This document shows positions 1-64,000 of a stretch of 64,000 nucleotides of DNA, piece by piece. The stretch lies in NCBI GenBank assembly GCA_029834535.1, contig JAQMWT010000093.1, positions 1 to 64,000 on the forward strand. Direction: 5' to 3'. Position 1 is the first letter of the stretch. Every line of letters starts with the position of its first letter. The DNA is from Chrysophaeum taylorii (taxonomy: Eukaryota; Sar; Pelagophyceae; Pelagomonadales; Pelagomonadaceae). Position numbers and translations under genes: made by a program. The notes under the pieces were generated by a model, which was not told the origin of the DNA, made no database searches, and worked only from the letters and a program-made list of their open reading frames with translations.

Positions 1-744
1 GGACTTTTTGGTCCAGTAAGCTCACCCAGTGCGCGTGTAGACGCCGGGAGGGCTTATCGGTATTGCGCAGCGGTGGGGTAGGGTGGGGTCGTCGACTCAG
101 AAGAGCATATTCTCGGGGTTGCCGATCGACAGAGAGCCACGTAGAGCTGGACGTGGCAGAAGACGGGCTTCGCCAAGAGGACGCCGACCTCGCGGAGCGT
201 CTGGCCCTGGCTCTTGGTGATCGTTTGGCGTCGGCGGGCCTTAAGGGATACCGGTTGGAGGAGCCTCGGTGACAACGACACGATCGATCATGTATCTGGT
301 ACCGTTGCAGTGGCCGTGCGACGGGTCGAGGTTGCGAAGACATTAAGCTCGCGATCAAAGTCACCATGCCGTTGGTTGTCAGGGAGTTGAAAACTCGACT
401 GTAAAGAGCGAGGCGTCGTCTTCCGACCCAGCCTAGTCAGCCGAAAAGAACTCCGACGCCTCGTCTCCGGGGAAAAAAGGCCGCGGTCATGCGCGCGTTG
501 TCAGCATCGACAACATCGTTTCGACGGGGCGTGAGAATGGCGCGCTGAAAGAGCCGCCCGGGTCGTGGAAACAGTCTGCGAGGTCGCCGCAGACGGCTTG
601 GAGGATCAATGTCTGGCTCGCGGGCCTACATGATCCTTACCCTAAATCGGGGGACAAACAAACAGACAAACAAACAGACAAACATCTGTCGATTAGTAGT
701 TAGGACGTCACAGTAACCCTCGACGTTGTTCGCCATCGCGCTCG
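1..744. other. Left-edge intergenic DNA with helicase remnant and short repeat
   Basis: Apart from the helicase remnant at 54-281, no gene can be supported here. An ACAA/ACAG tetranucleotide run lies at about 654-683. The last ~60 bases before 745 are the presumptive promoter and 5' UTR of the Sm D3 gene. Confidence 0.5.
54..281 (-). pseudogene. PIF1/Helitron-type helicase C-terminal remnant
   Basis: On the minus strand a short stretch reads ITKSQGQTL, followed about ten residues later by KPVFCHVQLYVALCR. This is the C-terminal helicase motif pair typical of PIF1-like and Helitron Rep/Hel helicases (family form roughly T-x-N-K-S-Q-G-Q-T then QLYVALSR). The residues before it (RYPLRPA) lie in another frame, and no other helicase motif is visible. 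It is therefore a broken fragment, cut by the window edge or decayed. A Helitron origin is an inference; a cellular PIF1 fragment is equally possible. Confidence 0.6.
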
Positions 745-1132
745 ATGGCGACGGCTGCCAAAAACGTTGGTGTCCCGATCAAATTGTTGTACGAGGGCGA
801 AGGACACATGGTGCGTCGATAGTGGAGAGCGCGACGGTGACTAGACGACGCAGGTGACGGTGGAACTGCGTAACGGCGAAATCTACCGCGGCCACCTCGA
901 GGAAACCGAGGAGACGATGAACTGTCTCATCACCGACGTCGTCATGACGGCTCGCAACGGTCGGGTCTCTAAGATGGAAAACGTTTACATTCGAGGGTCG
1001 CAGATCAAGTTTATGGTCCTACCGGACTTGCTCAAGCACTCGCCGATCTTGGAGAAGGTCAAGCAGATGAAGAGGCAAGACGACGCGAAACCCAAGAAAC
1101 GCAGCGGTCGAAAGCCCTCACACAAGGCATGA
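745..1132 (+). CDS. SNRPD3: Small nuclear ribonucleoprotein Sm D3
   Basis: Core spliceosomal Sm protein. It is part of the heptameric ring on U1, U2, U4 and U5 snRNA in the nucleus. Exon 1 is 745-810 and encodes GVPIKLLYEGEGHM. A 43-bp GT-AG intron (811-853) follows, then exon 2 at 854-1132. The joined protein is about 114 residues, the usual size. Sm motif 1 is seen in VTVELRNGEIYRGHLEETEE with MNC just after it, and Sm motif 2 in VYIRGSQIKFMVLPDLLK. The C-terminus is basic (KKRSGRKPSHKA). The start is the ATG that gives the family N-terminus GVPIK. The intron is phase 0. Confidence 0.95.
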
Positions 1133-1988
1133 TGCCTGCACCATGTTGTTGTACGCGGCATAGCACCAGTGCCTGCGAAGCGCCACGATTGAAACGAGAC
1201 TTTTCGATTATCAAGGACCAGCACCATCTGAGGTGGTTTGACGCTGGTGGCTCCCGTCTGTCTGAAAGGAACATCGCGGGGACATAGTATTGCAAAGTGC
1301 AGAACAACAATGTCCGCGGCGGTGTATGGGCGAGGGGTGTCGCGTGCGACCTCTCTCTCTTTCTCTCTCGGATCGCAGGAGACTGTGGGCGCGCGAAGTG
1401 CTGTGCGCACAATACCAAAAGCACGCTCGATGAGTTTCTTTCTGCCTTTTCCCACAGTATAGTATAGTATAGTATAGAATAGTATAGTAGTGTGGTGGTG
1501 AGTATGCTCTTATTTAGTTCCGAGATGAGAAATATGGCGCCGGGGTCGCGGCGGCGGCGAGAGAGCCCGCATTCTTTCACGAGCCCCCCTCCGGGAAAAA
1601 AAACGTCGTCGTGAGTGGTTCGAGCGTGGTTTTCTGTCGGACGAGATTTTTAATAAAGTAGTAGTCAAATAGGGAAGGCGGTGTGGTCTGGTGGTGTCGA
1701 CTTCCCACCGCGCCCAGCTTTCAGGGCTTTTACCCTACTTGCGCGAACAGTGTTAATTGTTCGAAAGGGCAAATAAGTGAAACTGCCCGGGGATATCTCT
1801 AACATGCTGAGAATTTTTACGTCAGGTTGTGCCCCTCCACACAGTTCCAAGCTTTAAGGTTTTCGCGAAGTTTCCTGCCTCATCATGGCCTCCAATGACG
1901 GCTTCGTCCCGCCCACGCCCGGGTCGCGTCCGCGGATGGTCGATGCGCGGAGCTTATCAGCGGCGTCGATACTGCGGTCGTTCACGGG
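1133..1988. other. Intergenic region with AGTAT microsatellite
   Basis: No convincing gene is seen. An (AGTAT)n run lies at about 1456-1490. The right end may hold the true 5' exon of the following hydrolase gene, because an open frame beginning ATG GCC TCC AAT at 1885 looks protein-like but is in another phase. Confidence 0.4.
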
Positions 1989-4900
1989 GTGGCGCGGCAA
2001 GACGGACCCGAAGCCCGTAGGACGAAAGCCATGGGTCGCGCAGCGCTTGCAGGCGACAGCGTCGGCGATGAAGACTCTCGTCGCGACCGTGCCCGTGACG
2101 TCGTCGGTGGCGTCGGCCCGCGGTTGGCGCGCGTCCCCGAGCGGCGGCAGCGGATCGAGGAATACGAGGAGGAGGAGGAGGAGGAAGTGGCGCCGCCTCC
2201 GCCGCCGCCCAAGGAGAAGGTGGACATCGTCGTCGCCGCGCCGAACGACGCGCCGTGCGCCGTCCTGTTCGCGTCGCGGCAGCTCGTGACGGCCCCTCGT
2301 AGTCCGCAGCAGCGCGCCGCGTCGACACGCATTTGGCGGGGCAAGGGGAACGATCGCGCGCGGCTCGAGGTCGCGGCGTTCGCGTTCGATCGATGCGCCG
2401 AGGCGGACGACGTGTTTGGAACGCCGGCAAGCTCCAAGCGGTACCGGGCCAAGAGGCTGCGGTGCGACGGTGCGCGGCAGCTCGTGCGCGCCGTGCTGTC
2501 GAACGACGTGTTCGAGTGCGACGACGACGACGACGACCGCGAACGATGCGACGAAATTTGTCGCGTCGCGTTCGGTCGCGACCTCGAGGAGCGCCTCGAC
2601 TTTGGCCAGGTGCTGCGGTGGCTGCAGCACTGGAAGGGCATGCCGCGCGTGTCGGAGATGAGCCCCCGACGCCACAAGCGACGACGCTGGCCGCCCGCCG
2701 TCGTGGTGCGGAGCGGTGCGACGCGGTTCCGGCCGCACGCGTTCAACGAGGCGGAGCTCGACGGAGGCTCGGACGACGAGCCGGGCGCGTGGTCGCGGTG
2801 CCGGGTCGAGCTGCGCAAGGACGCGACCGTCTCGGTCGCCCCCACCTGGCGGCCCCTGGTCGAGGACGAGTACGACCTGAGCCTCGTCGACGCAACCCTC
2901 GACGCGCGCCGCCGCCAGATCGTGCTCTGTCCGCGCGGTCCGGGCGAACTCCTTGAAGTCGACGACGACTCGGGCGTCTCCCAGGTGGTTGCGCGCGACC
3001 GGGCCGAGTTCCGCCAGTGCGGCCGCCACCCGGGGGCCCGCCTCTCCTTCGACGACCTCGACGAATTAATGCACTTTTGGTCCAGCCTCTGCCACGTCGA
3101 CGACTCGGACCTCTCGGAGGACTCGACCGATTTCGACTCGGAGGCCTCGCCCGTGCCGCGACGCTCGAGTAGCAAGGTCAGATTCGAGGACACGATTTCC
3201 CTCTCTGACGAGGAGGACGTGAAGAAGAAGATGAAGACAACATCAACAACAAAACAGCAAAGCCAAAACCAAACCCGACTCGGTAACCTCGACGACGACG
3301 AGGTGGACGACGACGACGACGAAGAAGGCAACCGCGACGCGCCGAACGTCCTCGACAACGTCCTCGGGTTCGACGCGCACTCGGCGTCGCCGATCATGGA
3401 GTCGCTCGGGATCGTCGATGCGCTTGCGAGGGCTGTCATGCGGCCGCCGCGCTGGCGCGCCCCTGTCAAGGCCCTCGGCCCGCGCGTCTTTGACATCGAG
3501 GCGACGTCGGCGACGGGCGACGTCACCGCGCAGACGTGGACGCGCGTCGACTTCATTGTGAAGAACCCTGCTGGAAGCGACATGCAGTGCGCCTACTGGG
3601 CCCCCGCGCGGACGGTCGTCGACGACACGCAGCCCGCCTGCGTCATTTACGCCCACGGAAACTCGAGCTGTCGCGCCGAGGCGCTCCACGCCCTCAAGGT
3701 CTGCGCGCTCGCGGGCGTCGCCTTGTGCGCGCTCGACTTCGCCGGATCCGGCAGCTCGGCCGGCGATGGCGTCTCCCTCGGCCTCCGCGAGTCCCGCGAC
3801 GTCGCCGCCGTCGCCACTCACCTAAAAAACACGGGCGTCTCGCGCGTCGCCTTGTGGGGCCGCAGCATGGGCGCGGTCGCCTCCATTCTTACGGCCGGCG
3901 AGCGCGACCTCGACACCTGTTGCGTCATCGCGGATTCCCCCTTCGAGTCTCTTTCTGCCCTCTGCTCGGACCTCGTCGACCGCTCGGCCCTCGCGGCCCT
4001 CGGCGTCGACGGGCCTATGCGCTTCCTCCGCGCCAACGGCAAAGACAATAACTCGGGCGCCTCGAGCGCCCGGACGATAACGCGCGCTCCCAGTTCGACG
4101 CGTCCTCGACCGACGATTCGGACATGCACGGCGATCTCGACGACGACGACGACGACGAAGAAGAAGACGGTGGTGGCGGCGGCATCGGGGGGGGCGACGA
4201 CGAAGAAGAAGAAGCTGCCCCCGAATGGGCGCTCTCGCCCTCGGACCCGCACGCCAGCAAGCGCCGCCTCCGCCGCACCTTCGATGACGTGCCCCCAAAA
4301 CAACAACAACAACAACCACAGCAGCAACAACGACGCTCGTCGACTGCCAAGAAGGCGCGCTCGTCGCCCGAGTCGCGACGGCGCAACCGGAAACAGCGGG
4401 ACAAGAACGACAAGGCGCGCCTCGCCTACCTTATCGAGGACGCCGAGAGCGGCGTCGCGTCGGCCGACGATTACCTGCTTCCGCCACTCCGGCCACGGCG
4501 CCGCGCGCCGCGCAGACGACGAGAGCTCGGCCCCTTCTCGCCGTCGGCCTGGCTGGCCGGCCAGGTCGCCTCGGCTGTCGAGGCGCCGCTCGTCGTCGCC
4601 GTCAGCGCCAAGATCGCCGAGCAGGCCAAATTCGACGTGCGTTGCCTCCGCGCCGGTCGCGCCGCCGAGAATCTCGGCTTCTGCAGCGTGCCCTTTTTGT
4701 GCGTGGCGAGCGAGGATGACGCCATAACCCCTCTCTCACGCCGAGTCCCTCGTCGGTCGCTACGTCATGGGCCACGCCGAGCGCCGCCGCAAGCCCCGCG
4801 ACGCCCCTGCGCCCGTGCGCCTCGTCGTCTGCCGCGGTGACCACAACGCCCCCCGAACCCTCCGCGTCCACCTCGCCATTCTCCGCACTCTCGCGCTCTA

Positions 4901-5190
4901 CGTCGCTCGCGTCGATCCCCCCGCCGTCGAACTCCTCGTCGACCGCGTCGAGGCAACCTACACCGGACGCACCCTCCGCAGCCCCCCCTGGGGCGAGTCC
5001 CGCCGCCGCCCCGCCGTCACCCGATCCGTCTCGCGCTCCTGCTCGAAGGACCTCGACTACGACTATCAATCCGACGACGATAACAACGACGACCTCGCTC
5101 CGCCCCCCTCGTCGCCGCCATGTACGAGGGCAAACCCGATGAAATCTTTAGGACGCTCGCTCGCTATATCTTCATCACCAGCGGCGTCTC
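1989..5190 (+). CDS. Alpha/beta hydrolase with long acidic N-terminal region (frame-disrupted)
   Basis: Predicted serine hydrolase of the alpha/beta-hydrolase fold; substrate unknown. The first ~470 residues are low-complexity and rich in acidic and proline residues. The catalytic domain then shows the oxyanion element YAHGNSS (about 3650), the nucleophile elbow GRSMGA (about 3861), an acid in ASEDDAI (about 4710) and a histidine in GDHN (about 4840). An acid- and Gln-rich insert splits the domain at about 4070-4360. The frame changes three times: near 4005-4066 (either a 62-bp GT-AG intron or an indel), in the CTCTCTC run at 4731, and in the C6 run at 5103-5108. The 5' end is uncertain (1885 is an alternative) and so is the 3' end, since the coding trace fades into CCGA repeats. 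Confidence 0.65.
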
Positions 5191-5194
5191 CCGA

Positions 5195-5440
5195 CCGACC
5201 GACCGACCGACCGACCGACCGGGGGTCTTTGGTCGGCCGCGCGACCCCATGTTTTGGCGCGCCGCCGACGTCCCCTCCCCGCGTGACCGCGTGGTCACCG
5301 CAGGACATTGCGCGACAGCGCCCCCGCACTCCCTTCCTTCGCAGAGACGGCGCCTCCGGGTCGGCGACTCCACCACCACCATCCATCCATCCATCCATCC
5401 ATCTATCTATCTATCCATCTATATATCCATCCATCATCAT
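5195..5440. repeat. Microsatellites (CCGA)n and (ATCC/ATCT)n
   Basis: A CCGA/GACC tetranucleotide array lies at about 5195-5221. A second array of ATCC changing to ATCT and back lies at about 5378-5436. They sit between the 3' ends of two convergent genes. Confidence 0.9.
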
Positions 5441-5610
5441 CGAACTGCGCGAACTGCTGCCCTCGTCCTCCTTCCGGCCTTTTTCAATTTTTTTATCTCG
5501 GCCCCTCCGCACCGCACACCTGTCTGTGTGAACGTAATCTTAAGAAGAACACTATAACCATGCAACCCTAAGGTGGTGGTGGTGGTGGTGGTTACTTTGT
5601 CCGCATAGAA

Positions 5611-6456
5611 CTACGAACGCCCTACCAGCTGCTTAGGAAGGAGGGATTTGAGTGCGAGGTCGAGAGCTGCCCGGAAGGCGTTGCCTTCGAGTTCGTTAAA
5701 GACGTCGATGTTAAGGCGGAAGACGACGTTCGCTTCGTCAACAATGGCCTGGTGCTGCGCAGACGTCATCTCGCTGCCGAGCTCATTGAGGCCCGAGTAC
5801 CAGCGGTCGATGAAGGCGCGCGTGTCTGGGATGTCGGCGAATGAATAAAAGGCGAGGCCGTCGTCGGCGAGCCCGAGCGACTTGGAGGCCATGCCGGACA
5901 TCATCTGTCCGCCAAAGAGGTCGCCGAGGTATCGCGAATACAAATGACCGATTAGCAGATCCGAGTCTTTGACCTCCTCGATGCGGTCGCAGTAGGCGCG
6001 TGCCGCTGGCGACGGCGTCACGCGCCGACGCCAGTCGTCGCCAAAATAAAACCGCATGTCGGCCTCGAGGCTGGGGACGCGTCGTAACTCCTCGAAATCC
6101 AACGCCCGGGCATTCGGAGTCGCGCTCTGGTCGAGCGCTCGCTCCATCGCCTCGTACACAAAGTAGAGGTTGGCGGTCAATCGGGCGAACGAGCTTCGCT
6201 TTGCAAGGCCCTTGAAGAACCCCGTCACAAATTGCGTGTTCTCGGCCACGCTGTGCACCTTGCGCGTGCCGTCGTCGAGGGCGAGTGCGAGACCACTCTC
6301 CCTCGGATTCGACCCCACCTTCGCCGGACTCGGTTGAAGTGCAAACACGCCATGACACAGACTGGTCACCACGACCACCCACATGCACATCACACGCAAC
6401 GTCGTTGATGCCAGCTCAGACAGAAGCTCTTTTCTGGGTAGCTTGAGTAGTACCAT
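5611..6456 (-). CDS. HO: Heme oxygenase, plastid-targeted
   Basis: Cleaves heme to biliverdin, CO and iron. In algae the plastid enzyme feeds bilin and phytochrome chromophore synthesis. It has 281 residues. Proximal heme-ligand His68 lies in KVHSVAENTQF, and the family signature is YSRYLGDLFGGQ (about 173-184). The N-terminus has a hydrophobic segment MCMWVVVVTSLCHG followed by VFALQPSP, which matches the bipartite signal with Phe at the cleavage site used for complex plastids. Translation may start at Met1 or, giving a more compact signal peptide, at Met23 (6390). It is divergent from the DEAD-box helicase gene, with starts as little as 29 bp apart. Confidence 0.92.
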   Translation of the reverse strand: MVLLKLPRKELLSELASTTLRVMCMWVVVVTSLCHGVFALQPSPAKVGSNPRESGLALALDDGTRKVHSVAENTQFVTGFFKGLAKRSSFARLTANLYFVYEAMERALDQSATPNARALDFEELRRVPSLEADMRFYFGDDWRRRVTPSPAARAYCDRIEEVKDSDLLIGHLYSRYLGDLFGGQMMSGMASKSLGLADDGLAFYSFADIPDTRAFIDRWYSGLNELGSEMTSAQHQAIVDEANVVFRLNIDVFNELEGNAFRAALDLALKSLLPKQLVGRS

Positions 6457-6485
6457 GCTTACCCTACAAGCACTTCAAGCTAAGA
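6457..6485. promoter_or_regulatory. Short bidirectional promoter region
   Basis: Only 29 bp separate the outermost ATGs of the divergent heme oxygenase (minus) and DEAD-box helicase (plus) genes. It is about 95 bp if the internal heme oxygenase start is used. No core promoter motif can be assigned by eye. A shared promoter is inferred from spacing alone. Confidence 0.35.
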
Positions 6486-8050
6486 ATGAGGCGGTTCATC
6501 GTCGTCTTGCTCGTGATGAGCGAGGTGTCGCCGCTGGTGGTCCTCCACCAGCGATGCGCAAGGCGGCGCGAGATGTCGTCGGTGTCGATGATGGCGCGCG
6601 AGTCGTCGTACCTGAGCGCGAAGCAATGGGAGGAGCTGGGGGCTTTGGAGGAGACGACGAGGTGCGCTCGGGCGTGCGGTGGCGACCGACCTACCAAGAT
6701 CCAGGCAATCGCGTTCGGGGCGATGGCACGGGGCGAGCACTGCATCATCGCCGACCAGACGGGCTCGGGAAGACGCTGGCATATCTGCTTCCGCTCGCGC
6801 AGCGGCTCCGGGCCGAGGAGCGCGAGGGGCCGCGCCTCGCCGAGGCGCCAAAGGGGACCGCCCTGCCGCGCGCAATCGTGCTTGCCCCGACGTCGGAGCT
6901 CGTGGCACAAGTGGCGGGCGTGGGACGTGCAGTGAGTGGGGGCGGGATGCCGCTACGAATCCGATGCGCGACGGGCGACGCCGACGCGCGGAGCGCGGCG
7001 CGCGCGTTGCGCGCGGCGGCGGCTGCGACGTCCTGATCGCGACGCCGGGGCGGCTCGCCAAGTTAATAAAGAGCGGCGCCGTCAGCCTTTCGCGCGCGAG
7101 CGACGTGGTCCTCGACGAGGTGGACGTGCTGGCGATCGCGGACGGGGGCGCGATGTTGAGACCGATCTTTGGCGACGACTCGACGCTTTCCTCTTCGGCC
7201 CGCTTCGCCTTCGTGACTGCCACCCTCCCCACGCAAGTCGAAGCGCAGCTCCGAAAGGAGTTTGCGGACGTCGTGGTCTGCAAGGGCCCGGGCTTGCACA
7301 AGGCCCCTCGGCCTCGAGGTTTCGCTCGTCGAGTGCGACCCGTTCGCGAAGCCGGCGCCGGCGTCGAGCCGCCGCCGCGCCGACCTCTCCGACTACCTCG
7401 TGATAGATGAGGATGATGATGATCGAGGGCGTGCTTCCCCGACAAAGCAACGACTTCGAAAGTCCGAAAAGACCTACGAGGGCGACCTCGTGGTGACCAA
7501 GCCGATCGACAGAATCGACGATCCGACGTTCGAACTCAAAAAGCGCGCCCTCTTCGACAGCCTGAGCCTCGGCCGCCCGTCGAGCGAGGGCCGGCTCGAG
7601 GTCCCGACGAGGACCTTGGTGTTTTGTAATACAATCGAAAGCTGCCGCCGCGTCGAGAACGCCCTGTATAGGGCCGACCGCCGCCGCGCTCTCCGCACCG
7701 TCTACGCCTACCACTCGGCGTTGGAGAAGGACGCCCGGAAGCGCGCGCTCGCCGCCTTCATCGACCCCCAACTCGACCTCACGCGCGACCCTACCGTGCT
7801 CGTCTGCACCGACCGCGCGAGCCGCGGCGTCGACTTTGGCGCCGTCCCGGTCGACCACGTCGTCCTCTTCGACTGGCCCCGCGACCCGAACGAGTTCCTC
7901 CGACGCGTCGGCCGAACGGCCCGCGCCGGCCGCTCCGGATACGCGACAGTCTTCGCCAGTGGCACGAATCTCGCCGTCGCCCGCAAGGTCGTCGCCGCCT
8001 GCCAACGCGGCAAACCCATCCTCGACGACCCTGACACCTTCATTTCCTAG
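6486..8050 (+). CDS. DEAD-box RNA helicase (three frameshifts)
   Basis: ATP-dependent RNA helicase of superfamily 2. Motifs in order: Q-motif region PTKIQAIAFGA; motif I ADQTGSG continuing as GKTLAYLLPLAQ in another frame; Ia APTSELV; Ib IATPGRL; II DEVD; III TATLP; then the C-terminal RecA domain with VFCNTIESC, TDRASRGVDFG and VI RVGRTARAGRSG. An acidic insert (IDEDDDDRG) separates the two domains. The start at 6486 gives a hydrophobic N-terminus (RRFIVVLLVMSEV), possibly an organelle signal. The frame breaks at the GGG run in the Walker A codons (6767-6769), near 7011-7022, and at CCCC 7304-7307. Each is repaired by one base in principle, so the gene is either functional with sequence errors or a young pseudogene. 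Confidence 0.85.
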
Positions 8051-8079
8051 ATAAGGAAGGTAGGTTTCTGTCTATCTAT

Positions 8080-9110
8080 CTATCTTCTCCTGGCCGCGCA
8101 GGAGGTGCACGCCAAGGGGCGGCGGCGGCGACCAGTCTCGCCGCCGGTAGTTGTAGAGCACCGATCGCAAACGAGGAGGAGGAGGCGGCACGTTTCGCAG
8201 CGCGCGCGGCGCGTGCGGCGGTCGCTGCAGTAGTCGTGGACGGGGCCCGACCCGCAGGCAGCACACGCGCTCGCGGCGGCGGCAGTCTCGCTGCCGACGG
8301 GCTTCCGCGCGAACCGAGACTCGCGGATCGAAGACAAACAGTCGTCCGCAGAACAAGCCGTCGTCGCCGTCCCGCTCAACCTGCTCGAGGTATCGGACGA
8401 CGCCGCCGTCGAGCATAGCGACCTCCGCGCTGTTCGTTCTCGCCGCGATGAGCTCGGCGGCGCGTTCGCAACGCACGCCGCCGGTGCAGTAAGCCAAAAC
8501 GGGTGCTCCGTCGGGAATGGGTGCGGACTCGAGCCACGACGCAAAGTCGGAGGTCGACCGGATGTCTGGCGCGAGGACCGTCGCCGCGCCCTCGAAGCGA
8601 CCTATCGCGCTTTCGTAACCGTTCCTCACGTCGATCACCACCGACTCGGGTTTCGCCAACGCGGCGTCCCACGCGTCGCGCTTGAGGCGCCGGATCGACG
8701 TCGCCTTCGTTGCCGGCGCCCTTCCAAACGTCACGATTTCTTCCACCACGCGCCATCTGTAGGCGTCGAAGCCCGTCTCGCGACGCAACGACGCGTCGCG
8801 CGCGCGCCGTCTCTTCGTCGCCCACGCGGGTCAGGTTGAACTCCGTCTCAGCGAACACGTCCCGACGTTCGCGCCGAGCGCGCAACATGTGCGCTTCGAG
8901 CGCCGCCATCGGCCCGCCCAAGGTCGCGTTCACGCCCTCGCGCGAGACGCGCACTCGTCCAACGAGACATTCGCGCGAAAACGACGCCAGCCATTCTCCC
9001 AACTCGGATGGCTCATCGATCTGCCCAATAGCGTAGTACAGCAACACGGCCTCGATTTTCGTCGGCGCGCTCCTGCTCATCTCTACCGCCTGGTAAGAAA
9101 CCGACAACAA
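8080..9110 (-). CDS. TrhO-type rhodanese, tRNA uridine 5-hydroxylase family (frame-disrupted)
   Basis: Homologue of bacterial TrhO (YceA/UPF0176), which hydroxylates U34 of certain tRNAs. N-terminal domain: VLLYYAIGQIDEPSELG and VGRVRVSREGVNATLGG. Linker: FDAYRWRVVEEIVTFGR. Rhodanese domain: VVIDVRNGYESAIGRFEGA with catalytic loop YCTGGVRCERAAE, then LFVFDPRV. The C-terminus carries Cys pairs (CAACGSGPVHDYC, RCETCRLLLLVCDRC, ACTSC), matching the zinc-finger-like tail of bacterial TrhO. One frameshift lies in the GCGCGCGC tract near 8795-8805 and another near 8270-8300. The start may be 9110 or the internal MSRSAPTK. A second TrhO module occurs at 45-47 kb. Confidence 0.85.
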
Positions 9111-9554
9111 GCTAGTTGCGCACGAGATTTTATCGTCGTCGCCACAGATCGCTCCCTACAGTGTGATCAATCAATACGGGCACGAGATCCCTCCCTGAAT
9201 CATGGCGAAACCCCGGCGGTTCAAGGGACCTTTCGCTCGCTCGCTCGCTCGCTCGCTCGCGACAGGTGAGGACAAAACGACGAAAAGGGACCCCACCCAT
9301 GCGGCAACACGTGTTCTAGTTCGTGCGAGACCCAGCGCGGGAATAGCCCGCGGTCGATGAGCTGCGTTACAACCACATTACTGGCGCCACGACGAGCTGA
9401 TACGCGACGGTGACGACGACGAGGCTAGGAGGATTGCCCTCCGCGAACGAGGTGTCCGTCAAACAGGACGAGGACATGAAGTGTGATGCGAGGAGCCCGC
9501 GCGCGCGGTATCCAAGAAGGGCAGGAGTAGGCGCGGCGCGGGAGGCACATCGTG
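9111..9554. other. Intergenic region with GCTC repeat
   Basis: A (GCTC)n run lies at about 9233-9260. On the minus strand, 9367-9545 could encode a hydrophobic segment ending VVVTVAYQLVVAPVMWL, possibly an exon, but nothing confirms it. Confidence 0.3.
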
Positions 9555-10142
9555 TCACTTGACCTTTCGTTGTGGCATCTGTGGCGCGAGGCCGAGATGT
9601 CTGACGACCTCGGCGCGCGATCGAAATCGACGTCCCTTTGGGTTGTAGTAGTAGACGTCGCGAGAGCCGGCGGTGGCGCCACCCTTGCGGGTCTCGATCT
9701 CGACGCGCCACTGCTTGATGACGTCCTGGTCACCTCCGCATTTCGCAACGAATCTCGCGAGCCCGTCGAGCAGGTTTTCCTGCGAGGGAGGCTCGCGAGG
9801 CTCGCGCGGCTCTCGCGGCTCTCGCAGCGCGGTACACGCGAGAAGGTTGAGGCAGCGTCGCTTGACGCACACTTGCTTGGACGACCCCGTGCCCCCGAAT
9901 TTTCGCATGCCCAGGCACGCGCTGCAAGCGCCGCAGTCGCTCGCGCGGCAGCCCTCGCACGTGCCGCACCGCACGCGCCGCACGTTAATGACGCCGTTTC
10001 GCTTGGGCCCGCAGTGCTCGTGCTCGCTGCCATAGTCGGTGTCTGCATCGAAGATCGAGTCGTCGATGTGCTCTTCCTCCACCCCATTGCTCGTTGACGA
10101 CATCTCGCCTCCCTCGGCATCTTCTTCGGAGCGACGCTTCAT
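9555..10142 (-). CDS. CXXC zinc finger plus methyl-CpG-binding domain protein
   Basis: Predicted nuclear CpG-binding protein of about 195 residues. Roughly residues 52-95 form a CXXC zinc finger: CGTCEGC, DCGACSAC, GMRKFGG and CVKRRC in the right order and spacing. Roughly residues 140-185 form a methyl-CpG-binding (MBD/TAM) domain: QWRVEIETRK, DVYYYNPKGRRFRSRAEV. CXXC fingers usually read unmethylated CpG and MBDs methylated CpG, so the pair suggests a reader of DNA methylation state. The N-terminus is acidic. The start at 10142 (MKRRSEED) is preferred; longer upstream open sequence would overlap the divergent neighbour. It is single-exon and 57 bp from the next gene. Confidence 0.88.
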   Translation of the reverse strand: MKRRSEEDAEGGEMSSTSNGVEEEHIDDSIFDADTDYGSEHEHCGPKRNGVINVRRVRCGTCEGCRASDCGACSACLGMRKFGGTGSSKQVCVKRRCLNLLACTALREPREPREPREPPSQENLLDGLARFVAKCGGDQDVIKQWRVEIETRKGGATAGSRDVYYYNPKGRRFRSRAEVVRHLGLAPQMPQRKVK

Positions 10143-10199
10143 CGTTTGAGAACCAACCTCTGGCATTAACTTAAGGTCCGTTGGACGGACCTGATTCCT

Positions 10200-10607
10200 A
10201 TGACTGCACCCAATGCCACAGAACCCGCCGCCGCGATGGTCTGCGCCACCGGTCCGAGTGACGTTCAACAGAACCTGTTGATCGTGCTGACCGTGTCGAA
10301 CATCACGCTCCTGTTTCTCGTGGGACTCCTCGCTCGACGGCTCGAAGCCTTGCACGTCAAGCTGAGTCGATATATCAAATCGTCGCGGTCCACAAGCCAG
10401 AAATCGCTCGCCACGGCGACCGCGACGAGGGTAGAGACGACGCCCTCGCGCCCACCCTCGCCGGACGTCACGCGCGAGCTCGTTACCGGCCACGTGCAGA
10501 TGCTTCGAACAACTCTCTCCAACCAGAGCCTCAGGAGCAGTCTCTCGGCCGACGACTTCGCCTCGCTCCAGTGCATGTTGGGCGAGGAAGACGGCATCAC
10601 CATGTGA
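10200..10607 (+). CDS. Small single-pass membrane protein, unknown function
   Basis: A 135-residue protein starting MTAPNATEPAAA. One strong transmembrane helix spans about residues 27-45 (LLIVLTVSNITLLFLVGLL), followed by RRLEALHVKL. The rest is a Ser/Thr-rich, probably cytosolic tail ending EEDGITM. No family is recognised. The clean open frame, good start context and the 57-bp divergent spacing with the CXXC-MBD gene support a real gene. Confidence 0.6.
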   Translation: MTAPNATEPAAAMVCATGPSDVQQNLLIVLTVSNITLLFLVGLLARRLEALHVKLSRYIKSSRSTSQKSLATATATRVETTPSRPPSPDVTRELVTGHVQMLRTTLSNQSLRSSLSADDFASLQCMLGEEDGITM

Positions 10608-10962
10608 TTGCGGAGAAGCGCGATAACTACGCGCGCCTCCATCGAAATCTTTCCTCTCCTTGTCTTTATCTTTATCTCAATATGTCGAGTCTGGGGAGAT
10701 GGTACATGCAGGGTCTGGCATGCGCCCTTGCCTCGAGATCGTCGTCGTCACAACGCTCTCCGTGATCATGAAACAGAAGGTGCGGAAGTGCGCGCGGTGG
10801 TTGTTTCCTGTTTAGACTCGGGGAATGTTTTGTTTTGTTTTGTATGAAAGGTCGACAGCTAGGTGATAAGAGGTGGGGGGGGGGGCTTGAGGGTTTTGGT
10901 GCGCTCATCAAGCACAATTTCATACCGGAACACGAAACCGGAACTTGCGTGTGCTCGACCAG
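10608..10962. other. Intergenic region
   Basis: No gene is seen. It contains a TTTATC repeat (about 10667-10682), TTTTG repeats (about 10825-10845) and a poly-G tract (about 10873-10885). Just before the G tract is GTCGACAGCT, resembling the terminal motif of a dispersed repeat found elsewhere in the window. Confidence 0.4.
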
Positions 10963-11316
10963 ATGTTGCGAGGAGCCGGAATCCTGCGCGCGTCCGCCGC
11001 GACGTTCCAGCGCCGCGCCACCGGCGCCGGGACGTTCCGGATGGGCGCTCGGCGTTGGATGGGAAGCGGCGGCGGTGGCCACTTCCACGTCTCCCAATCC
11101 ACAAGAACGTTGGCATGGTTTACATGGTTGTCATGTGGTTGTGGATGATGTACCGCGCAAAGGAAGACGGGGCCGTCGTCCTGGTGCGTTTGTTTCTATC
11201 GTTTTTTGTGAGCTGCTCGCGCGCAGGGCCTCGTGCACCCGTGGGACGCCCACGGCGGCCACGGCCACGACCACGCCCACGACGAGGAGGAGGAGGAAGA
11301 AGATGACGAGGACTAG
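10963..11316 (+). CDS. NDUFB2: NADH:ubiquinone oxidoreductase subunit NDUFB2-like (one frameshift)
   Basis: Accessory subunit of mitochondrial complex I, inner membrane. The N-terminus is a presequence-like basic stretch (MLRGAGILRASAATFQRR). Then come GSGGGGHFHV, PIHKNVGMVYMVVMWLWMMY, RAKEDGAVVL and, after a 43-bp intron (11184-11226), GLVHPWDAHGGHGHDHAHD and an acidic tail. The H..G...VMW.W..YRAK.DG pattern and HPWD.HG.H tail match plant and fungal NDUFB2. A one-base deletion in CCC (11093-11095) separates the first part from the membrane segment. Adding one C restores the family sequence. Confidence 0.85.
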
Positions 11317-11489
11317 GGTGCGACCACCGAACGATGCGCCGCGAATTCCTTTGCGAGCGTGCGAAGATGAGTGAAGCATGTGATGTGCGGAGCGGACGAC
11401 CTAGCCACCTCTGTCATCACTCCTCATCGCGACCCTACAATAATATTTCTGCGTATATAACTTACAGAAGCGCAAGGAACGATCGTTGT

Positions 11490-12523
11490 CTAGAGAAAGG
11501 GAATTGCAATCGCCATCCCAACCGCGGCGCCAACAAGGGTGTTGATGAAGTTGATGACCTCGTTTGTCAAAATAGGTATGGAACCCTGCACGGTGGCGCC
11601 CAAGCTTTCGAATGTTGTGGCGACAAAGGCAGCGATGATTGAGGCGGGAGCTGCTGGCCATATAGCTGGAGAAAACCCGAGTTGAAAAGATTAAAAACAG
11701 TCGCACGTACGGACGAGGCCCACGGTACACGCGTAGGCGGTGATGACGAGCGAGCCGACCACGCCGGCGAGGGTGCCTTCGAGCGAAACCTATGTCGTCG
11801 TGCAGAATCCCAAAAACCGTCGTGACACGGGGGCGGACTCACTGCGCCCTCGGTCCCACGCGGGACTTGGCGCAACGTGGTGACGAGGTAGGTCGTCTTG
11901 CCGTAGGCCTTGCCGATTTCGCTTGCCGTAGTATCCGACAGCTTTGTTGCTAGGGAGGCCACGAAGCCAACGGAAAGCGCAGGTTGCCATTGCGGCCACG
12001 CCGACCCCGCGATGGCGCACAACGCCGCGGTCGCCGCAGATCCCCGTTTCGGGCCCTCGCGCGCCGCCGCGGCCTTCGGCGATGCCGGCTTCCTCCTTCT
12101 CCCGCTTCTTCACCTTGGTCACCAAGCTACCGCAGATAAGGTACCTGCACCCTCGTCATCACGTCTCAAGCTGGAACGCACAGCACGCATGTCGTGTAAC
12201 CACCCCAGTCGACGAACGACCCAAGCAGTATCTGCGTGCGTGTCATTTCAAAGAACAAAAACTCTGGCGGCTCAGGAACGCGCGACGCCCAACGCCCATG
12301 CGTGCGCGAGGCCCGCGGGAGTGAGAGCTTGCTGCTTGGCTGCGACGCCGCCGGCAGCGAGAACGCTGTTCAACGCAACAGCGCTTGCCACAGAAGACAT
12401 CTGCGGTGGCGTCGCACGCCGAAGGCGATGGCATCGATGCGGCCTCGTGATGGGCGGACGCGACACGAACGCGCGCACGAGAGGCAGCAACATCAACGAT
12501 GCGAATCTTGTTCCCATCGACAT
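11490..12523 (-). CDS. VTE6: VTE6-like phytyl-phosphate kinase (DUF92/TMEM19 family), plastid-targeted
   Basis: Family enzymes phosphorylate phytyl phosphate to phytyl diphosphate for tocopherol and phylloquinone synthesis in plastids. Five exons are inferred: 12523-12287, 12231-12182, 12144-11843, 11789-11711 and 11665-11490, with introns of 37-55 bp. The first splice is the least certain. Family blocks: ALTPAGLAHAWALG, CVLYLICGSLVTKVKKREKE, FVASLATKLSDTTASEIGKA, RGTEGAVSLEGTLAG, LTNEVINFINTLVGAAVG. The N-terminus MSMGTRFASLMLLPLVRAFVSRPP is a signal peptide with a Phe junction, then a basic transit-like region. A single extra G in the GGGG run (12042-12045) breaks the third exon. The protein has several transmembrane segments. 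Confidence 0.85.
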
Positions 12524-12591
12524 GTTCAGTTTCAGATTCGTTGCAGCTTCCGTTGCGTGTTGTCAGAAAGTCCTGTCAACAAAACTGCGTC

Positions 12592-13291
12592 ATGCCGCGC
12601 ACACCTGCTCTCGTCGCCGCCTTCCTCGCCTGGTCTGCGGTCGCCTTCTTGCCGCCCGTCGCCCCGTCCGCGACAACGCAGCGTCATGGCTTCCTCGAGG
12701 ATTTGATGGACAAGCTCGAAGGCAAGGACACCAAGCAGGATGACTGGAAGGAACAAATGTACCGCGAGCAGCAGGAGATTCTTAAGCGACGTCGCAAGAC
12801 AGGTTGTGATAGTCTTTATCCTTTTACGCACCCATCCATAGGCGGCTTCATCGACGCGGAGCAAGAGAGAGAGATTGCCGCACGGCGCAAGGCTGTCGCC
12901 TCTGAAACTACCGAGCTCCAGAAGTTGCAGCAACGAAACGACGGCAAGGACATCGTCGATGACTGGAAAAAAGTACGACGTCTCTTAGTAGCACCATAAG
13001 TCGCGGCCCAGATGCGCGACGCTGGCAAGTTCCGAACGGCGACCAAGGGCCTCCAGCGCGACAAGAAAAGCCAGCGACTAGGCTCGGCCGGCCTGCACGA
13101 TTCCCAGTGTACTCCGCAGAGGTGCAGCAATGTAATACTCTCCTCGCAGCTTTGCCGAACGGGTTGACGAACGCTTGCCGTACATCGATCGAGGCTACGT
13201 GGCCGACAAGAAGAAGCCCGCGAAGACCCCTAAGTCTCCGGCTGATGACTTTTTCGACAACCTCAAGAACAACTTGTTCGGGAATAAGTAG
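12592..13291 (+). CDS. Predicted plastid-targeted protein of unknown function, 192 aa
   Basis: Four exons (12592-12802, 12842-12972, 13012-13106, 13150-13291) with introns of 39, 39 and 43 bp give an uninterrupted 192-residue protein. The N-terminus MPRTPALVAAFLAWSAVAFLPP is a signal peptide with a typical AVAF junction, then a Ser/Thr-rich stretch: a bipartite signal for a complex plastid. The mature part is highly charged and helical (DLMDKLEGKDTKQDDWKEQM, DAEQEREIAARRKAVASE), with AERVDERLPYIDRGYV and FFDNLKNNLFGNK near the end. I do not recognise a family. Consistent phase across all splices makes the model strong even though the function is unknown. Confidence 0.8.
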
Positions 13292-13907
13292 TCGTCGGCA
13301 CTTCGTCGCCGTCGCTTCGGAGACCACGCTACGTCCCTGGTCTCTCTTCGCGCGCACTACGTCGACCCGCCGTTTTTTACGCCGATCTTAATCCCAAACA
13401 CGCGTGTAGCTCGCGGGCATTAATCGGCGCTCACTGCTTGCCTCTCTGCCTTACGTCCACCATCTGTCAACTGTCAGCAGTTTCTCGCTGTGGCGCGAAC
13501 ATAGCATAGCATAGCATAGCGCAGCATAGCATAGCATAGCATGCCCGGGGTGTGTGTGTGGTGCGTGAAGGATGTGGGTGGTTTAGTGGGGTAGGAGCGA
13601 TGCCCGGGGTGGCTCGTTGCTAGGGTTGAGTTTCAACATATAGGGACTTCGAGAACAATTCGTGATGAAGACACTACGAGTCTCTTAGCAGTCGACATTT
13701 AAAGACACTACGAGTAATAATACATAGTACGACTCCTACTTGTTTTGAAGGCATCCTATTGGCCGATCATTCACCCCGAGTCACAATTACTGGTACACAT
13801 CCAGGAGAACTCCGGAAGCGATGCGCGAAAATATGGAGCCCCACAACCCCACAATGTCGAATGATCTCGCGGCGTGCAAAACAGTGAAGGAGTAGCTTCT
13901 CTCGAGG
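13292..13907. repeat. Intergenic repeats: CATAG microsatellite and dispersed-repeat end
   Basis: (CATAG)n occupies about 13501-13542. It is followed by a G-rich block (GTGGTGCGTGAAGGATGTGG, about 13559-13578) nearly identical to one at 51615. TCTTAGCAGTCGAC at 13683-13696 is the terminal motif shared with copies at 17388, 17680, 43310 and 51588. No gene is seen. Confidence 0.7.
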
Positions 13908-15830
13908 ATGCTGCGAAGGCGGTGGATGCTAATGTGCGTGGTGGCGTTCGCGGCAAACGCGAGCAACCATGTCAAGAAACGCAAGGACCCGATACTTGCC
14001 AAGTGTCATCGTGTAAAGACGTCGAGGTTCGCGAACAGCCTTCGCAAGCAAAACAGGAGCCTGCTGGTGGTGGTGCAAACAATCACGCCGTCCAAGTCGA
14101 ACGTGTGCGAAGGCCTGCGAGCAGACTGGCGCGAGGGCCTAGGTCAATGCCTCGCCAAGCTCACCGGGCTGCCTGTTGTCGCACAGAACGACGACGGCAC
14201 TTGCGCCAATTGCCACACGCTCAAGAAGACCAGCTGCGATATTGGCCCACCACCCGGCCTTATAGTCGTACTCGGCGGCGGTGAGGACCCCAATAAGTCG
14301 ATGCGCTTCAGGTGCTCGGGGACATACTGCCGACGCACGGGAAAGTCTTTCGATATTGGCCTGGGACACTTTCCACCGCACGACTATCGCGCGGCATGCG
14401 ATGTCCACGCCTTCGACAAACGCCACAAGCCCATATTTTCTGGTCGGATAGACGCGACCTTCGAGCCATCGACACGCATCGCGTGAGTACCTCGCGTCAT
14501 GAAGCAGATTTTTCTGTCTGACCATCTTGCAGGTGGTTTCCGATACTTAATCCTCAAGCCGAGATCCGATCTCTCTGGGAGCGGTCGACTCTGTATTCAA
14601 CGAACCTCGAGAGCGACGGCGCACTACCAGAACTCCCGCCGTTGCCGAAGCGACAACCGAGGCTGTATCCCAAACCTAGCGATCCCAGCGATAGCGACTA
14701 CAGCTACCAGAAGAAGGCGATCGAGCCCGCGTTCGAGGAAGCTGGCCGCGTTCGCATCGACGTCATTCGGGACGACGCGTTCGCCAAACCACTCTTGCTG
14801 CCACCTCTCGAGAGGACACTGTACCAAGACACCGCCAAGGACGCTGACTGGAAACCGTCACCCTTCCAGCGCCCAACTGCTTTGTTTTAGACTACTCGTC
14901 GCGATGTTGCACTCCCAGGCGCGAACCGATGCTCATATATAGCGGCCAATACCGACCGAACAAGGGCCAGCTTGATTTTCTGCGCAAGCTGGACCCCGAT
15001 GCTCTGGGTATGACGCTCGGGAGCTTGTGTTGACACTCGCTTTAGGTCCCTTTATCATCGAGATGTTCGGATCTCGTGTCATGAATTCATCTAGCTTTCA
15101 ATCCGACGATTGGCACGATATCTGTCTCGAGATCGAGTCACCCCGGCTACGAGGGCGCGTCATTGCGCACGATGTTAGAATCCCGCACCTGCTCATGATG
15201 AAACGGATGGCTACAGCAACCGGGTGCTCGCTCGCTCGTTTTGACACGTGAACATCGTCGTGCTTTTGTAGGCTAGTGCATTACTCGAATGCCGATAGAA
15301 ACCCACGCGTTTTGTACGAAGCCTTGTACTTCGGTCTGCCGCTCTTTGTCTCAATCCAGTCCATGCCGTACATCGGCCTGCGCGCATCCAGTGTCCTCAA
15401 TTTTCCCGCTCAAGTCCCCAACTAGTGGTGCTAGGCAATGTCACAGTTGGATCCATCTCAGCGATGTGGACGAGAACGCATCAATGCTGAATAAACGCCT
15501 TCGCATTTGGACCGACTACCTCACGGAAAACGAGAGGAAGAAGCACGCGCTGCGCGTCTGGCTTCAACAAGAAAATGCGTCAGACACTTCCAGCGACTTA
15601 TCTGCGAGAGGCCGCAGCGTGCAACGGGGCATCTACAAGTTTGTCGAGAATCACCTCACCGCGCACAAGGCCTATCACATTCTGTGTGAGCGCTTTGGCC
15701 TTTGTGCGAATTCAGGTATGGATCACCTTATGTTGTGCTCTCCATGCGTTCCACAGGACACTATCTTGATGCACATTTCCCAGCGTTTTGTGTTCCCACG
15801 TCGCTCCGAGCAATTCACGTCCTGTGAGTA
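13908..15830 (+). CDS. Secretory-pathway glycosyltransferase, GT-B/GT4-like
   Basis: An N-terminal signal sequence (MLRRRWMLMCVVAFAANA) suggests Golgi or secretion. Exons can be joined through short introns at 14483-14532, 15008-15045, 15224-15271 and about 15716-15760. The middle reads MLIYSGQYRPNKGQLDFLRK and the C-terminal donor-site region NADRNPRVLYEALYFGLPLF, both typical of the second Rossmann half of GT4-like enzymes. Sugar and acceptor are unknown. A missing base in CCC (14872-14874) shifts the frame, and the exon junction near 15391-15426 cannot be settled. The 3' part (ASMLNKRLRIWTDYLTE ... SGHYLDAHFPAFCVPTS) ends near 15824. Confidence 0.6.
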
Positions 15831-15831
15831 G

Positions 15832-16131
15832 GTGATGGCCCCGTGGGCGAAAATAAAAGGAGCGTGTGCGAAGCGAAAGCTATGGCGTTTTGAAAACTGG
15901 GTTAAGACGCGATGGAACGCCTCTAAATTGATCAAGCACGAACTCAACATCTCCAAATCAGGGGATTGTCCATATAAAGCACTTGCCCAAACAAAGCTCA
16001 ATTGCCAAGAAGCTTGCCTCGAGATGAACGAGAAAGATCGGCGGCACGACGACCCTCGTCCGTGGTGGTTACCGAGTTTTGTCGACAAAACCACGCGACG
16101 ATCGCTCGGTCAGAAGCTGCTTCGGGAGTAA
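15832..16131 (+). CDS. Uncertain open reading frame, possibly 3' exon of the glycosyltransferase
   Basis: A 99-codon frame rich in Lys and Trp (KLWRFENWVKTRWNASKL, PWWLPSFVDKTTRRSLGQK) directly follows the glycosyltransferase stop. It begins just after GTGAGTAGG, which could be a splice donor. No family is recognised. It may be a 3' exon, a small separate gene or chance. Confidence 0.25.
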   Translation: MMAPWAKIKGACAKRKLWRFENWVKTRWNASKLIKHELNISKSGDCPYKALAQTKLNCQEACLEMNEKDRRHDDPRPWWLPSFVDKTTRRSLGQKLLRE

Positions 16132-17387
16132 CCATTCTCGCCCCTTTTTATTTACCTAGGAGCGCCGACGTCGCGTTTCTCAAGCTGCTCGCGTTGATTT
16201 TCCCAACCTCGCACACGTTTACGCGCACCACCCGTGTCATTGTTAGTCTTTGCTGACTCCTCTGCACATGCGAGGTGGCACAGCTGGCAACGCAGGTTAT
16301 ACAAGTAAAGACGCTGTGTATACCGTCGCGTGGTGCGCGTAGATGCTAGTGCGCGCAATGCCACGTTCATGAAGTCGCACACGAACACCCATGGATGCTG
16401 TTGATCCAAGCCGACGCCAATGCACCACCTTAACGCGTAATCAATGCGTAGTAGTGATGCAAAAAAGTACTCGGATGTTCAGCTTTTGCGGGGGCGAGCT
16501 TCGACGAAGCTGTTGGTGAGCGTTTTTAAGTGTGCGTGAATCGTGGTCTCGATGCGTGACCGGTTAAACGTGGTGGGTGATAATTGGGAATCCGAGATTT
16601 GGTACCCATCGGCAGTCGCGACATATGACTAGTCTCGACGTGCGAGTGGCCGACTGGCCATGGACGTTTGCTTCTTATCTGACCGAGGTCGTCGGCCTAT
16701 TACTCGGCCTTGTTGTGTCGCTAGCAATGCCGAGCTAGCACTTGTAAATGCTGATGGCTGCGGTCGCAACAGATAACCAGGCATGATCAACTGAAACTAC
16801 TTCGCTCTAAAGCTAAGGGCGATGTGCGCTGCGAAGTCGTATTTAATCTCGTGTGGGTTGTCATCGCGCATTCCCCAGTTGCGAGCTGCGCTGGCAACGT
16901 GGTCATCCTGAGCGATAATAGCTGCATCTGCCGGTCGACGACTTTATGAAACGGCTGTGCGGACGCTCCTCTATCAGGCGGGCGTTGCATTCATGTGTGA
17001 GTACGAAGGAGAAGACTCGTGGACCGTCGCCGAGAGGCTGGCGGGACAGCAAGATTTGTTTCGGGTGTATATGAGTGCGTGTTTTTGTTCGTACGATACA
17101 TACCAAATTGGTAAGATGACAAACCTTGACACGATCGTCGCTCTGCAAATTTTATAAGGGCGCTGTCGAGGCTGATCGCACGGGTCGGTGTTGCCATCAG
17201 CCCGATCATGTTACGCGGCGTCAATTTCTTCGAACATGCGCGTGTACAGGTAGCTCAGGGAGGAAATTCGGAGAATGAAAATATGAAGACTCCTTGCCAT
17301 GGTGGCTAAATTAGTAGGATGAGCAAAATATGCCAAGAATCCTTCAAACCCCTGAACGCCGTGCGCTTTCGCACCCCGCCCCCCCCC

Positions 17388-17701
17388 TCTTAGCTGTCGA
17401 CTATACCCATTTCCGTCTTCTAGGAACACCCCTCATGTCCCCACACTAACTAACTAACTAACTAACTTCAGACCTCTCCCGAGCATGGGAGCCAGGCCGG
17501 ACCGACAGGAGCCAGTCCGGAATCACGGGCCTGTAGACGAGGGGCGCCGAAAGGTGGGTCGGCGGAGAGTGATCATCAAGCTTGTCGCCATGCGACGAGG
17601 AGACCGCGATGTGACTGACAACCAACTCGTCCCCACACAACGCACCAAAATCCCCAAGCCATCACACGCACCCCTCCCCTCTTAGCAGTCGACCTTTAAC
17701 A
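17388..17701. repeat. Dispersed repeat copy 1 (166-bp core plus terminal motifs)
   Basis: The core 17466-17631 matches 31678-31843 with five differences and no gaps. It is preceded in both places by a CTAA tetranucleotide run. Two terminal motifs flank it: TCTTAGCTGTCGAC at 17388-17401 and TCTTAGCAGTCGAC at 17680-17693, each next to a C-rich tract. The repeat is probably a short non-autonomous mobile element. No transposase is visible. Confidence 0.75.
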
Positions 17702-17954
17702 CCTTCGAGCTAAAAGATCCAGAATTTAGGGATTGCAAAAAGGTAGAAATAGAAACGCGAGGCTCGTTATCCGCCGCGTTACTGTATCGAAGGCGACGCA
17801 AAAAAAATGAGGGGACGGAGGAGCCTACTATGTAACAGAGGACAATGGGACTTGACTCGGACGCAGGTTAGCGACGACGCCTTCGCACTTGCTGCCACCC
17901 GTCGGGTATGGGGCAATCTAAGCCCGCCGCAATCTAAGCCCGACGCATTTGCTA

Positions 17955-18045
17955 GTACAGGGGAGTGACCTGGGCCTCTCAGTAGGTTCGCTGCGCTCTC
18001 GACCTCTTAGCCACGTCGCAGCCTCGGGCATTCCAACCCAGGCCA
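17955..18045 (-). other. tRNA-like promoter element, possible SINE head
   Basis: On the minus strand TGGCTAAGAGG (plus 18003-18013) is a perfect RNA polymerase III A-box. A B-box-like GGTTGGAATGCC lies just 5' of it and a weaker GGTCACTCCC lies 3' of it. A full tRNA cloverleaf does not close, so this is not called a tRNA gene. A tRNA-derived SINE or decayed tRNA is possible. Confidence 0.25.
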
Positions 18046-21000
18046 CCAATGCGCATCAGGATGATGCACTCCGTCGGGCATAATCCCGGCGGCAGGACAC
18101 GTACGCCCGGCGGGCTGGCCCTCTCCCCTCGTCCCCAAGCCCTCTCTGTGTGCCAGCACCTGATGACTTCAGGGTGCCTGCCTTTGATGCCCTTCCTCCA
18201 CACGGCCCACGCTTCCGCACTGTATTCCCGTTTTATTTTTCTAAGAAGGTGACGAAGAGGTCGTCGAAGAGCGGGGTAGAGGAAACGGACCGCGGGGTAG
18301 AGGAGACGGACATACGCTGGTCAAAGGAGGACCTATGTGAACGGCAGAGAAGCCAACGACGACGAATACGCAGACTCAGGGGAGTGAGAACGAAGGATGG
18401 ACACATAGAAGCGGGCTAAAGCGCGGAAGGGGGTGGGGGAGGAAGAAGAGAAGGAGGGCAGGGTACGAGAGGGATAGGGAGGGTGAGGGAGCCTATGGTT
18501 TAAAGCCCGTCACCAGAACGGTGACTATATATCAGGTCCATAGAGAACCAACCGTCTCTCTGCCTGTTCGCGGCGCGCAGCATCCACCAGAGAACAGCTC
18601 GAGGGCACGCTGGTGAAGGCCAGCGATGGGACGTACGGCGAGGAGTGCGCAGGCACGGCCGCGATTGATGGATGATGCTGAACATGTGGAAGAGGCGAGT
18701 CGCAGTTGCGAAAGATGCATCGGCTCCATTGCGAACACCCATTTGTTGTCAACGATGATCAGTTAAGCGCTAGCAATGGGAAGGACATGGTCGAGAAAGA
18801 CGGTGCTGCATTCACCATGGTACGCAGCAACAAGCCCTGGCAGCCCCCTTGGAGGCGCAGTTGGACGAGTCCTAAAAACCATGTTGCTGCCATGGAGGCC
18901 AGTAAGAGCGCCAAGGTCGTGGGCATGACAGGCGCGTTGGGGCTCAACGAGAGATGCGCGGTGATCGACAGCGCGGCGTGTCTTTGTTCGAAGACCAAGC
19001 GAGGGTCTTGAGAACGGAATGCGGCCTTCTTGTACAGGAAGTTGGGTACCATTCGTTTCCAACCAACTGTGGATGTGATTGCGGTTGCCAAGCGACGAAC
19101 TGTGGCTGTCACCCTTCACCCTTCTCATATGCTTCCGAACTGCGCTCGCTGACAGCAAGCTTTCCGAGCGACCGCAGGTACCGCACCTAACGCAACTTTG
19201 AGGTAGCGGCAGTGAGTGCATATTGCTGCTCTCCCCGGCTTCTTTTAGCAGAAGTGCGCCGCGTCGAGCTTTTCCCCGACGCGCTGGTACTCGGTGGCGA
19301 TGCGGACGTAGCGGTGGTTTTTGCACCGAAGCTTGTACAGGATCTTCTATGCATCGTGCAGCGCATTCCACAGGCCGCAATCGCCGAGAAAGGGGGCTTG
19401 ACGGTCACGCACCGCCATCTTGGCGATTCATTCAGCGCGTCAGAGAGCGCAGCCCTGGTGCCAGCATTCAGTGTCACTTAGATCCTGGCCACGCAAATCT
19501 CATCAGCGCTGGGCCCACCACCATAGCTGAGCGCATCGGGGTATATCCGAAGCTGATTGTCGCAGCGGCTAAAGGCTTCTCGCACCAATTCCGCACGCCC
19601 AGGCCTGCCTTACTCTGCTGGACGCCCAGCGTCGCCAACCGCCAGCCATCGGCTATGACGGAGGTTGCCTGCGTCGAGACTCCGTTCATTCACATCGTGT
19701 CCGTGGCGATCTGGTCGTAAGAGCATTCAACGACGCTGAGACTCCGCCACTGTGAGAGAGTTCAACATGGCGGCGGCGTTCGGTAGGTCGTTGAGCGAGA
19801 CCGCGCCACATCGAGCACGGCCGACTTCGTCGGCCAGGTGAGCGGCTGTCCAGGACGCAGGTGACGCCGACCATTACTCTCCTGCCACCAGTACGATACT
19901 TGACGTTGAGCTTCACTTCAAAGTTTGGTTCCATCGTCATCTTCTCGATAACACCACGGACGCCCTCCAAATCGATTAGATCTGAAGCACGTCGACTTGG
20001 TCCGATCACCGACGCCAGCTTGCGTCTCAGCATATCCTTTACGGCCATTCCAAAGGGAACCTCTCGTCATCGAGCCTTCGTGAGTAGGTTGTTCTGCCGG
20101 CCGGTGTCAGGTGGCTCCATGCGGCAACGGCATGCGTCGAAGATCTCGAATATTCGGCTGACGTTGACTACTGCCTGGATCCTTTCCGACCGAAAATTAA
20201 CTAACAGTCCGGTCTCGAGTTTCCTCCGAGGTAGAATCCGGGCCGTGAGCTTCTTCGGTCCCTTCTTCAGTGGGATATCGTCGCCCATCGCGACCAACCA
20301 CGCTTCTAGCAACACGTCAATGGAACGATCTTGACGATTTCTAGATTTCAAGCCCAACCACGACCGGGCGCCAAGTCGAAACTGAATGTAGAGCTGCCAG
20401 TGCCGCACCACCGACATGAGATGGAACTCGTGCGTCTCTGCGAGTTCCTTTCCAAACGGCAGTGACGCAGTCGACCGTGATGTGCCTGGAGAAATCGCAC
20501 TTTGATAGAAGAGTTTGTACTGTAGCTCTGGAACCTACAGCTTGGGAGTTGGGATTGATTATTGGAAACCACAGCCCTGCAGCCCACAGCACGAGAATCG
20601 GCACGCACGATGAATTCGCGTCGACGTTTTGCTGAATCCGTGAAGCCATTTGACGAAGTGCACTGCAGTGCTGTACCCTATGCGTGCAAAGCGCCCTCAA
20701 CCGCCAGCTCACCCTGTTTCTAGGTGAAAGCCTGACCGCCGCCTTGAGAGTTCGTCGAACTTTGGCGCTTGATTCGTAGGTATGTTTTGCTCTGGTCCGC
20801 AAAAGTTCTGACACGCCAAAGCGGCGCCGGAGCTGACGCCGACGCGTCTGGTCGAGGATGCGGCTCCCCGTGCACTGCCTCGAGTGTGATGCGCGCAGCC
20901 AAACTTTGAGGCTGAGCAGCTGATGCAAGCACGATAGGCTCACCATTCGGCGGCGAAGGCTGCTCGACCACTTCCACCAACTTGTTCTCACTCGGAGGGT

Positions 21001-21777
21001 TGGCTTCCACCGTTTAGCTAATCAGCTCTGCGGCACCGAAAAGATTCTTGAGCAACTACAAAGTTGAAAGCCGCCTTAGCCGCTTGCTTGGCTTTTGTCG
21101 GGCGGCCGCCCAGCCACTGCCTCGGTCCGCACGACATGCATCCGCGACGCCGTCCACATATATGCTGCAATTAGATGAGGGGGTAGTCTTGTCCTTGCCG
21201 CAAACTTCTTGTCCAGATTAGAGAGCGTCGAGTCTTCGAAGAGAGACGGCGCACAGGGTCGCTTCAAAATTGTACTGAAGATATTTTCCACAAAAAAGAA
21301 CGGCCCTGGCAAAAAGGAAGGAAGGCCTCGACGGTCCAGGCGGAGTGCCGCACTCCCTCTTAGGGGGTGACGGCTTGCGCTTCGCGGCGTGTTGTGGTCT
21401 CCACCTCAGGGGAGGGATGCGACGCGCCGTCTGCGAGGGCGGCGTGCGCTCTACTCCGCATTTTTTTGCGAAGGACTTGCCGGACTTCGGTTGCCTGGGC
21501 CTCGACAAAATGCGCTTCACGGCACGGAGGGTTGGTTGTTTTTCGGGGAGCTCGGCCTCTACGACGACAAAACCGAGATCGCCGTAGTGTAGGACAATAA
21601 TGCACTCTGAGTTTGAGGCCGAGGACAAGGCGATCGATCGTAAGGCAACGCGATCGCGAGAGACTCTCGATGTCGTTACGACTCGCCTTCCGCGCACACA
21701 AAAGGGGTGGCATACGGAAGGCGCCGCGCGCTTGGAAACAGAAATTACACCGACTAGCGACTAGGGGGACTGAACTA

Positions 21778-23223
21778 CTAGCCGTCGACTTCGACGTGGC
21801 GGAAGAGGCCGCGGAGCGAGATGCAAAGCGGCATTTTTAAGGCTCCCCAATCATCCCTCAGCATGCCGACTTCGAAGCCGTCCTGCTTGTTCCAGGTGGC
21901 GGCGCCGTACTCGGCGAGGGTGAGGCCGTTTGGTTGTTGGAAGAGGCTCCGTTTGATGGCGCGCGAGATTTTGCGTCGCGTCGCAGAGACGCCAGGAGCG
22001 GGAGGCTGTTGGATGCGCCACTTTTTTTCAAGGGCGGCTCTTCGATCGATGATGATCGCGTTGAGGGACCAGTTCGAGTCCCAGGACGTAAAGCATCTGA
22101 AGTGGAGGCCGAGGCGGGTGTCGCGCGCACAGTCGGCGACGTTGGCGGGCCTCTCAAAATCTCGGCAGTAAAAGCTCCACCAGTTGCGTCGTCTGAAGAA
22201 GGTGGTGGTCGCCTTCCAGTCGGGCATGTTGGTGTCGTTCTGGCAGCGACGAAAGGTGCCGCAGCCCTGGTCCTTGATCGAGCGGAGGCGGACGAGGGCG
22301 GCACCGCGCTCGAGCATTGCGACGGACGCGGCGAGCTCGTCGACGACGGGGGCTCCCGGGTCGATCGCAAAGTCCTTCTCGAGGAAGAGGACGTAGTCTG
22401 TCGTCGCAGCCGTCATGGCAGCGGCAAAGGAGACACCAATCGTAAAAACGTCGCGGCGCGCCGTCCGGAGGTGGGGCTCGCCGGCGAACGAGGCGGGCGT
22501 GCGGACGTCGAAGCCGTGGCGCACGCAGATCGCGCGCTCGGCGGGGCTCGGGTCGTTCAGGAGTGCGATGCGTTCGTCGACGACGTGAAGGAGGCCCCCC
22601 GCAAGCCAGGACCGCATCGATCGCCGGAGCGTCGCGGGCGTCTTGTAGCTGAGGGCGACCAGGCCGACGGTCGGGCTCGCCCGGACGAGCCAGTCGGCCG
22701 CGTCGGCGCCCGTCGTCCCGCACAAAGGCGAGCCGTCGCGCAGCGTGCGGCCGATGGCGAGCGACCTGTTCGAGATTGCAGCCGCGAAGCCACCCGCGGC
22801 CTGGAACTCGTTTCGGCGTCGCTCGCCCTCGGCCTCGAGCCGCGGTCTCTCGGCAGCATACCTCTCTTCGGTCCACCACTTCTCCTCGTACCCGTAGAGC
22901 TCGGCCTCCTCGGCCGCGTTTGCCCCGCGCTTCAGGGTTGCCCACTCGCCCGAGGGATTCAGCACCACGTACTCGCACAGGGGCGCGTGTGCAAGGCACG
23001 TCTCCATCGCCCGCGCGCACTGCCGCCGATCCGGGCACCGGAGCTGGCAGGCGCACGTGTGTTTCTCCGACTCGCCGCACGCAAAGTCGTAGAGACGCAG
23101 TCCAAGTCGCTCGACTTGGCTCTGGCTCACCAGCCTTGTCGCGCCGTCGGCGAAGGCGGCCAGGAACCATAAACGGATCATTCGGCGCGGTTGTTGTAAC
23201 GTCAAGGGAGGAAGGAGGGACAC
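21778..23223 (-). CDS. Glycosyltransferase-like protein with signal peptide
   Basis: Up to 481 residues. The second Met (23181) gives a better signal peptide, MIRLWFLAAFADGATRL, so the protein probably enters the ER/Golgi. A Cys-rich N-terminal part (ACQLRCPDRRQCARAMETC) precedes a GT-A-like domain: VGLVALSYKTPATLRRSMRS, ALLNDPSPAERAICVRHGF, then DYVLFLEKDFAID, where an acidic triad sits in the DxD position. Later NNWWSFYC-like and SLNAIIIDRR segments are hydrophobic-aromatic. The exact CAZy family is unclear. It is intact, single exon, and divergent from the tyrosinase gene. Confidence 0.65.
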   Translation of the reverse strand: MSLLPPLTLQQPRRMIRLWFLAAFADGATRLVSQSQVERLGLRLYDFACGESEKHTCACQLRCPDRRQCARAMETCLAHAPLCEYVVLNPSGEWATLKRGANAAEEAELYGYEEKWWTEERYAAERPRLEAEGERRRNEFQAAGGFAAAISNRSLAIGRTLRDGSPLCGTTGADAADWLVRASPTVGLVALSYKTPATLRRSMRSWLAGGLLHVVDERIALLNDPSPAERAICVRHGFDVRTPASFAGEPHLRTARRDVFTIGVSFAAAMTAATTDYVLFLEKDFAIDPGAPVVDELAASVAMLERGAALVRLRSIKDQGCGTFRRCQNDTNMPDWKATTTFFRRRNWWSFYCRDFERPANVADCARDTRLGLHFRCFTSWDSNWSLNAIIIDRRAALEKKWRIQQPPAPGVSATRRKISRAIKRSLFQQPNGLTLAEYGAATWNKQDGFEVGMLRDDWGALKMPLCISLRGLFRHVEVDG

Positions 23224-23388
23224 TTGAAAAAGTAGTCCGTTCGATATTATGAGATAAAAAAGGGTCGAGGATGTTGTCTGTCATCTTGAAGAAGCACAAT
23301 TTTGAGTGACGACAGCGGAGATAACGTATAGGGGCAAGAAAGATAAAAGAAAAGCAAAAGTGCGGCTTGTCCATCCCGAATTAATAAT

Positions 23389-25311
23389 ATGAGGGCACCG
23401 CCGGTCTGGCGGCGGCGGGTGGTGGCCGTGTGTGCCCTCGGGCTCGGGACGATCGGGGTGTTTGTGGCGCGGATAGTGTCGTCTTCGTCCAACCGCGACA
23501 GTTCCTCGAGTTTCGTTGTGATGCATATCTTCTGGGGGGGCGGAAATCCTCATCCATCAAACAGCAGCAGCACCCATCATCAGACGCAGCGAGGGCTGCG
23601 CGTGAGCAACGAGTACGAGCGAAAGGCGGCGCGACCAATCGGCGATGGGTTGTATGCGCACGAACACCTCGTCGACGTCGCTTTGGCGACGCGGCACGAG
23701 ACGACGACGACGCCGCGCGAGGCCTGTCGGTGGCGGGTCGTCCGTAAGTCGGACGGCGCCGTCGTCTCCGAGAGCGGCGGCGAGCGCGCCGAAAGCTTCG
23801 AGGCCCTGTATCCGAGCCCCGGCGATTACGTGGTGGTTGCGGAATCCGCGGTCACCACCACGAGGCACGACGTCGCGGCGCGGCGCGTGAGGAGAGAAAT
23901 TCGAACGTTGTCTCGAATCGAACGAGAGCGGTACTTGTCGGCCATCCACACGATCTACTCGACCCCCGACGCCGCGGGTCGACGTATGTACGGAGAGGAG
24001 TTCCTGAGCATCACGTGGCTCGTGCGGGAGCACCTCTACGGCGCGGCGTCGAAGGAGTGCGACCACTGGCACGACGACGCTGGTTTCGCGACGCACCACG
24101 TCGCGATCACGTGGCAGTTTGAAAACTCGATCGCGTCGGTCGATCCCACGATGGCGGCGCATTACTGGGACTACACGATCGATGCGGCCGAGTACGGCGA
24201 CGCGTGGGCCACGTCGCCCATCTTCGGGGACGCGTGGTTCGGGTCGGCGAACCCGAACAACGCCGATCACGTCGTAGACGCGGGCAGATGGGCCTACGTT
24301 GGCGTCATGGAGCACGCCCGGTCCTATTCCAACGTGACGAATCCCTACGGCCTCCTGCGCTCGCCCTGGAACACAAACAAAATCCCCTTTGTGATGCGGT
24401 CCTCCTACGTGCTGGGCAAGTTCGCTGGCGGTTTCTCGACGTTCCCGTCTTGCGACGAGTTCTCGATGGCTCTCCTGACCAACGCGTGGGTTGGAACCAC
24501 CTTCAACCAGCTCAACGGGGGTTTTCACGGGCCCGTCCACATCATGACGGGTGGCTACTGGGGCTGGGATCCTGCGATCTGGGGCGCCAAGACAGAGACG
24601 GGAAGGCTCAATCCCATCAGTTTCTTGCTCTTCGCGAAATTCTTGTGGCGCCAGGGCTACGCGCGGTGCCCGGACAAGTGCTCGATGGACACGCCGCAGG
24701 ACCAATGTCGGTGCTCCTGTCCGACTGAGATCGTGGGGGGTCGCTCGGCGCGCGACGTCCTCAACGCATCGGGGGCTTTCGACTTGAACGCGTTCGTCGA
24801 CGTCAAAGGAATATCGTACGACGACATCCTCGAGGGCCTCTGCGGGATCGGATTTCCGGGCGAAATGTTCACGTCGGCAGCACCACAAGACCCGCTCTTT
24901 TGGCCGCTCCACGGCAACGCCGAACGCTTCCTGCAGTACGCGCGCATCCTCGAGGCCAAGGGCGTCCTACGATACGACGAGACTTGGGGATACGACCACA
25001 GCGCCGACCTGGCCTCCGACACGGGCGTCGTCTGCGACTGGACCGATGTCACGGGTATGCAAATGCCCAAGTGCGTGCCGGCGACCTGCCCGGGCCACCG
25101 CGAGGACGACCTCCTCCCGTTCGACAACCTCTTCCCGGGCGCCGAACCGCGCGTCTTCACCAACGCCGAGTTCTTCTTCGATATCATCAACCCCGCCTCC
25201 AACGCCATGCCCTACGTTTACGACACCCTCACCTCCTGGCCAGGCTGCGACGGCGGCATCCTCGGTGATCAGGCCACACTAACAGCCGCGAACCCCCCCT
25301 CTTATTCATGA
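23389..25311 (+). CDS. Tyrosinase-like copper oxidase, membrane-anchored
   Basis: Type-3 copper protein (tyrosinase/hemocyanin fold), 640 residues. Family members oxidise phenols to quinones or bind oxygen. CuA region near residue 225: CDHWHDDAGFATHHVAITWQ, then AAHYWDYTID, the usual W-D-Y after the third ligand. CuB region: NGGFHGPVHIMTGG near 377 and DPLFWPLHGN near 501. A single hydrophobic helix at residues 10-29 (VVAVCALGLGTIGVFVARIV) suggests a signal anchor with a lumenal or extracellular enzyme domain. A Cys-rich insert (CPDKCSMDTPQDQCRCSC) lies between CuB ligands. It is intact and single exon. Substrate unknown. Confidence 0.88.
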   Translation: MRAPPVWRRRVVAVCALGLGTIGVFVARIVSSSSNRDSSSSFVVMHIFWGGGNPHPSNSSSTHHQTQRGLRVSNEYERKAARPIGDGLYAHEHLVDVALATRHETTTTPREACRWRVVRKSDGAVVSESGGERAESFEALYPSPGDYVVVAESAVTTTRHDVAARRVRREIRTLSRIERERYLSAIHTIYSTPDAAGRRMYGEEFLSITWLVREHLYGAASKECDHWHDDAGFATHHVAITWQFENSIASVDPTMAAHYWDYTIDAAEYGDAWATSPIFGDAWFGSANPNNADHVVDAGRWAYVGVMEHARSYSNVTNPYGLLRSPWNTNKIPFVMRSSYVLGKFAGGFSTFPSCDEFSMALLTNAWVGTTFNQLNGGFHGPVHIMTGGYWGWDPAIWGAKTETGRLNPISFLLFAKFLWRQGYARCPDKCSMDTPQDQCRCSCPTEIVGGRSARDVLNASGAFDLNAFVDVKGISYDDILEGLCGIGFPGEMFTSAAPQDPLFWPLHGNAERFLQYARILEAKGVLRYDETWGYDHSADLASDTGVVCDWTDVTGMQMPKCVPATCPGHREDDLLPFDNLFPGAEPRVFTNAEFFFDIINPASNAMPYVYDTLTSWPGCDGGILGDQATLTAANPPSYS

Positions 25312-25441
25312 TTATTGGTCAAAAAAAAAAGTTCGTCGTTCGCAATTGATTCTTTGATTACTCACTCACTCTTCTGTTGTTGTTGTTGTTGTTGTTGGGG
25401 GGAGAGATAATAAAGGGGAGCACTTATCCCTCACCAAGACG

Positions 25442-26221
25442 ATGGCAGGCAAAGCGGACGACCTCCAATTCCTCAAGGACGACCTCGAGGACGAATACAA
25501 CGATGCTAACACGAGCGTCCCAGCCGTCACGGTGTCGGCGACGGGTCTGTTCAACGAGAACGAAGACGCGGGGTCGCGGTGGACCGCGCCGTTGCGGAAC
25601 ATGAGCCTCTTCAAGGAGTCAAAGCACCCGGGGGTGGCGTTCTTCCACCTCCTGTTCAAGACGTTGGCGATCGTGGTGTACGAGTTCAGCACCATGTTCA
25701 CCACGAACTTCGTGTTGGTGTGCGTCGTGTGCATACTGTTGCTCGCGTTCGACTTCTGGACTGTCAAGAATGTGTCGGGACGGCTGCTCGTGGGGTTACG
25801 ATGGTGGAACTACGTCCGCGAGGACGGCACGACCGAGTGGGTCTTCGAGTCGACCGAAGACATGAGCGAGATCGGCGCTACCGACCGGCGCCTCTTCTGG
25901 GTCGGCTTGTACGCGCCCGCCTTTGTCTGGGGCTTTTTCCTCTTCATGGCCGTCATCAAGCTCAACATCCAGTGGCTCATCGTCATCATCGCGGCACTCT
26001 CGCTATCATCGGCCAACATCATTGGCTACACCAAGTGCTCCAAGGAGGCGAGGCAGCGTCTCGAGAAGTTCGCCGCGGGCGGCGTCGCACAGAACCTCGT
26101 TGGCGCGATCGGCGTCTCGAACATTCTGTCTGGCATCGGCACCATCATGGGCGCCCAGCAGCAACAGCAGCAGCAAGCGCCGGGCGGCGCGCCGATGCGC
26201 CAGCCAACCATGAGCGTTTAG
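25442..26221 (+). CDS. TVP23: TVP23/FAM18 Golgi membrane protein
   Basis: Conserved late-Golgi membrane protein involved in vesicle trafficking; 259 residues. Four hydrophobic segments are visible (AFFHLLFKTLAIVVYEF, FVLVCVVCILLLAFDFW, FVWGFFLFMAVIKL, WLIVIIAALSLSSANIIGY). Signature: FDFWTVKNVSGRLLVGLRWW with WVFES. The C-terminus is Gln-rich (QQQQQQQAPGG). An N-terminal acidic tail precedes the first helix. A (TTG)n run lies just upstream (about 25375-25395). Confidence 0.93.
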   Translation: MAGKADDLQFLKDDLEDEYNDANTSVPAVTVSATGLFNENEDAGSRWTAPLRNMSLFKESKHPGVAFFHLLFKTLAIVVYEFSTMFTTNFVLVCVVCILLLAFDFWTVKNVSGRLLVGLRWWNYVREDGTTEWVFESTEDMSEIGATDRRLFWVGLYAPAFVWGFFLFMAVIKLNIQWLIVIIAALSLSSANIIGYTKCSKEARQRLEKFAAGGVAQNLVGAIGVSNILSGIGTIMGAQQQQQQQAPGGAPMRQPTMSV

Positions 26222-26388
26222 CGGCAGCACCACGAGCTCCACGTCGTCGTCGTGTGCGACGGAGTACCCACTCTCGCCTACTTCGCCGCAAGTCATCATC
26301 GGGCAGCACCACGAAGTCGTCGTTCTGTCCTGCCGCGGTAGCGGCGCGCCTCTCACCCTTGCCCTTAAACCCTTACACTAGACTGGCG

Positions 26389-27018
26389 ATGAGTGCCGAC
26401 ACACCCGAACGCCCTCGTGGCGTTTTATACCTCGCGCGCGTGCCTCCGTACATGAAACCAGAGAAGGTCAGGCACCTCCTTAGCCAGTTCGGCGAGGTGA
26501 CGCGCGTGTACCTCGAGGAGGAGGACGGGGCGGTGGCCAAGCGGCGACGCAAAGAAGGCAAGTCACGGAAAAAAATGTACGTCGAGGGCTGGATCGAGTT
26601 CGGCGACAAGAAGGTCGCCAAGAATGTAGCGGCATCCCTCAACAACACGCCCATCGGAAAGGTCAAGACGAAAGAGTTCTACGCGCAGGACCTCTGGAAC
26701 CTCAAGTACCTCAAGGGCTTCAAGTGGGACCACCTCACCGAAAAGATCGCATACGAGCGCCGTGTGCGGGGATTGCAACTCCGCGAGCAAATGGCCAACG
26801 CGCATCGGATGAGCGCCGACTACCTCAAAAATGTCGACCAGCGCAAGGCGATCGCCGCGATGGAGTCGCGCAAGCACGCGCGCGGACAGCTCGACGCCCA
26901 ATCGGAGCCGACGCTGCCGACCAAGAAACGGAAAGAGCGCACCTTCGTTCAAAGGAAGACCGCCACGGCCGCGGCGAAACCCGCGACTTCCGACGACGCC
27001 CTCCTCCGCGCGCTGTAA
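26389..27018 (+). CDS. ESF2: Esf2/ABT1-type ribosome biogenesis RNA-binding protein
   Basis: Nucleolar RNA-binding protein needed for 18S rRNA maturation; it activates the Dbp8 helicase in yeast. The 209-residue protein is one RRM: GVLYLARVPPYMKPEKVRHL, GEVTRVYLEEED, YVEGWIEFGDKKVAKNVAAS, LNNTPIGKVK, followed by the diagnostic DLWNLKYLKGFKWDHLTEKI and a basic coiled tail. The start at 26389 is the first Met matching the family N-terminus, and about 165 bp separate it from TVP23. Confidence 0.93.
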   Translation: MSADTPERPRGVLYLARVPPYMKPEKVRHLLSQFGEVTRVYLEEEDGAVAKRRRKEGKSRKKMYVEGWIEFGDKKVAKNVAASLNNTPIGKVKTKEFYAQDLWNLKYLKGFKWDHLTEKIAYERRVRGLQLREQMANAHRMSADYLKNVDQRKAIAAMESRKHARGQLDAQSEPTLPTKKRKERTFVQRKTATAAAKPATSDDALLRAL

Positions 27019-27379
27019 TTCGTAATTATCGTGGATGCACTCCTTCCCCCCGTTTCCTGTGTCTGGGCAGTGGAACATCCGGGCGGGATCCTGTGGTGTC
27101 CGCGCGGGCACCGCCCATCATCGAAGCTGAAGCGTGGAAACAACGTCTATTGCCGCAGCCTTCGGTTTCACTCGGCGCCAAGAGTATTGACCAGAGTGAG
27201 AAGGCGCAACGGTGTCAGCGCGGGCACATAAACCCAGAGTAGTAGTGATGAGAGGGAGGTCAGAGAGGCCGGTGTGCCACTGCCGCGATCCGGCGTTGAC
27301 ACCCGAGGGGAATTCCCAGCAGACGCCACAATTGTTATGTCGCGGTCGTCCGCTCTTCGAAACCCTAGCTGTTGTGGCG
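27019..27379. other. Intergenic region
   Basis: No feature beyond presumptive UTRs. An open frame runs through on the plus strand in phase with the next gene but without similarity to anything I know. Confidence 0.3.
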
Positions 27380-28000
27380 ATGTTGTTCGACCCAGACGCA
27401 TCAAAACAACAGGCCAAGGCCGTCGCGACGCGACGCGTCACGGCTTGGGTTCGAGACGCTCTCCCGCGCGAAATCCGCAGCTGTCAGATTAATGTCCGCG
27501 AAGTCGCGTGCGGTGACCCGAATTGCTCGCCCTTCGACGTCGTCATCATCTTCGTCTCGCGCGATTCCGTCATCCTCAAAATCGCCAAGGAGATCGACGC
27601 CGTCACATATGATGACGTCCACACCACGATTACCACGCGCGTCGCCGATCTCCTCGCCGTTCATCGACCTCGAGGCGGGCTTCTATTACGCGTGAGCGGG
27701 CTTCTATTACGCGTGAAAGTCGTCCCCGTCTGGTGGCCCGTTCCGTTGGCTGCGGCAGTGACGATCGTCTCGAGGCGGAGGCGCGAGGTAGCGCGGTATG
27801 CCGGCGTCGCCTGTGTCGCGGCTGGGCTTTCACTCGTCGCGTATGCATGCGGCGCGGCCTTGGACCGTTCCTCTTGCCGCAAGCCAGAACGGCTAACACA
27901 CCGAGCTTCGATCAAGCGCGCAAAATTCGCTCCTGGGACTGGGTTTCGGATTCCAAGGGGATGCCCGTGTTGCACACCCTATCGTGACGACGATCTCTGA
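27380..28000 (+). CDS. Conserved-looking membrane protein of unknown function
   Basis: A 206-residue frame starting MLFDPDASKQQ. The N-terminal ~85 residues (VTAWVRDALPREIRSCQINV, REVACGDPNCSPFDVVIIFV) resemble a small cytosolic domain present in plant and algal hypothetical proteins, recalled rather than searched. Two hydrophobic stretches follow (PVWWPVPLAAAVTIV, VACVAAGLSLVAYACGAAL). A perfect 21-bp tandem duplication (about 27675-27716) inserts a second GLLLRVS. The end is Cys-rich (GCPCCTPY). An upstream Met at 27212 is possible but less likely. Confidence 0.5.
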   Translation: MLFDPDASKQQAKAVATRRVTAWVRDALPREIRSCQINVREVACGDPNCSPFDVVIIFVSRDSVILKIAKEIDAVTYDDVHTTITTRVADLLAVHRPRGGLLLRVSGLLLRVKVVPVWWPVPLAAAVTIVSRRRREVARYAGVACVAAGLSLVAYACGAALDRSSCRKPERLTHRASIKRAKFAPGTGFRIPRGCPCCTPYRDDDL

Positions 28001-29270
28001 CTTGTCTATTAGTTGGGTGTGCAACATGCGCGAGTTGCGCCATTTCTTCCTTGAAACACATTATCACACGCGAGACGTGCCATTTGTTCCTACCTAACCG
28101 CACGCGTAGACGCAATCAAGTCGGTAGTGTGATATCCTATTTAGGGCTCAAGGTTAACTGGCAGTTCAAAATTCGCTGTTGCTCTTGAGCATAGTGAGGG
28201 ATCTTCTCGCATTGAGAAAGGGGGCTTGTCGAAGATGATGGTGCGCAAAATAAGTAACTAGCTGCTATTATGTCGACTTTCACGCCGACCTTGAAGCAGG
28301 CAATCGGAGCAGACTACGTAGCTATTCCTCACGCCCAAGATGCTGACGGTCTAGCAGAACAGAACAGCAGCAGCTTTCTCACTCACAAACTTGAATCAAC
28401 CCCCAGAGACTGGACATAGGCTGGATTCGCCACGGAGATGGACTGTCCAAGGTCACACAGGGTACAAATCGGCGTATTTGAAACATGGAACACCCCGTTT
28501 TGACGTCTCGTTTAGTGAAATAGCTTGGGCCATACCGACGTGTGTGTCGGCAACGACTTCTTTCTCAATCCGCATCATCGACGAGCAATGCGCATCCACT
28601 CTACTCATAGTCCTTCCCGGCGCGGCTCGAATAGGTGCCAAGAGGCTTTTAAATGTGGGAAGTAGCGCTCTTCAAAACGGAGCTTATCAAGGAGAGTGGT
28701 CGCTCGGCTATAGCGAGTGGTAGACTCGGACTTGGTGTCGCGACTTCAAATTTGAGACGCGTCGGTGCTGATCGGTGATTCGTGCGTTCGCTGTCATCAC
28801 TCGAATTTCTCGAACATGCAAGTCGGCGACTCGGGTAGTCCGATTCCGGTGTTGTTCGACATCGTGTGATGGAAATTTCGGATCTCCTTTAGGTCGTTCC
28901 TCGTATCGACCCTATTTCTGGCGACGAGTGTCACCACCCTACTCCACTCGCATGCTATTATTCTCTCGACACCAGACGCCGTCCATCATCATATCCGCGC
29001 ATTATTGTATGTAGCCCTTGTACTAACTATATGCCCACCGAAACATACAAGCACACGTTGAAGGTTCAAAAAAGTTTACCCTATCATTTTTTTATCCTTA
29101 CCCTGATTGATGAATGTTTTTTTTTCTTTTCCTGGTTTTCTCGCGTGCGATCAAGTTTCGCAACATTCATTACCCTGCTTGAACGAACACGCGTCAAACC
29201 CTCATATCTTCGCTGAGAGCGACATTAGGTACGTGCCTTTGGAGGCAGAGGAGTCGGTGGTGTCGGCGGG
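28001..29270. other. Gene-poor stretch upstream of Sec61-alpha
   Basis: Only short open frames are seen, the longest at 28391-28723 (plus), without recognisable motifs. The last ~60 bases are the Sec61 5' UTR. Confidence 0.3.
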
Positions 29271-30745
29271 ATGCGGTTCTTGCATTTGATACGGCCCGTG
29301 ATGGGCGTGCTGCCTGAGGTAGTGCACCCGGAGCGCAAAATTCCTTTTCGCGAGAAGGTGTTATGGACGGTGACGACTCTGTTCATTTACCTCGTGTCGT
29401 GCCAGATTCCCATCTATGGGATCAAGACGGCGAAGAGTAACGACCCGTTTTACTGGATGCGGGTGATTCTGGCTTCGAACCGCGGGACGTTGATGGAGCT
29501 CGGGATCTCGCCCATCATCACGTCTGGGATGGTCATGCAGCTCCTCGCTGGGGCTCGACTCATCGAGGTCAATCAGGCGCTCAAGGAGGATAGGGCGCTG
29601 TTCGCGGGGGCGCAAAAGCTGTTTGGGATCCTCATCACGATTGGCGAGGCTGTTGCGTACGTGGGCTCTGGCATGTACGGCCAGGTCAGCGAGCTCGGGT
29701 TGGGCAACTGCATTCTGATCGTGAGTCAGCTCGTATTCGCCGGCCTCGTCGTCATTATCCTCGACGAGCTGCTCCAGAAGGGATACGGTCTTGGCTCGGG
29801 CATCTCGCTCTTCATCGCGACCAACATCTGCGAGAACATCGTGTGGAAGGCGTTCTCGCCTACGACGATCAACACCGGCCGCGGTACGGAGTTCGAGGGT
29901 GCTATTATCGCGTTCGTCCACTTGCTGCTGACGCGCACTGACAAGGCGCGTGCTCTCAAGGAGGCGTTGTACCGCCAAAATCTCCCCAACGTGACAAACT
30001 TACTTGCGACGATGCTCATATTCATCGTCGTCATCTACTTCCAGGGCTGGCGCGTCGACCTCCCCGTCAAGTACCAGAAGCACCGCGGCCAGCAGGGCAC
30101 GTACCCCATCAAGTTGTTCTACACGTCCAACATGCCCATCATCCTCCAGACGGCTCTCGTCTCCAACCTTTACTTCCTCTCGCAGCTCCTCTACAACCGA
30201 TACCCCGGCGTCTTCCTGGTTGGTCTCGTGGGCAAGTGGCAAAAAGTCGACGGCTCGGGCGACGTGCCAGTCCCCGTCGGCGGCCTCGCCTACTACATCT
30301 CCCCCCCGCGTTCCCTCGCAGAAGTCGTCTATGACCCGTTCCACGCCGTTTTCTACCTCGTTTTTATCCTTGCTTCGTGCGCCATCTTCTCCACCATGTG
30401 GATCGAGGTTTCTGGGAGCTCGGCACGCGACGTCGCGAAACAGCTCCGCGACCAGCAGATGGTCATGAAAGGCCATCGCGATCACGCCATCGTCAACATC
30501 CTCAACCGCTATATCCCGCCCGCGGCCGCCTTCGGGGGCATGTGCATCGGTGCCCTCACCGTCGTCGCTGATCTCCTAGGCGCCATCGGCTCCGGCACCG
30601 GCATACTCCTCGCCGTCACCATCATCTACCAGTGCGCTCTTCTTTTCTTCTCGATATGACATGAGCGCCTCGCAGGTACTACGAAATGTTCTCCAAAGAG
30701 CAAGGTGAACTAGCACAAGGCGGCGGCGGCGGCGGTATTATCTGA
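29271..30745 (+). CDS. SEC61A: Protein translocation channel subunit Sec61-alpha
   Basis: Pore-forming subunit of the ER translocon; 476 residues, the usual length, with about ten transmembrane helices. The N-terminus [20 protein letters not shown] and the plug region [20 protein letters not shown] are near-invariant, as are [19 protein letters not shown] and [12 protein letters not shown]. Exon 1 is 29271-30631; a 44-bp intron (30632-30675) follows; exon 2 is 30676-30745, giving [16 protein letters not shown] and a Gly-run tail. The intron is confirmed by the restored family C-terminus. Reading through it would stop after FFSI. Confidence 0.97.
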
Positions 30746-31365
30746 GGATCGTCCCGTTTGCTTCTTTATCAAGCTCTCTCTACCTTTGCTGCTGCTGCTG
30801 CGACCGAGCACTGCATTTTCCGCCTCAAGCCCCCACCGATGTGGAGAGCCCTTACTCATGTTGTCGCGCGCGCTCGTTCTGAGCAAGTTCCTCTTCGCGC
30901 TTGCGTCGCGGGGTCTCGGTGATACCGGTCGCCCGGAGAAGCAGGCGCAGCGCCCTCCTCCTTCCTCGTTCGCACAACCGCCGTTCGTCATTTTTTTCCC
31001 TTTCGCGACTTGCTTCTTCTCTCCTCCCGACTGTGTCTCTTGACAAATCGAAGAAGCGGCATTTGAAATGCTGCTGGTATACAACGTACGCGTGGCTGCG
31101 ACAGAGTGGAATCTGGTGTGTTTCTTTTTGCGTGGCCGCAGTGAAGTGCCGGCCGTGGTGGTTCTTGTGGGCACACTACGACGAGAGAATCGTGCAAAAT
31201 CCGAACTTTACTTACTATTATACTTTTAAAAGCCCCAGGCCCAGAGAGTCAGAATATCATACTTAGGGACGGCACCGCGCACCCCCGAAGCTGTAGATGA
31301 ATATCAACGAGCCGCGGTTGCTCTGCGTCAAACAAAAAAATACGTACAAAAGCTACACCGGGAAA

Positions 31366-31396
<31 letters not shown>

Positions 31397-32326
31397 AAAT
31401 TTGCCCCGTAAAATGGCGTTCCGGGCTATGTGGATGGATTAATTAGGAGAAAATGAATGAACAACAGTTGCAACACAACAAACAAACAAACAAACAGACA
31501 GACAGGCAATCGAGCAGCGCATCGGAAACAGCGGCCTTCGTAAGAATTAAGGGGCCTTGTGCCCTACGTCCATTGCATTCGGCCAGCAGTAGACTAGTAT
31601 TGCTGCTAATTAGAATCTGAATCCTGGGGCCTCAAAGCGCCATACGAAGGCTATTCACGCGATAGATAACTAACTAACTTCAGACCTGTCCCGCGCATGG
31701 GAGCCAGGCCGGACCGACAGGAGCCAGTCCGGAATCACGGGCCTGTAGACGAGGGGCGCCGAAAGGTGGGTCGGCGGAGAGTGATCATCAAGCATGTCGC
31801 CATGCGACGAGGAGACCACAATGTGACTGACAACCAACTCGTCGATAACCTTCCGTCTGCGCCCCCCAGCCATACCACGTCCCACTGCGAACGTTCCGGC
31901 TGCCAACCGGCCCGCCCGGGAGGCGAATAGGTGCCAACCTACGCCGGGAGGGCGATATATATATCGTGGAAAACAGTGATAGACACGTACGTGGGTGTAA
32001 TAAATAGCTACTTCAAAAGTCGCAAAAAATGAGGCGCTGTGGAAACAGCCCAAGCCACAATACCACTATATGGTGGTGCCAGGTCAAAGAATCAAAGACA
32101 AAACGAGCCGGATCATCCAGAAAACGTGGTAAGTGGGAGTCGTTCGAACTGTGATATGGCGAAGCGACGCCCGTCAAAATAACCAAAAATGTCATTGCGT
32201 GATATCTCGTAAAGCAAAGGAGCTGGGAGCCGTACTCAAAACAAAGTGAGCAACGTAGTTCGCTGTCTGCAACAATCCAAACAGCCAAGTAGTAGAAGTC
32301 GTAGGGTTGGCAAAAAATCTCAAAGC
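30746..32326. other. Intergenic region with CTG repeat and dispersed repeat copy 2
   Basis: (CTG)n lies at about 31368-31396 and CAAA/CAGA tetranucleotides at about 31478-31507. The 166-bp dispersed repeat lies at 31678-31843. A plus-strand frame to 31266 (KKRHLKCCWYTTYAWLRQSG) looks slightly protein-like but is unsupported. Confidence 0.4.
31666..31843 (+). repeat. Dispersed repeat copy 2 (166-bp core)
   Basis: 31678-31843 matches 17466-17631 with five substitutions and no gap, preceded by TAACTAACTAA. The copy stops at CAACTCGTC, and the sequences then diverge (ATAACC here, CCCACACAAC there). This places the right edge of the shared core. Confidence 0.85.
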
Positions 32327-32980
32327 TCATTCAGCGCCTTGAAGTGCGACAAGCTCTCGCCGAAGCTCCTCCATTTCGTCGTCCACGGCCGCGAGCTGGA
32401 AGTCGTCTTTGGAGGCGAGTTCCGCAAACGTCGCTTCGGTTCTAAATATGAGGTGGACAAGTTCATCGCTAAAGAGCGGGATCTCGAACTCGTCGGCGAT
32501 GGACTTGATGCGGGACGCGCGCAACGACTCGTGAAAATCCGCGTACTCCTCGTTGGCGACGAACACGCACGCAATGACTCGCTTTCCCATCAGATCCCTC
32601 GCACTTGCCAGCCGCAGAAGTTGATGTTCGACCTCGGGGTCGTCGAGCTTTCGCACGAAGTGCCCGATGACGAGATGCGGGTCGTTTGGTGCCAATCCGA
32701 CCGGGCTGTAGACATCTTGGAACACTTCAAGCATCTCATGCCAGGTACGAGCGGTGCCGCGAGCGACGACGAACTGCTGGCCGTTTACAAGACGAGTTGA
32801 CGCGAGAGATTGGTAGCCTGCCTCGGTCAAGCAGCTGACGGCGACTGATCGCGACGTTATCATCGAGGTTGGCGTCGACGCGAGTGGCTTGTGGCAGACA
32901 TCGTTCAAGCAGCTGCTGACGGCAGCTGGAGGTGACTGCATCGAAAGCAAATCGGTCTCCTGCTTACGAAACACAAGCAC
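32327..32980 (-). CDS. Hypothetical protein, about 217 aa
   Basis: An open frame with normal amino-acid composition: FVVARGTARTWHEMLEVFQD, DPHLVIGHFVRKLDDPEVEH, RDLMGKRVIACVFVANEEYA, RIKSIADEFEIPLFSDELVH, ending in a coiled segment (VDDEMEELRRELVALQG). No transmembrane segment or known motif is seen. Upstream exons are possible because the N-terminal ~60 residues look less constrained. Function unknown. Confidence 0.4.
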   Translation of the reverse strand: MLVFRKQETDLLSMQSPPAAVSSCLNDVCHKPLASTPTSMITSRSVAVSCLTEAGYQSLASTRLVNGQQFVVARGTARTWHEMLEVFQDVYSPVGLAPNDPHLVIGHFVRKLDDPEVEHQLLRLASARDLMGKRVIACVFVANEEYADFHESLRASRIKSIADEFEIPLFSDELVHLIFRTEATFAELASKDDFQLAAVDDEMEELRRELVALQGAE

Positions 32981-35330
32981 TCCACCTCAGACCGATATTG
33001 GTTCAGCTCAAGTGTCAGTAGAGGTGGGTCAAACGCAATCAGTCAATTCTAAATTTTCCTTTGCCGTTATGACATAAATTGCGAGCGTTAAGCTTTCCTG
33101 GCCCTTTCATATATTCTCTCATCATACACTCTGACTAGGTCTCAGTTTCTATGAAGTTCAGAGAAGTTTCCACAGCTGGCATAATAATAATGCCACCCAA
33201 ATGATGAAGTCAATCCAAACTCAATTTATGGTTGGATAACGGACACGTTGCGTGACGTGTGAAAGAAAAAAAAAAAAGCAAAAAAAATAAGCGAACAACC
33301 GTGCTGGAAAGGTGCTGGGTACACACGACGAAACTTCGCGTTAAGTGAAAAGGCAGCGCCAGCTACCAGTGTTGTTTTGCTTTTTGGTTTTTGTTACTTA
33401 AGTTGCATTATCATGAGAGGCAATAATCAAGCCAATTAAGCCATAAGAATGCAATCGAAGAGACCAGCGTCAGAGACCATCTCGACATAGTTCGGTTCTT
33501 CAAAACCATGTTCGCCGCAACACGTGCGCCGACGGCATTTGGACTTCGTAGGGCCGAAGCGCTTCAGTTAATGAACTGGTGCGGCACCAGAGCGCGACGC
33601 AAAGATCCAAACCGAGTGGTGTTCAAAAACGCGAGTGGCGAGGCTGGAACCGGTGTCAGTGCGGCGCAACCGTGACCTAGGACCGACGGGCTCCTCGCAT
33701 TTAGGGTAGGCGGCAGTTGCCTGGGACACATCCCCAGCCTCTCAAATTTCAAGACGCAACGGCAGAAATTCGAGTCAGTGTTGACGGCCCTAATGCGGCG
33801 TTCCATGGCGGGTCAGCAATGTCTCGACGCGGGGCCGGAGTCACGGATAAGTTCCCTGTGACTACCACGGCCACCCCCGGCGAGGCCATACCTCCCCCCC
33901 CAGAGCCGGCTCACGGGGGAGATGTAGACACCTTTAGTTTAAACCGACCCTCAGTCGCAACTACTGGTAGGCACTCACCATTTGTTTGCGAGACTTCGAC
34001 CGAGGCGGTGGTCCGAAAGTTTGCCATCATCAACGCCTACCAGAGCACCGGAAGGAGCTCCGAGCATTTTCCTTCGTCGCGCTCCGCTTAGTGTAGTGAG
34101 ACTAACTCGCGAGAGTATTCGCAGACGTCCCGTGGCAACGGAAGTAGAAGATGAATAAAGTCTTCCGCTCCGCTAAAACGACAGGCATCGATCGGTACTG
34201 AGAACTGCCATTTTACAGAGATGATCGACTTCCTCACCACTTCTTTGTAGCAGCCGTTGGAAACGAGATGTCGATCTGGCTGCACCCGAACCTGTTGGTC
34301 GCGGGATATCCGAGCGCTTTTAGTAGGGTGCGCTTAATAAGGGTGGAGGTAAATCCAACTACAGTGTAATGAACTAACCAGCTAACTCCATTCCGGCGCT
34401 TGGAGCCTGGGACGTGCTTACCACATTGGAAACGCATGCCTAGTTAGTGAACTAACCAGTCAACTCCGTTCCGGCTCTTGGATCCTGAGACTTGCTTGCC
34501 ACAATGGAAACCACTCCCCAGCTAGCTACCTATTTCGGACATGTCATCGCGTTCATAAACGACTTTTGCGATGGCTTGCTTTTTGGTAGCGATGTTTTAA
34601 TTAGACCCGGCGGCGCAATTCCCATCGCTAACAACGCCCAGACTGCGCCGTGGCCAAGGTGGGGGGTCGCCCAAGAAGGATCGACAATTTTTCTTCGAGG
34701 AAGCGTGCGGCAAGGCCGGCACGTGGTCATTTTGTAGCTAATAAGAGAGGCGTCGGGCGAGGCGACGCAGTTATCCAAACCCGCCGAAAACCGAACTGTG
34801 GGTCCTAGCGCCGAGGTCGACGCCAAGGTCGTCATACTTGCTGGCTAGTAGATTGCCTCGTTGCTGTAGAACCACGGCATAGTAGTATGACGCGCTAGCT
34901 ACATGACATACATAGCCAATTTCTTTTAGCACGTCGGGTGCTACCTACCAAGCAGAGAGCACGTTTTCCGGGAAAGGACTCACCGCACTGACGCGAGCAA
35001 CCTCTTAGCAGCGGCTACTACACCGCGCTGCATTCCGAACAATCCTCTAAATCTTTAATTAACTCATTGCAACGAAAGGCTAGTATCATCAACCGACCAC
35101 ACCCATTGCAAAAAGAGGCTACTATCGGACCATGACCACACAAACTTACGACCCCATCCCTCAAATCCACCAGCACTACGTGGCAGTTTCATCTGAGTGT
35201 AGGTACGGTCAGATTGGTTATCGGATCGTGAGGAATAGAGAACTCGCGTGCGACGGGTTGCAGAACGACCGCGCCAGAGCACGTCGCAGCCGCAACTACA
35301 AGGAGCTTATCGAAGACATACGCGTCCTAT
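32981..35330. other. Gene-poor stretch with tandem repeat
   Basis: No recognisable gene. Poly-A-rich DNA lies at about 33265-33290 and a two-unit tandem repeat at 34371-34510. Short frames such as 34501-34737 (METTPQLATYFGHVIAFIND) have no known motif. Confidence 0.35.
34371..34510 (+). repeat. Two-copy imperfect tandem repeat, 78-bp period
   Basis: Units at 34371-34432 and 34449-34510 begin GAACTAACCAG and end TTGGAAAC or ATGGAAAC. They are about 85% identical by eye, and the spacer between the units also carries TAGTTAGT. Confidence 0.8.
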
Positions 35331-35894
35331 TTACTCGACCTTGGGAATGGCCCCCTTCCAACTCACGAAGATGCCGTCGAGAAACTTCCGGAGGTCCTTT
35401 TTCTTGATGGCACACGACTGGCGGATGCGCGCGGCGCAGATTGAGACAGCAGTGATGTCGTTACCCGAGAGTTCGATTTGGTCCTTAACGTCGGCCGTCC
35501 GCACGTAGTCGACGCCCTCCATGAGAGGCACGCGTCGAACGAGCTTGTCGCCGAGGAAGTTCCGGATCTCCACGGTGCGCTGGTTCAGCGTGACGTTAAT
35601 CGGAAAGTGCGAGTACACGAAACGCATCTTGTACAAGTAACCCTGGGTAACGCCGACGCACATGTTACGGATGTGTGTCGAAATGGTGCGGATCGTCGCC
35701 GATTGCTTGCGGGTGCCGAACCACAGATCGATTCGTAACTTGCTCGGACTCACCATCACCAGGTCTAAGCTCACGTGCTTGAAGCTCCGGGACAGAGTTC
35801 CGCGTGGCCCGGTCACTGTCACCGTGCGCGACTTCACCTGGACGTCCACCCCCTCTGGAATGTCGAGAAACCGTGTCCCCAAGATGGTCTTCAT
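35331..35894 (-). CDS. RPL9: 60S ribosomal protein L9 (uL6)
   Basis: Structural protein of the cytosolic large ribosomal subunit. It starts MKTILGTRFLDIPEGVDVQV, the usual uL6 N-terminus; three extra codons upstream (to 35903) are probably 5' UTR. Then come TVTGPRGTLSRSFKHVSLDL, the conserved RNA-contact stretch IRTISTHIRNMCVGVTQGYL, HFPINVTLNQRTVEIRNFLG and IELSGNDITAVSICAARIRQ. It ends KKKDLRKFLDGIFVSWKGAI. About 187 residues, full length, no intron seen. Confidence 0.97.
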   Translation of the reverse strand: MKTILGTRFLDIPEGVDVQVKSRTVTVTGPRGTLSRSFKHVSLDLVMVSPSKLRIDLWFGTRKQSATIRTISTHIRNMCVGVTQGYLYKMRFVYSHFPINVTLNQRTVEIRNFLGDKLVRRVPLMEGVDYVRTADVKDQIELSGNDITAVSICAARIRQSCAIKKKDLRKFLDGIFVSWKGAIPKVE

Positions 35895-36377
35895 CGGCCT
35901 CAAGCGCGTCCGCGATCGATGTTAGCGAGCGACGGTAAGGGTAAGCGTGGCCGCATTGGGGTATGTGTTAGTTTACAAAATACTTCTGCCTGGGGCAGTC
36001 ATCAGTACCCCCCTATGAGTGAGACTCGCCTTAACAGTCATTTGATGTCTAGCCACAAGATTCTTACGAATTCTGCTCGAGTATGGTGCTCGCTGTTGAG
36101 CGGCCGCTGACGCATCAAAATGAGGTCGTCCGGGCCTGGCGACGTGGGCGTTGAGTCCGTTGATGTCCAAGGCTACATCGTCAACTTGTTTGGCGACGTG
36201 CGATCACGGGAGTCGTGAGTTCGATGTCGATGTCGGCGCGCGTCCGAAATTTCCAAGAGTTGTAATGGTCCGTGTGGGCACCACGTACGTTCCTTTTTTT
36301 GGTTACAAGGACGGCGACGTTCGTCTGGAGTTATTAACGAACTCCTGGCGTGCTTAGAACCTCCGCGGACGCGGTAA
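35895..36377. other. Intergenic region between RPL9 and a hypothetical gene
   Basis: Divergent arrangement. Nothing beyond presumptive promoters is seen. Confidence 0.3.
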
Positions 36378-37828
36378 TTGTCGCGAGACCGAGGAATTTT
36401 CCTTGGTGAGATAGATTCTCGTCTTTCGTGTCGGCAAGAGCGAGCATTCACTCGACTCTCGCATGTCGAACCCATGCAATTGGTAGCACGGTGTCGGTAT
36501 CGCCAAGAAAATATGTGCTCTCGCAGCGAGATCGTCGACCTCAAGCATCATCGCCCCCTTAACGGCGTGTACGTCAAGAAGACGATGAACTTCGTCGCGC
36601 TGCCAAACAAGCACCGGGGCTTTGCGCCGCGCGACCAGTACCGCGTCGAGGATTTCCTCGTAGAGGACTGGGACTCGGTTCTCGAGATGCTTGTTGCCGA
36701 CGAGATGCGTCAGACGCCACGCTTCGACGACGACGTGTCCGTCGACGTGCTTCCGGAGCTGAAGCCGCTGTTGGCTTTCGTCGACAGCTGGCGACAGTGC
36801 TACACTTCGGCCGTTGTTGCTTTCGCGCGCACCGTGGCGTGGCTCATTCGTACGAAGGAGCTTCCCGTACTCCGCGCTCGCGTGTTTCCCGCTGACGACG
36901 GCGCGGCCTCTGAGCAGGGCCCGACGCGTGGCCGCCGCAATGAACTCCACGCGCTCCAGCTCGTTCTCATCCTCCCGGACTCAAGGCGGGCCTGGTGGTA
37001 CTCCAAGATCGTGCTCCTTGACGAGCTGAATCGGCGCAGCGAACTCGACATGGCGACAACGAGGTCCTCTTCCAGCCGCCATCCCGCACCTTCCTCGCTG
37101 GCCGCTCCACGTGTTTTCTCCGAGCTCGTGGCAAGCAGTTCATCTGGGTGCCGTTTAGCACCGAAGTCACTGCCCACAGGTTGGTCAACCAGCTCCAGAG
37201 CGACATCCCACGCCCGCTTGTCGACAATGCCCCGGATCTTCGAAGCGCAAACCTGGCGCGGCTTCGGAGACCGCAAGATGGATCTGCCCCGTACTTATTA
37301 CAGTACTCCAACAACAACAATGCCCAAGATCGTGCCTCTCAAGGAAGCGGCGAGGGAGGCTACCGAGGCGACGTGCTGGAGGATGTCGAAGAGGAAGATG
37401 AGGAGTCGACAAAGCTGGGGGAGTCGGAGCTCGCCGATCTGCGCCCGACGAACACTACGCAGCTTTGCACAGAGGAACCTGTTGCTGAAATCGAGCGTCG
37501 ACACCTGTACCTCAATGGGTTCCTCCTTCGACGGCACTCAAAGTACCGACCACAACTCGAAAACTGCGTCTTCTTAACCCCCAGTCTCAATTGCTTCGCT
37601 GGAGGCTCTTGCCAGGCGGTCGCGTTGCCCGAGTCGACGTCCATGGCCTCAGCGATGGCCGGCCGATTTACTTGGATTCGCGTCGGCGAAGATCCGACAC
37701 CCGTATCACAACCACGCGCGGCACACGGGCCACGTAATCACAGGCGAAGCGACATTGCGACGTTGGGCCCAGACATCAACCGACCGTTGAGGGTAGTCTC
37801 TCACCCCCAGGGGTACTGCCCGCGCTGA
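36378..37828 (+). CDS. Hypothetical protein (frameshifted)
   Basis: A long coding-like region of unknown family. The first part (VEDWDSVLEMLVADEMRQTP, LAFVDSWRQCYTSAVVAFAR, ELHALQLVLILPDSRRAWWY) continues in another frame after about 37050 as FQPPSRTFLAGRSTCFLRAR and KQFIWVPFSTEVTAHRLVNQ, then an acidic Gln/Asn-rich tail. One indel near 37040-37060 joins the two. There are no transmembrane segments and no motifs I know. The start is uncertain. Confidence 0.4.
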
Positions 37829-37897
37829 ATCAATGGCGGCGGCGGCGCGCTCTGTTTCTGTGCTTCCACACACCATGCTCGCGAGCTCGCCTCGAGA

Positions 37898-40138
37898 CTA
37901 TTCGGTATCATTATTGGAAGCCGTCGTCGAGTCGCTGTGGAACAGCGTCGCGAGTAGATTTGCCGTTGATTTTGGCGATCGACGAGCCCAAAGATCGAGG
38001 ATGCGCTTCGCGGCGCTCGTGCCGGGTGCTTTGCGAGCGCCGAGGAGGGCGATCTCGGCCAGGCGCGCGTCGACGTCGCGCCCGATCGCAACGGTCGCAC
38101 GGCGCGCGCTTTCGTCAGTAGAACCAGGCATGTCGAGAAAAAAAGCAGTTTCTAACGCGAGAAGCAGGTTTGCGGCGTCCGCGAGAATCTCGACGTCGTA
38201 ATGGTCGGTCGGACGGCGCATCGCGGCGGCCGATCGTGCGTCGACCGGGTGCCTAAGACGACGACAATACGCGGCGCGCGCAGATGTAAGGGCGGCGTCG
38301 TCCTGCTCTTGGCGGTGCGTCGACGAGACGCTGGTCTGGCTTTTTCGAAGCCAGACGAGCGGGTCAGAGACGTTCGCAACAGTTGCCGCGTCGTGGTCGG
38401 TGAGTCGAAGCCAGAGGTCGTAGTCCTCAGCGTGCCGTATCGCCGCCGCTTCCTGAACCAAAGTCACGAAGGTAGGTACGCTGCGCGTCGCACCGAGTAT
38501 CCGCCAACGCAGCGAAGCGCGGACGTTCGCGCCATGACCGTAGGGTGCGTGACTTGGCACGAAAAGTTGAGCGACCACGCGACGCGCAACGGGTGGCACG
38601 GATGCACGCAGTAGCGATCCACGCGTTTCGATGATCCGTCGTCGTCGTTCCAGAAAGTTACGGCTGCTCCACCGAGAACGGCGACAGTAAGATTCGCTTG
38701 AAGGAACTCGAGCTGCGTCGCGAGGCGGTCCCTACCAAAGCACTCGTCGTCGGCGTCGAGACGAGCAACAAACTTCGACTGGATTAGCGCCAGTCCAGTG
38801 TTGAGCGCAGCCGCCACGCCGCGACGGGAGTTTTCGACGAGGCGAACGCGCGGATCACTCATCGCTCCGACGATGGCGGCAGTATCGTCGCTCGACCCGT
38901 CGTCGACGACCAGGACTCTCGCGTCGTTCGCGACCGACTGGCGCAGAACAGACTCGACAGCTCGCATGACGGTCCGTGCCGCGTTTCTTGCCGGAATGAT
39001 GACGGTTACGAGAGGCGTCGGAGTCACGGTCGCGCGTGGTGAGTCGTTCGCAAAACGCAAGAAGACGGCTCCTAGGTGCACGCTGTCGAAGCGGAGACGC
39101 CGATACGCGGCATAATCCAGCGGCGCCGATTCCATGTTGAGTGCCTCGAGGCTGGGGGCATCGTCGTAGATTGGAGCGCGAAATATGTCCTGGACGCGGT
39201 TGATGGCAAGCACGGCGACGGCGGGCCGCGCGAAACACGCGCACTTGGGGCGGTCGAGGACGCTCGCGATAATTTCGGCACCTCTAGTTTCCAGCAGGTT
39301 CGGATGTGCGAGCGCCTCTGACGGTAACACCTCGAGGACCCGCTCGAAATCCTCGCTCCGGTAGAGGCTGCAGCAAAGATCCCAGGCGTAACCCCAGTCG
39401 TACTCGCCAGCGCTCCGCTTCCAGACGAGTGCAGGGAACGCCTCGAGTCGCGCGGCATCCGTCGACGCGAGCTCGAGCAGCGGGGGCTCGCACCTGAAAA
39501 GCACGTCAAAGCGCACGAGCCACCAAAAAAAGACCCACGGTTTGCTCGCGGGATGCGACCAGGTCACGTGCGGACTCAGCTTGAGATGGAACGCAAGAAC
39601 AGCAGCGTCCCTGCGGCGTGCTCGAAAAAGCCGCGAACGGGCGCGTTGCTCTCACCCGATCAACACGCGCACAGCCGCGCCGAGATCCACGGGTCGATAC
39701 CTGTCGTCATCGTCTGTGAGGTTCTTCAAGCACTTTCGAGGAGGCGCACAGGAAGGCGTCGTCAACACATGCGAGGATAAAGTCGCGCCCACCACACGAC
39801 GAGCGGAGCAACCTCTCGAAGTCTCCCGCGTGTTGCTCGCGTTCGAACCAAACATTGGGGAAGGTAGCGCGCACTGGGTCATAGAGTGCTGCATCGTCCG
39901 CACGCCAGATGACGATGATGTCCAAGTCCGCGCCCACGACATGCTGTTCGATGGACCGAAGGAGGCACCCGAGTTGGTAGGGCCGGTCCTTGGAGAAGAT
40001 CACAACGCGCACGCCGGGCCGGGGCACGTCTACTATATTTCGTGGTTCTCGAACTGCCCGCCTAGTGTGCGACGACGTGCGCGCCGGCACGTCGCCGACG
40101 AAGGCACAGATGTTGGCAAGGCACTTGGCATCCATCAA
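37898..40138 (-). CDS. Two-domain glycosyltransferase (N-terminal GT-A-like plus GT2)
   Basis: Three exons: 40138-39656, 39610-38494 and 38452-37898, with 45- and 41-bp introns. The first domain reads RVVIFSKDRPYQLGCLLRSI, ILACVDDAF and LTDDDDRYRPVDLG; the middle VTWSHPASKPWVFFWWLVRF. The second domain is a clear GT2 fold: TPLVTVIIPARNAARTVMRA, VVDDGSSDDTAAIV, KFVARLDADDECFG (DxD), then after the intron HAEDYDLWLRLTDHD (the ED base). Splicing restores GGYS-EAAAIRHAEDYDL. One indel near 39720-39740 interrupts the first domain. No clear signal peptide is seen. A dual-activity polysaccharide or glycan enzyme is inferred. Confidence 0.75.
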
Positions 40139-40237
40139 GCAGGGTCAAGGTTTGATGATGGATGACATGTGGGGTTCATGTGGGGTTTATGGTTGAGGTG
40201 TCGTTGGATTTGAGTGTCGTCAGTTAAGGCCGTCGCG

Positions 40238-41659
40238 ATGATGGGGCACGCGGACCTAGGTTTCGGGCTCACGCTGGTGACGATGTGCCTCTGGGGCAGT
40301 ATAGGAACTCTTGCCAAGTTGTCTCGCGTCAAATGGGTTGTCTTCTTTTTGTGGTATTCGTGTGGTGTCGCCGTTGCGGCTTTTGGGCTTGCCTGGTACC
40401 ACAATTTCAAGGAGACCTGGGTGTCGTTGACCGATGCAAACTCTGTCGAGATGGCCTGCGGGTTCTTGGGTGGGTTCTGCGGGTGCGTTGGATCTATGTT
40501 GTTCATGAGTTCGATCCAACTCATTGGGGTGACCATCTGCTATCCGCTCGTCGGGGACGGAGTCTGATGTTTCTTTCTCCTTGTTTTCTCGTGTCCTTTC
40601 GTGAGGTTGAATCGCATTAGCACGTTCGTGTGGGACAATCTCTTGAAATCTCGATTACAGGTCATGGGTCTCGAGATGACGGTAGGCACGATTCTACTCG
40701 TCGTGGTGTCGCCCGTCGAGGCACCCGGCCTCTTGTTCGGGGCGTGCGTCTGCATGCTCGGAGCCCTCGCGCTCGATGTGCTGGCACAGTTGCAGTTGTC
40801 GGTGGACACCGCGGCAGCTGCGGCCGAGCCGCCTCCATCACCTCTTGCACAGCAGGGTGAGGCGACAACTCTCCTCACAAAGAAGGAAGCCAACCCGTTG
40901 GCAAAACCTTCGCTCCCTCCGAGAAATAAGTCAAACTCTTCGCTCGGTAAACACGATTTCGTCACTATTCCGCTCTCGGACGACGACGAGCCTTCGCCGA
41001 GCATGCTTCGAACGCGATCTATGGAGTTTTTGGCCGAGAGCGATCTCATCGTCACGGTGCAGCCGGCGGAAATCCCCGCGGCTGCTCCCGCGTCGTCGTC
41101 GTCGTGGGCGCCCGACGTCGCGAGCCGCATGGGTATCGCGAGGGGTATGGTTGGGGGAGTTCTTTTGGCTATCTGGCCTGCGCTCGAGGCGATAGCCGTC
41201 GACAGCAGAGGAGAGAACGTCGCCGTCTTTCTCGTCACCTACGCAATCGGACACGTCCTCGCTTTCGTCGTCGCCGCGCCCGTACGCACGTTGTACCTTC
41301 TGCGGCCAGCGAGTATGAGCTCAACAAAACTCCAAGCGCGACGAGGCGCGCTCATCCTATTGGACACCTCGCCGCGTGCCATCACCTTCGGCGTGCTCGC
41401 TGGCATCCTCTGGTTTCTTGGGGCTGTGGCGTGCTTCAGCGCGGGCACTCTCGTCGGCGTCACTGTTGCTGTCAGCGTGGGGCGGTGCAGTCCCGTCATC
41501 GCCGTTTTATGGGGGATCTTTTTCTGGCGCGAAGCACAGCACGCGAGTCTTCGCGCTGCCCTCTACATCGGCCTCGCACTCTTCCTCTACGTTGCAACCA
41601 TCATTCTTGTTGCGTTCTCATCCAGAGCAGCGAGGCAGGTGGCCGCCGACGCAACTTAG
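40238..41659 (+). CDS. TMEM144/GRP-type transporter of the drug/metabolite superfamily
   Basis: Multi-pass membrane carrier, about 436 residues. Exon 1 is 40238-40549 (GFGLTLVTMCLWGSIGTLAK, FFLWYSCGVAVAAFGLAW, FLGGFCGCVGSMLFMSSIQL). A 111-bp intron (40550-40660) follows, long for this window. Exon 2 is 40661-41659. Splicing gives CYPLVMGLEMTVGTILLVVV, in line with the family. A cytosolic acidic/Ser loop precedes the second half (GVLLAIWPALEAIAV, ITFGVLAGILWFLGAVACF, RCSPVIAVLWGIFFWRE). Relatives move sugars or other small metabolites. The substrate is not predictable. Confidence 0.8.
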
Positions 41660-42154
41660 TGAGTGAGTCTTTGCCCCAGTCTATATTTGTGCAAGCTGAT
41701 GCACTTCCGACATAAGTCTTTACTTACTTCTCCCAAGATGTGATGCGTACTTCCACCCCTAAGCACTGCCGGTGTGGATGTTGAGTCCGCACCGTCTCGC
41801 AGCTTGGGATTTTGGCGCTGCTGCTGCACTTCGATCGCAGGGAGATATATACGCAGTAGAGAGCAAGCGGAGACAGTAGTTGCCCCCTCTATTAACCTAA
41901 TTAGAAACTATATAGAGTCCATGCGTCTATGCTGGTGGAGACCGCCGAACTCTCGACGCAGCGCGTCACCAGATCACGGTGGACGCGAGACAAGAAGAGG
42001 ATGAGGTGGTCGCGCGTAGAAGGGGATCTGGTGTAGCGCCTATAAGCTAGAGAGAAGAGAAAGTCGCGACCACAGCAAGGAGCGAGGAGTGCATGGCGAG
42101 ACGCGGCGAGATAGAACCAGGGGTTAACCACAAAACAAAAACGCGCTATCATCA
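41660..42154. other. Intergenic region between convergent genes
   Basis: 3' ends of the transporter (plus) and eIF4E (minus). No feature is recognised. Confidence 0.3.
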
Positions 42155-42999
42155 TCACTTGGCCCTTGACCTGAGAGTAGACCAGTCGCGCTCCGTGTTG
42201 GTTGTGTTGTGCGTGTGTGAGGTCGAGTGCGAATGGTTGGTGCGCGCGACATGGCCGTGCGTGAGGCGGGGACGGTGGCCATCGCGGTTATGGTCACGAT
42301 CGCGGTTGTGGTCGCGTTCGCGGTTGTGGTCGCGTTCGCGGTTGTGGTCGCGGTCTTGCTTGTTCTGTGCGCGCCAGACGTGGTTGCGCGACAGTGAGTG
42401 GCGCTTGTACTCGAGCGAGATGAATGGCGGGAGCTCGAGCTTTTCGCGAATGATGTCGCGGATCTTGTTGATGGCGTCCTGGTCGTTGGCGTCCGCAGTC
42501 CATAAGCTCAATATGTCATCGTTAGCACGGATCGAGACGACCGCGCCGCACACGTGGTCCGTCAAGTCGTCGAATTGCTCGCCGATAATGGCGAGGAGTA
42601 GCTCCTCCCAGAAGAGTGAAGACAAACCACCCGTCTTGCGCAGACGCATGATCCACTTGCCGCCGTTCTTGTTGCGCGTGTCCTCCCACGTCGGCGTGAT
42701 ACCTTCGCGGAAAAGGTGGTAGTCGGTCACGCACCCCGTCGGAACGTTGTGCGGTTTGAGAAGATGGTCGTAGATCCCAAAGAACCCTTGCACCGAGTCG
42801 AACGACCCTGTGTTTCGATCACGACGGTCACAGGGGCAACGCACCGATCTTGATTATCGACGACGCGTAGTTGGTCGTGTTCTCCATGTCGGGCGGCTTG
42901 CGGCTGTCGCGCCGCATGTAGAAGAACGAGTACCTGCGGAGTGTTATCGCGCACCGACGCTACGCACTTATTCTCGAGGAAGTCAGGTTGGCTGCTCAT
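42155..42999 (-). CDS. EIF4E2: Cap-binding protein eIF4E, class II (4EHP-like)
   Basis: Binds the mRNA 5' cap; class II members often repress translation. Three exons (42999-42968, 42933-42845, 42807-42155; introns 34 and 37 bp) give 257 residues. Cap-binding fold: LENKYSFFYMRRDS, SFDSVQGFFGIYDHLLKP, DYHLFREGITPTWEDTRNKN, GGKWIMRLRKTG, FWEELLLAIIGEQF. The first cap-stacking Trp position is Tyr/Phe-like (YSFFYMRR), as in class II, and the second is W of PTWED. The C-terminus carries an 18-bp-period repeat encoding RDHNRERDHNRER and a His/Thr-rich tail, absent from typical members. Confidence 0.92.
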
Positions 43000-45091
43000 C
43001 GCGCACCTCGTGTGTGTCGTCAACGGTTCGACCAACGGCAACAAAAGTGAACGGCATAGACAGACCCTCCACCCCCGCCTCGGGCAGCCCCACACAGGCC
43101 GCCGCGCCCAGCAGGCGTCACACTTCGTCACGCATACGTTCGGCGGCAGCATGCCTACGACCTACGGGCGGGGCCCGTCCTCTCTTCGCCTCCCCCGCGG
43201 CTCAGCGATGACCCCGACTAGGCCCCGCATACCTATCTACGCCCTTCAACAGGCACATCCTTCATACCCCACACAACACACCAAAACCTTCAAGCACCCA
43301 CACCCCCCGTCTTAGCAGTCGACCTTCAAAGACCCTCCATCGACTTATCCCAAAAAGCCATCACCAGCCGTAGCATGCAATACCCGCAACACCTACGATA
43401 CCAATGATGAATCGAACTTGAGCAGTTGGCAAGAGGAGTGGATCTCCGGGTTCGTTGCGACCAATCAAAACGGATGCTCCATACGGACTGCATCACTTGG
43501 AACGTGAAGTTTAGACAAGGATTGGGATACGTCCGCGATCCACGCAGTATTCGGAGGAGGATGAGTTACCTGCATTGTTTCTGTTCGTGAGCGACCCGCT
43601 CTCCGTAACCAAAGTAAACCGGGTCATCGAAGAAGTTGATTTCGATACGCACGATCCGAAGCAACTGCCGTGATGACGTTGATGTGAACGACGACCGGTT
43701 CTCGCAGGGCTTCATACGCATTTTTTGTCGGGAACTCAGAGAGAGACGAAATCGTTCATCGACTCAATTCCACAGCAATTCAAACTATCGAATCAAGTGA
43801 TGTAACGAGACGGAGGATCGCATGCCAGACCAACTCCGCTGATTTTGAAGATCGCTATGTTTTCAACACGGTCACGGGAACGACTCCAGCTGATTCCCAC
43901 GAGAGTTATCCTGAGGAACTAAGGTTCGGCGGCACCGAAACTGCGAGCTTCACCTATATCCTGATGGTTGTCTTCAACTGATGCTGTGAGGCAGTTTCTG
44001 CCGGAGTCGAAGTCATGACTGGTGGTGTACACGCCGCTCTATCGCACAATTAATGGCTCCGGTGATTTGGGAGCACCCATCGAGAATGGATCATGCTGCA
44101 AATTACAATTACGTTGGGTACATCCACTATCATGATGTTTTGATGATTGAGGCGCATGGTCAAGTCGTCCCCATCAGAGAAGCTATGAGTCTACGTCTCC
44201 TTAGTGATTCCTTATTTCTTTGGAGGTCGGAAGTATCATTTGGACTGGTCGACAACTCCAGCCTGATGATTATGGCCCACGCAGACCAGTAACACTCTAC
44301 AATGACGCAAAAGACGATGAATCACCACCGTCACCACTCATTCCCTAGCTCGCATAGCTCTAAAGCGAGGCTGTCAGCTCTCCCGTGCCGACTTTAAACG
44401 CTCCCCAAAGTTATCGAGAAATATAATAAAATCCCCTACCTTGTGTGGTGCACCTTGTAGCGGTAAGAAAGGGACCGCCTCTCCGGATCAGCCTGTTGTC
44501 CCATATTGTCCTCGCTACTTCCGGGAATATTGTCACACACCTTCACATGAGCAGCACAGACTCGGCGAGCAGAAAAAAACAAAGATCAGCAATGCGAAAT
44601 GTCGTCGAACGGAACGTTGCCTTTAATAACGAAGTTCGAGGCACATCAAACGACGTCCGCGACGAAGTGCCGAGCTGTTTATACGCGTTTTACCGGGGAT
44701 ATGATGCCACACCAATATCGAAATATGATCAAAGCACCGCGCTTAACCTCAGAAGCCTGGCGAGGCTTTTCGAGCTGACAAGTCACTTATTCGTAGCCTC
44801 AACATTATCCCATGTCCCCTGCGTTTGTTGAATGAATGCTCTCTGCAGTGGGCAACGCGGGCAAAACTACGCATTGCGAGGGGGAGGAAATCCCTTCGAA
44901 AGGCGGCCACGCGCCCTCTGTCCTACAATGCGGCTCTCCAAGCATGCCATGCTTTCTCCACGCTGACTGGGCTATATGAATGTGGCGCTAATAAATGGCG
45001 ATACAATTCAATTCTCCTCCAGTCTCGAACCCCAAGCAAGACCCGAAGCGGGTACGGAACCTCAACCGACTTCGGGGACTTCTCTTATCCT
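43000..45091. other. Gene-poor stretch with dispersed repeat copy
   Basis: 43000-43130 is eIF4E upstream DNA. 43140-43331 is a dispersed repeat. From 43340 to 45090 only short frames occur (for example 44053-44292, VIWEHPSRMDHAANYNYVGY) without known motifs, in DNA of lower G+C than the genes. Confidence 0.4.
43140..43331 (+). repeat. Dispersed repeat with terminal motif TCTTAGCAGTCGAC
   Basis: The block GGGCCCGTCCTCTCTTCGCC ... GCGGCTCAGCGATGACCCCG ... CGACTAGGCC, then CCCACACAACACACCAAAAC and C-run TCTTAGCAGTCGAC (43310-43323), has a reverse-strand counterpart at about 51590-51960. Its right part also matches 17632-17693. A short non-autonomous element is likely. Confidence 0.65.
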
Positions 45092-47421
45092 TCACAAGTC
45101 GGGGCGAAGTCGAGCGATGGTCAATCCGTCACGTAGGGGCAGGACGATTTGCTCGAAGCGCGGGTCCTTCCGTAGCTTGATATTGAACTCGTGCCTGCGG
45201 TGCAACGTGAAAGGCGAAAGGTCGCCGACGCTTTGAGGAAGGGAAGAAAGGAAGGAAACGCCGGGCTCGTGTGACATGCTCTGTTGTATCGCCCTGTCCC
45301 GTCGCTCGGCCTTGGCAGCAAGTGCGGCGGCCTTCTCGGCGGCGTCCTCGTCTTCGCCAGCGAGCCTCGCACGCGCCCTCGCACGATGTCGTGCTCGGCG
45401 GTCGCGGTCGTCGGCCTCTTCGGCCGAAACGGGCGCCCCGGCCGACTCGACCCCCTGTCGCGGACGCTGAGCGGCCAAAAGTGCAAAAACAGAAAGATCA
45501 CCAGTATGCGGCCCTTCCACAAGGTGTTGTCGGCGACGATGAGGCCGCCCGGGCGGAGGCGGGCCGTGTCGATTAGGGCGTCGACGGCGTTCGCGTAGCC
45601 CTTTTTGTCGGCGTCGAGGTACGCGACGTCAAACGGATCGAGTTTCTCGAGGGTCGTGCGAAGAAAATCGGTGGTGTCGGCCTCGACGAGGTCGATCGGA
45701 GCCCAGTCGGGGTGGGCTGCTGTCGCGTAGTGGAAGTGGGTGCGCGCGACCGCGGCCGCGCGCGGATCGCGGTCGACGGTAACCACGCGGCCGGTCGCGC
45801 CGAGCGCCGAGGCAAGCCATAGCGCACCGTAGCCGCAAAAGGTGCCGAGTTCGAGGGCGCGGGTCGCACCGTGGAGGCGACACAGCATGGCGAGGAGGCG
45901 GCCCTGCGTCGGGCCGCAGAGCATGCGGGAAGCGCGCGGCCAACGGGCAGACGCGTCGAGGCGGACGCGGGCGAGGACGGGCGGCTCTTCGCCGCTCAGG
46001 CGCTCGGCGTAGGCCTCAATCTCGTCGGATCGTATGGTCTTCCGCGCGAGCGCGAGAGCCTCGGCGGCGCGAACGTCGAGGGGCTCGTCGTCGCCGAACG
46101 CGGGCACGTCGCCAGACACGGGCTCGCCCATTCGATCGTTGAAAACGTAGTTAACGCCGCGGAATTGCGAGGCCTCTTCGACTCGGTCTTCGCCCTTTTC
46201 CTCCCGAAGATGGCGCGTGTAGTTGACCACGCCGCCCGCGAGTCGCGTCACGTTCTTGAACCCAAGCTTTTGCTTGACGTGCGCGCCGGCCTTGACGCAT
46301 CGAATCCCGCCCGTACAAAACATCATGATCTCGGTCTCGCGCGGCAGGTCTGCGAGCTCGCGGTCGAGCTTCTCGTACGTCTCTTTGAAGGTCTCGGTGC
46401 CGAGGGGCCGGGCGCCGGCGAAAGTTCCCACGGCGCTCTCGTAGTGGTTTCTGCAATCCAGCACGACGACCGGCGCCGCTCTCTCGGCGGCGGCGGCAGC
46501 GGCGGCGGCGGCGGCGGAACCACCACCAAAGTCGCCGCCGAGCTTGGCGTGCCAGTCGGCGGGCGAGGCCTCGCGGCCCGCGTCGCTCAAATCGAGCACG
46601 GCGGCTCCGTCGTCCGCGACGATCTGCGCGCGCGGGCGCACGTGGAGCGCCCGGAAAGGCTTGCGGGCGTCGAAGTCCGCGCGGCTCACCTCGACGTCGA
46701 GGTTGAGCGGCGGAACCGGACCGAAATAGACGCCGTCGCGCGCGAGTCTCGAAAACCACTCCCCGTGGTGCGCCTCGAAATCTGCCATTGTTTCGACCGG
46801 CACCGCGAGCTGCGCGTTGATACCTTCGGGCGCCACGTACGCGCGACCGAGCGCGCCAAACCGATCCCACGCCGCGGCGAGCGATGCGCGCGCTGACTCG
46901 ACATCCCACCCGCTCGTCGCGTTCGCGACCTCCAGCGGAGACTCGAAAAAGCAGTACCACGACAGCATCTGGTACGCGCTCGCTTCGATGAAAGATTTGT
47001 TCTGCCGCCGCGACGAACCCTCGACCGTGCCGCCCCGCGCGACGACGCGCACCCGTAAGCGCCCCTCTGACGATTCGAAAGACCCCTCTACCGTCTCGAG
47101 CCCGTAGTCCACGCGCCGCAACGGAGGCACCGCGACCCCGATTGCTTCGCGCACAGCCTCTTCGCGCCCGCCGGCCTCCACGAACACCCGCGCCCGACGG
47201 TGCTTGGACGCGAGACGAAGCCGAGCCTTGAGCGCCTCGTCCACGACAAAGCTCACCGGCCGCAGGGCCTCCTCTCTAATCATTTTCCTTCCCGTTCCCT
47301 CGTGCCGAGATATCATCATCCTTGTCGTGCCCCGCGCCACCGTCAGACACCGCGCTGCGACGGCCATCGTCGCCACCGCCCACATTACCTCAACTTCAAC
47401 CCGAACCCCCTCACTAGACAC
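45092..47421 (-). CDS. Fusion of TrhO-like tRNA uridine hydroxylase and TrmR/CCoAOMT-like O-methyltransferase
   Basis: One 764-residue protein from two exons (47421-45502, 45466-45092; 35-bp intron 45467-45501). Residues ~1-45 are hydrophobic/basic and may target an organelle. A TrhO N-terminal module follows (YQMLSWYCFFESPLE, GRAYVAPEGINAQLAVP), then a rhodanese domain (VVVLDCRNHYESAVGTFAGA) with catalytic Cys in MMFCTGGIRCVKAG (~366) and GGVVNYTRHL. From ~490 a class I methyltransferase: TQGRLLAMLCRLHGATRALE, LGTFCGYGALWLASALG (SAM motif I), DVAYLDADKKGYANAV, GGLIVADNTLWKGR. After the intron comes a charged insert, then FNIKLRKDPRFEQIVLPLRD and GLTIARL, the family end. In Bacillus, TrhO makes ho5U34 and TrmR methylates it to mo5U34. 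One polypeptide doing both is the inference. The zinc-like tail of TrhO is absent. Confidence 0.9.
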
Positions 47422-48375
47422 AGTGTCCGAATTATTACTTTGTACTTATTACCCTAGTGCTTAGCACAATTCTAGTAGAGGGGGGTCTCGAGAGAGGCGA
47501 AGGGTTTTCGGTGGGCATAGGGGCTCGTAGCCTTTCGTGCGGGGAGTTCGGGGGGGCATAGTTGCCCGATTGGGGGGGTTGGAGAGCAAAGCTTTTCGAG
47601 GTGGATGGGGAGCACCTCGCGCGAGAGGTTCGGGTGGCGGAGCCCCCCGAGAAAAGGTGCGGAATGGAGGGATCGTGGGGATGGGCAGAAGGAAAATTTA
47701 AAAATAAAGCGTGAAAATTCAACAACCCGCCGCCGCCGAGTGAAAAGCAAATTAATCTGGACCTCGGCCGGCGCAGGCATCCCAGACGTTTCGAGATATA
47801 GCTTTGCGCTACAATATCTACAATGGGCGCCGCAGGCGTCGTCCGCAACGTGCGCGAAAGAAAGAAAGAAAGAAAGAAAGGAAGGCAGAAGTGGGACAGT
47901 CATCACGTATATATATTGTACTCGGCACAACCTAGAATAATAATATCGAAAGAGGAGGGAGGGTGAAAGAAGAAGAGCCATAAGAAAACCATCTGGGAGA
48001 GAAGAGAAGAGAAGAGAAGAAAAGAAAAGAAAAGAAAGAAAGAAAGAAAGAAACGAGAGGGGCGCCGTGTGGACAGACACCGGTGCTAGCGCGCGCGAGA
48101 GTCGCAGCAGCTCGGTCGTTCGCGGGTGGGGCTATCTAAGCTCAGGAGCCGTGGCGCCGGGTAGTTGTCGTTCTCGCGGTTTTCTTCCTTGCAGGGTCTC
48201 CTCGTTGCGGTGCAGAGGCTTGGAGAGGCCGCGTGACTATGATGCTGCTTTTCGGTGAGGTACGGAAATCAAGGGAGAGCGTGGTGGTTTGATAGGGAGG
48301 AGCGAAAGAGAATGGGATATATGATGCCATTGATGATGCCAACGACCGGCGTCGCGACGCGCGTCGCGCAGGACC
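47422..48375. other. Intergenic region with purine-rich simple repeats
   Basis: GAAA repeats lie at about 47857-47882 and 48030-48054, and GAGAA/GAAAA repeats at about 47998-48030. The region separates the 5' end of the fusion gene from the 3' end of the DHHC gene. No gene is seen. Confidence 0.5.
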
Positions 48376-49318
48376 CTACACGACCGAGGCACCCGTGTCC
48401 GGGCCGACTTGAGTGTCGACCTTGGAGGCGTCGACGTCCGAGGCCGGGGGGATGGGGTTGGGGGAGATTTCCCAGGTGGCAACTTTGTAGCCCATAACTC
48501 TGTGAAAGTCTCGATACTTGACGTCCGTAGGCAGGAGGTACATGGGCCAGGGGTCGACGCCGAAGACGTCGACCCAGGGCACGGGCGCGAAGTTCCCCTT
48601 GGGCCCGCGTTTGCGCATGCGATCGATCGTCCCGATGCCCGTCACGATGGCATAGATCTGGTTGTACATCATGGTCGCGACAAACATGAGCGTCGCGATC
48701 GCAATCGCGCAGAGCGCGGCTACCATGCCCGTCGCGGTCGAGCTGCGACGAGACATGAATCAACGATAAATAAAAGTCATCTTACCTGTTGTATCTGACT
48801 TCGTGCAGGTAGTTGTAGAGGATGAGGGAGAGGGAGTAAACGCATTCGACGATCGTGTAAAGCAGGAACAGCATGAAGTGCTTTTGGTTATTCGCGCCGA
48901 TGCAATTGTTCATCCACGGACAGTGGTGGTCCATGCGCACGATGCATCGATTACATATCCGACAGTGGTGCGACCGCGGCGGTTTGTACGCGTCGCACCG
49001 CCCGCAGATTGTCTCGGGGATGCCCGACTCGCTCGCTCGGATGAGCGGCTGTGCGTGTCGCGGAACGGCACCCGGATTGGTGAACATCGTCTTCAGCTGG
49101 GATATCAGCGCCATGAACGAGATGATAAAATAGATCGGCACGTTATAAATCCCCCACCCACCGATAATGGCCACGTACAGAATCACCACGTCCGAGTATA
49201 ACGTTAAGACCCACAGGATTGTCGACATGACAGCCCCGGGATTATCACGCTTGTTGAACCAGTATCGGGCGCCCTCGTGGGTGCCGCAGACGGCCGCGTC
49301 GAGCTCGTCCATTTTCAC
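48376..49318 (-). CDS. DHHC-type protein S-palmitoyltransferase
   Basis: Attaches palmitate to cysteines of membrane-associated proteins; Golgi/ER or plasma membrane. Exons 49318-48786 and 48742-48376 (43-bp intron) encode 299 residues with four transmembrane segments ([76 protein letters not shown]). NPGAVP (DPG-like) precedes the Cys-rich domain [20 protein letters not shown] with [19 protein letters not shown] near residue 126. It resembles ZDHHC3/7-class enzymes in layout. The C-terminal tail is cytosolic and Pro/Asp-rich. Confidence 0.93.
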
Positions 49319-49609
49319 CTACGTACCTCTAATCTCGTACCATCGCCCTCCGTGTTGCTGACGGAAACAAAGGGTTCGTGTTCGTGCCTTTTTCGTACTA
49401 ACGTGTCTACAGCACCTGGATGTACATTCGGTGTACAGTTGTATCATCGAAAATCATTTCTTTCCATATCCGTTCAACCGTTCAACGGAGACAAAAGCAA
49501 CTGCTGACAACATTATCAGATCTACGATAGTACGTACCAGAGGGGGGGGACACGGAATTATTTTGAAAAAAAAGGCGGGGAACCGGCCGACCGACCACCC
49601 GATCGAGAT
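49319..49609. other. Short intergenic region
   Basis: Between the 5' end of the DHHC gene and the 3' end of the kinase gene. No feature is seen. Confidence 0.3.
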
Positions 49610-51517
49610 TCAAGTGCGGCTGGGCAGCAGGCCGCGTACCGGGCGACGGGACGGGAGGTCGTCGTCGTTTTCCGAAATGGTGGAAGAGCCGGAGGGGCGG
49701 CGAATATAATGTTCCGAGATAGTGGATGATCCTGAGGCGCGACGAAGACCGCCGGAGTTGTTCATCGTCGAGACAAGATTGGTGGTATTGGCGCACCAGG
49801 AGTGGCGGAGGGCGACGGTGGCAGCTGGTCGTCGGGAGGGGTCGATGGAGAGGAGGCTGTGGACAAAGTCGAGGAAGGGCGAAGTTCGAGGAAGGTGGAG
49901 GCGGTTTTTGAGGGAGGTTTTCTTGGGGAAGATCAGGAAAAAAAGGTCGTCGTTGGGGCGACGGGTGGCGTCGACGCGGCGCGAGGACCTGCGGAAGGCG
50001 GGAGGTCTCGGTTGCGCGGCATCGAATCGCTCGTAGACGTTGCCCGCGCGCGCGCAAAAGTAGTTAGGAGCACAGGGGGCGGCGGCGAGCATGTGGTCGG
50101 GGATGCGTCCGAGGACGGCGATGATGCGCGCGAGCATGGTGGCGACCGAGTCGTTCTGGAAGAGGACGTATCCGGCTCTTATCTCGGCCAAGACGCAGCC
50201 AAGAGACCAGAGATCGATCGCCGCGTCGTAGCCTAGGCCGAGGACGACCTCGGGGGCGCGGTATGATCTTGACTGGACGTAGGTCGAGAGTTTGTCGCTC
50301 CAGAAGCACGAGGATCCAAAGTCCACGAGCTTGACGGCGGGCGCGTCGTCATCGTCGTCGTCGTCGTCGATTTCGTCTCCGCGGCGCGCGAGCACGACGT
50401 TCTCTGGTTTGACGTCGCAGTGGATCATCCCGAGGGAGTGGACGTAGGCGAGCGCGCGGAGGCAGTCGCGCGCGACGCGCCGCATTAGGCGCTCGGGAAA
50501 GGCGACTCTCCTTCCGTCGGACGACTCCCGGACGCGCTTGCCGTACTCGTACAAATTCTCGCCGAGGAGCTCGGAGACGACGACGAGATGTTCCTTGTAA
50601 TAGAGCGCGTCCAAGAGCCGGACGATGCGGTGCGTATCGACGTCGCCACTCTCGCTCAAATACCGCAGCAGCTTGATCTCGTCGAGCGACTGGTCGAAGA
50701 AGTCCTTGCTATTCTTTATCACCTTGAGGCAGCACGCGTCGGGTACCTTATTAGCACCCCGCGCGGCGCCCCAGAGATCCTTGGCGGCGTAGGTTGTCGA
50801 GAAGGCGGCGCGCCCGATGAGACCTTGTATTTCGTAGCGACCGCCGATGACCACCCCAGCGCCCGCCACGAGATCCTTGCTGTCCTCAAAGCCCGTGCGA
50901 AGCTGATCGAAGACCACGCGCAGCTCGAGGCTCCCGAGAAAAAAGTCGTTCCTCGGAATGCCCGAAGGCGGCCGCAGCGAGAGCCGATCGACCGTTGTCC
51001 GGAGCGAGCGCGGCGCGGCCGCGAGCAAAGCAACCTGCTTGCGCCGGTGCCGCTCCTCGTCGGACAGATCGTCGACCCCCCCGCCGTCGTCGACGAACGA
51101 GCGACGCCGCCGCGGCACCGGAGGCCCGCCGTTGAGCCGCTCAAACTCGGCAGCCGTCACAGCGACGAGCGAGTACCCGCAGTCCTTGTCGTCCTCCCAC
51201 TCGTCCTCCTCGTCGCGCGCCTCCATCGACTCCAAAACATCGTTCGATTCCTCAGAACCGACCGTCTCCTCGTCGCTCGTCGAGGCCGACGGCGCCTCCC
51301 GCAGCTCGATGAGCTCGCGCAACATCGCCTCGACCTTCGCGTCGACCTCGACGCGCGCCTCGATACACCGAGCGACCACCTCCGACAGCCGCACGACGAG
51401 CTGCGCCTTTGTTGCCTCGCACGCTCTAGACACCAACGGCGACGGAATCGGACGTTGATGCTGAGAACCGTCCATCTCGATCCTCGGCACGAACGACACC
51501 CCGTGGTGCTGCAGCAT
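49610..51517 (-). CDS. DYRK-like protein kinase
   Basis: Dual-specificity-type Ser/Thr kinase of the CMGC group; 635 residues, single exon. A long acidic N-terminal region (EEDEWEDDKDC) is followed by the kinase domain: YEIQGLIGRAAFSTTYAAKD (Gly loop), CLKVIKNSKDF (catalytic Lys ~260), GMIHCDVKPENVVL (~364), VKLVDFGSSCF (DFG), YVQSRSYRAPEVVLGLGYDA with the DYRK-type YxQSRxYRAPE activation loop (~411), and DLWSLGCVLAEI. HCDVKPEN has Val where DYRKs usually have Leu. The Gly loop lacks the usual GxGxxG (GRAAFS). The C-terminus has a repeated RRPSGSSTISE / RRASGSSTISE motif, a possible phosphosite tandem. Confidence 0.88.
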   Translation of the reverse strand: MLQHHGVSFVPRIEMDGSQHQRPIPSPLVSRACEATKAQLVVRLSEVVARCIEARVEVDAKVEAMLRELIELREAPSASTSDEETVGSEESNDVLESMEARDEEDEWEDDKDCGYSLVAVTAAEFERLNGGPPVPRRRRSFVDDGGGVDDLSDEERHRRKQVALLAAAPRSLRTTVDRLSLRPPSGIPRNDFFLGSLELRVVFDQLRTGFEDSKDLVAGAGVVIGGRYEIQGLIGRAAFSTTYAAKDLWGAARGANKVPDACCLKVIKNSKDFFDQSLDEIKLLRYLSESGDVDTHRIVRLLDALYYKEHLVVVSELLGENLYEYGKRVRESSDGRRVAFPERLMRRVARDCLRALAYVHSLGMIHCDVKPENVVLARRGDEIDDDDDDDDAPAVKLVDFGSSCFWSDKLSTYVQSRSYRAPEVVLGLGYDAAIDLWSLGCVLAEIRAGYVLFQNDSVATMLARIIAVLGRIPDHMLAAAPCAPNYFCARAGNVYERFDAAQPRPPAFRRSSRRVDATRRPNDDLFFLIFPKKTSLKNRLHLPRTSPFLDFVHSLLSIDPSRRPAATVALRHSWCANTTNLVSTMNNSGGLRRASGSSTISEHYIRRPSGSSTISENDDDLPSRRPVRGLLPSRT

Positions 51518-51587
51518 GGGCTCGCACCGCCGAACCGAACCGTCGAAGCCGACCAGAAAATTGGTGGCTGTATTTTGTCATAAAAAG

Positions 51588-51960
51588 GTCGACTGCTAAG
51601 AGGGGGGTGCGTCTGTGGTGCGTGAAGGATGTGGGTGGTTTTGTGGGGTGGGAGGGATGTACCTGACGGGCGGAGATAAGTATGCGGGACTTTATTTTGT
51701 CGGGTCTGTCTGGGGTTTTGTTTCTCCACGCCGAGTGGGAATTGGGAGATACCCGCCCGCCCGCCCAATAATTGGCCTGGTCGACTGCGAAGTGGGTGGG
51801 GCTGCAAAAATGAGGACGCAGGTGCGTGGGGGTGATTTTGTGGGGACGTGAATGGTGCCTGGAGGGCGCAAGGCTACCGAGGCCTAGTCGGACGGACTCA
51901 TCGCCGAGCCGCGGTTTTTAGGCTAAGAGAGGAGAGGCCCCTCCCGCCAGCAGGTCGTAC
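51588..51960 (-). repeat. Dispersed repeat, reverse copy
   Basis: It begins GTCGACTGCTAAGA plus a G run at 51588-51607. GTGGTGCGTGAAGGATGTGG (51615-51634) matches 13559-13578, and about 51870-51945 is the reverse complement of 43150-43210 with mismatches. It sits directly upstream of the kinase gene. Confidence 0.65.
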
Positions 51961-52084
51961 GCATTCTGCCACCGGACCGTGTATGTGCGACGAAGTAGCA
52001 CGCTTGGCCAGGGTCAACGTATTCCGTATTTTCTTTCCGCGATGACGATGGGAACAACAATACTAAGGAGCTCGCCAAGAATTT

Positions 52085-52195
52085 ATCGATCGCGATCTCT
52101 ATTAGTAGGCCCTTCGATCGCGATCTCTATTAGTAGGCCCTTCGCTCGCTCACGAATACAGCCACCGCTTCGCTCACGAATACAGCCACCGCTCT
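52085..52195 (+). repeat. Two back-to-back short tandem duplications
   Basis: A 32-bp unit containing GCGATCTCTATTAGTAGGCC occurs twice (about 52087-52150). It is followed by a 24-bp unit containing CGCTCACGAATACAGCCACC, also twice (about 52144-52195). Copies are essentially perfect, which suggests recent duplication. Confidence 0.85.
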
Positions 52196-53919
52196 CGAAT
52201 ACTGTCGTCACCCTTCGCCAACGAACGGGCGCTGGTCTGTGAGCATCGCGGTTCAGACCTGTTCTTAATCATCCCCCCGCGGGCTCATCAAAACTTCACG
52301 TTCAAGGATGTACTTCACTCACTTCACTTCACTTCACTTCCGGGGGACTGGCCGCGATTGCTTGACGCCATCCTCGCCGTCCACTACTGCAATCTGGTTC
52401 TTTGGCACGCTCGGCCCTCATTCATTTTCCCCTGCGAAAGTAAAGTCTCCTGGCGAGCTCGCCTTGATTTATTTTGGGTGCGCGGTCCGACGCGAAGTCG
52501 AATAACCGATTGCTGGCACCGTCGTCTTTGCTTCGACCCACGTCCTGACGCGCCTTCTGGATGGGAACTTTGGACTCTATATGGCCATCGCAACGACCGC
52601 TAGTGAGGTTTCAAACCGTTCGGGACCTCCTCGACTTCTTGGAAAGCGCCTTGAGGACTGCCGAGCCTCGACCGCCCAAATGTCCCAGCTCAAGATGATG
52701 CAGGACCTGGCCCTACAGGGCAGCTCATGACCACAGCCTCCACCTTGCTGTAGACCGAAGTTGTTCTGAGAATGTTGGATGTGGCTTCCGGTTACGGTGT
52801 CGCTGAGCTCCAGTCGGCCTTCGAATAAGCCACCACCTGGGCGAGCTTCCGCTCTCCCTCTCGTCGATAGTAGTAACGCCATGGGTCTTTGGAGTCGCTT
52901 AATCAGATTTTTTTGGCTTCATTCTCACACCCAAAATTTGGCAATTTTTGCGGCTGCGCGACAGGGCTGTGTAGCACCTTTTGCCACTTCTCTCTTCATC
53001 AGACTCTCTTGCGCTCGATTTGCAGACACAATGACGTTCTTCTGCTCTCTCTCAAGCCGAATGGCATTGAATCTGCTTGACGAGGTCGTCCCACCCGGTT
53101 GTCGGATGTCTTTTTTTGCCACCGTTGTCGAGCGTGTCGTGGATGTTGATTTGACTCCCTTGTGTTTTCGGCCGCCTCGCACGGATCACATTTTGGCGCT
53201 CAGTCTGGGATGTGTGGTCATCGTGCTGCCTGAAAGGTAGCTTAAAGAAGGTAGCTTGAAGTCTTAATTTGGTCCCCATTGTAAGCTCTGCTTTATTTTT
53301 TTTTCGTGCGTCTTTGACTACCCTCTCCCGCCGTCATCGTCTTCTTCTGTGCCTCGTGTTCCGCCTGCTGCCCACCCCCGCTTTTCTACTTCCGTCTTGT
53401 CTCGCTGTGCTTGTTTTTTCTTCGTTGTCTTCTCGTCGTCAGGCTCCTCAGCTTTTGCTCCTTTTTCTCGACCTCTGCGCTGTTCTTGAGCCGACCTGAG
53501 CGAATCAATTCGCTTGCCATTTCCCTCTCTTGCGCTCGCCTGTCGTCTCCGTAGTTTGCCTGGGTCTCCACTAGCACTGTTCTCTAGGCTCCTTTTTCGT
53601 CGTCCTCTACGGGTAGTACTACACGAGTTCCCTGCGTCCTCTCTTTGAGCCCCTCTGGAATTTGTTGCTCGCCACAATAATAAGATACGGGAATTGCTAT
53701 TTTTTGTTAATCCTACGCAACGACCTCTACTGACTCTAAGCGCGTAACAAGCGAAGAAACTTGGCTCGCGACAGCAGTTACGTGCCGCGCGTAGATCGAA
53801 GGGAGAAAAGCTGTGGCCTGCCCCCTCGAGGTCACTTCTCGTAGACCTCCCCCCAGAAACGGAGGTGGAGCATACGCCGCCGCACGAGGACAGTCGGAGT
53901 CGCCACTGTCGATCGCTAA

Positions 53920-55329
53920 TTAGGAAAAGTCGCGGTCGGGGAAGAGGATGGGTGCAATGCAGGTCCAGATGTAGAGCGAGAGTGCCACCCACTGTGAGGA
54001 GGCTTGCATCCACATCGCAAGCTTGCCGGAGCGGGGATTGTTGGCATCGCGGCCGCTCCTGTTGGTCGAGCCCCAGTTGGTGAGAGTCATCGCGACGTTC
54101 ATCGCCATGAGACACATAACCTGAGAAGGTCGGGTGAGGACTGCGAAGAAACAAGGGTGTAAAGAACGCACGATGTTGAAGCTGGCGACCTCCGACGAGG
54201 TTTTCGTAATTTCCTGGTCGTCGTTGCGCGGCGGGGCTGGATCTTCGGGGGTGACAGTCTGCGTGGCGTCGTTGGAGCCATATGTGCTCTCGGGGAGTTG
54301 GCCGGTAAGGATCTTGTTCATGAGCGCGCCGCCCGGGGCGTTGTCGGCCGCGCGCTCGGTCTTGTCGCCGCGGCCCTCCTTGAGGTATTTTACTTGGTAC
54401 GAGGCCGAGTAGATGGTGTAGATGAGGGCGATGACGGTGAAACCGATCCCCAGGACGATAGATACCCAGTCCGAGCTCGTCGAGTAGAAGGGGTTGCAGC
54501 GCGAGACCGGGTTCGCCGATAGGGCGGCGGCGGCGAGGTAAGTCGCGTAGACGGCGACCACGCTAGACGTGAGCAAGTTGGAGTCTTGGGAAAAGAGCTG
54601 GCAGAGGGTGGCGATCACGATGAAGATGATGGTGAGGCTCATGATGACGTTCGGGGACTCGCACGACGTGCCAAAGTAGACGAAAAGGAGGGTGATGCCG
54701 ATGATCGCGATCACGAAGCACACAAACGACATGGCCAGAAGCGCGATGAGGGGGGTCGCGAGGCCGCAAACTTCAACGTAGGTGCCCGAGTCGGCCTCGG
54801 TGACGAGCGTGTCGTTGATGAAATACGCGAGGTCGATGAGCAACACTTGCTGAAGCACGACGAAAACGAACGCGCCTATCCGCGCGACCCACACGTACCC
54901 AAAGAAGACCGAGTTGGGGATGACGCAGGAGATCAAAATGGCCGTGACCCAGGCGCCGAACTTGGCGCCCCACGCGGAATCGTGGATGCGCGGATCGACG
55001 TGGCTCGCCGCCGCGAGCGCGGCGAAGAAGCACGCCGTGCAAAACGAGATCCGGTAGACCATCGCCGCCCCCCGGCACGCGTGCGATCCCGAGCACCCCT
55101 CGTTAAACGCGTACCAATCGAATCGTTGCGCGACGTAGTACTGCATCACCAAGCTCAGTATCATCGCAAGAATCATGATCCAGAGCGACCCGCACCGCCC
55201 GGCATTGGGGTTGGTTTTGCGCGAGTCGTCATCGCCCGGGCAGCACGAGGGGCAACACGCGAAGCAGCTCCGGCACACGCAGCACGCGCCCGACCCGACA
55301 CAGCAGCAAGCCGAGAGCGCGAGGCCCAT
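53920..55329 (-). CDS. SERINC: Serine incorporator (SERINC) membrane protein
   Basis: Multi-pass protein of the SERINC/TMS1 family, reported to act in lipid scrambling and serine-lipid supply. A Cys-rich N-terminus (CCCVGSGACCVCRSC) and about ten transmembrane helices are seen. Family blocks: VYRISFCTACFFAALAA, FFGYVWVARIGAFVFVVLQQ, CNPFYSTSSDW, ASFNIVMCLMAMNVAMTLTN, and the end AMWMQASSQWVALSLYIWTC. A 51-bp intron at 54121-54171 is divisible by three with no stop, so it can be read through. Splicing it restores the family spacing. Divergent from IFT121 (about 190 bp). Confidence 0.93.
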   Translation of the reverse strand: MGLALSACCCVGSGACCVCRSCFACCPSCCPGDDDSRKTNPNAGRCGSLWIMILAMILSLVMQYYVAQRFDWYAFNEGCSGSHACRGAAMVYRISFCTACFFAALAAASHVDPRIHDSAWGAKFGAWVTAILISCVIPNSVFFGYVWVARIGAFVFVVLQQVLLIDLAYFINDTLVTEADSGTYVEVCGLATPLIALLAMSFVCFVIAIIGITLLFVYFGTSCESPNVIMSLTIIFIVIATLCQLFSQDSNLLTSSVVAVYATYLAAAALSANPVSRCNPFYSTSSDWVSIVLGIGFTVIALIYTIYSASYQVKYLKEGRGDKTERAADNAPGGALMNKILTGQLPESTYGSNDATQTVTPEDPAPPRNDDQEITKTSSEVASFNIVRSLHPCFFAVLTRPSQVMCLMAMNVAMTLTNWGSTNRSGRDANNPRSGKLAMWMQASSQWVALSLYIWTCIAPILFPDRDFS

Positions 55330-55518
55330 CGTTCGTTCCTTACTTTTTTGGCTCTGCGGCGGGAAAGTGATTGCAAATATTAGGCACCTGGTTCAACGGC
55401 TCGCTTTCTTTCGTTCCAACGGATCGCCCTCGTAACGCCGTCTGCGAACAACCCCACCGTCGGCGATATTATGGTCGTGCAAAGACGACGACGACGACGA
55501 GGACGATAGACGAAAAGC

Positions 55519-58500
55519 ATGTTCATCTACTTGAGCAAGAAGATCGTGCGAGTCGTCGTCTCTCGCTCGTCGACGAGTCACGCAGGCGATCCCAAACGGC
55601 ATCCACTTACGCTCGCTTGCGTGGAACCACGATCATGGATGGATCGCGTCGGGCGGCGAGGACGGCCTGCTCAAGGTTCTCAAGCTCGACTCGCCGCGCG
55701 ACAAGACGCCCGGCGGCGGCGCGACATCGAACCTTTCGATGAATCAAACCCTCGAAGGACACAACGGAGCCGTCGTGTGCGTGACGTGGAACGCAAACTA
55801 CCGCAAACTGACGACCTCGGACCAAAACGGTCTCATCATCGTCTGGATGCTCCACAAGGGCGTCTGGTTTGAGGAAATGATCAACAATCGGTACGGGATG
55901 TGCGATTGACGCGAAAGTATAACCTTGGCGCAGGAACAAGAGCGTGGTGCGCGCGATGAAGTGGACCGCCGACGGCCAAAAGATCTGCATCGTGTACGAG
56001 GACGGCGCCGTCATCGTAGGATCCGTCGACGGGAACCGGCTGTGGGGTAAGGATTTGACCTCAGGCCTTACCAACGTCGAGTGGTCGCCCGACGCGAACT
56101 ACATCCTGTTTGTGACGTCGGACGACGAGGTCCAGATGTACGACCGCGACGGGACGCACGTCAAGGCACTCGGTCTCAAAGGGCGCGAGGGAAACAAGGA
56201 GGAGAAGCAAGGGTTGGACGACTGGATCGTAGTGGGCGTGCACTGGTACGACGGAATGGAAGGGTACGCCGACCCCGCAGCGCCGACGCTCGCGATCGCG
56301 TTCCGCGGCGGTGCGGTCCAGTTGATGCGGAACGCAGACGACGTCGATCCGCTCATGCTGTCGACCGACCTGCTCAGGCTGCGACAATGCAAGTGGAATA
56401 CCAAGGGGACGGTCCTCGTGGTCGGGGGGTCGTTGCAAGGCCAGCAGGACCGCGAGGTTTCGATGGTCCACTTCTATTCGCCGTACGGGACCAAGCTACG
56501 ATCGATGCGGGTTCCCGGCGGCGCGATCAACGGGCTCTCGTGGGAAGGCGGCGGCCTTCGTATAGCGCTCGCCGTCGACTCGTATATTTACTTTGCCAAC
56601 ATTCGGCCGGACTTCAAATGGGGCTACTTCGCCAACACCCTCGTGGTCGCGTACGCTCTGCCCGAGCGAAGCGGCACGGCCGTCGTGTTTTGGAATTTTA
56701 AGTCCAACGAAAAAATCAAGAAGCGCGCCAACGGGCTGCGCGGGATCCAAGCCGCCGGTGACTACTGCATTCTCGTGTGCTCGGAGACTCTCCCGACGGG
56801 CGAGACGACGTACCGCATCTCGCTCCGCAACGCGATTGGCGCGACCGTCGAGTCGCGCGCCGTCGAGATCGAGCCGTTGTTCGTCGCGATGACGCCGAGC
56901 TTCGCGATCGTCGCGAATGACCGCTTCTTGTATGTGTGGCAGTTCGCGCGAAACAACATTAAAAAATTTTCGAGCAAGCTCGAGAGCGACGAGAGCGTCT
57001 CGGATTTGATATCGCTGCGCCAGTCGACCGGCCGCGAGCGCGTGCTCGACGTCGAGACCGACAACACCGTGCAAGTCGACGTCTTTAAGATGCCCGAAGC
57101 AGTTTTGGATTTCGCCGACAAAATCATGGGCGTCTGTGCGTCAGAGAGAATGGTGCTGGTGGCGCGCGCCTCGGGTTTGATCTGCCAGTACACGCTCCCG
57201 CACCTCGTCCCCGAATGTCGACACCAGTCGTCGTTCATCCCGTGGAAGATGGCTATAAATTGCGACAACACCAAACTCGCTCTCGTCGATACAAACGGCG
57301 GCCTCGGTATCATGGACTTTAGCGATTCTGCGACCGCCACCAACGATCGCCCTTTCTTAACGACTCGCGGCGATTCCTCGTCGATGATGACGGCGAAACC
57401 CGGGAAGATGCTCGAGTTCGAGCGCAAGGACACGTGGGACGTGGCTTGGGCTGCCGACGACCCGAACATGTTCGCTGCGATGGAAAAGACGAGGCTCTAC
57501 ATATACAGCAACCTCGATCCCGAGGAACCCGTGGTGTGCCCGGGATACCTCGCGTCGTTCGCCAACCTCAAGGTGACGTCGCTAGTCGTCGAGGACGTCG
57601 TCGACAATCCCGAGAAGGCGACGCCCGCCGTGGTAATCGTCAACGAGGCGAGAGTACTCCGGACACTCCGGGAGCACCTACAATCGGCTGGATGCGCCGA
57701 GGCCTACGCGTGGGTCGAGGAACGACCACACCCGCACTTGTGGCGGTGCCTCGCCGAGGCCGCGCTCGAGGCGCTCGATCTCGCCTTCGCCGATAAGGCG
57801 TTCGTGCGCTGCAACGACTACCAGGGCATCCAGTTTGTTAAAAGGCTTCGCGGGCTGTCGGACCGCATGAAGCAGCGCGCCGAGGTGGCCTCGTACTTTG
57901 GGCGCTTCGACGAGGCCGACCAATTATACCAGGACATCGACCGCGAGGACCTCGCCGTCCAACTCCGAAGCAGATTGGGCGACTGGGGTCGCGTTGCTCA
58001 GCTTATCAAGAGCGGGGCGGGCGACGACCAACAACTCAACAACGCGTGGTGTCGGTTGGGCGACCAGCACGCGCTCATGTCGCGATGGGACAAGGCGCGG
58101 GAGTTCTACGAGCTCTCCAAGGACTCGGACAAGATGGCCGAGTGCTACTACCGTCTCGGGGACTTCCAGGCACTCGTCGAGCTCCTTTCGACGATACCCG
58201 AGGGCCATCGGAGCCTAGCCGAAATCGGGCGCAAATTCGAGTCGGTTGGGCTCCACGCCCCGGCCGTCGACGCGTACCTCAAGTGCGGAAAGAGCAAGAT
58301 GGCCGTCGATTGCTGCATTCGTTTGAACCAGTGGGAGCGCGCAATGGAAATCGCGGAACAGTACGGCTTCCAGCAAATCGAGGGATTGTTGTTGAAAACC
58401 TCGACGCAGCTCTTGCAAGCCAAAAAACAGTTCCTTGCGATCGAGTTGTATCGGAGGGCGAACAGGCCGACCGAAGCGGCGAAACTTCTCGCGAAAATCG

Positions 58501-59222
58501 CCGAGGACGTCGGGATCAAGGGATGCAACCCCGTGCGCGCCAAGAAACTCCACGTCCTCGCAGCGCTCGAAGTCGAGCGGTACCGCAAAAAGACGCTCGA
58601 CCTCACGATGACGCGCGCCCCCGGCACCGACATCGCGCACACGACGGCCGCGACGCTCGAAACGCTCATGACGCACGACCAGGAGTCGGGCATGTCGGGG
58701 GCCAAGGTTCTCGACAACGCCTGGCGCGGCGCGGCGGCCTACCACTACTACCTCCTTTCGCACAGGCAGCTCTACGCGGGCGACTACCACGCGGCCAAAC
58801 TTAGCGGCATACGACTCGCCGAGTACGAGGACATCATTCCAAAACGCGACATCTACTCGCTGGTCGCGATCGCTGCGCTTCACGCGCAAGACTGGAACGT
58901 CTGCTCGCGTGCCTTTATGAAGCTCGAGACCCTCGACGGCATCTCCAAAGAGGACCAGGAAAAGTACGAGGACCTCGCCATAAAGATCTTCACCGAGCAC
59001 CCGCCGAACAGGAAGAAAAAGAATCTCCCCGAATGCTACAGCGAATGCTTTGAAATGGGTACGCCCTACGCCGCGTGTACGATGACAGGTCAGGCTGTCA
59101 TGGACAGCAGGACACTCATGTGTAGGACGTGCCGCCACCACGCGATAGAAGTCGAGCTCCGCGGCGCAACCTTTTGCCCGCTCTGCCACTCTCCCTACCC
59201 ACCTCACGTCCTTTCGCTCTAG
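55519..59222 (+). CDS. WDR35: Intraflagellar transport protein IFT121/WDR35
   Basis: IFT-A complex subunit for retrograde transport in flagella. Exon 1 is only 27 bp (55519-55545, MFIYLSKKI). Introns are 55546-55585 and 55891-55933; exon 2 is 55586-55890; exon 3 is 55934-59222. The protein has 1206 residues, normal length. The N-terminal half is WD40 repeats ([54 protein letters not shown]); the second half is TPR-like helices ([38 protein letters not shown]). The C-terminal zinc site is [22 protein letters not shown]. No disruption is seen. Its presence implies a flagellated stage. Confidence 0.97.
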
Positions 59223-59408
59223 ATGGTCGACCATCATCATGCATCATCCTCAGGGGCCCTTATTACTACTAGATTCTTTCTTATGTTCTTTCGTCGTAGG
59301 TACGTCGTTCTTCTTTGTTGTTGTTGTGCCACACAACGCGTCCCCCGTCGTCGTCGCGCGACGACAGGGGCAACGTTACCCAACCACGCCGTGCTTCGGC
59401 ACCATCTC

Positions 59409-60941
59409 TCATAGAATAGCGGCATACCAGCGGAGCCAGAGCTTGGGGGTTTTGCCGAGGACCGGGTTGTGGAGGTAGTTAGGGTCCGAAATGGGTCGTT
59501 TGAGCACGGCGCGATTCGGGGGCGCTTGGTCCACCGAGATCGTGGCGCGATGGTCGCCGTCGCTTCCCGTCCAGAGAAGTGCGATGGAGAGCCGCCAGTA
59601 GTAGCACCACTGGTCTACGAGATCGACGAGCGTCGCCGGGCCTCCGTCGACCACCACGCGAACGAGGCCGGTATCGGGGCCGACGTAGGTGACGAGGGCG
59701 AGGGCGCGGCCGACGAAGGCGCATTCGAGGGCGTCGCCGGGATAGAGCCAGAGCCACTCGGCTTGCTCGCCGGTCACGGGGCAGCGGTCGGCGACGGCGC
59801 GGTGCGCGACCACGGGACCACGAGAAAGGCGGTCGGCGTCGAAGCGCCGCGCGCCGTTCGTCCGCCAAAACCTCGCGTCGAGAGGCTCGGGAATTTTCGG
59901 GGTCGCGGACTTGATCCTTAGGAGGCGGTCGAAGCAGTCAGCCACGAGAGAAGCCGCGAGCGCCGCGCCGGCCCTGCGACACGATCACACGATACAGCTC
60001 AAAGCGCACTCGGTGTGGTGGCAGTCGTCGCGGAAGTAACGGTCCCTTTCGCTCGGCTCGATTGCGGCGAAGCTCGGCACGAGGTTCACGAGAGCCGCTC
60101 CGTAGGCCCGAGCGACGCTCGCGTGGACGTCGACGACGCGCCGGTGGTAGACCGCCGCCGCCGCGGCGGGATCGTCGGAATCCACCCACGCGCGCGTCCC
60201 CGAGCGGCGGTGCGTGGCGAGGTCGTCGCGCAAGAACATCTCGACGAATACGATAATAGTCTCGGGGAGGGCGTCGCGGACGGCGCGGACGATACCCTCG
60301 AGCGCTCGCCCCACGGCCCTTTCCTTCTCGAGGTCGCCCGCCGCCTCGAGGATCGTATCGCCGTCGTTGATGGCGACCTCGATAAACACGAGGTCCGGCG
60401 CCGACGCCACGACCCAGTCGCGCGCCGCAAACGCGAGCAACGTCGAGCCCGCGTTGCCGCAGAACGCGTTGACGGCGCGCACCGACCGCCCCAGCCGGCC
60501 CTCGAGCCACGCGTGGAACCGCGGCCGCCACCCGGCCTTCTGCTCCGTGATCGACCCCCCCAAGTAGCACGCCGACCCGATAAGACGATCCGCGCCGCAT
60601 CGCCTGGTCGCGAGAGCGGGTCACGACGACAACGCTCCCTCGTCGCTCGCAACGCACAGCCCAAGAAGCTCGTCGTGGACTGACGGGACTCGCACGACGA
60701 AGAGGTCGGTCGCCTCGACGTCGCCGGTCACCACCTCGTCTCCTCGAGCGTCCAAACTCAAGGCGACCTGCCCTGCCTCGCACACCCAAGAATCTCGCGC
60801 CCGAGGATACTTGGTCGCGTACGACTTGGCAAAGGCCCGCGCCAGGCGCCCGGCCGACAGGGGCTTATCGTCGCGAGGGCGCACGCTCAGCGACAGCGGC
60901 TCGGTGCCTTGGTAGTGCATTCGTACGACGCCCACCACCAT
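59409..60941 (-). CDS. SGNH-type hydrolase with C-terminal beta-rich region
   Basis: Predicted esterase or lipase. Start is 60941 or 60920 (MHYQGTEP). After an N-terminal domain come the SGNH blocks: YLGGSITEQKAGW (Ser), GNAGSTLLAFAAR (Gly), EVAINDGDT (Asn), FRDDCHHTE (Asp...His). An in-frame TGA (60621-60623) separates the N-terminal part from block I; a 27-bp GT-AG segment containing it would restore the frame. A second break before GAALAASLVADCFDRLLRIK shifts into the C-terminal part (EWLWLYPGDALECAFVGRAL, WCYYWRLSIALLW). Mini-introns, indels or pseudogenization are all possible. Divergent from the glutamine synthetase gene. Confidence 0.7.
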
Positions 60942-60977
60942 TTTCTTCTTCTTCTTTTCCCCTCCCGTGCACGCGGT

Positions 60978-62598
60978 ATGTTGAGAAGGCTGTCGCGGCG
61001 TCGTTTTGGGTCGCAGGTGCCTTGGTCGGAAACTCGCGACCCCAAGGCGTGGGGGAGTTTGCTTCCCTCGTCCAAAGCGACGGCAGACCTCACGACGCTC
61101 GAGACGCGTCTCGCGCAGCGCGGGGTCAAGTATTGCCTACCCGCCTTTGTCGACATGCACGGCGTGCCCAAGACCAAGCTCGTGCCGGTGGACCACGTCC
61201 GGTCGATGTGCGAGGGGTCGGAGCTTTTTACGGGCGCTGCGCTCGACGGCGTGCCGCAGGAGGTCTCCGACAACGAAGTGTGCGCGGTCGGCGACGCCGC
61301 GCTCGGCGGGTTCCCGCTGCCGTACCGGCGCGACGTCGCTTGGTTCCCCGCCTCGCTCTGGCTGGACGGGAAGCCCTTCGAGGCGTGCTCGCGCAACATC
61401 TACGCTCGCGTCGCGCAGCGCGCGAAGGACCGAGGTTACCTCATGAAACTGGGCATCGAGGCCGAGTTCTTCGTCTTCCAGGACGACGAGTCCAAGGGTC
61501 AGCTCGTCCCCGTCTCGCCCCTCCCGCCTCTCGCTAAGCCGTGCTATGATGCAGGCATGACCCCCTTTTCTTCGCTCCCTGACCTCGAGAAGCCCGCGTA
61601 TGACGTAGGCGAGTGTTGTAAGGACCGACGACCCTCGACCTTCGCGCAGTTCGACTCCTCGATAACCTACCGTGGCTCGACGACCTCGTCGACGCGATGC
61701 AGGAGCTCGAGTGGGGGGTCTATTCGTTCGACCACGAGGACGGCGTCGGCCAGGTCGAGATCGACTTCTCCTTCTGCGAGGCCGGCGAGATGGCGGATCG
61801 TTTCGTTCTCCTCCGCACTATGGCCAACGCCGTCGCGCGCAAGTGAGTCGGTAACATGATTTCTGTCTTTCTTCCTTTCTTTCTTTTTTGCTTTCGCGTG
61901 ATGACGCGAAGCCCCCGAGGCACGGCGCCTACGCGACCTGGATGCCCAAGCCCATGTCCGACCGCACCGGAAGCGGGGCGCACCTGAACGTGAGCCTTCA
62001 CGAATTCGATTCCGAGAAGAACGCGTTCAAGGACGAGCGAGACGCGCTCGGCCTCACGAAGCTCGCCTACGCCTTTTGCGCCGGGCTCCTCGAACACCTC
62101 CCCGCGATCACAGCCGTCGCGTGCCCGACGGTCAATTCCTACAAACGCTTGGTCAAGCAGGGGTCGATGTCCGGCTTTACGTGGGCGCCTCTTTTTGTCA
62201 CCTACGGCGACAACAATCGCACCAACTCGATTCGCGTCCCCGCGCCCGGCCGACTCGAGCTCCGCCTCGCCGATCCCTCGTACAACCCCTACCTTGTCAG
62301 CGCCCTCGTCCTCGCCGCGGGCCTCGATGGTATCGAGAAGAATCTCCATCCCGGCCCCCCGATTTCCGAGAACCTCTACGTAAAGTCGCAGGCCGACCTC
62401 GACGCCGCTGGTATCAAACGACTTCCGAGGACCCTCGGCGAGGCGGTCGAGGCTTTTGCCTCGGACGACCTCGCGCGCACCACCTTCGGCCCTGCGATGC
62501 ACGACGCCTTCGTCGACTTCAAGCGCAACGAGTGGCTCGATTATCTCAACCACGTCTCTGACTGGGAGAAGGCGCGCTATCTCCGCATGTTCGTCTGA
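60978..62598 (+). CDS. glnT: Glutamine synthetase, GlnT-type (type III glutamate-ammonia ligase)
   Basis: ATP-dependent ligase making glutamine, or a gamma-glutamyl amide of a related amine, from glutamate. Exons 60978-61614, 61650-61842 and 61920-62598 (introns 35 and 77 bp) give 502 residues. N-terminus: PAFVDMHGVPKTKLVPVDHV and GSELFTGAALDGVPQEVSDN. Catalytic features: GIEAEFFVF, YSFDHEDGVGQVEIDFSF, ATWMPKPMSDRTGSGAHLNV, NSYKRLVKQGSMSGFTWAP, NNRTNSIRVPAPGRLELRLA. C-terminus: HVSDWEKARYLRMFV. Both splices restore family sequence (LLDNLPWLDD; ARKHGAYATW). The N-terminal ~30 residues (LRRLSRRRFGS) look like a mitochondrial presequence. The nearest family I know is bacterial GlnT, so an old transfer is plausible. 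Confidence 0.92.
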
Positions 62599-62813
62599 TA
62601 ATAATGGGTGTCGCTATGACATCCTTTTGTGTTCATTCATTCGTTTACCGCAACGACGCCTTCGAAGACGCGTCCTGTCGATACATCATCCCAAAAATTC
62701 CCAATAATAATATTTTTTCTGGACAAAAAGCAGAAAGCTCCATCATCACCCTAGACGCGGTTGGTTCTTCGGAGTGTTCGGCGCAAAGCTCCAACGTTCC
62801 CAGTCGAAGAATC

Positions 62814-64000
62814 ATGGACCCGCGGTCTGGGTACCGTCCCCGGTTCGTGTCGCTCGACGTGGTCCGTGGATTCGCGGTGCTGCTGATGATCTTGGTGGAC
62901 CTCGGCGGGTCGGCTTATTCGCAAATAAACCTTTCGCCTTGGGATGGGCTGACCATCGCGGACGTGGTGGCGCCGTTTTTTCTGTTCATGGTTGGCATGT
63001 CGATCCCGCTTGCGAAGAGGTCGCCGAAGAAGGTCGCAATGCGGACGCTGGCGCTGTTCGCGCTCGGTTTGCTCTTGCAAGGGGGTGGGTTCCCCGACGA
63101 CGAGACGTACGAGTGGGGCTACGACCTCCGGCGACTCCGCGTCTGCGGAATCCTACAGCGCATCGCCTTTTGCTATGTGGTTGTCGCGGGCGTGTCGTTC
63201 GTCAAGGCAGCCGACGCGGCGCTCGTTGGCACTGCGGTGGCGGCGCAGGTCGCGTGGTTTGTCGGTTCCTACGAGACCCGCGCCGAGTCGTTTCGATTGA
63301 TCGGCGGCGGCAGCGTCGCGTGCGGCGGGATCCGGGGTGCGATGGGCCCGCGCTGCAACGCGGCGGGGGTCTACGACCGCAAGCTGTTCGGCATTCGGCA
63401 TTTGGCCCCGGGCGGCGACTACGAAAGACTTGCCGCGTGCTCGGAGTGCGCGCCGGCGAAATGTCCCCGGGACGATGCCCCCGCGTGGTGCCGGGGCGGC
63501 CACCTCGATCCCGAGGGCGCGCTCGCGAGTCTCGGGGCCCTTGTGACCACCGTTCTCGGCGCGCTCGCTTCGCGGGCGCTCCAGCGCGCGAGGAGCCGCG
63601 GCTTCGAGGTGTTTGGAGAACCTCTCGTCGTGCCGCAGATCGGCCTCCCGCCCAAGGTGCGCGTCGAGCTCGTCGTCGCCTGGTTCGGCGCCGCAGCCGT
63701 CCTCGCTATCGTCGCGGGCTGTCTGTTCGCCGCGGGAATGCCGATTAACAAGCAGCTGTGGACGCCCGCGTACGCGGCGCTCGCCGCGGCCCTGTGCCTC
63801 GGCGCGCTCGCGGTCGTTTTTCTCTCTACCGCCGACCTCGACGTGCGAGCGCCCCCCCGACGCAGTGCCGTCGTCGCACGACTGATCTTCGAGCCCTTTC
63901 GGCGCGTCGGTAGGAACGCTCTCCTATTGTTCGTGTTGGGCAAGGCGCGCGTCTTCGACGTCGTCCTCGACGCGGCCTACCTCACCACGCAAAACGGCGG
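62814..64000 (+). CDS. HGSNAT/DUF5009-like multi-pass acyltransferase (partial, runs off the window)
   Basis: Starts MDPRSGYRPRFVSLDVVRGF and stays open to the window end (at least 395 residues). Family signature: DVVRGFAVLLMILVDLGG, PWDGLTIADVVAPFFLFMVG, MSIPLAKR, RVCGILQRIAFCYVVV, VVAWFGAAAVLAIVAGCLF. Heparan-alpha-glucosaminide N-acetyltransferases use a His three residues before the W of HAxWNGLT. Here the sequence is NLSPWDGLT, with Leu at that position. A Cys-rich lumenal loop (CSECAPAKCPRDDAPAWC) lies mid-protein. It is either a non-acetylating relative or an enzyme with a different catalytic residue. Confidence 0.8.
   Translation, partial: MDPRSGYRPRFVSLDVVRGFAVLLMILVDLGGSAYSQINLSPWDGLTIADVVAPFFLFMVGMSIPLAKRSPKKVAMRTLALFALGLLLQGGGFPDDETYEWGYDLRRLRVCGILQRIAFCYVVVAGVSFVKAADAALVGTAVAAQVAWFVGSYETRAESFRLIGGGSVACGGIRGAMGPRCNAAGVYDRKLFGIRHLAPGGDYERLAACSECAPAKCPRDDAPAWCRGGHLDPEGALASLGALVTTVLGALASRALQRARSRGFEVFGEPLVVPQIGLPPKVRVELVVAWFGAAAVLAIVAGCLFAAGMPINKQLWTPAYAALAAALCLGALAVVFLSTADLDVRAPPRRSAVVARLIFEPFRRVGRNALLLFVLGKARVFDVVLDAAYLTTQNG

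Follow-up and report, generated by a model that had tools for sequence, protein, structure and literature searches.

The wobble nucleoside mo5U34 is, to our knowledge, known only from bacteria. The closest described systems are found in Sakai et al. 2019 (PMC6599085), which in its accessible part lists Phytophthora sojae, P. ramorum and Phaeodactylum tricornutum as carrying a yceA-trmR fusion and terms all three bacteria. The fusion served as a clue to yceA being TrhO, the pathway proposed was ho5U34 to mo5U34, and xo5U-type modification was suggested in eukaryotes on the basis of their TrhO homologues; no test of a fused protein was found in that part of the paper (PMC6599085). Among the E. 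coli TrhO alanine mutants described there, residues C200, T201, G203 and R205 were needed, K112A gave hardly any rescue and R114A gave none. The tRNA ho5U34 O-methyltransferase of B. subtilis is TrmR (YrrM, 5zw3), and a superfamily relative, Rv0187, methylates free ho5U, with no significant activity on ho5U-tRNA as far as the accessible part of PMC6543040 goes. In Synechocystis RNA mo5U has been reported (PMC12860351, accessible part), and no mo5U or ho5U measurement from any fusion-bearing organism was found in the literature searched.

The gene considered here belongs to Chrysophaeum taylorii and lies in the window, i.e. the whole 64,000-nt stretch of DNA that was analysed. The stretch opens a contig of 167,556 bp, of which it covers the first 64 kb, in a 70.8-Mb assembly. 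A minus-strand open frame of 774 codons (47445-45121) contains a TrhO half and most of an O-methyltransferase (OMT). The deposited counterpart, CTAYLR_006446 (P0001), is a protein of 714 aa with the same domains. The features of the locus are:

45092..47385, minus strand: whole fusion gene, predicted to give 721 aa when translation begins at the ATG at 47385 and two introns are taken out
45502..47385, minus strand: exon 1, coding for the N-terminal domain, the TrhO half and the OMT as far as DNTLWKGRIL
47032..47280, minus strand: N-terminal domain, predicted ubiquitin-like (beta-grasp) arrangement, a weak structural prediction
46621..46905, minus strand: UPF0176_N, acylphosphatase-like part of TrhO (E 3.4e-9)
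46213..46479, minus strand: rhodanese domain (E 3.4e-8)
46297..46317, minus strand: CTGGIRC loop, counterpart of E. coli TrhO C200-C206
45502..45996, minus strand: Methyltransf_3 core of a cation-dependent OMT (E 4.8e-27)
45604..45615, minus strand: DADK metal-binding motif
45526..45531, minus strand: DN metal ligands within DNTLWKG
45455..45501, minus strand: intron 1, 47 nt, GT-AG, with the junction as in deposited P0001 and flanks matching the homologue P0004
45276..45454, minus strand: exon 2, Arg-rich portion of the OMT substrate loop, predicted to form two helices (P0001 residues 605-625 and 630-654)
45195..45275, minus strand: intron 2, 81 nt, GT-AG, in frame and free of stop codons, missing from the homologues P0002, P0004 and P0013
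45092..45194, minus strand: exon 3, OMT C-terminus (HEFNIKLRKDPRFEQIVLPLRDGLTIARLRPDL, stop)

The main frame departs from the family at DNTLWKGRIL, and the OMT C-terminus, NIKLRKDPRFEQIVLPLRDGLTIARL, sits in a separate frame (45628-45092) which on its own matches Methyltransf_3 positions 175-202 with 18.3 bits, below the 22-bit cut-off. Removal of intron 1 restores the frame and results in GRILGVESAGAP, the homologue P0004 having GRVLGVEGAGAP, and removal of intron 2 results in QQSMHEFN, identical in P0002 and represented by QQAMHEFN in P0004 and QQALHEFN in P0013. In the deposited P0001 the initiating Met is that at 47283, downstream of the ATG at 47385; intron 1 is spliced out and intron 2 kept. 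This retention adds 27 residues (P0001 655-681) with no counterpart in P0002, P0004 or P0013, and pLDDT is below 50 over most of the retained residues 657-680 in the model of the deposited protein; judging by the homologues and the model, the extra residues are probably false and derive from the retained 81-nt intron. The initial annotation had described one continuous frame with a TrhO module, an active-looking rhodanese loop and a complete methyltransferase, which holds for the TrhO half and most of the OMT, but it is wrong as regards completeness, the C-terminus lying in another frame behind the introns of 47 and 81 nt. Upstream of the fusion gene, at 48376-49318 on the minus strand, there are neighbouring frames, one of which has a DHHC-type motif, a signature of palmitoyltransferases.

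The profile search of the frame 47445-45121, a check which the initial annotation had proposed, places UPF0176_N, Rhodanese and Methyltransf_3 each over the Pfam cut-off. These matches are far above chance level and the fusion is real; together with the CTGGIRC loop at 46317-46297 they confirm the TrhO N-terminal module and the rhodanese loop. A Pfam match for the N-terminal domain (47032-47280) was looked for and none was found. The NCBIfam TrhO model NF001133 gives an E-value of 8.2e-39 and 133.5 bits, below its 170-bit cut-off, which is a bacterial threshold set here against a diverged eukaryotic protein, so that the gene is termed TrhO-type rather than a TrhO equivalog. The predicted structure (AlphaFold) of P0001, the deposited protein, has a mean pLDDT of 85.4 and a pTM of 0.76, and its Foldseek matches include the TrhO structures 4f67 and 9j5o (B. 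subtilis TrhO with tRNA-Ala) as well as OMTs.

The same architecture is widespread. A first search with the two-domain region as query gave 26 proteins, 23 of them combining a TrhO-side domain (UPF0176_N or Rhodanese) with the OMT, and an alignment search gave 237 proteins, with Methyltransf_3 plus UPF0176_N or Rhodanese present in 119/120 among the matches listed. In both searches approximately 8000 candidates were scored and only proteins whose length was 0.55-1.75 times that of the query were admitted, a limit which favours fusions and leaves lone TrhO uncounted. Fusion-bearing names include pelagophytes, Ochromonadaceae and Ochromonas (chrysophytes), Ectocarpus, Phaeothamnion, Triparma (Parmales), many diatoms and Vitrella, and three Eimeria species appear in the first search. 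Many rows are metagenome proteins, some come from transcriptomes (MMETSP entries), and some carry the automatic JGI name 'predicted sulfurtransferase/predicted O-methyltransferase YrrM'; an Alexandrium label among the diatom rows may reflect contamination. The fusion is thus conserved across many stramenopiles and some myzozoans, which answers the search for the domain pair in other algae suggested in the initial annotation. The idea that two adjoining genes were read as one by an erroneous gene model can practically be dismissed, given that a single open frame spans the TrhO half and most of the OMT and that the joint architecture recurs in both searches, partly in transcriptomic entries. The fusions of P. 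sojae, P. ramorum and Phaeodactylum tricornutum were not met by name among the matches listed. A remark in the initial annotation that it knew of no such fusion described in a eukaryote is overtaken by the report of the yceA-trmR fusion in Sakai et al. 2019 (PMC6599085, accessible part). What was already known is therefore the stramenopile trhO-trmR fusion, with the TrhO half followed by the OMT half in one gene, and what is added here is the loss of Rhodanese_C, by which the pelagophyte branch differs from the fusions in the accessible part of that paper, and the position of the OMT half outside the TrmR clade in the trees built.

The TrhO half shares UPF0176_N and rhodanese domains with E. 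coli TrhO/YceA, and when P0001 is aligned to the latter, C200, T201, G203 and R205 correspond to C, T, G and R, and K112 and R114 both correspond to Arg, so that R114 is kept and both positions are basic. CTGGIRC is found in 137 of 138 proteins taken without loop preselection, the only exception (P0025) beginning inside the loop. Unlike E. coli TrhO, the C. taylorii protein has an extra N-terminal domain and a fused OMT, and the profile search of the fusion gene gave no match to Rhodanese_C (PF12368), the cysteine-rich domain present in the E. coli enzyme. Among 132 aligned rows that had been chosen by length and by the presence of a CTGGIRC-like loop, the cysteine pattern of this domain is kept in 116 and absent from 16 (the C. 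taylorii gene counted twice), with the named species of the latter being C. taylorii, Pelagophyceae sp. CCMP2097 and Aureococcus, all pelagophytes. Three further rows without it are P0014, which joins the pelagophytes in a starred OMT clade of the 85-row tree discussed below, and P0055 and P0106, which are placed near them weakly in the same tree. As judged from the alignment, the pelagophyte branch has undergone a domain loss relative to the other aligned fusions. Between the end of the TrhO part and the OMT there are 56 residues in C. taylorii; among the 14 rows listed, the seven others without Rhodanese_C have 54-107 and the six that possess it have 86-177.

Since Rhodanese_C is gone, the pelagophyte TrhO half might no longer be a hydroxylase, serving instead as a sulfurtransferase or a tRNA-binding scaffold, and the several further TrhO-family genes of C. 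taylorii are in line with this. Such a change of function is given a low probability, however, because the positions examined by mutation in E. coli are conserved, with Arg in place of K112, and because the putative TrhO of Legionella, 4f67 (265-aa chain), likewise aligns over the N-terminal and rhodanese parts only.

The OMT half has the Methyltransf_3 fold with the metal ligands D, D and N, as in TrmR: in the same 132 preselected rows the ligand D646 is D in 129, and D681/N682 are D/N in 128, the remainder being gaps. It shares with B. subtilis TrmR (5zw3) the superfamily, the layout of metal ligands and a Lys/Arg after DNxLx, and differs in having DADK where TrmR has DAAK. Its substrate loop has 82 residues in C. 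taylorii, with a median of 58 in fused rows and medians of 34-38.5 in other groups. The net charge of this loop is no more than slightly positive in the fusions: its median over 125 fused rows is +1, with -1 for bacterial kin, +2 for TrmR and +2.5 for two cyanobacterial proteins of the 3cbg type. Lys/Arg after DNxLx is present in all 123 fused rows with the searched pattern (9/132 do not show the pattern), in 22/23 long third-search matches of at least 250 aa, which we infer to be mostly eukaryote-like, and in 5/6 sequences of the TrmR set, compared with 9/95 short third-search matches, 3/74 bacterial loci and 0/12 MysB. On these counts the residue may mark tRNA substrates.

Three OMT trees were built with 78, 86 and 85 rows, the last being the best sampled. 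In all three, TrmR, CCoAOMT/3cbg and the main fused group stand apart, with inner branches partly without resolution. Two of the 27 fused rows in the 86-row tree (P0112 and P0137) fall outside the main group and stand alone, and in the 85-row tree 25 fused rows and four short proteins, namely P0148, P0149 (from Tetraparma), P0152 and P0154, form a starred clade (97/95). The nearest relatives of the fused OMT halves are the short P0152 and P0154 inside this clade, followed by mostly Bacteroidota OMTs; the union with this Bacteroidota-rich sister clade, which includes one Acidobacteriota row, has values of 93/92 and is not starred. The standalone Bacteroidota OMTs (about 212-216 aa) differ from their fused sisters in being unfused and in having mostly Ser after DNxLW. 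According to the AU tests, a clade of 27 fused rows and the four short proteins (31 rows) is not rejected (p 0.53), and a clade of 25 fused rows without the four is rejected (p 0.024). Nor do they reject a grouping of the OMT half with TrmR: p is 0.57 in the smaller set, where the constrained tree is even better by 2 log units, and 0.074 in the best-sampled one. The term 'TrmR-like' used in the initial annotation is thus right as to the shared superfamily, but the half lies outside the TrmR clade in the best-sampled tree, even if the union of the two is not rejected.

Plant CCoAOMT (1sui), the Synechocystis OMT 3cbg and cyanobacterial MysB belong to the same cation-dependent superfamily, and the OMT half could accordingly act on a small molecule of the catechol, caffeoyl-CoA or mycosporine type with no role in tRNA methylation. 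The fused OMT and MysB come together in the 78-row tree, and their grouping is not rejected in the smaller set (AU p = 0.27); in the 86- and 85-row trees the fused OMT is in another clade than CCoAOMT, 3cbg and MysB. The union with CCoAOMT is rejected in both the smaller set (p = 0.011) and the best-sampled one (p = 0.013), so that the nesting within small-molecule (caffeoyl-CoA or catechol) methyltransferases, named in the initial annotation as contrary to its reading, was not seen. With the fusion to a tRNA enzyme also kept across stramenopiles and some myzozoans, a small-molecule substrate is quite improbable.

In the TrhO-half tree (39 rows, including five of eight other bacterial loci and four of six paralogue loci) 25 fused rows and one C. 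taylorii paralogue form one starred clade, which adjoins the TrhO of E. coli and of three Bacteroidota and is apart from four cyanobacterial TrhO. Because of the placements in the OMT and TrhO trees, cyanobacterial descent is not favoured for either half, and the few rows available are suggestive of a Bacteroidota-like donor.

Of 25 bacterial genomes encoding a related OMT (a 3cbg-clade member in three cases, MysB in one), nine gave a TrhO match and 16 gave none, although the genomes are possibly incomplete, and the TrhO loop motif was found at none of the 80 related OMT loci in the sequence stretch examined around each. Neighbours were partly checked at five Bacteroidota loci, and at three of these the OMT is next to RlmN, Dtd or RbfA. 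The sister OMT is located directly before rbfA in some Bacteroidales (L149; also L027, L072 and L093), and it adjoins a D-Tyr-tRNA deacylase in Spirosoma (L082) and RlmN in Flavobacterium (L017). The neighbours are not translation genes at L030 and L067 (Bacteroidota) and at L016, L024 and L058 (outside Bacteroidota).

These data bear on the idea that the TrhO half makes ho5U34 whereas the product of the OMT half is a different one on tRNA, at another hydroxylated base or position, the fusion merely co-localising the two activities. The position outside the TrmR clade in three trees, the long lineage-specific substrate loop of 82 residues and the translation-linked neighbours of some Bacteroidota kin would suit such a division of labour. 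It is nevertheless unlikely, as ho5U made by the same polypeptide would be a hydroxylated base at hand and the fused OMT and TrmR have in common a Lys/Arg following the DN motif.

Several observations concern related genes elsewhere. Among 31 cyanobacterial genomes having both TrhO and an O-methyltransferase, the two are at most 3 kb apart in seven (e.g. L101), and the three of these O-methyltransferases that were placed in a tree are all of the 3cbg type, making the cyanobacterial TrhO-adjacent 3cbg-type OMT a candidate mo5U enzyme. The window itself contains pieces of a second TrhO-family gene at 8072-9155 on the minus strand (L015), with UPF0176_N at 8829-9047 and the loop CTGGVRC; the pieces are split over frames and the gene therefore probably has introns. 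A near-identical start is present on contig C36 (L014). The C. taylorii genome gave eight UPF0176_N matches (contigs C435, C9, C471 twice, C651, C36 and C93 twice) and five Rhodanese_C matches by profile search, which makes for an expanded TrhO family, with some copies perhaps being duplicate contigs. Out of seven Methyltransf_3 matches in the genome, only that of the fusion gene shares its contig with a UPF0176_N match. TrhP, a member of the Peptidase_U32 family, hydroxylates tRNA in bacteria, and an open frame of 983 aa on contig C415 (70637-72835; L150, L151), in which two stretches match Peptidase_U32, codes for a protein which might hydroxylate independently of the fusion. Another TrhO fusion is represented by the metagenome protein P0026, in which UPF0176_N and rhodanese are combined with a pseudouridine synthase domain of the RluA type (PF00849).

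Both parts of the initial proposal, a TrhO-type half and an OMT of the TrmR/CCoAOMT superfamily, are upheld, with the catalytic residues kept in each, and because the halves are joined and both residue sets are kept, a bifunctional U34 hydroxylase/O-methyltransferase is plausible. From sequence, an enzyme converting U34 to ho5U34 and then to mo5U34 is the best reading and a rather probable one. It draws on the active-site residues conserved in both halves, the recurrence of the pair in both searches, the use of the fusion as a clue to TrhO, the lack of a CmoB match, the Lys/Arg after DNxLx and the translation-linked neighbours of some Bacteroidota kin. The position of the OMT outside the TrmR clade, the result for Rv0187, the few co-occurrences with TrhO and the 80 OMT loci lacking a TrhO loop motif count against it, as do the related loci whose neighbours are not translation genes, the loss of Rhodanese_C in pelagophytes, the Peptidase_U32 protein, the low positive charge of the substrate loop and the lack of a mo5U or ho5U measurement in the literature searched. 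In the proposed mechanism, a nuclear-encoded two-step enzyme would act on the tRNA wobble position: the TrhO half would use O2 to convert U34 to ho5U34 in some, not all, tRNAs of bacterial type, as in E. coli, and the metal- and SAM-dependent OMT half would methylate its 5-hydroxyl to give mo5U34. The fusion would favour hand-over, as the intermediate need not leave the polypeptide, and in pelagophytes the enzyme would be active despite the absence of the cysteine-rich domain at the C-terminus of TrhO. The search of the C. taylorii genome gave no CmoB above the cut-off; being a profile search exon by exon, it is a weak one.

The substrate, the order of steps, the product and the compartment are all read indirectly here, with plastid and mitochondrion as candidate compartments. 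The initial annotation had placed the enzyme in an organelle with bacterial-type tRNAs, which may or may not hold: the N-terminus of the C. taylorii fusion is ambiguous for targeting and the N-termini of its relatives differ. The rows from Seminavis, Nitzschia (Nitz4) and Ochromonadaceae begin with a hydrophobic segment and then show a Phe motif, an arrangement which we take to resemble plastid presequences, and other rows do not.

More tentatively, and with less confidence than the enzymatic reading above, it can be proposed that SAR eukaryotes possess mo5U34 made by one channelling enzyme, both halves of which have Bacteroidota-like and not plastid-like kin, and that in pelagophytes this enzyme does without the cysteine-rich TrhO domain and has a ubiquitin-like N-terminal domain and a long Arg-rich OMT loop, possibly a replacement tRNA grip. 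The natural loss of Rhodanese_C in pelagophytes offers a ready test of the role of that domain. If the product is mo5U34, algae, and possibly plastid-bearing parasites, would have a bacterial-type wobble modification with both steps in one protein, and the suggestion of xo5U modification in eukaryotes contained in the accessible part of Sakai et al. 2019 would be borne out.
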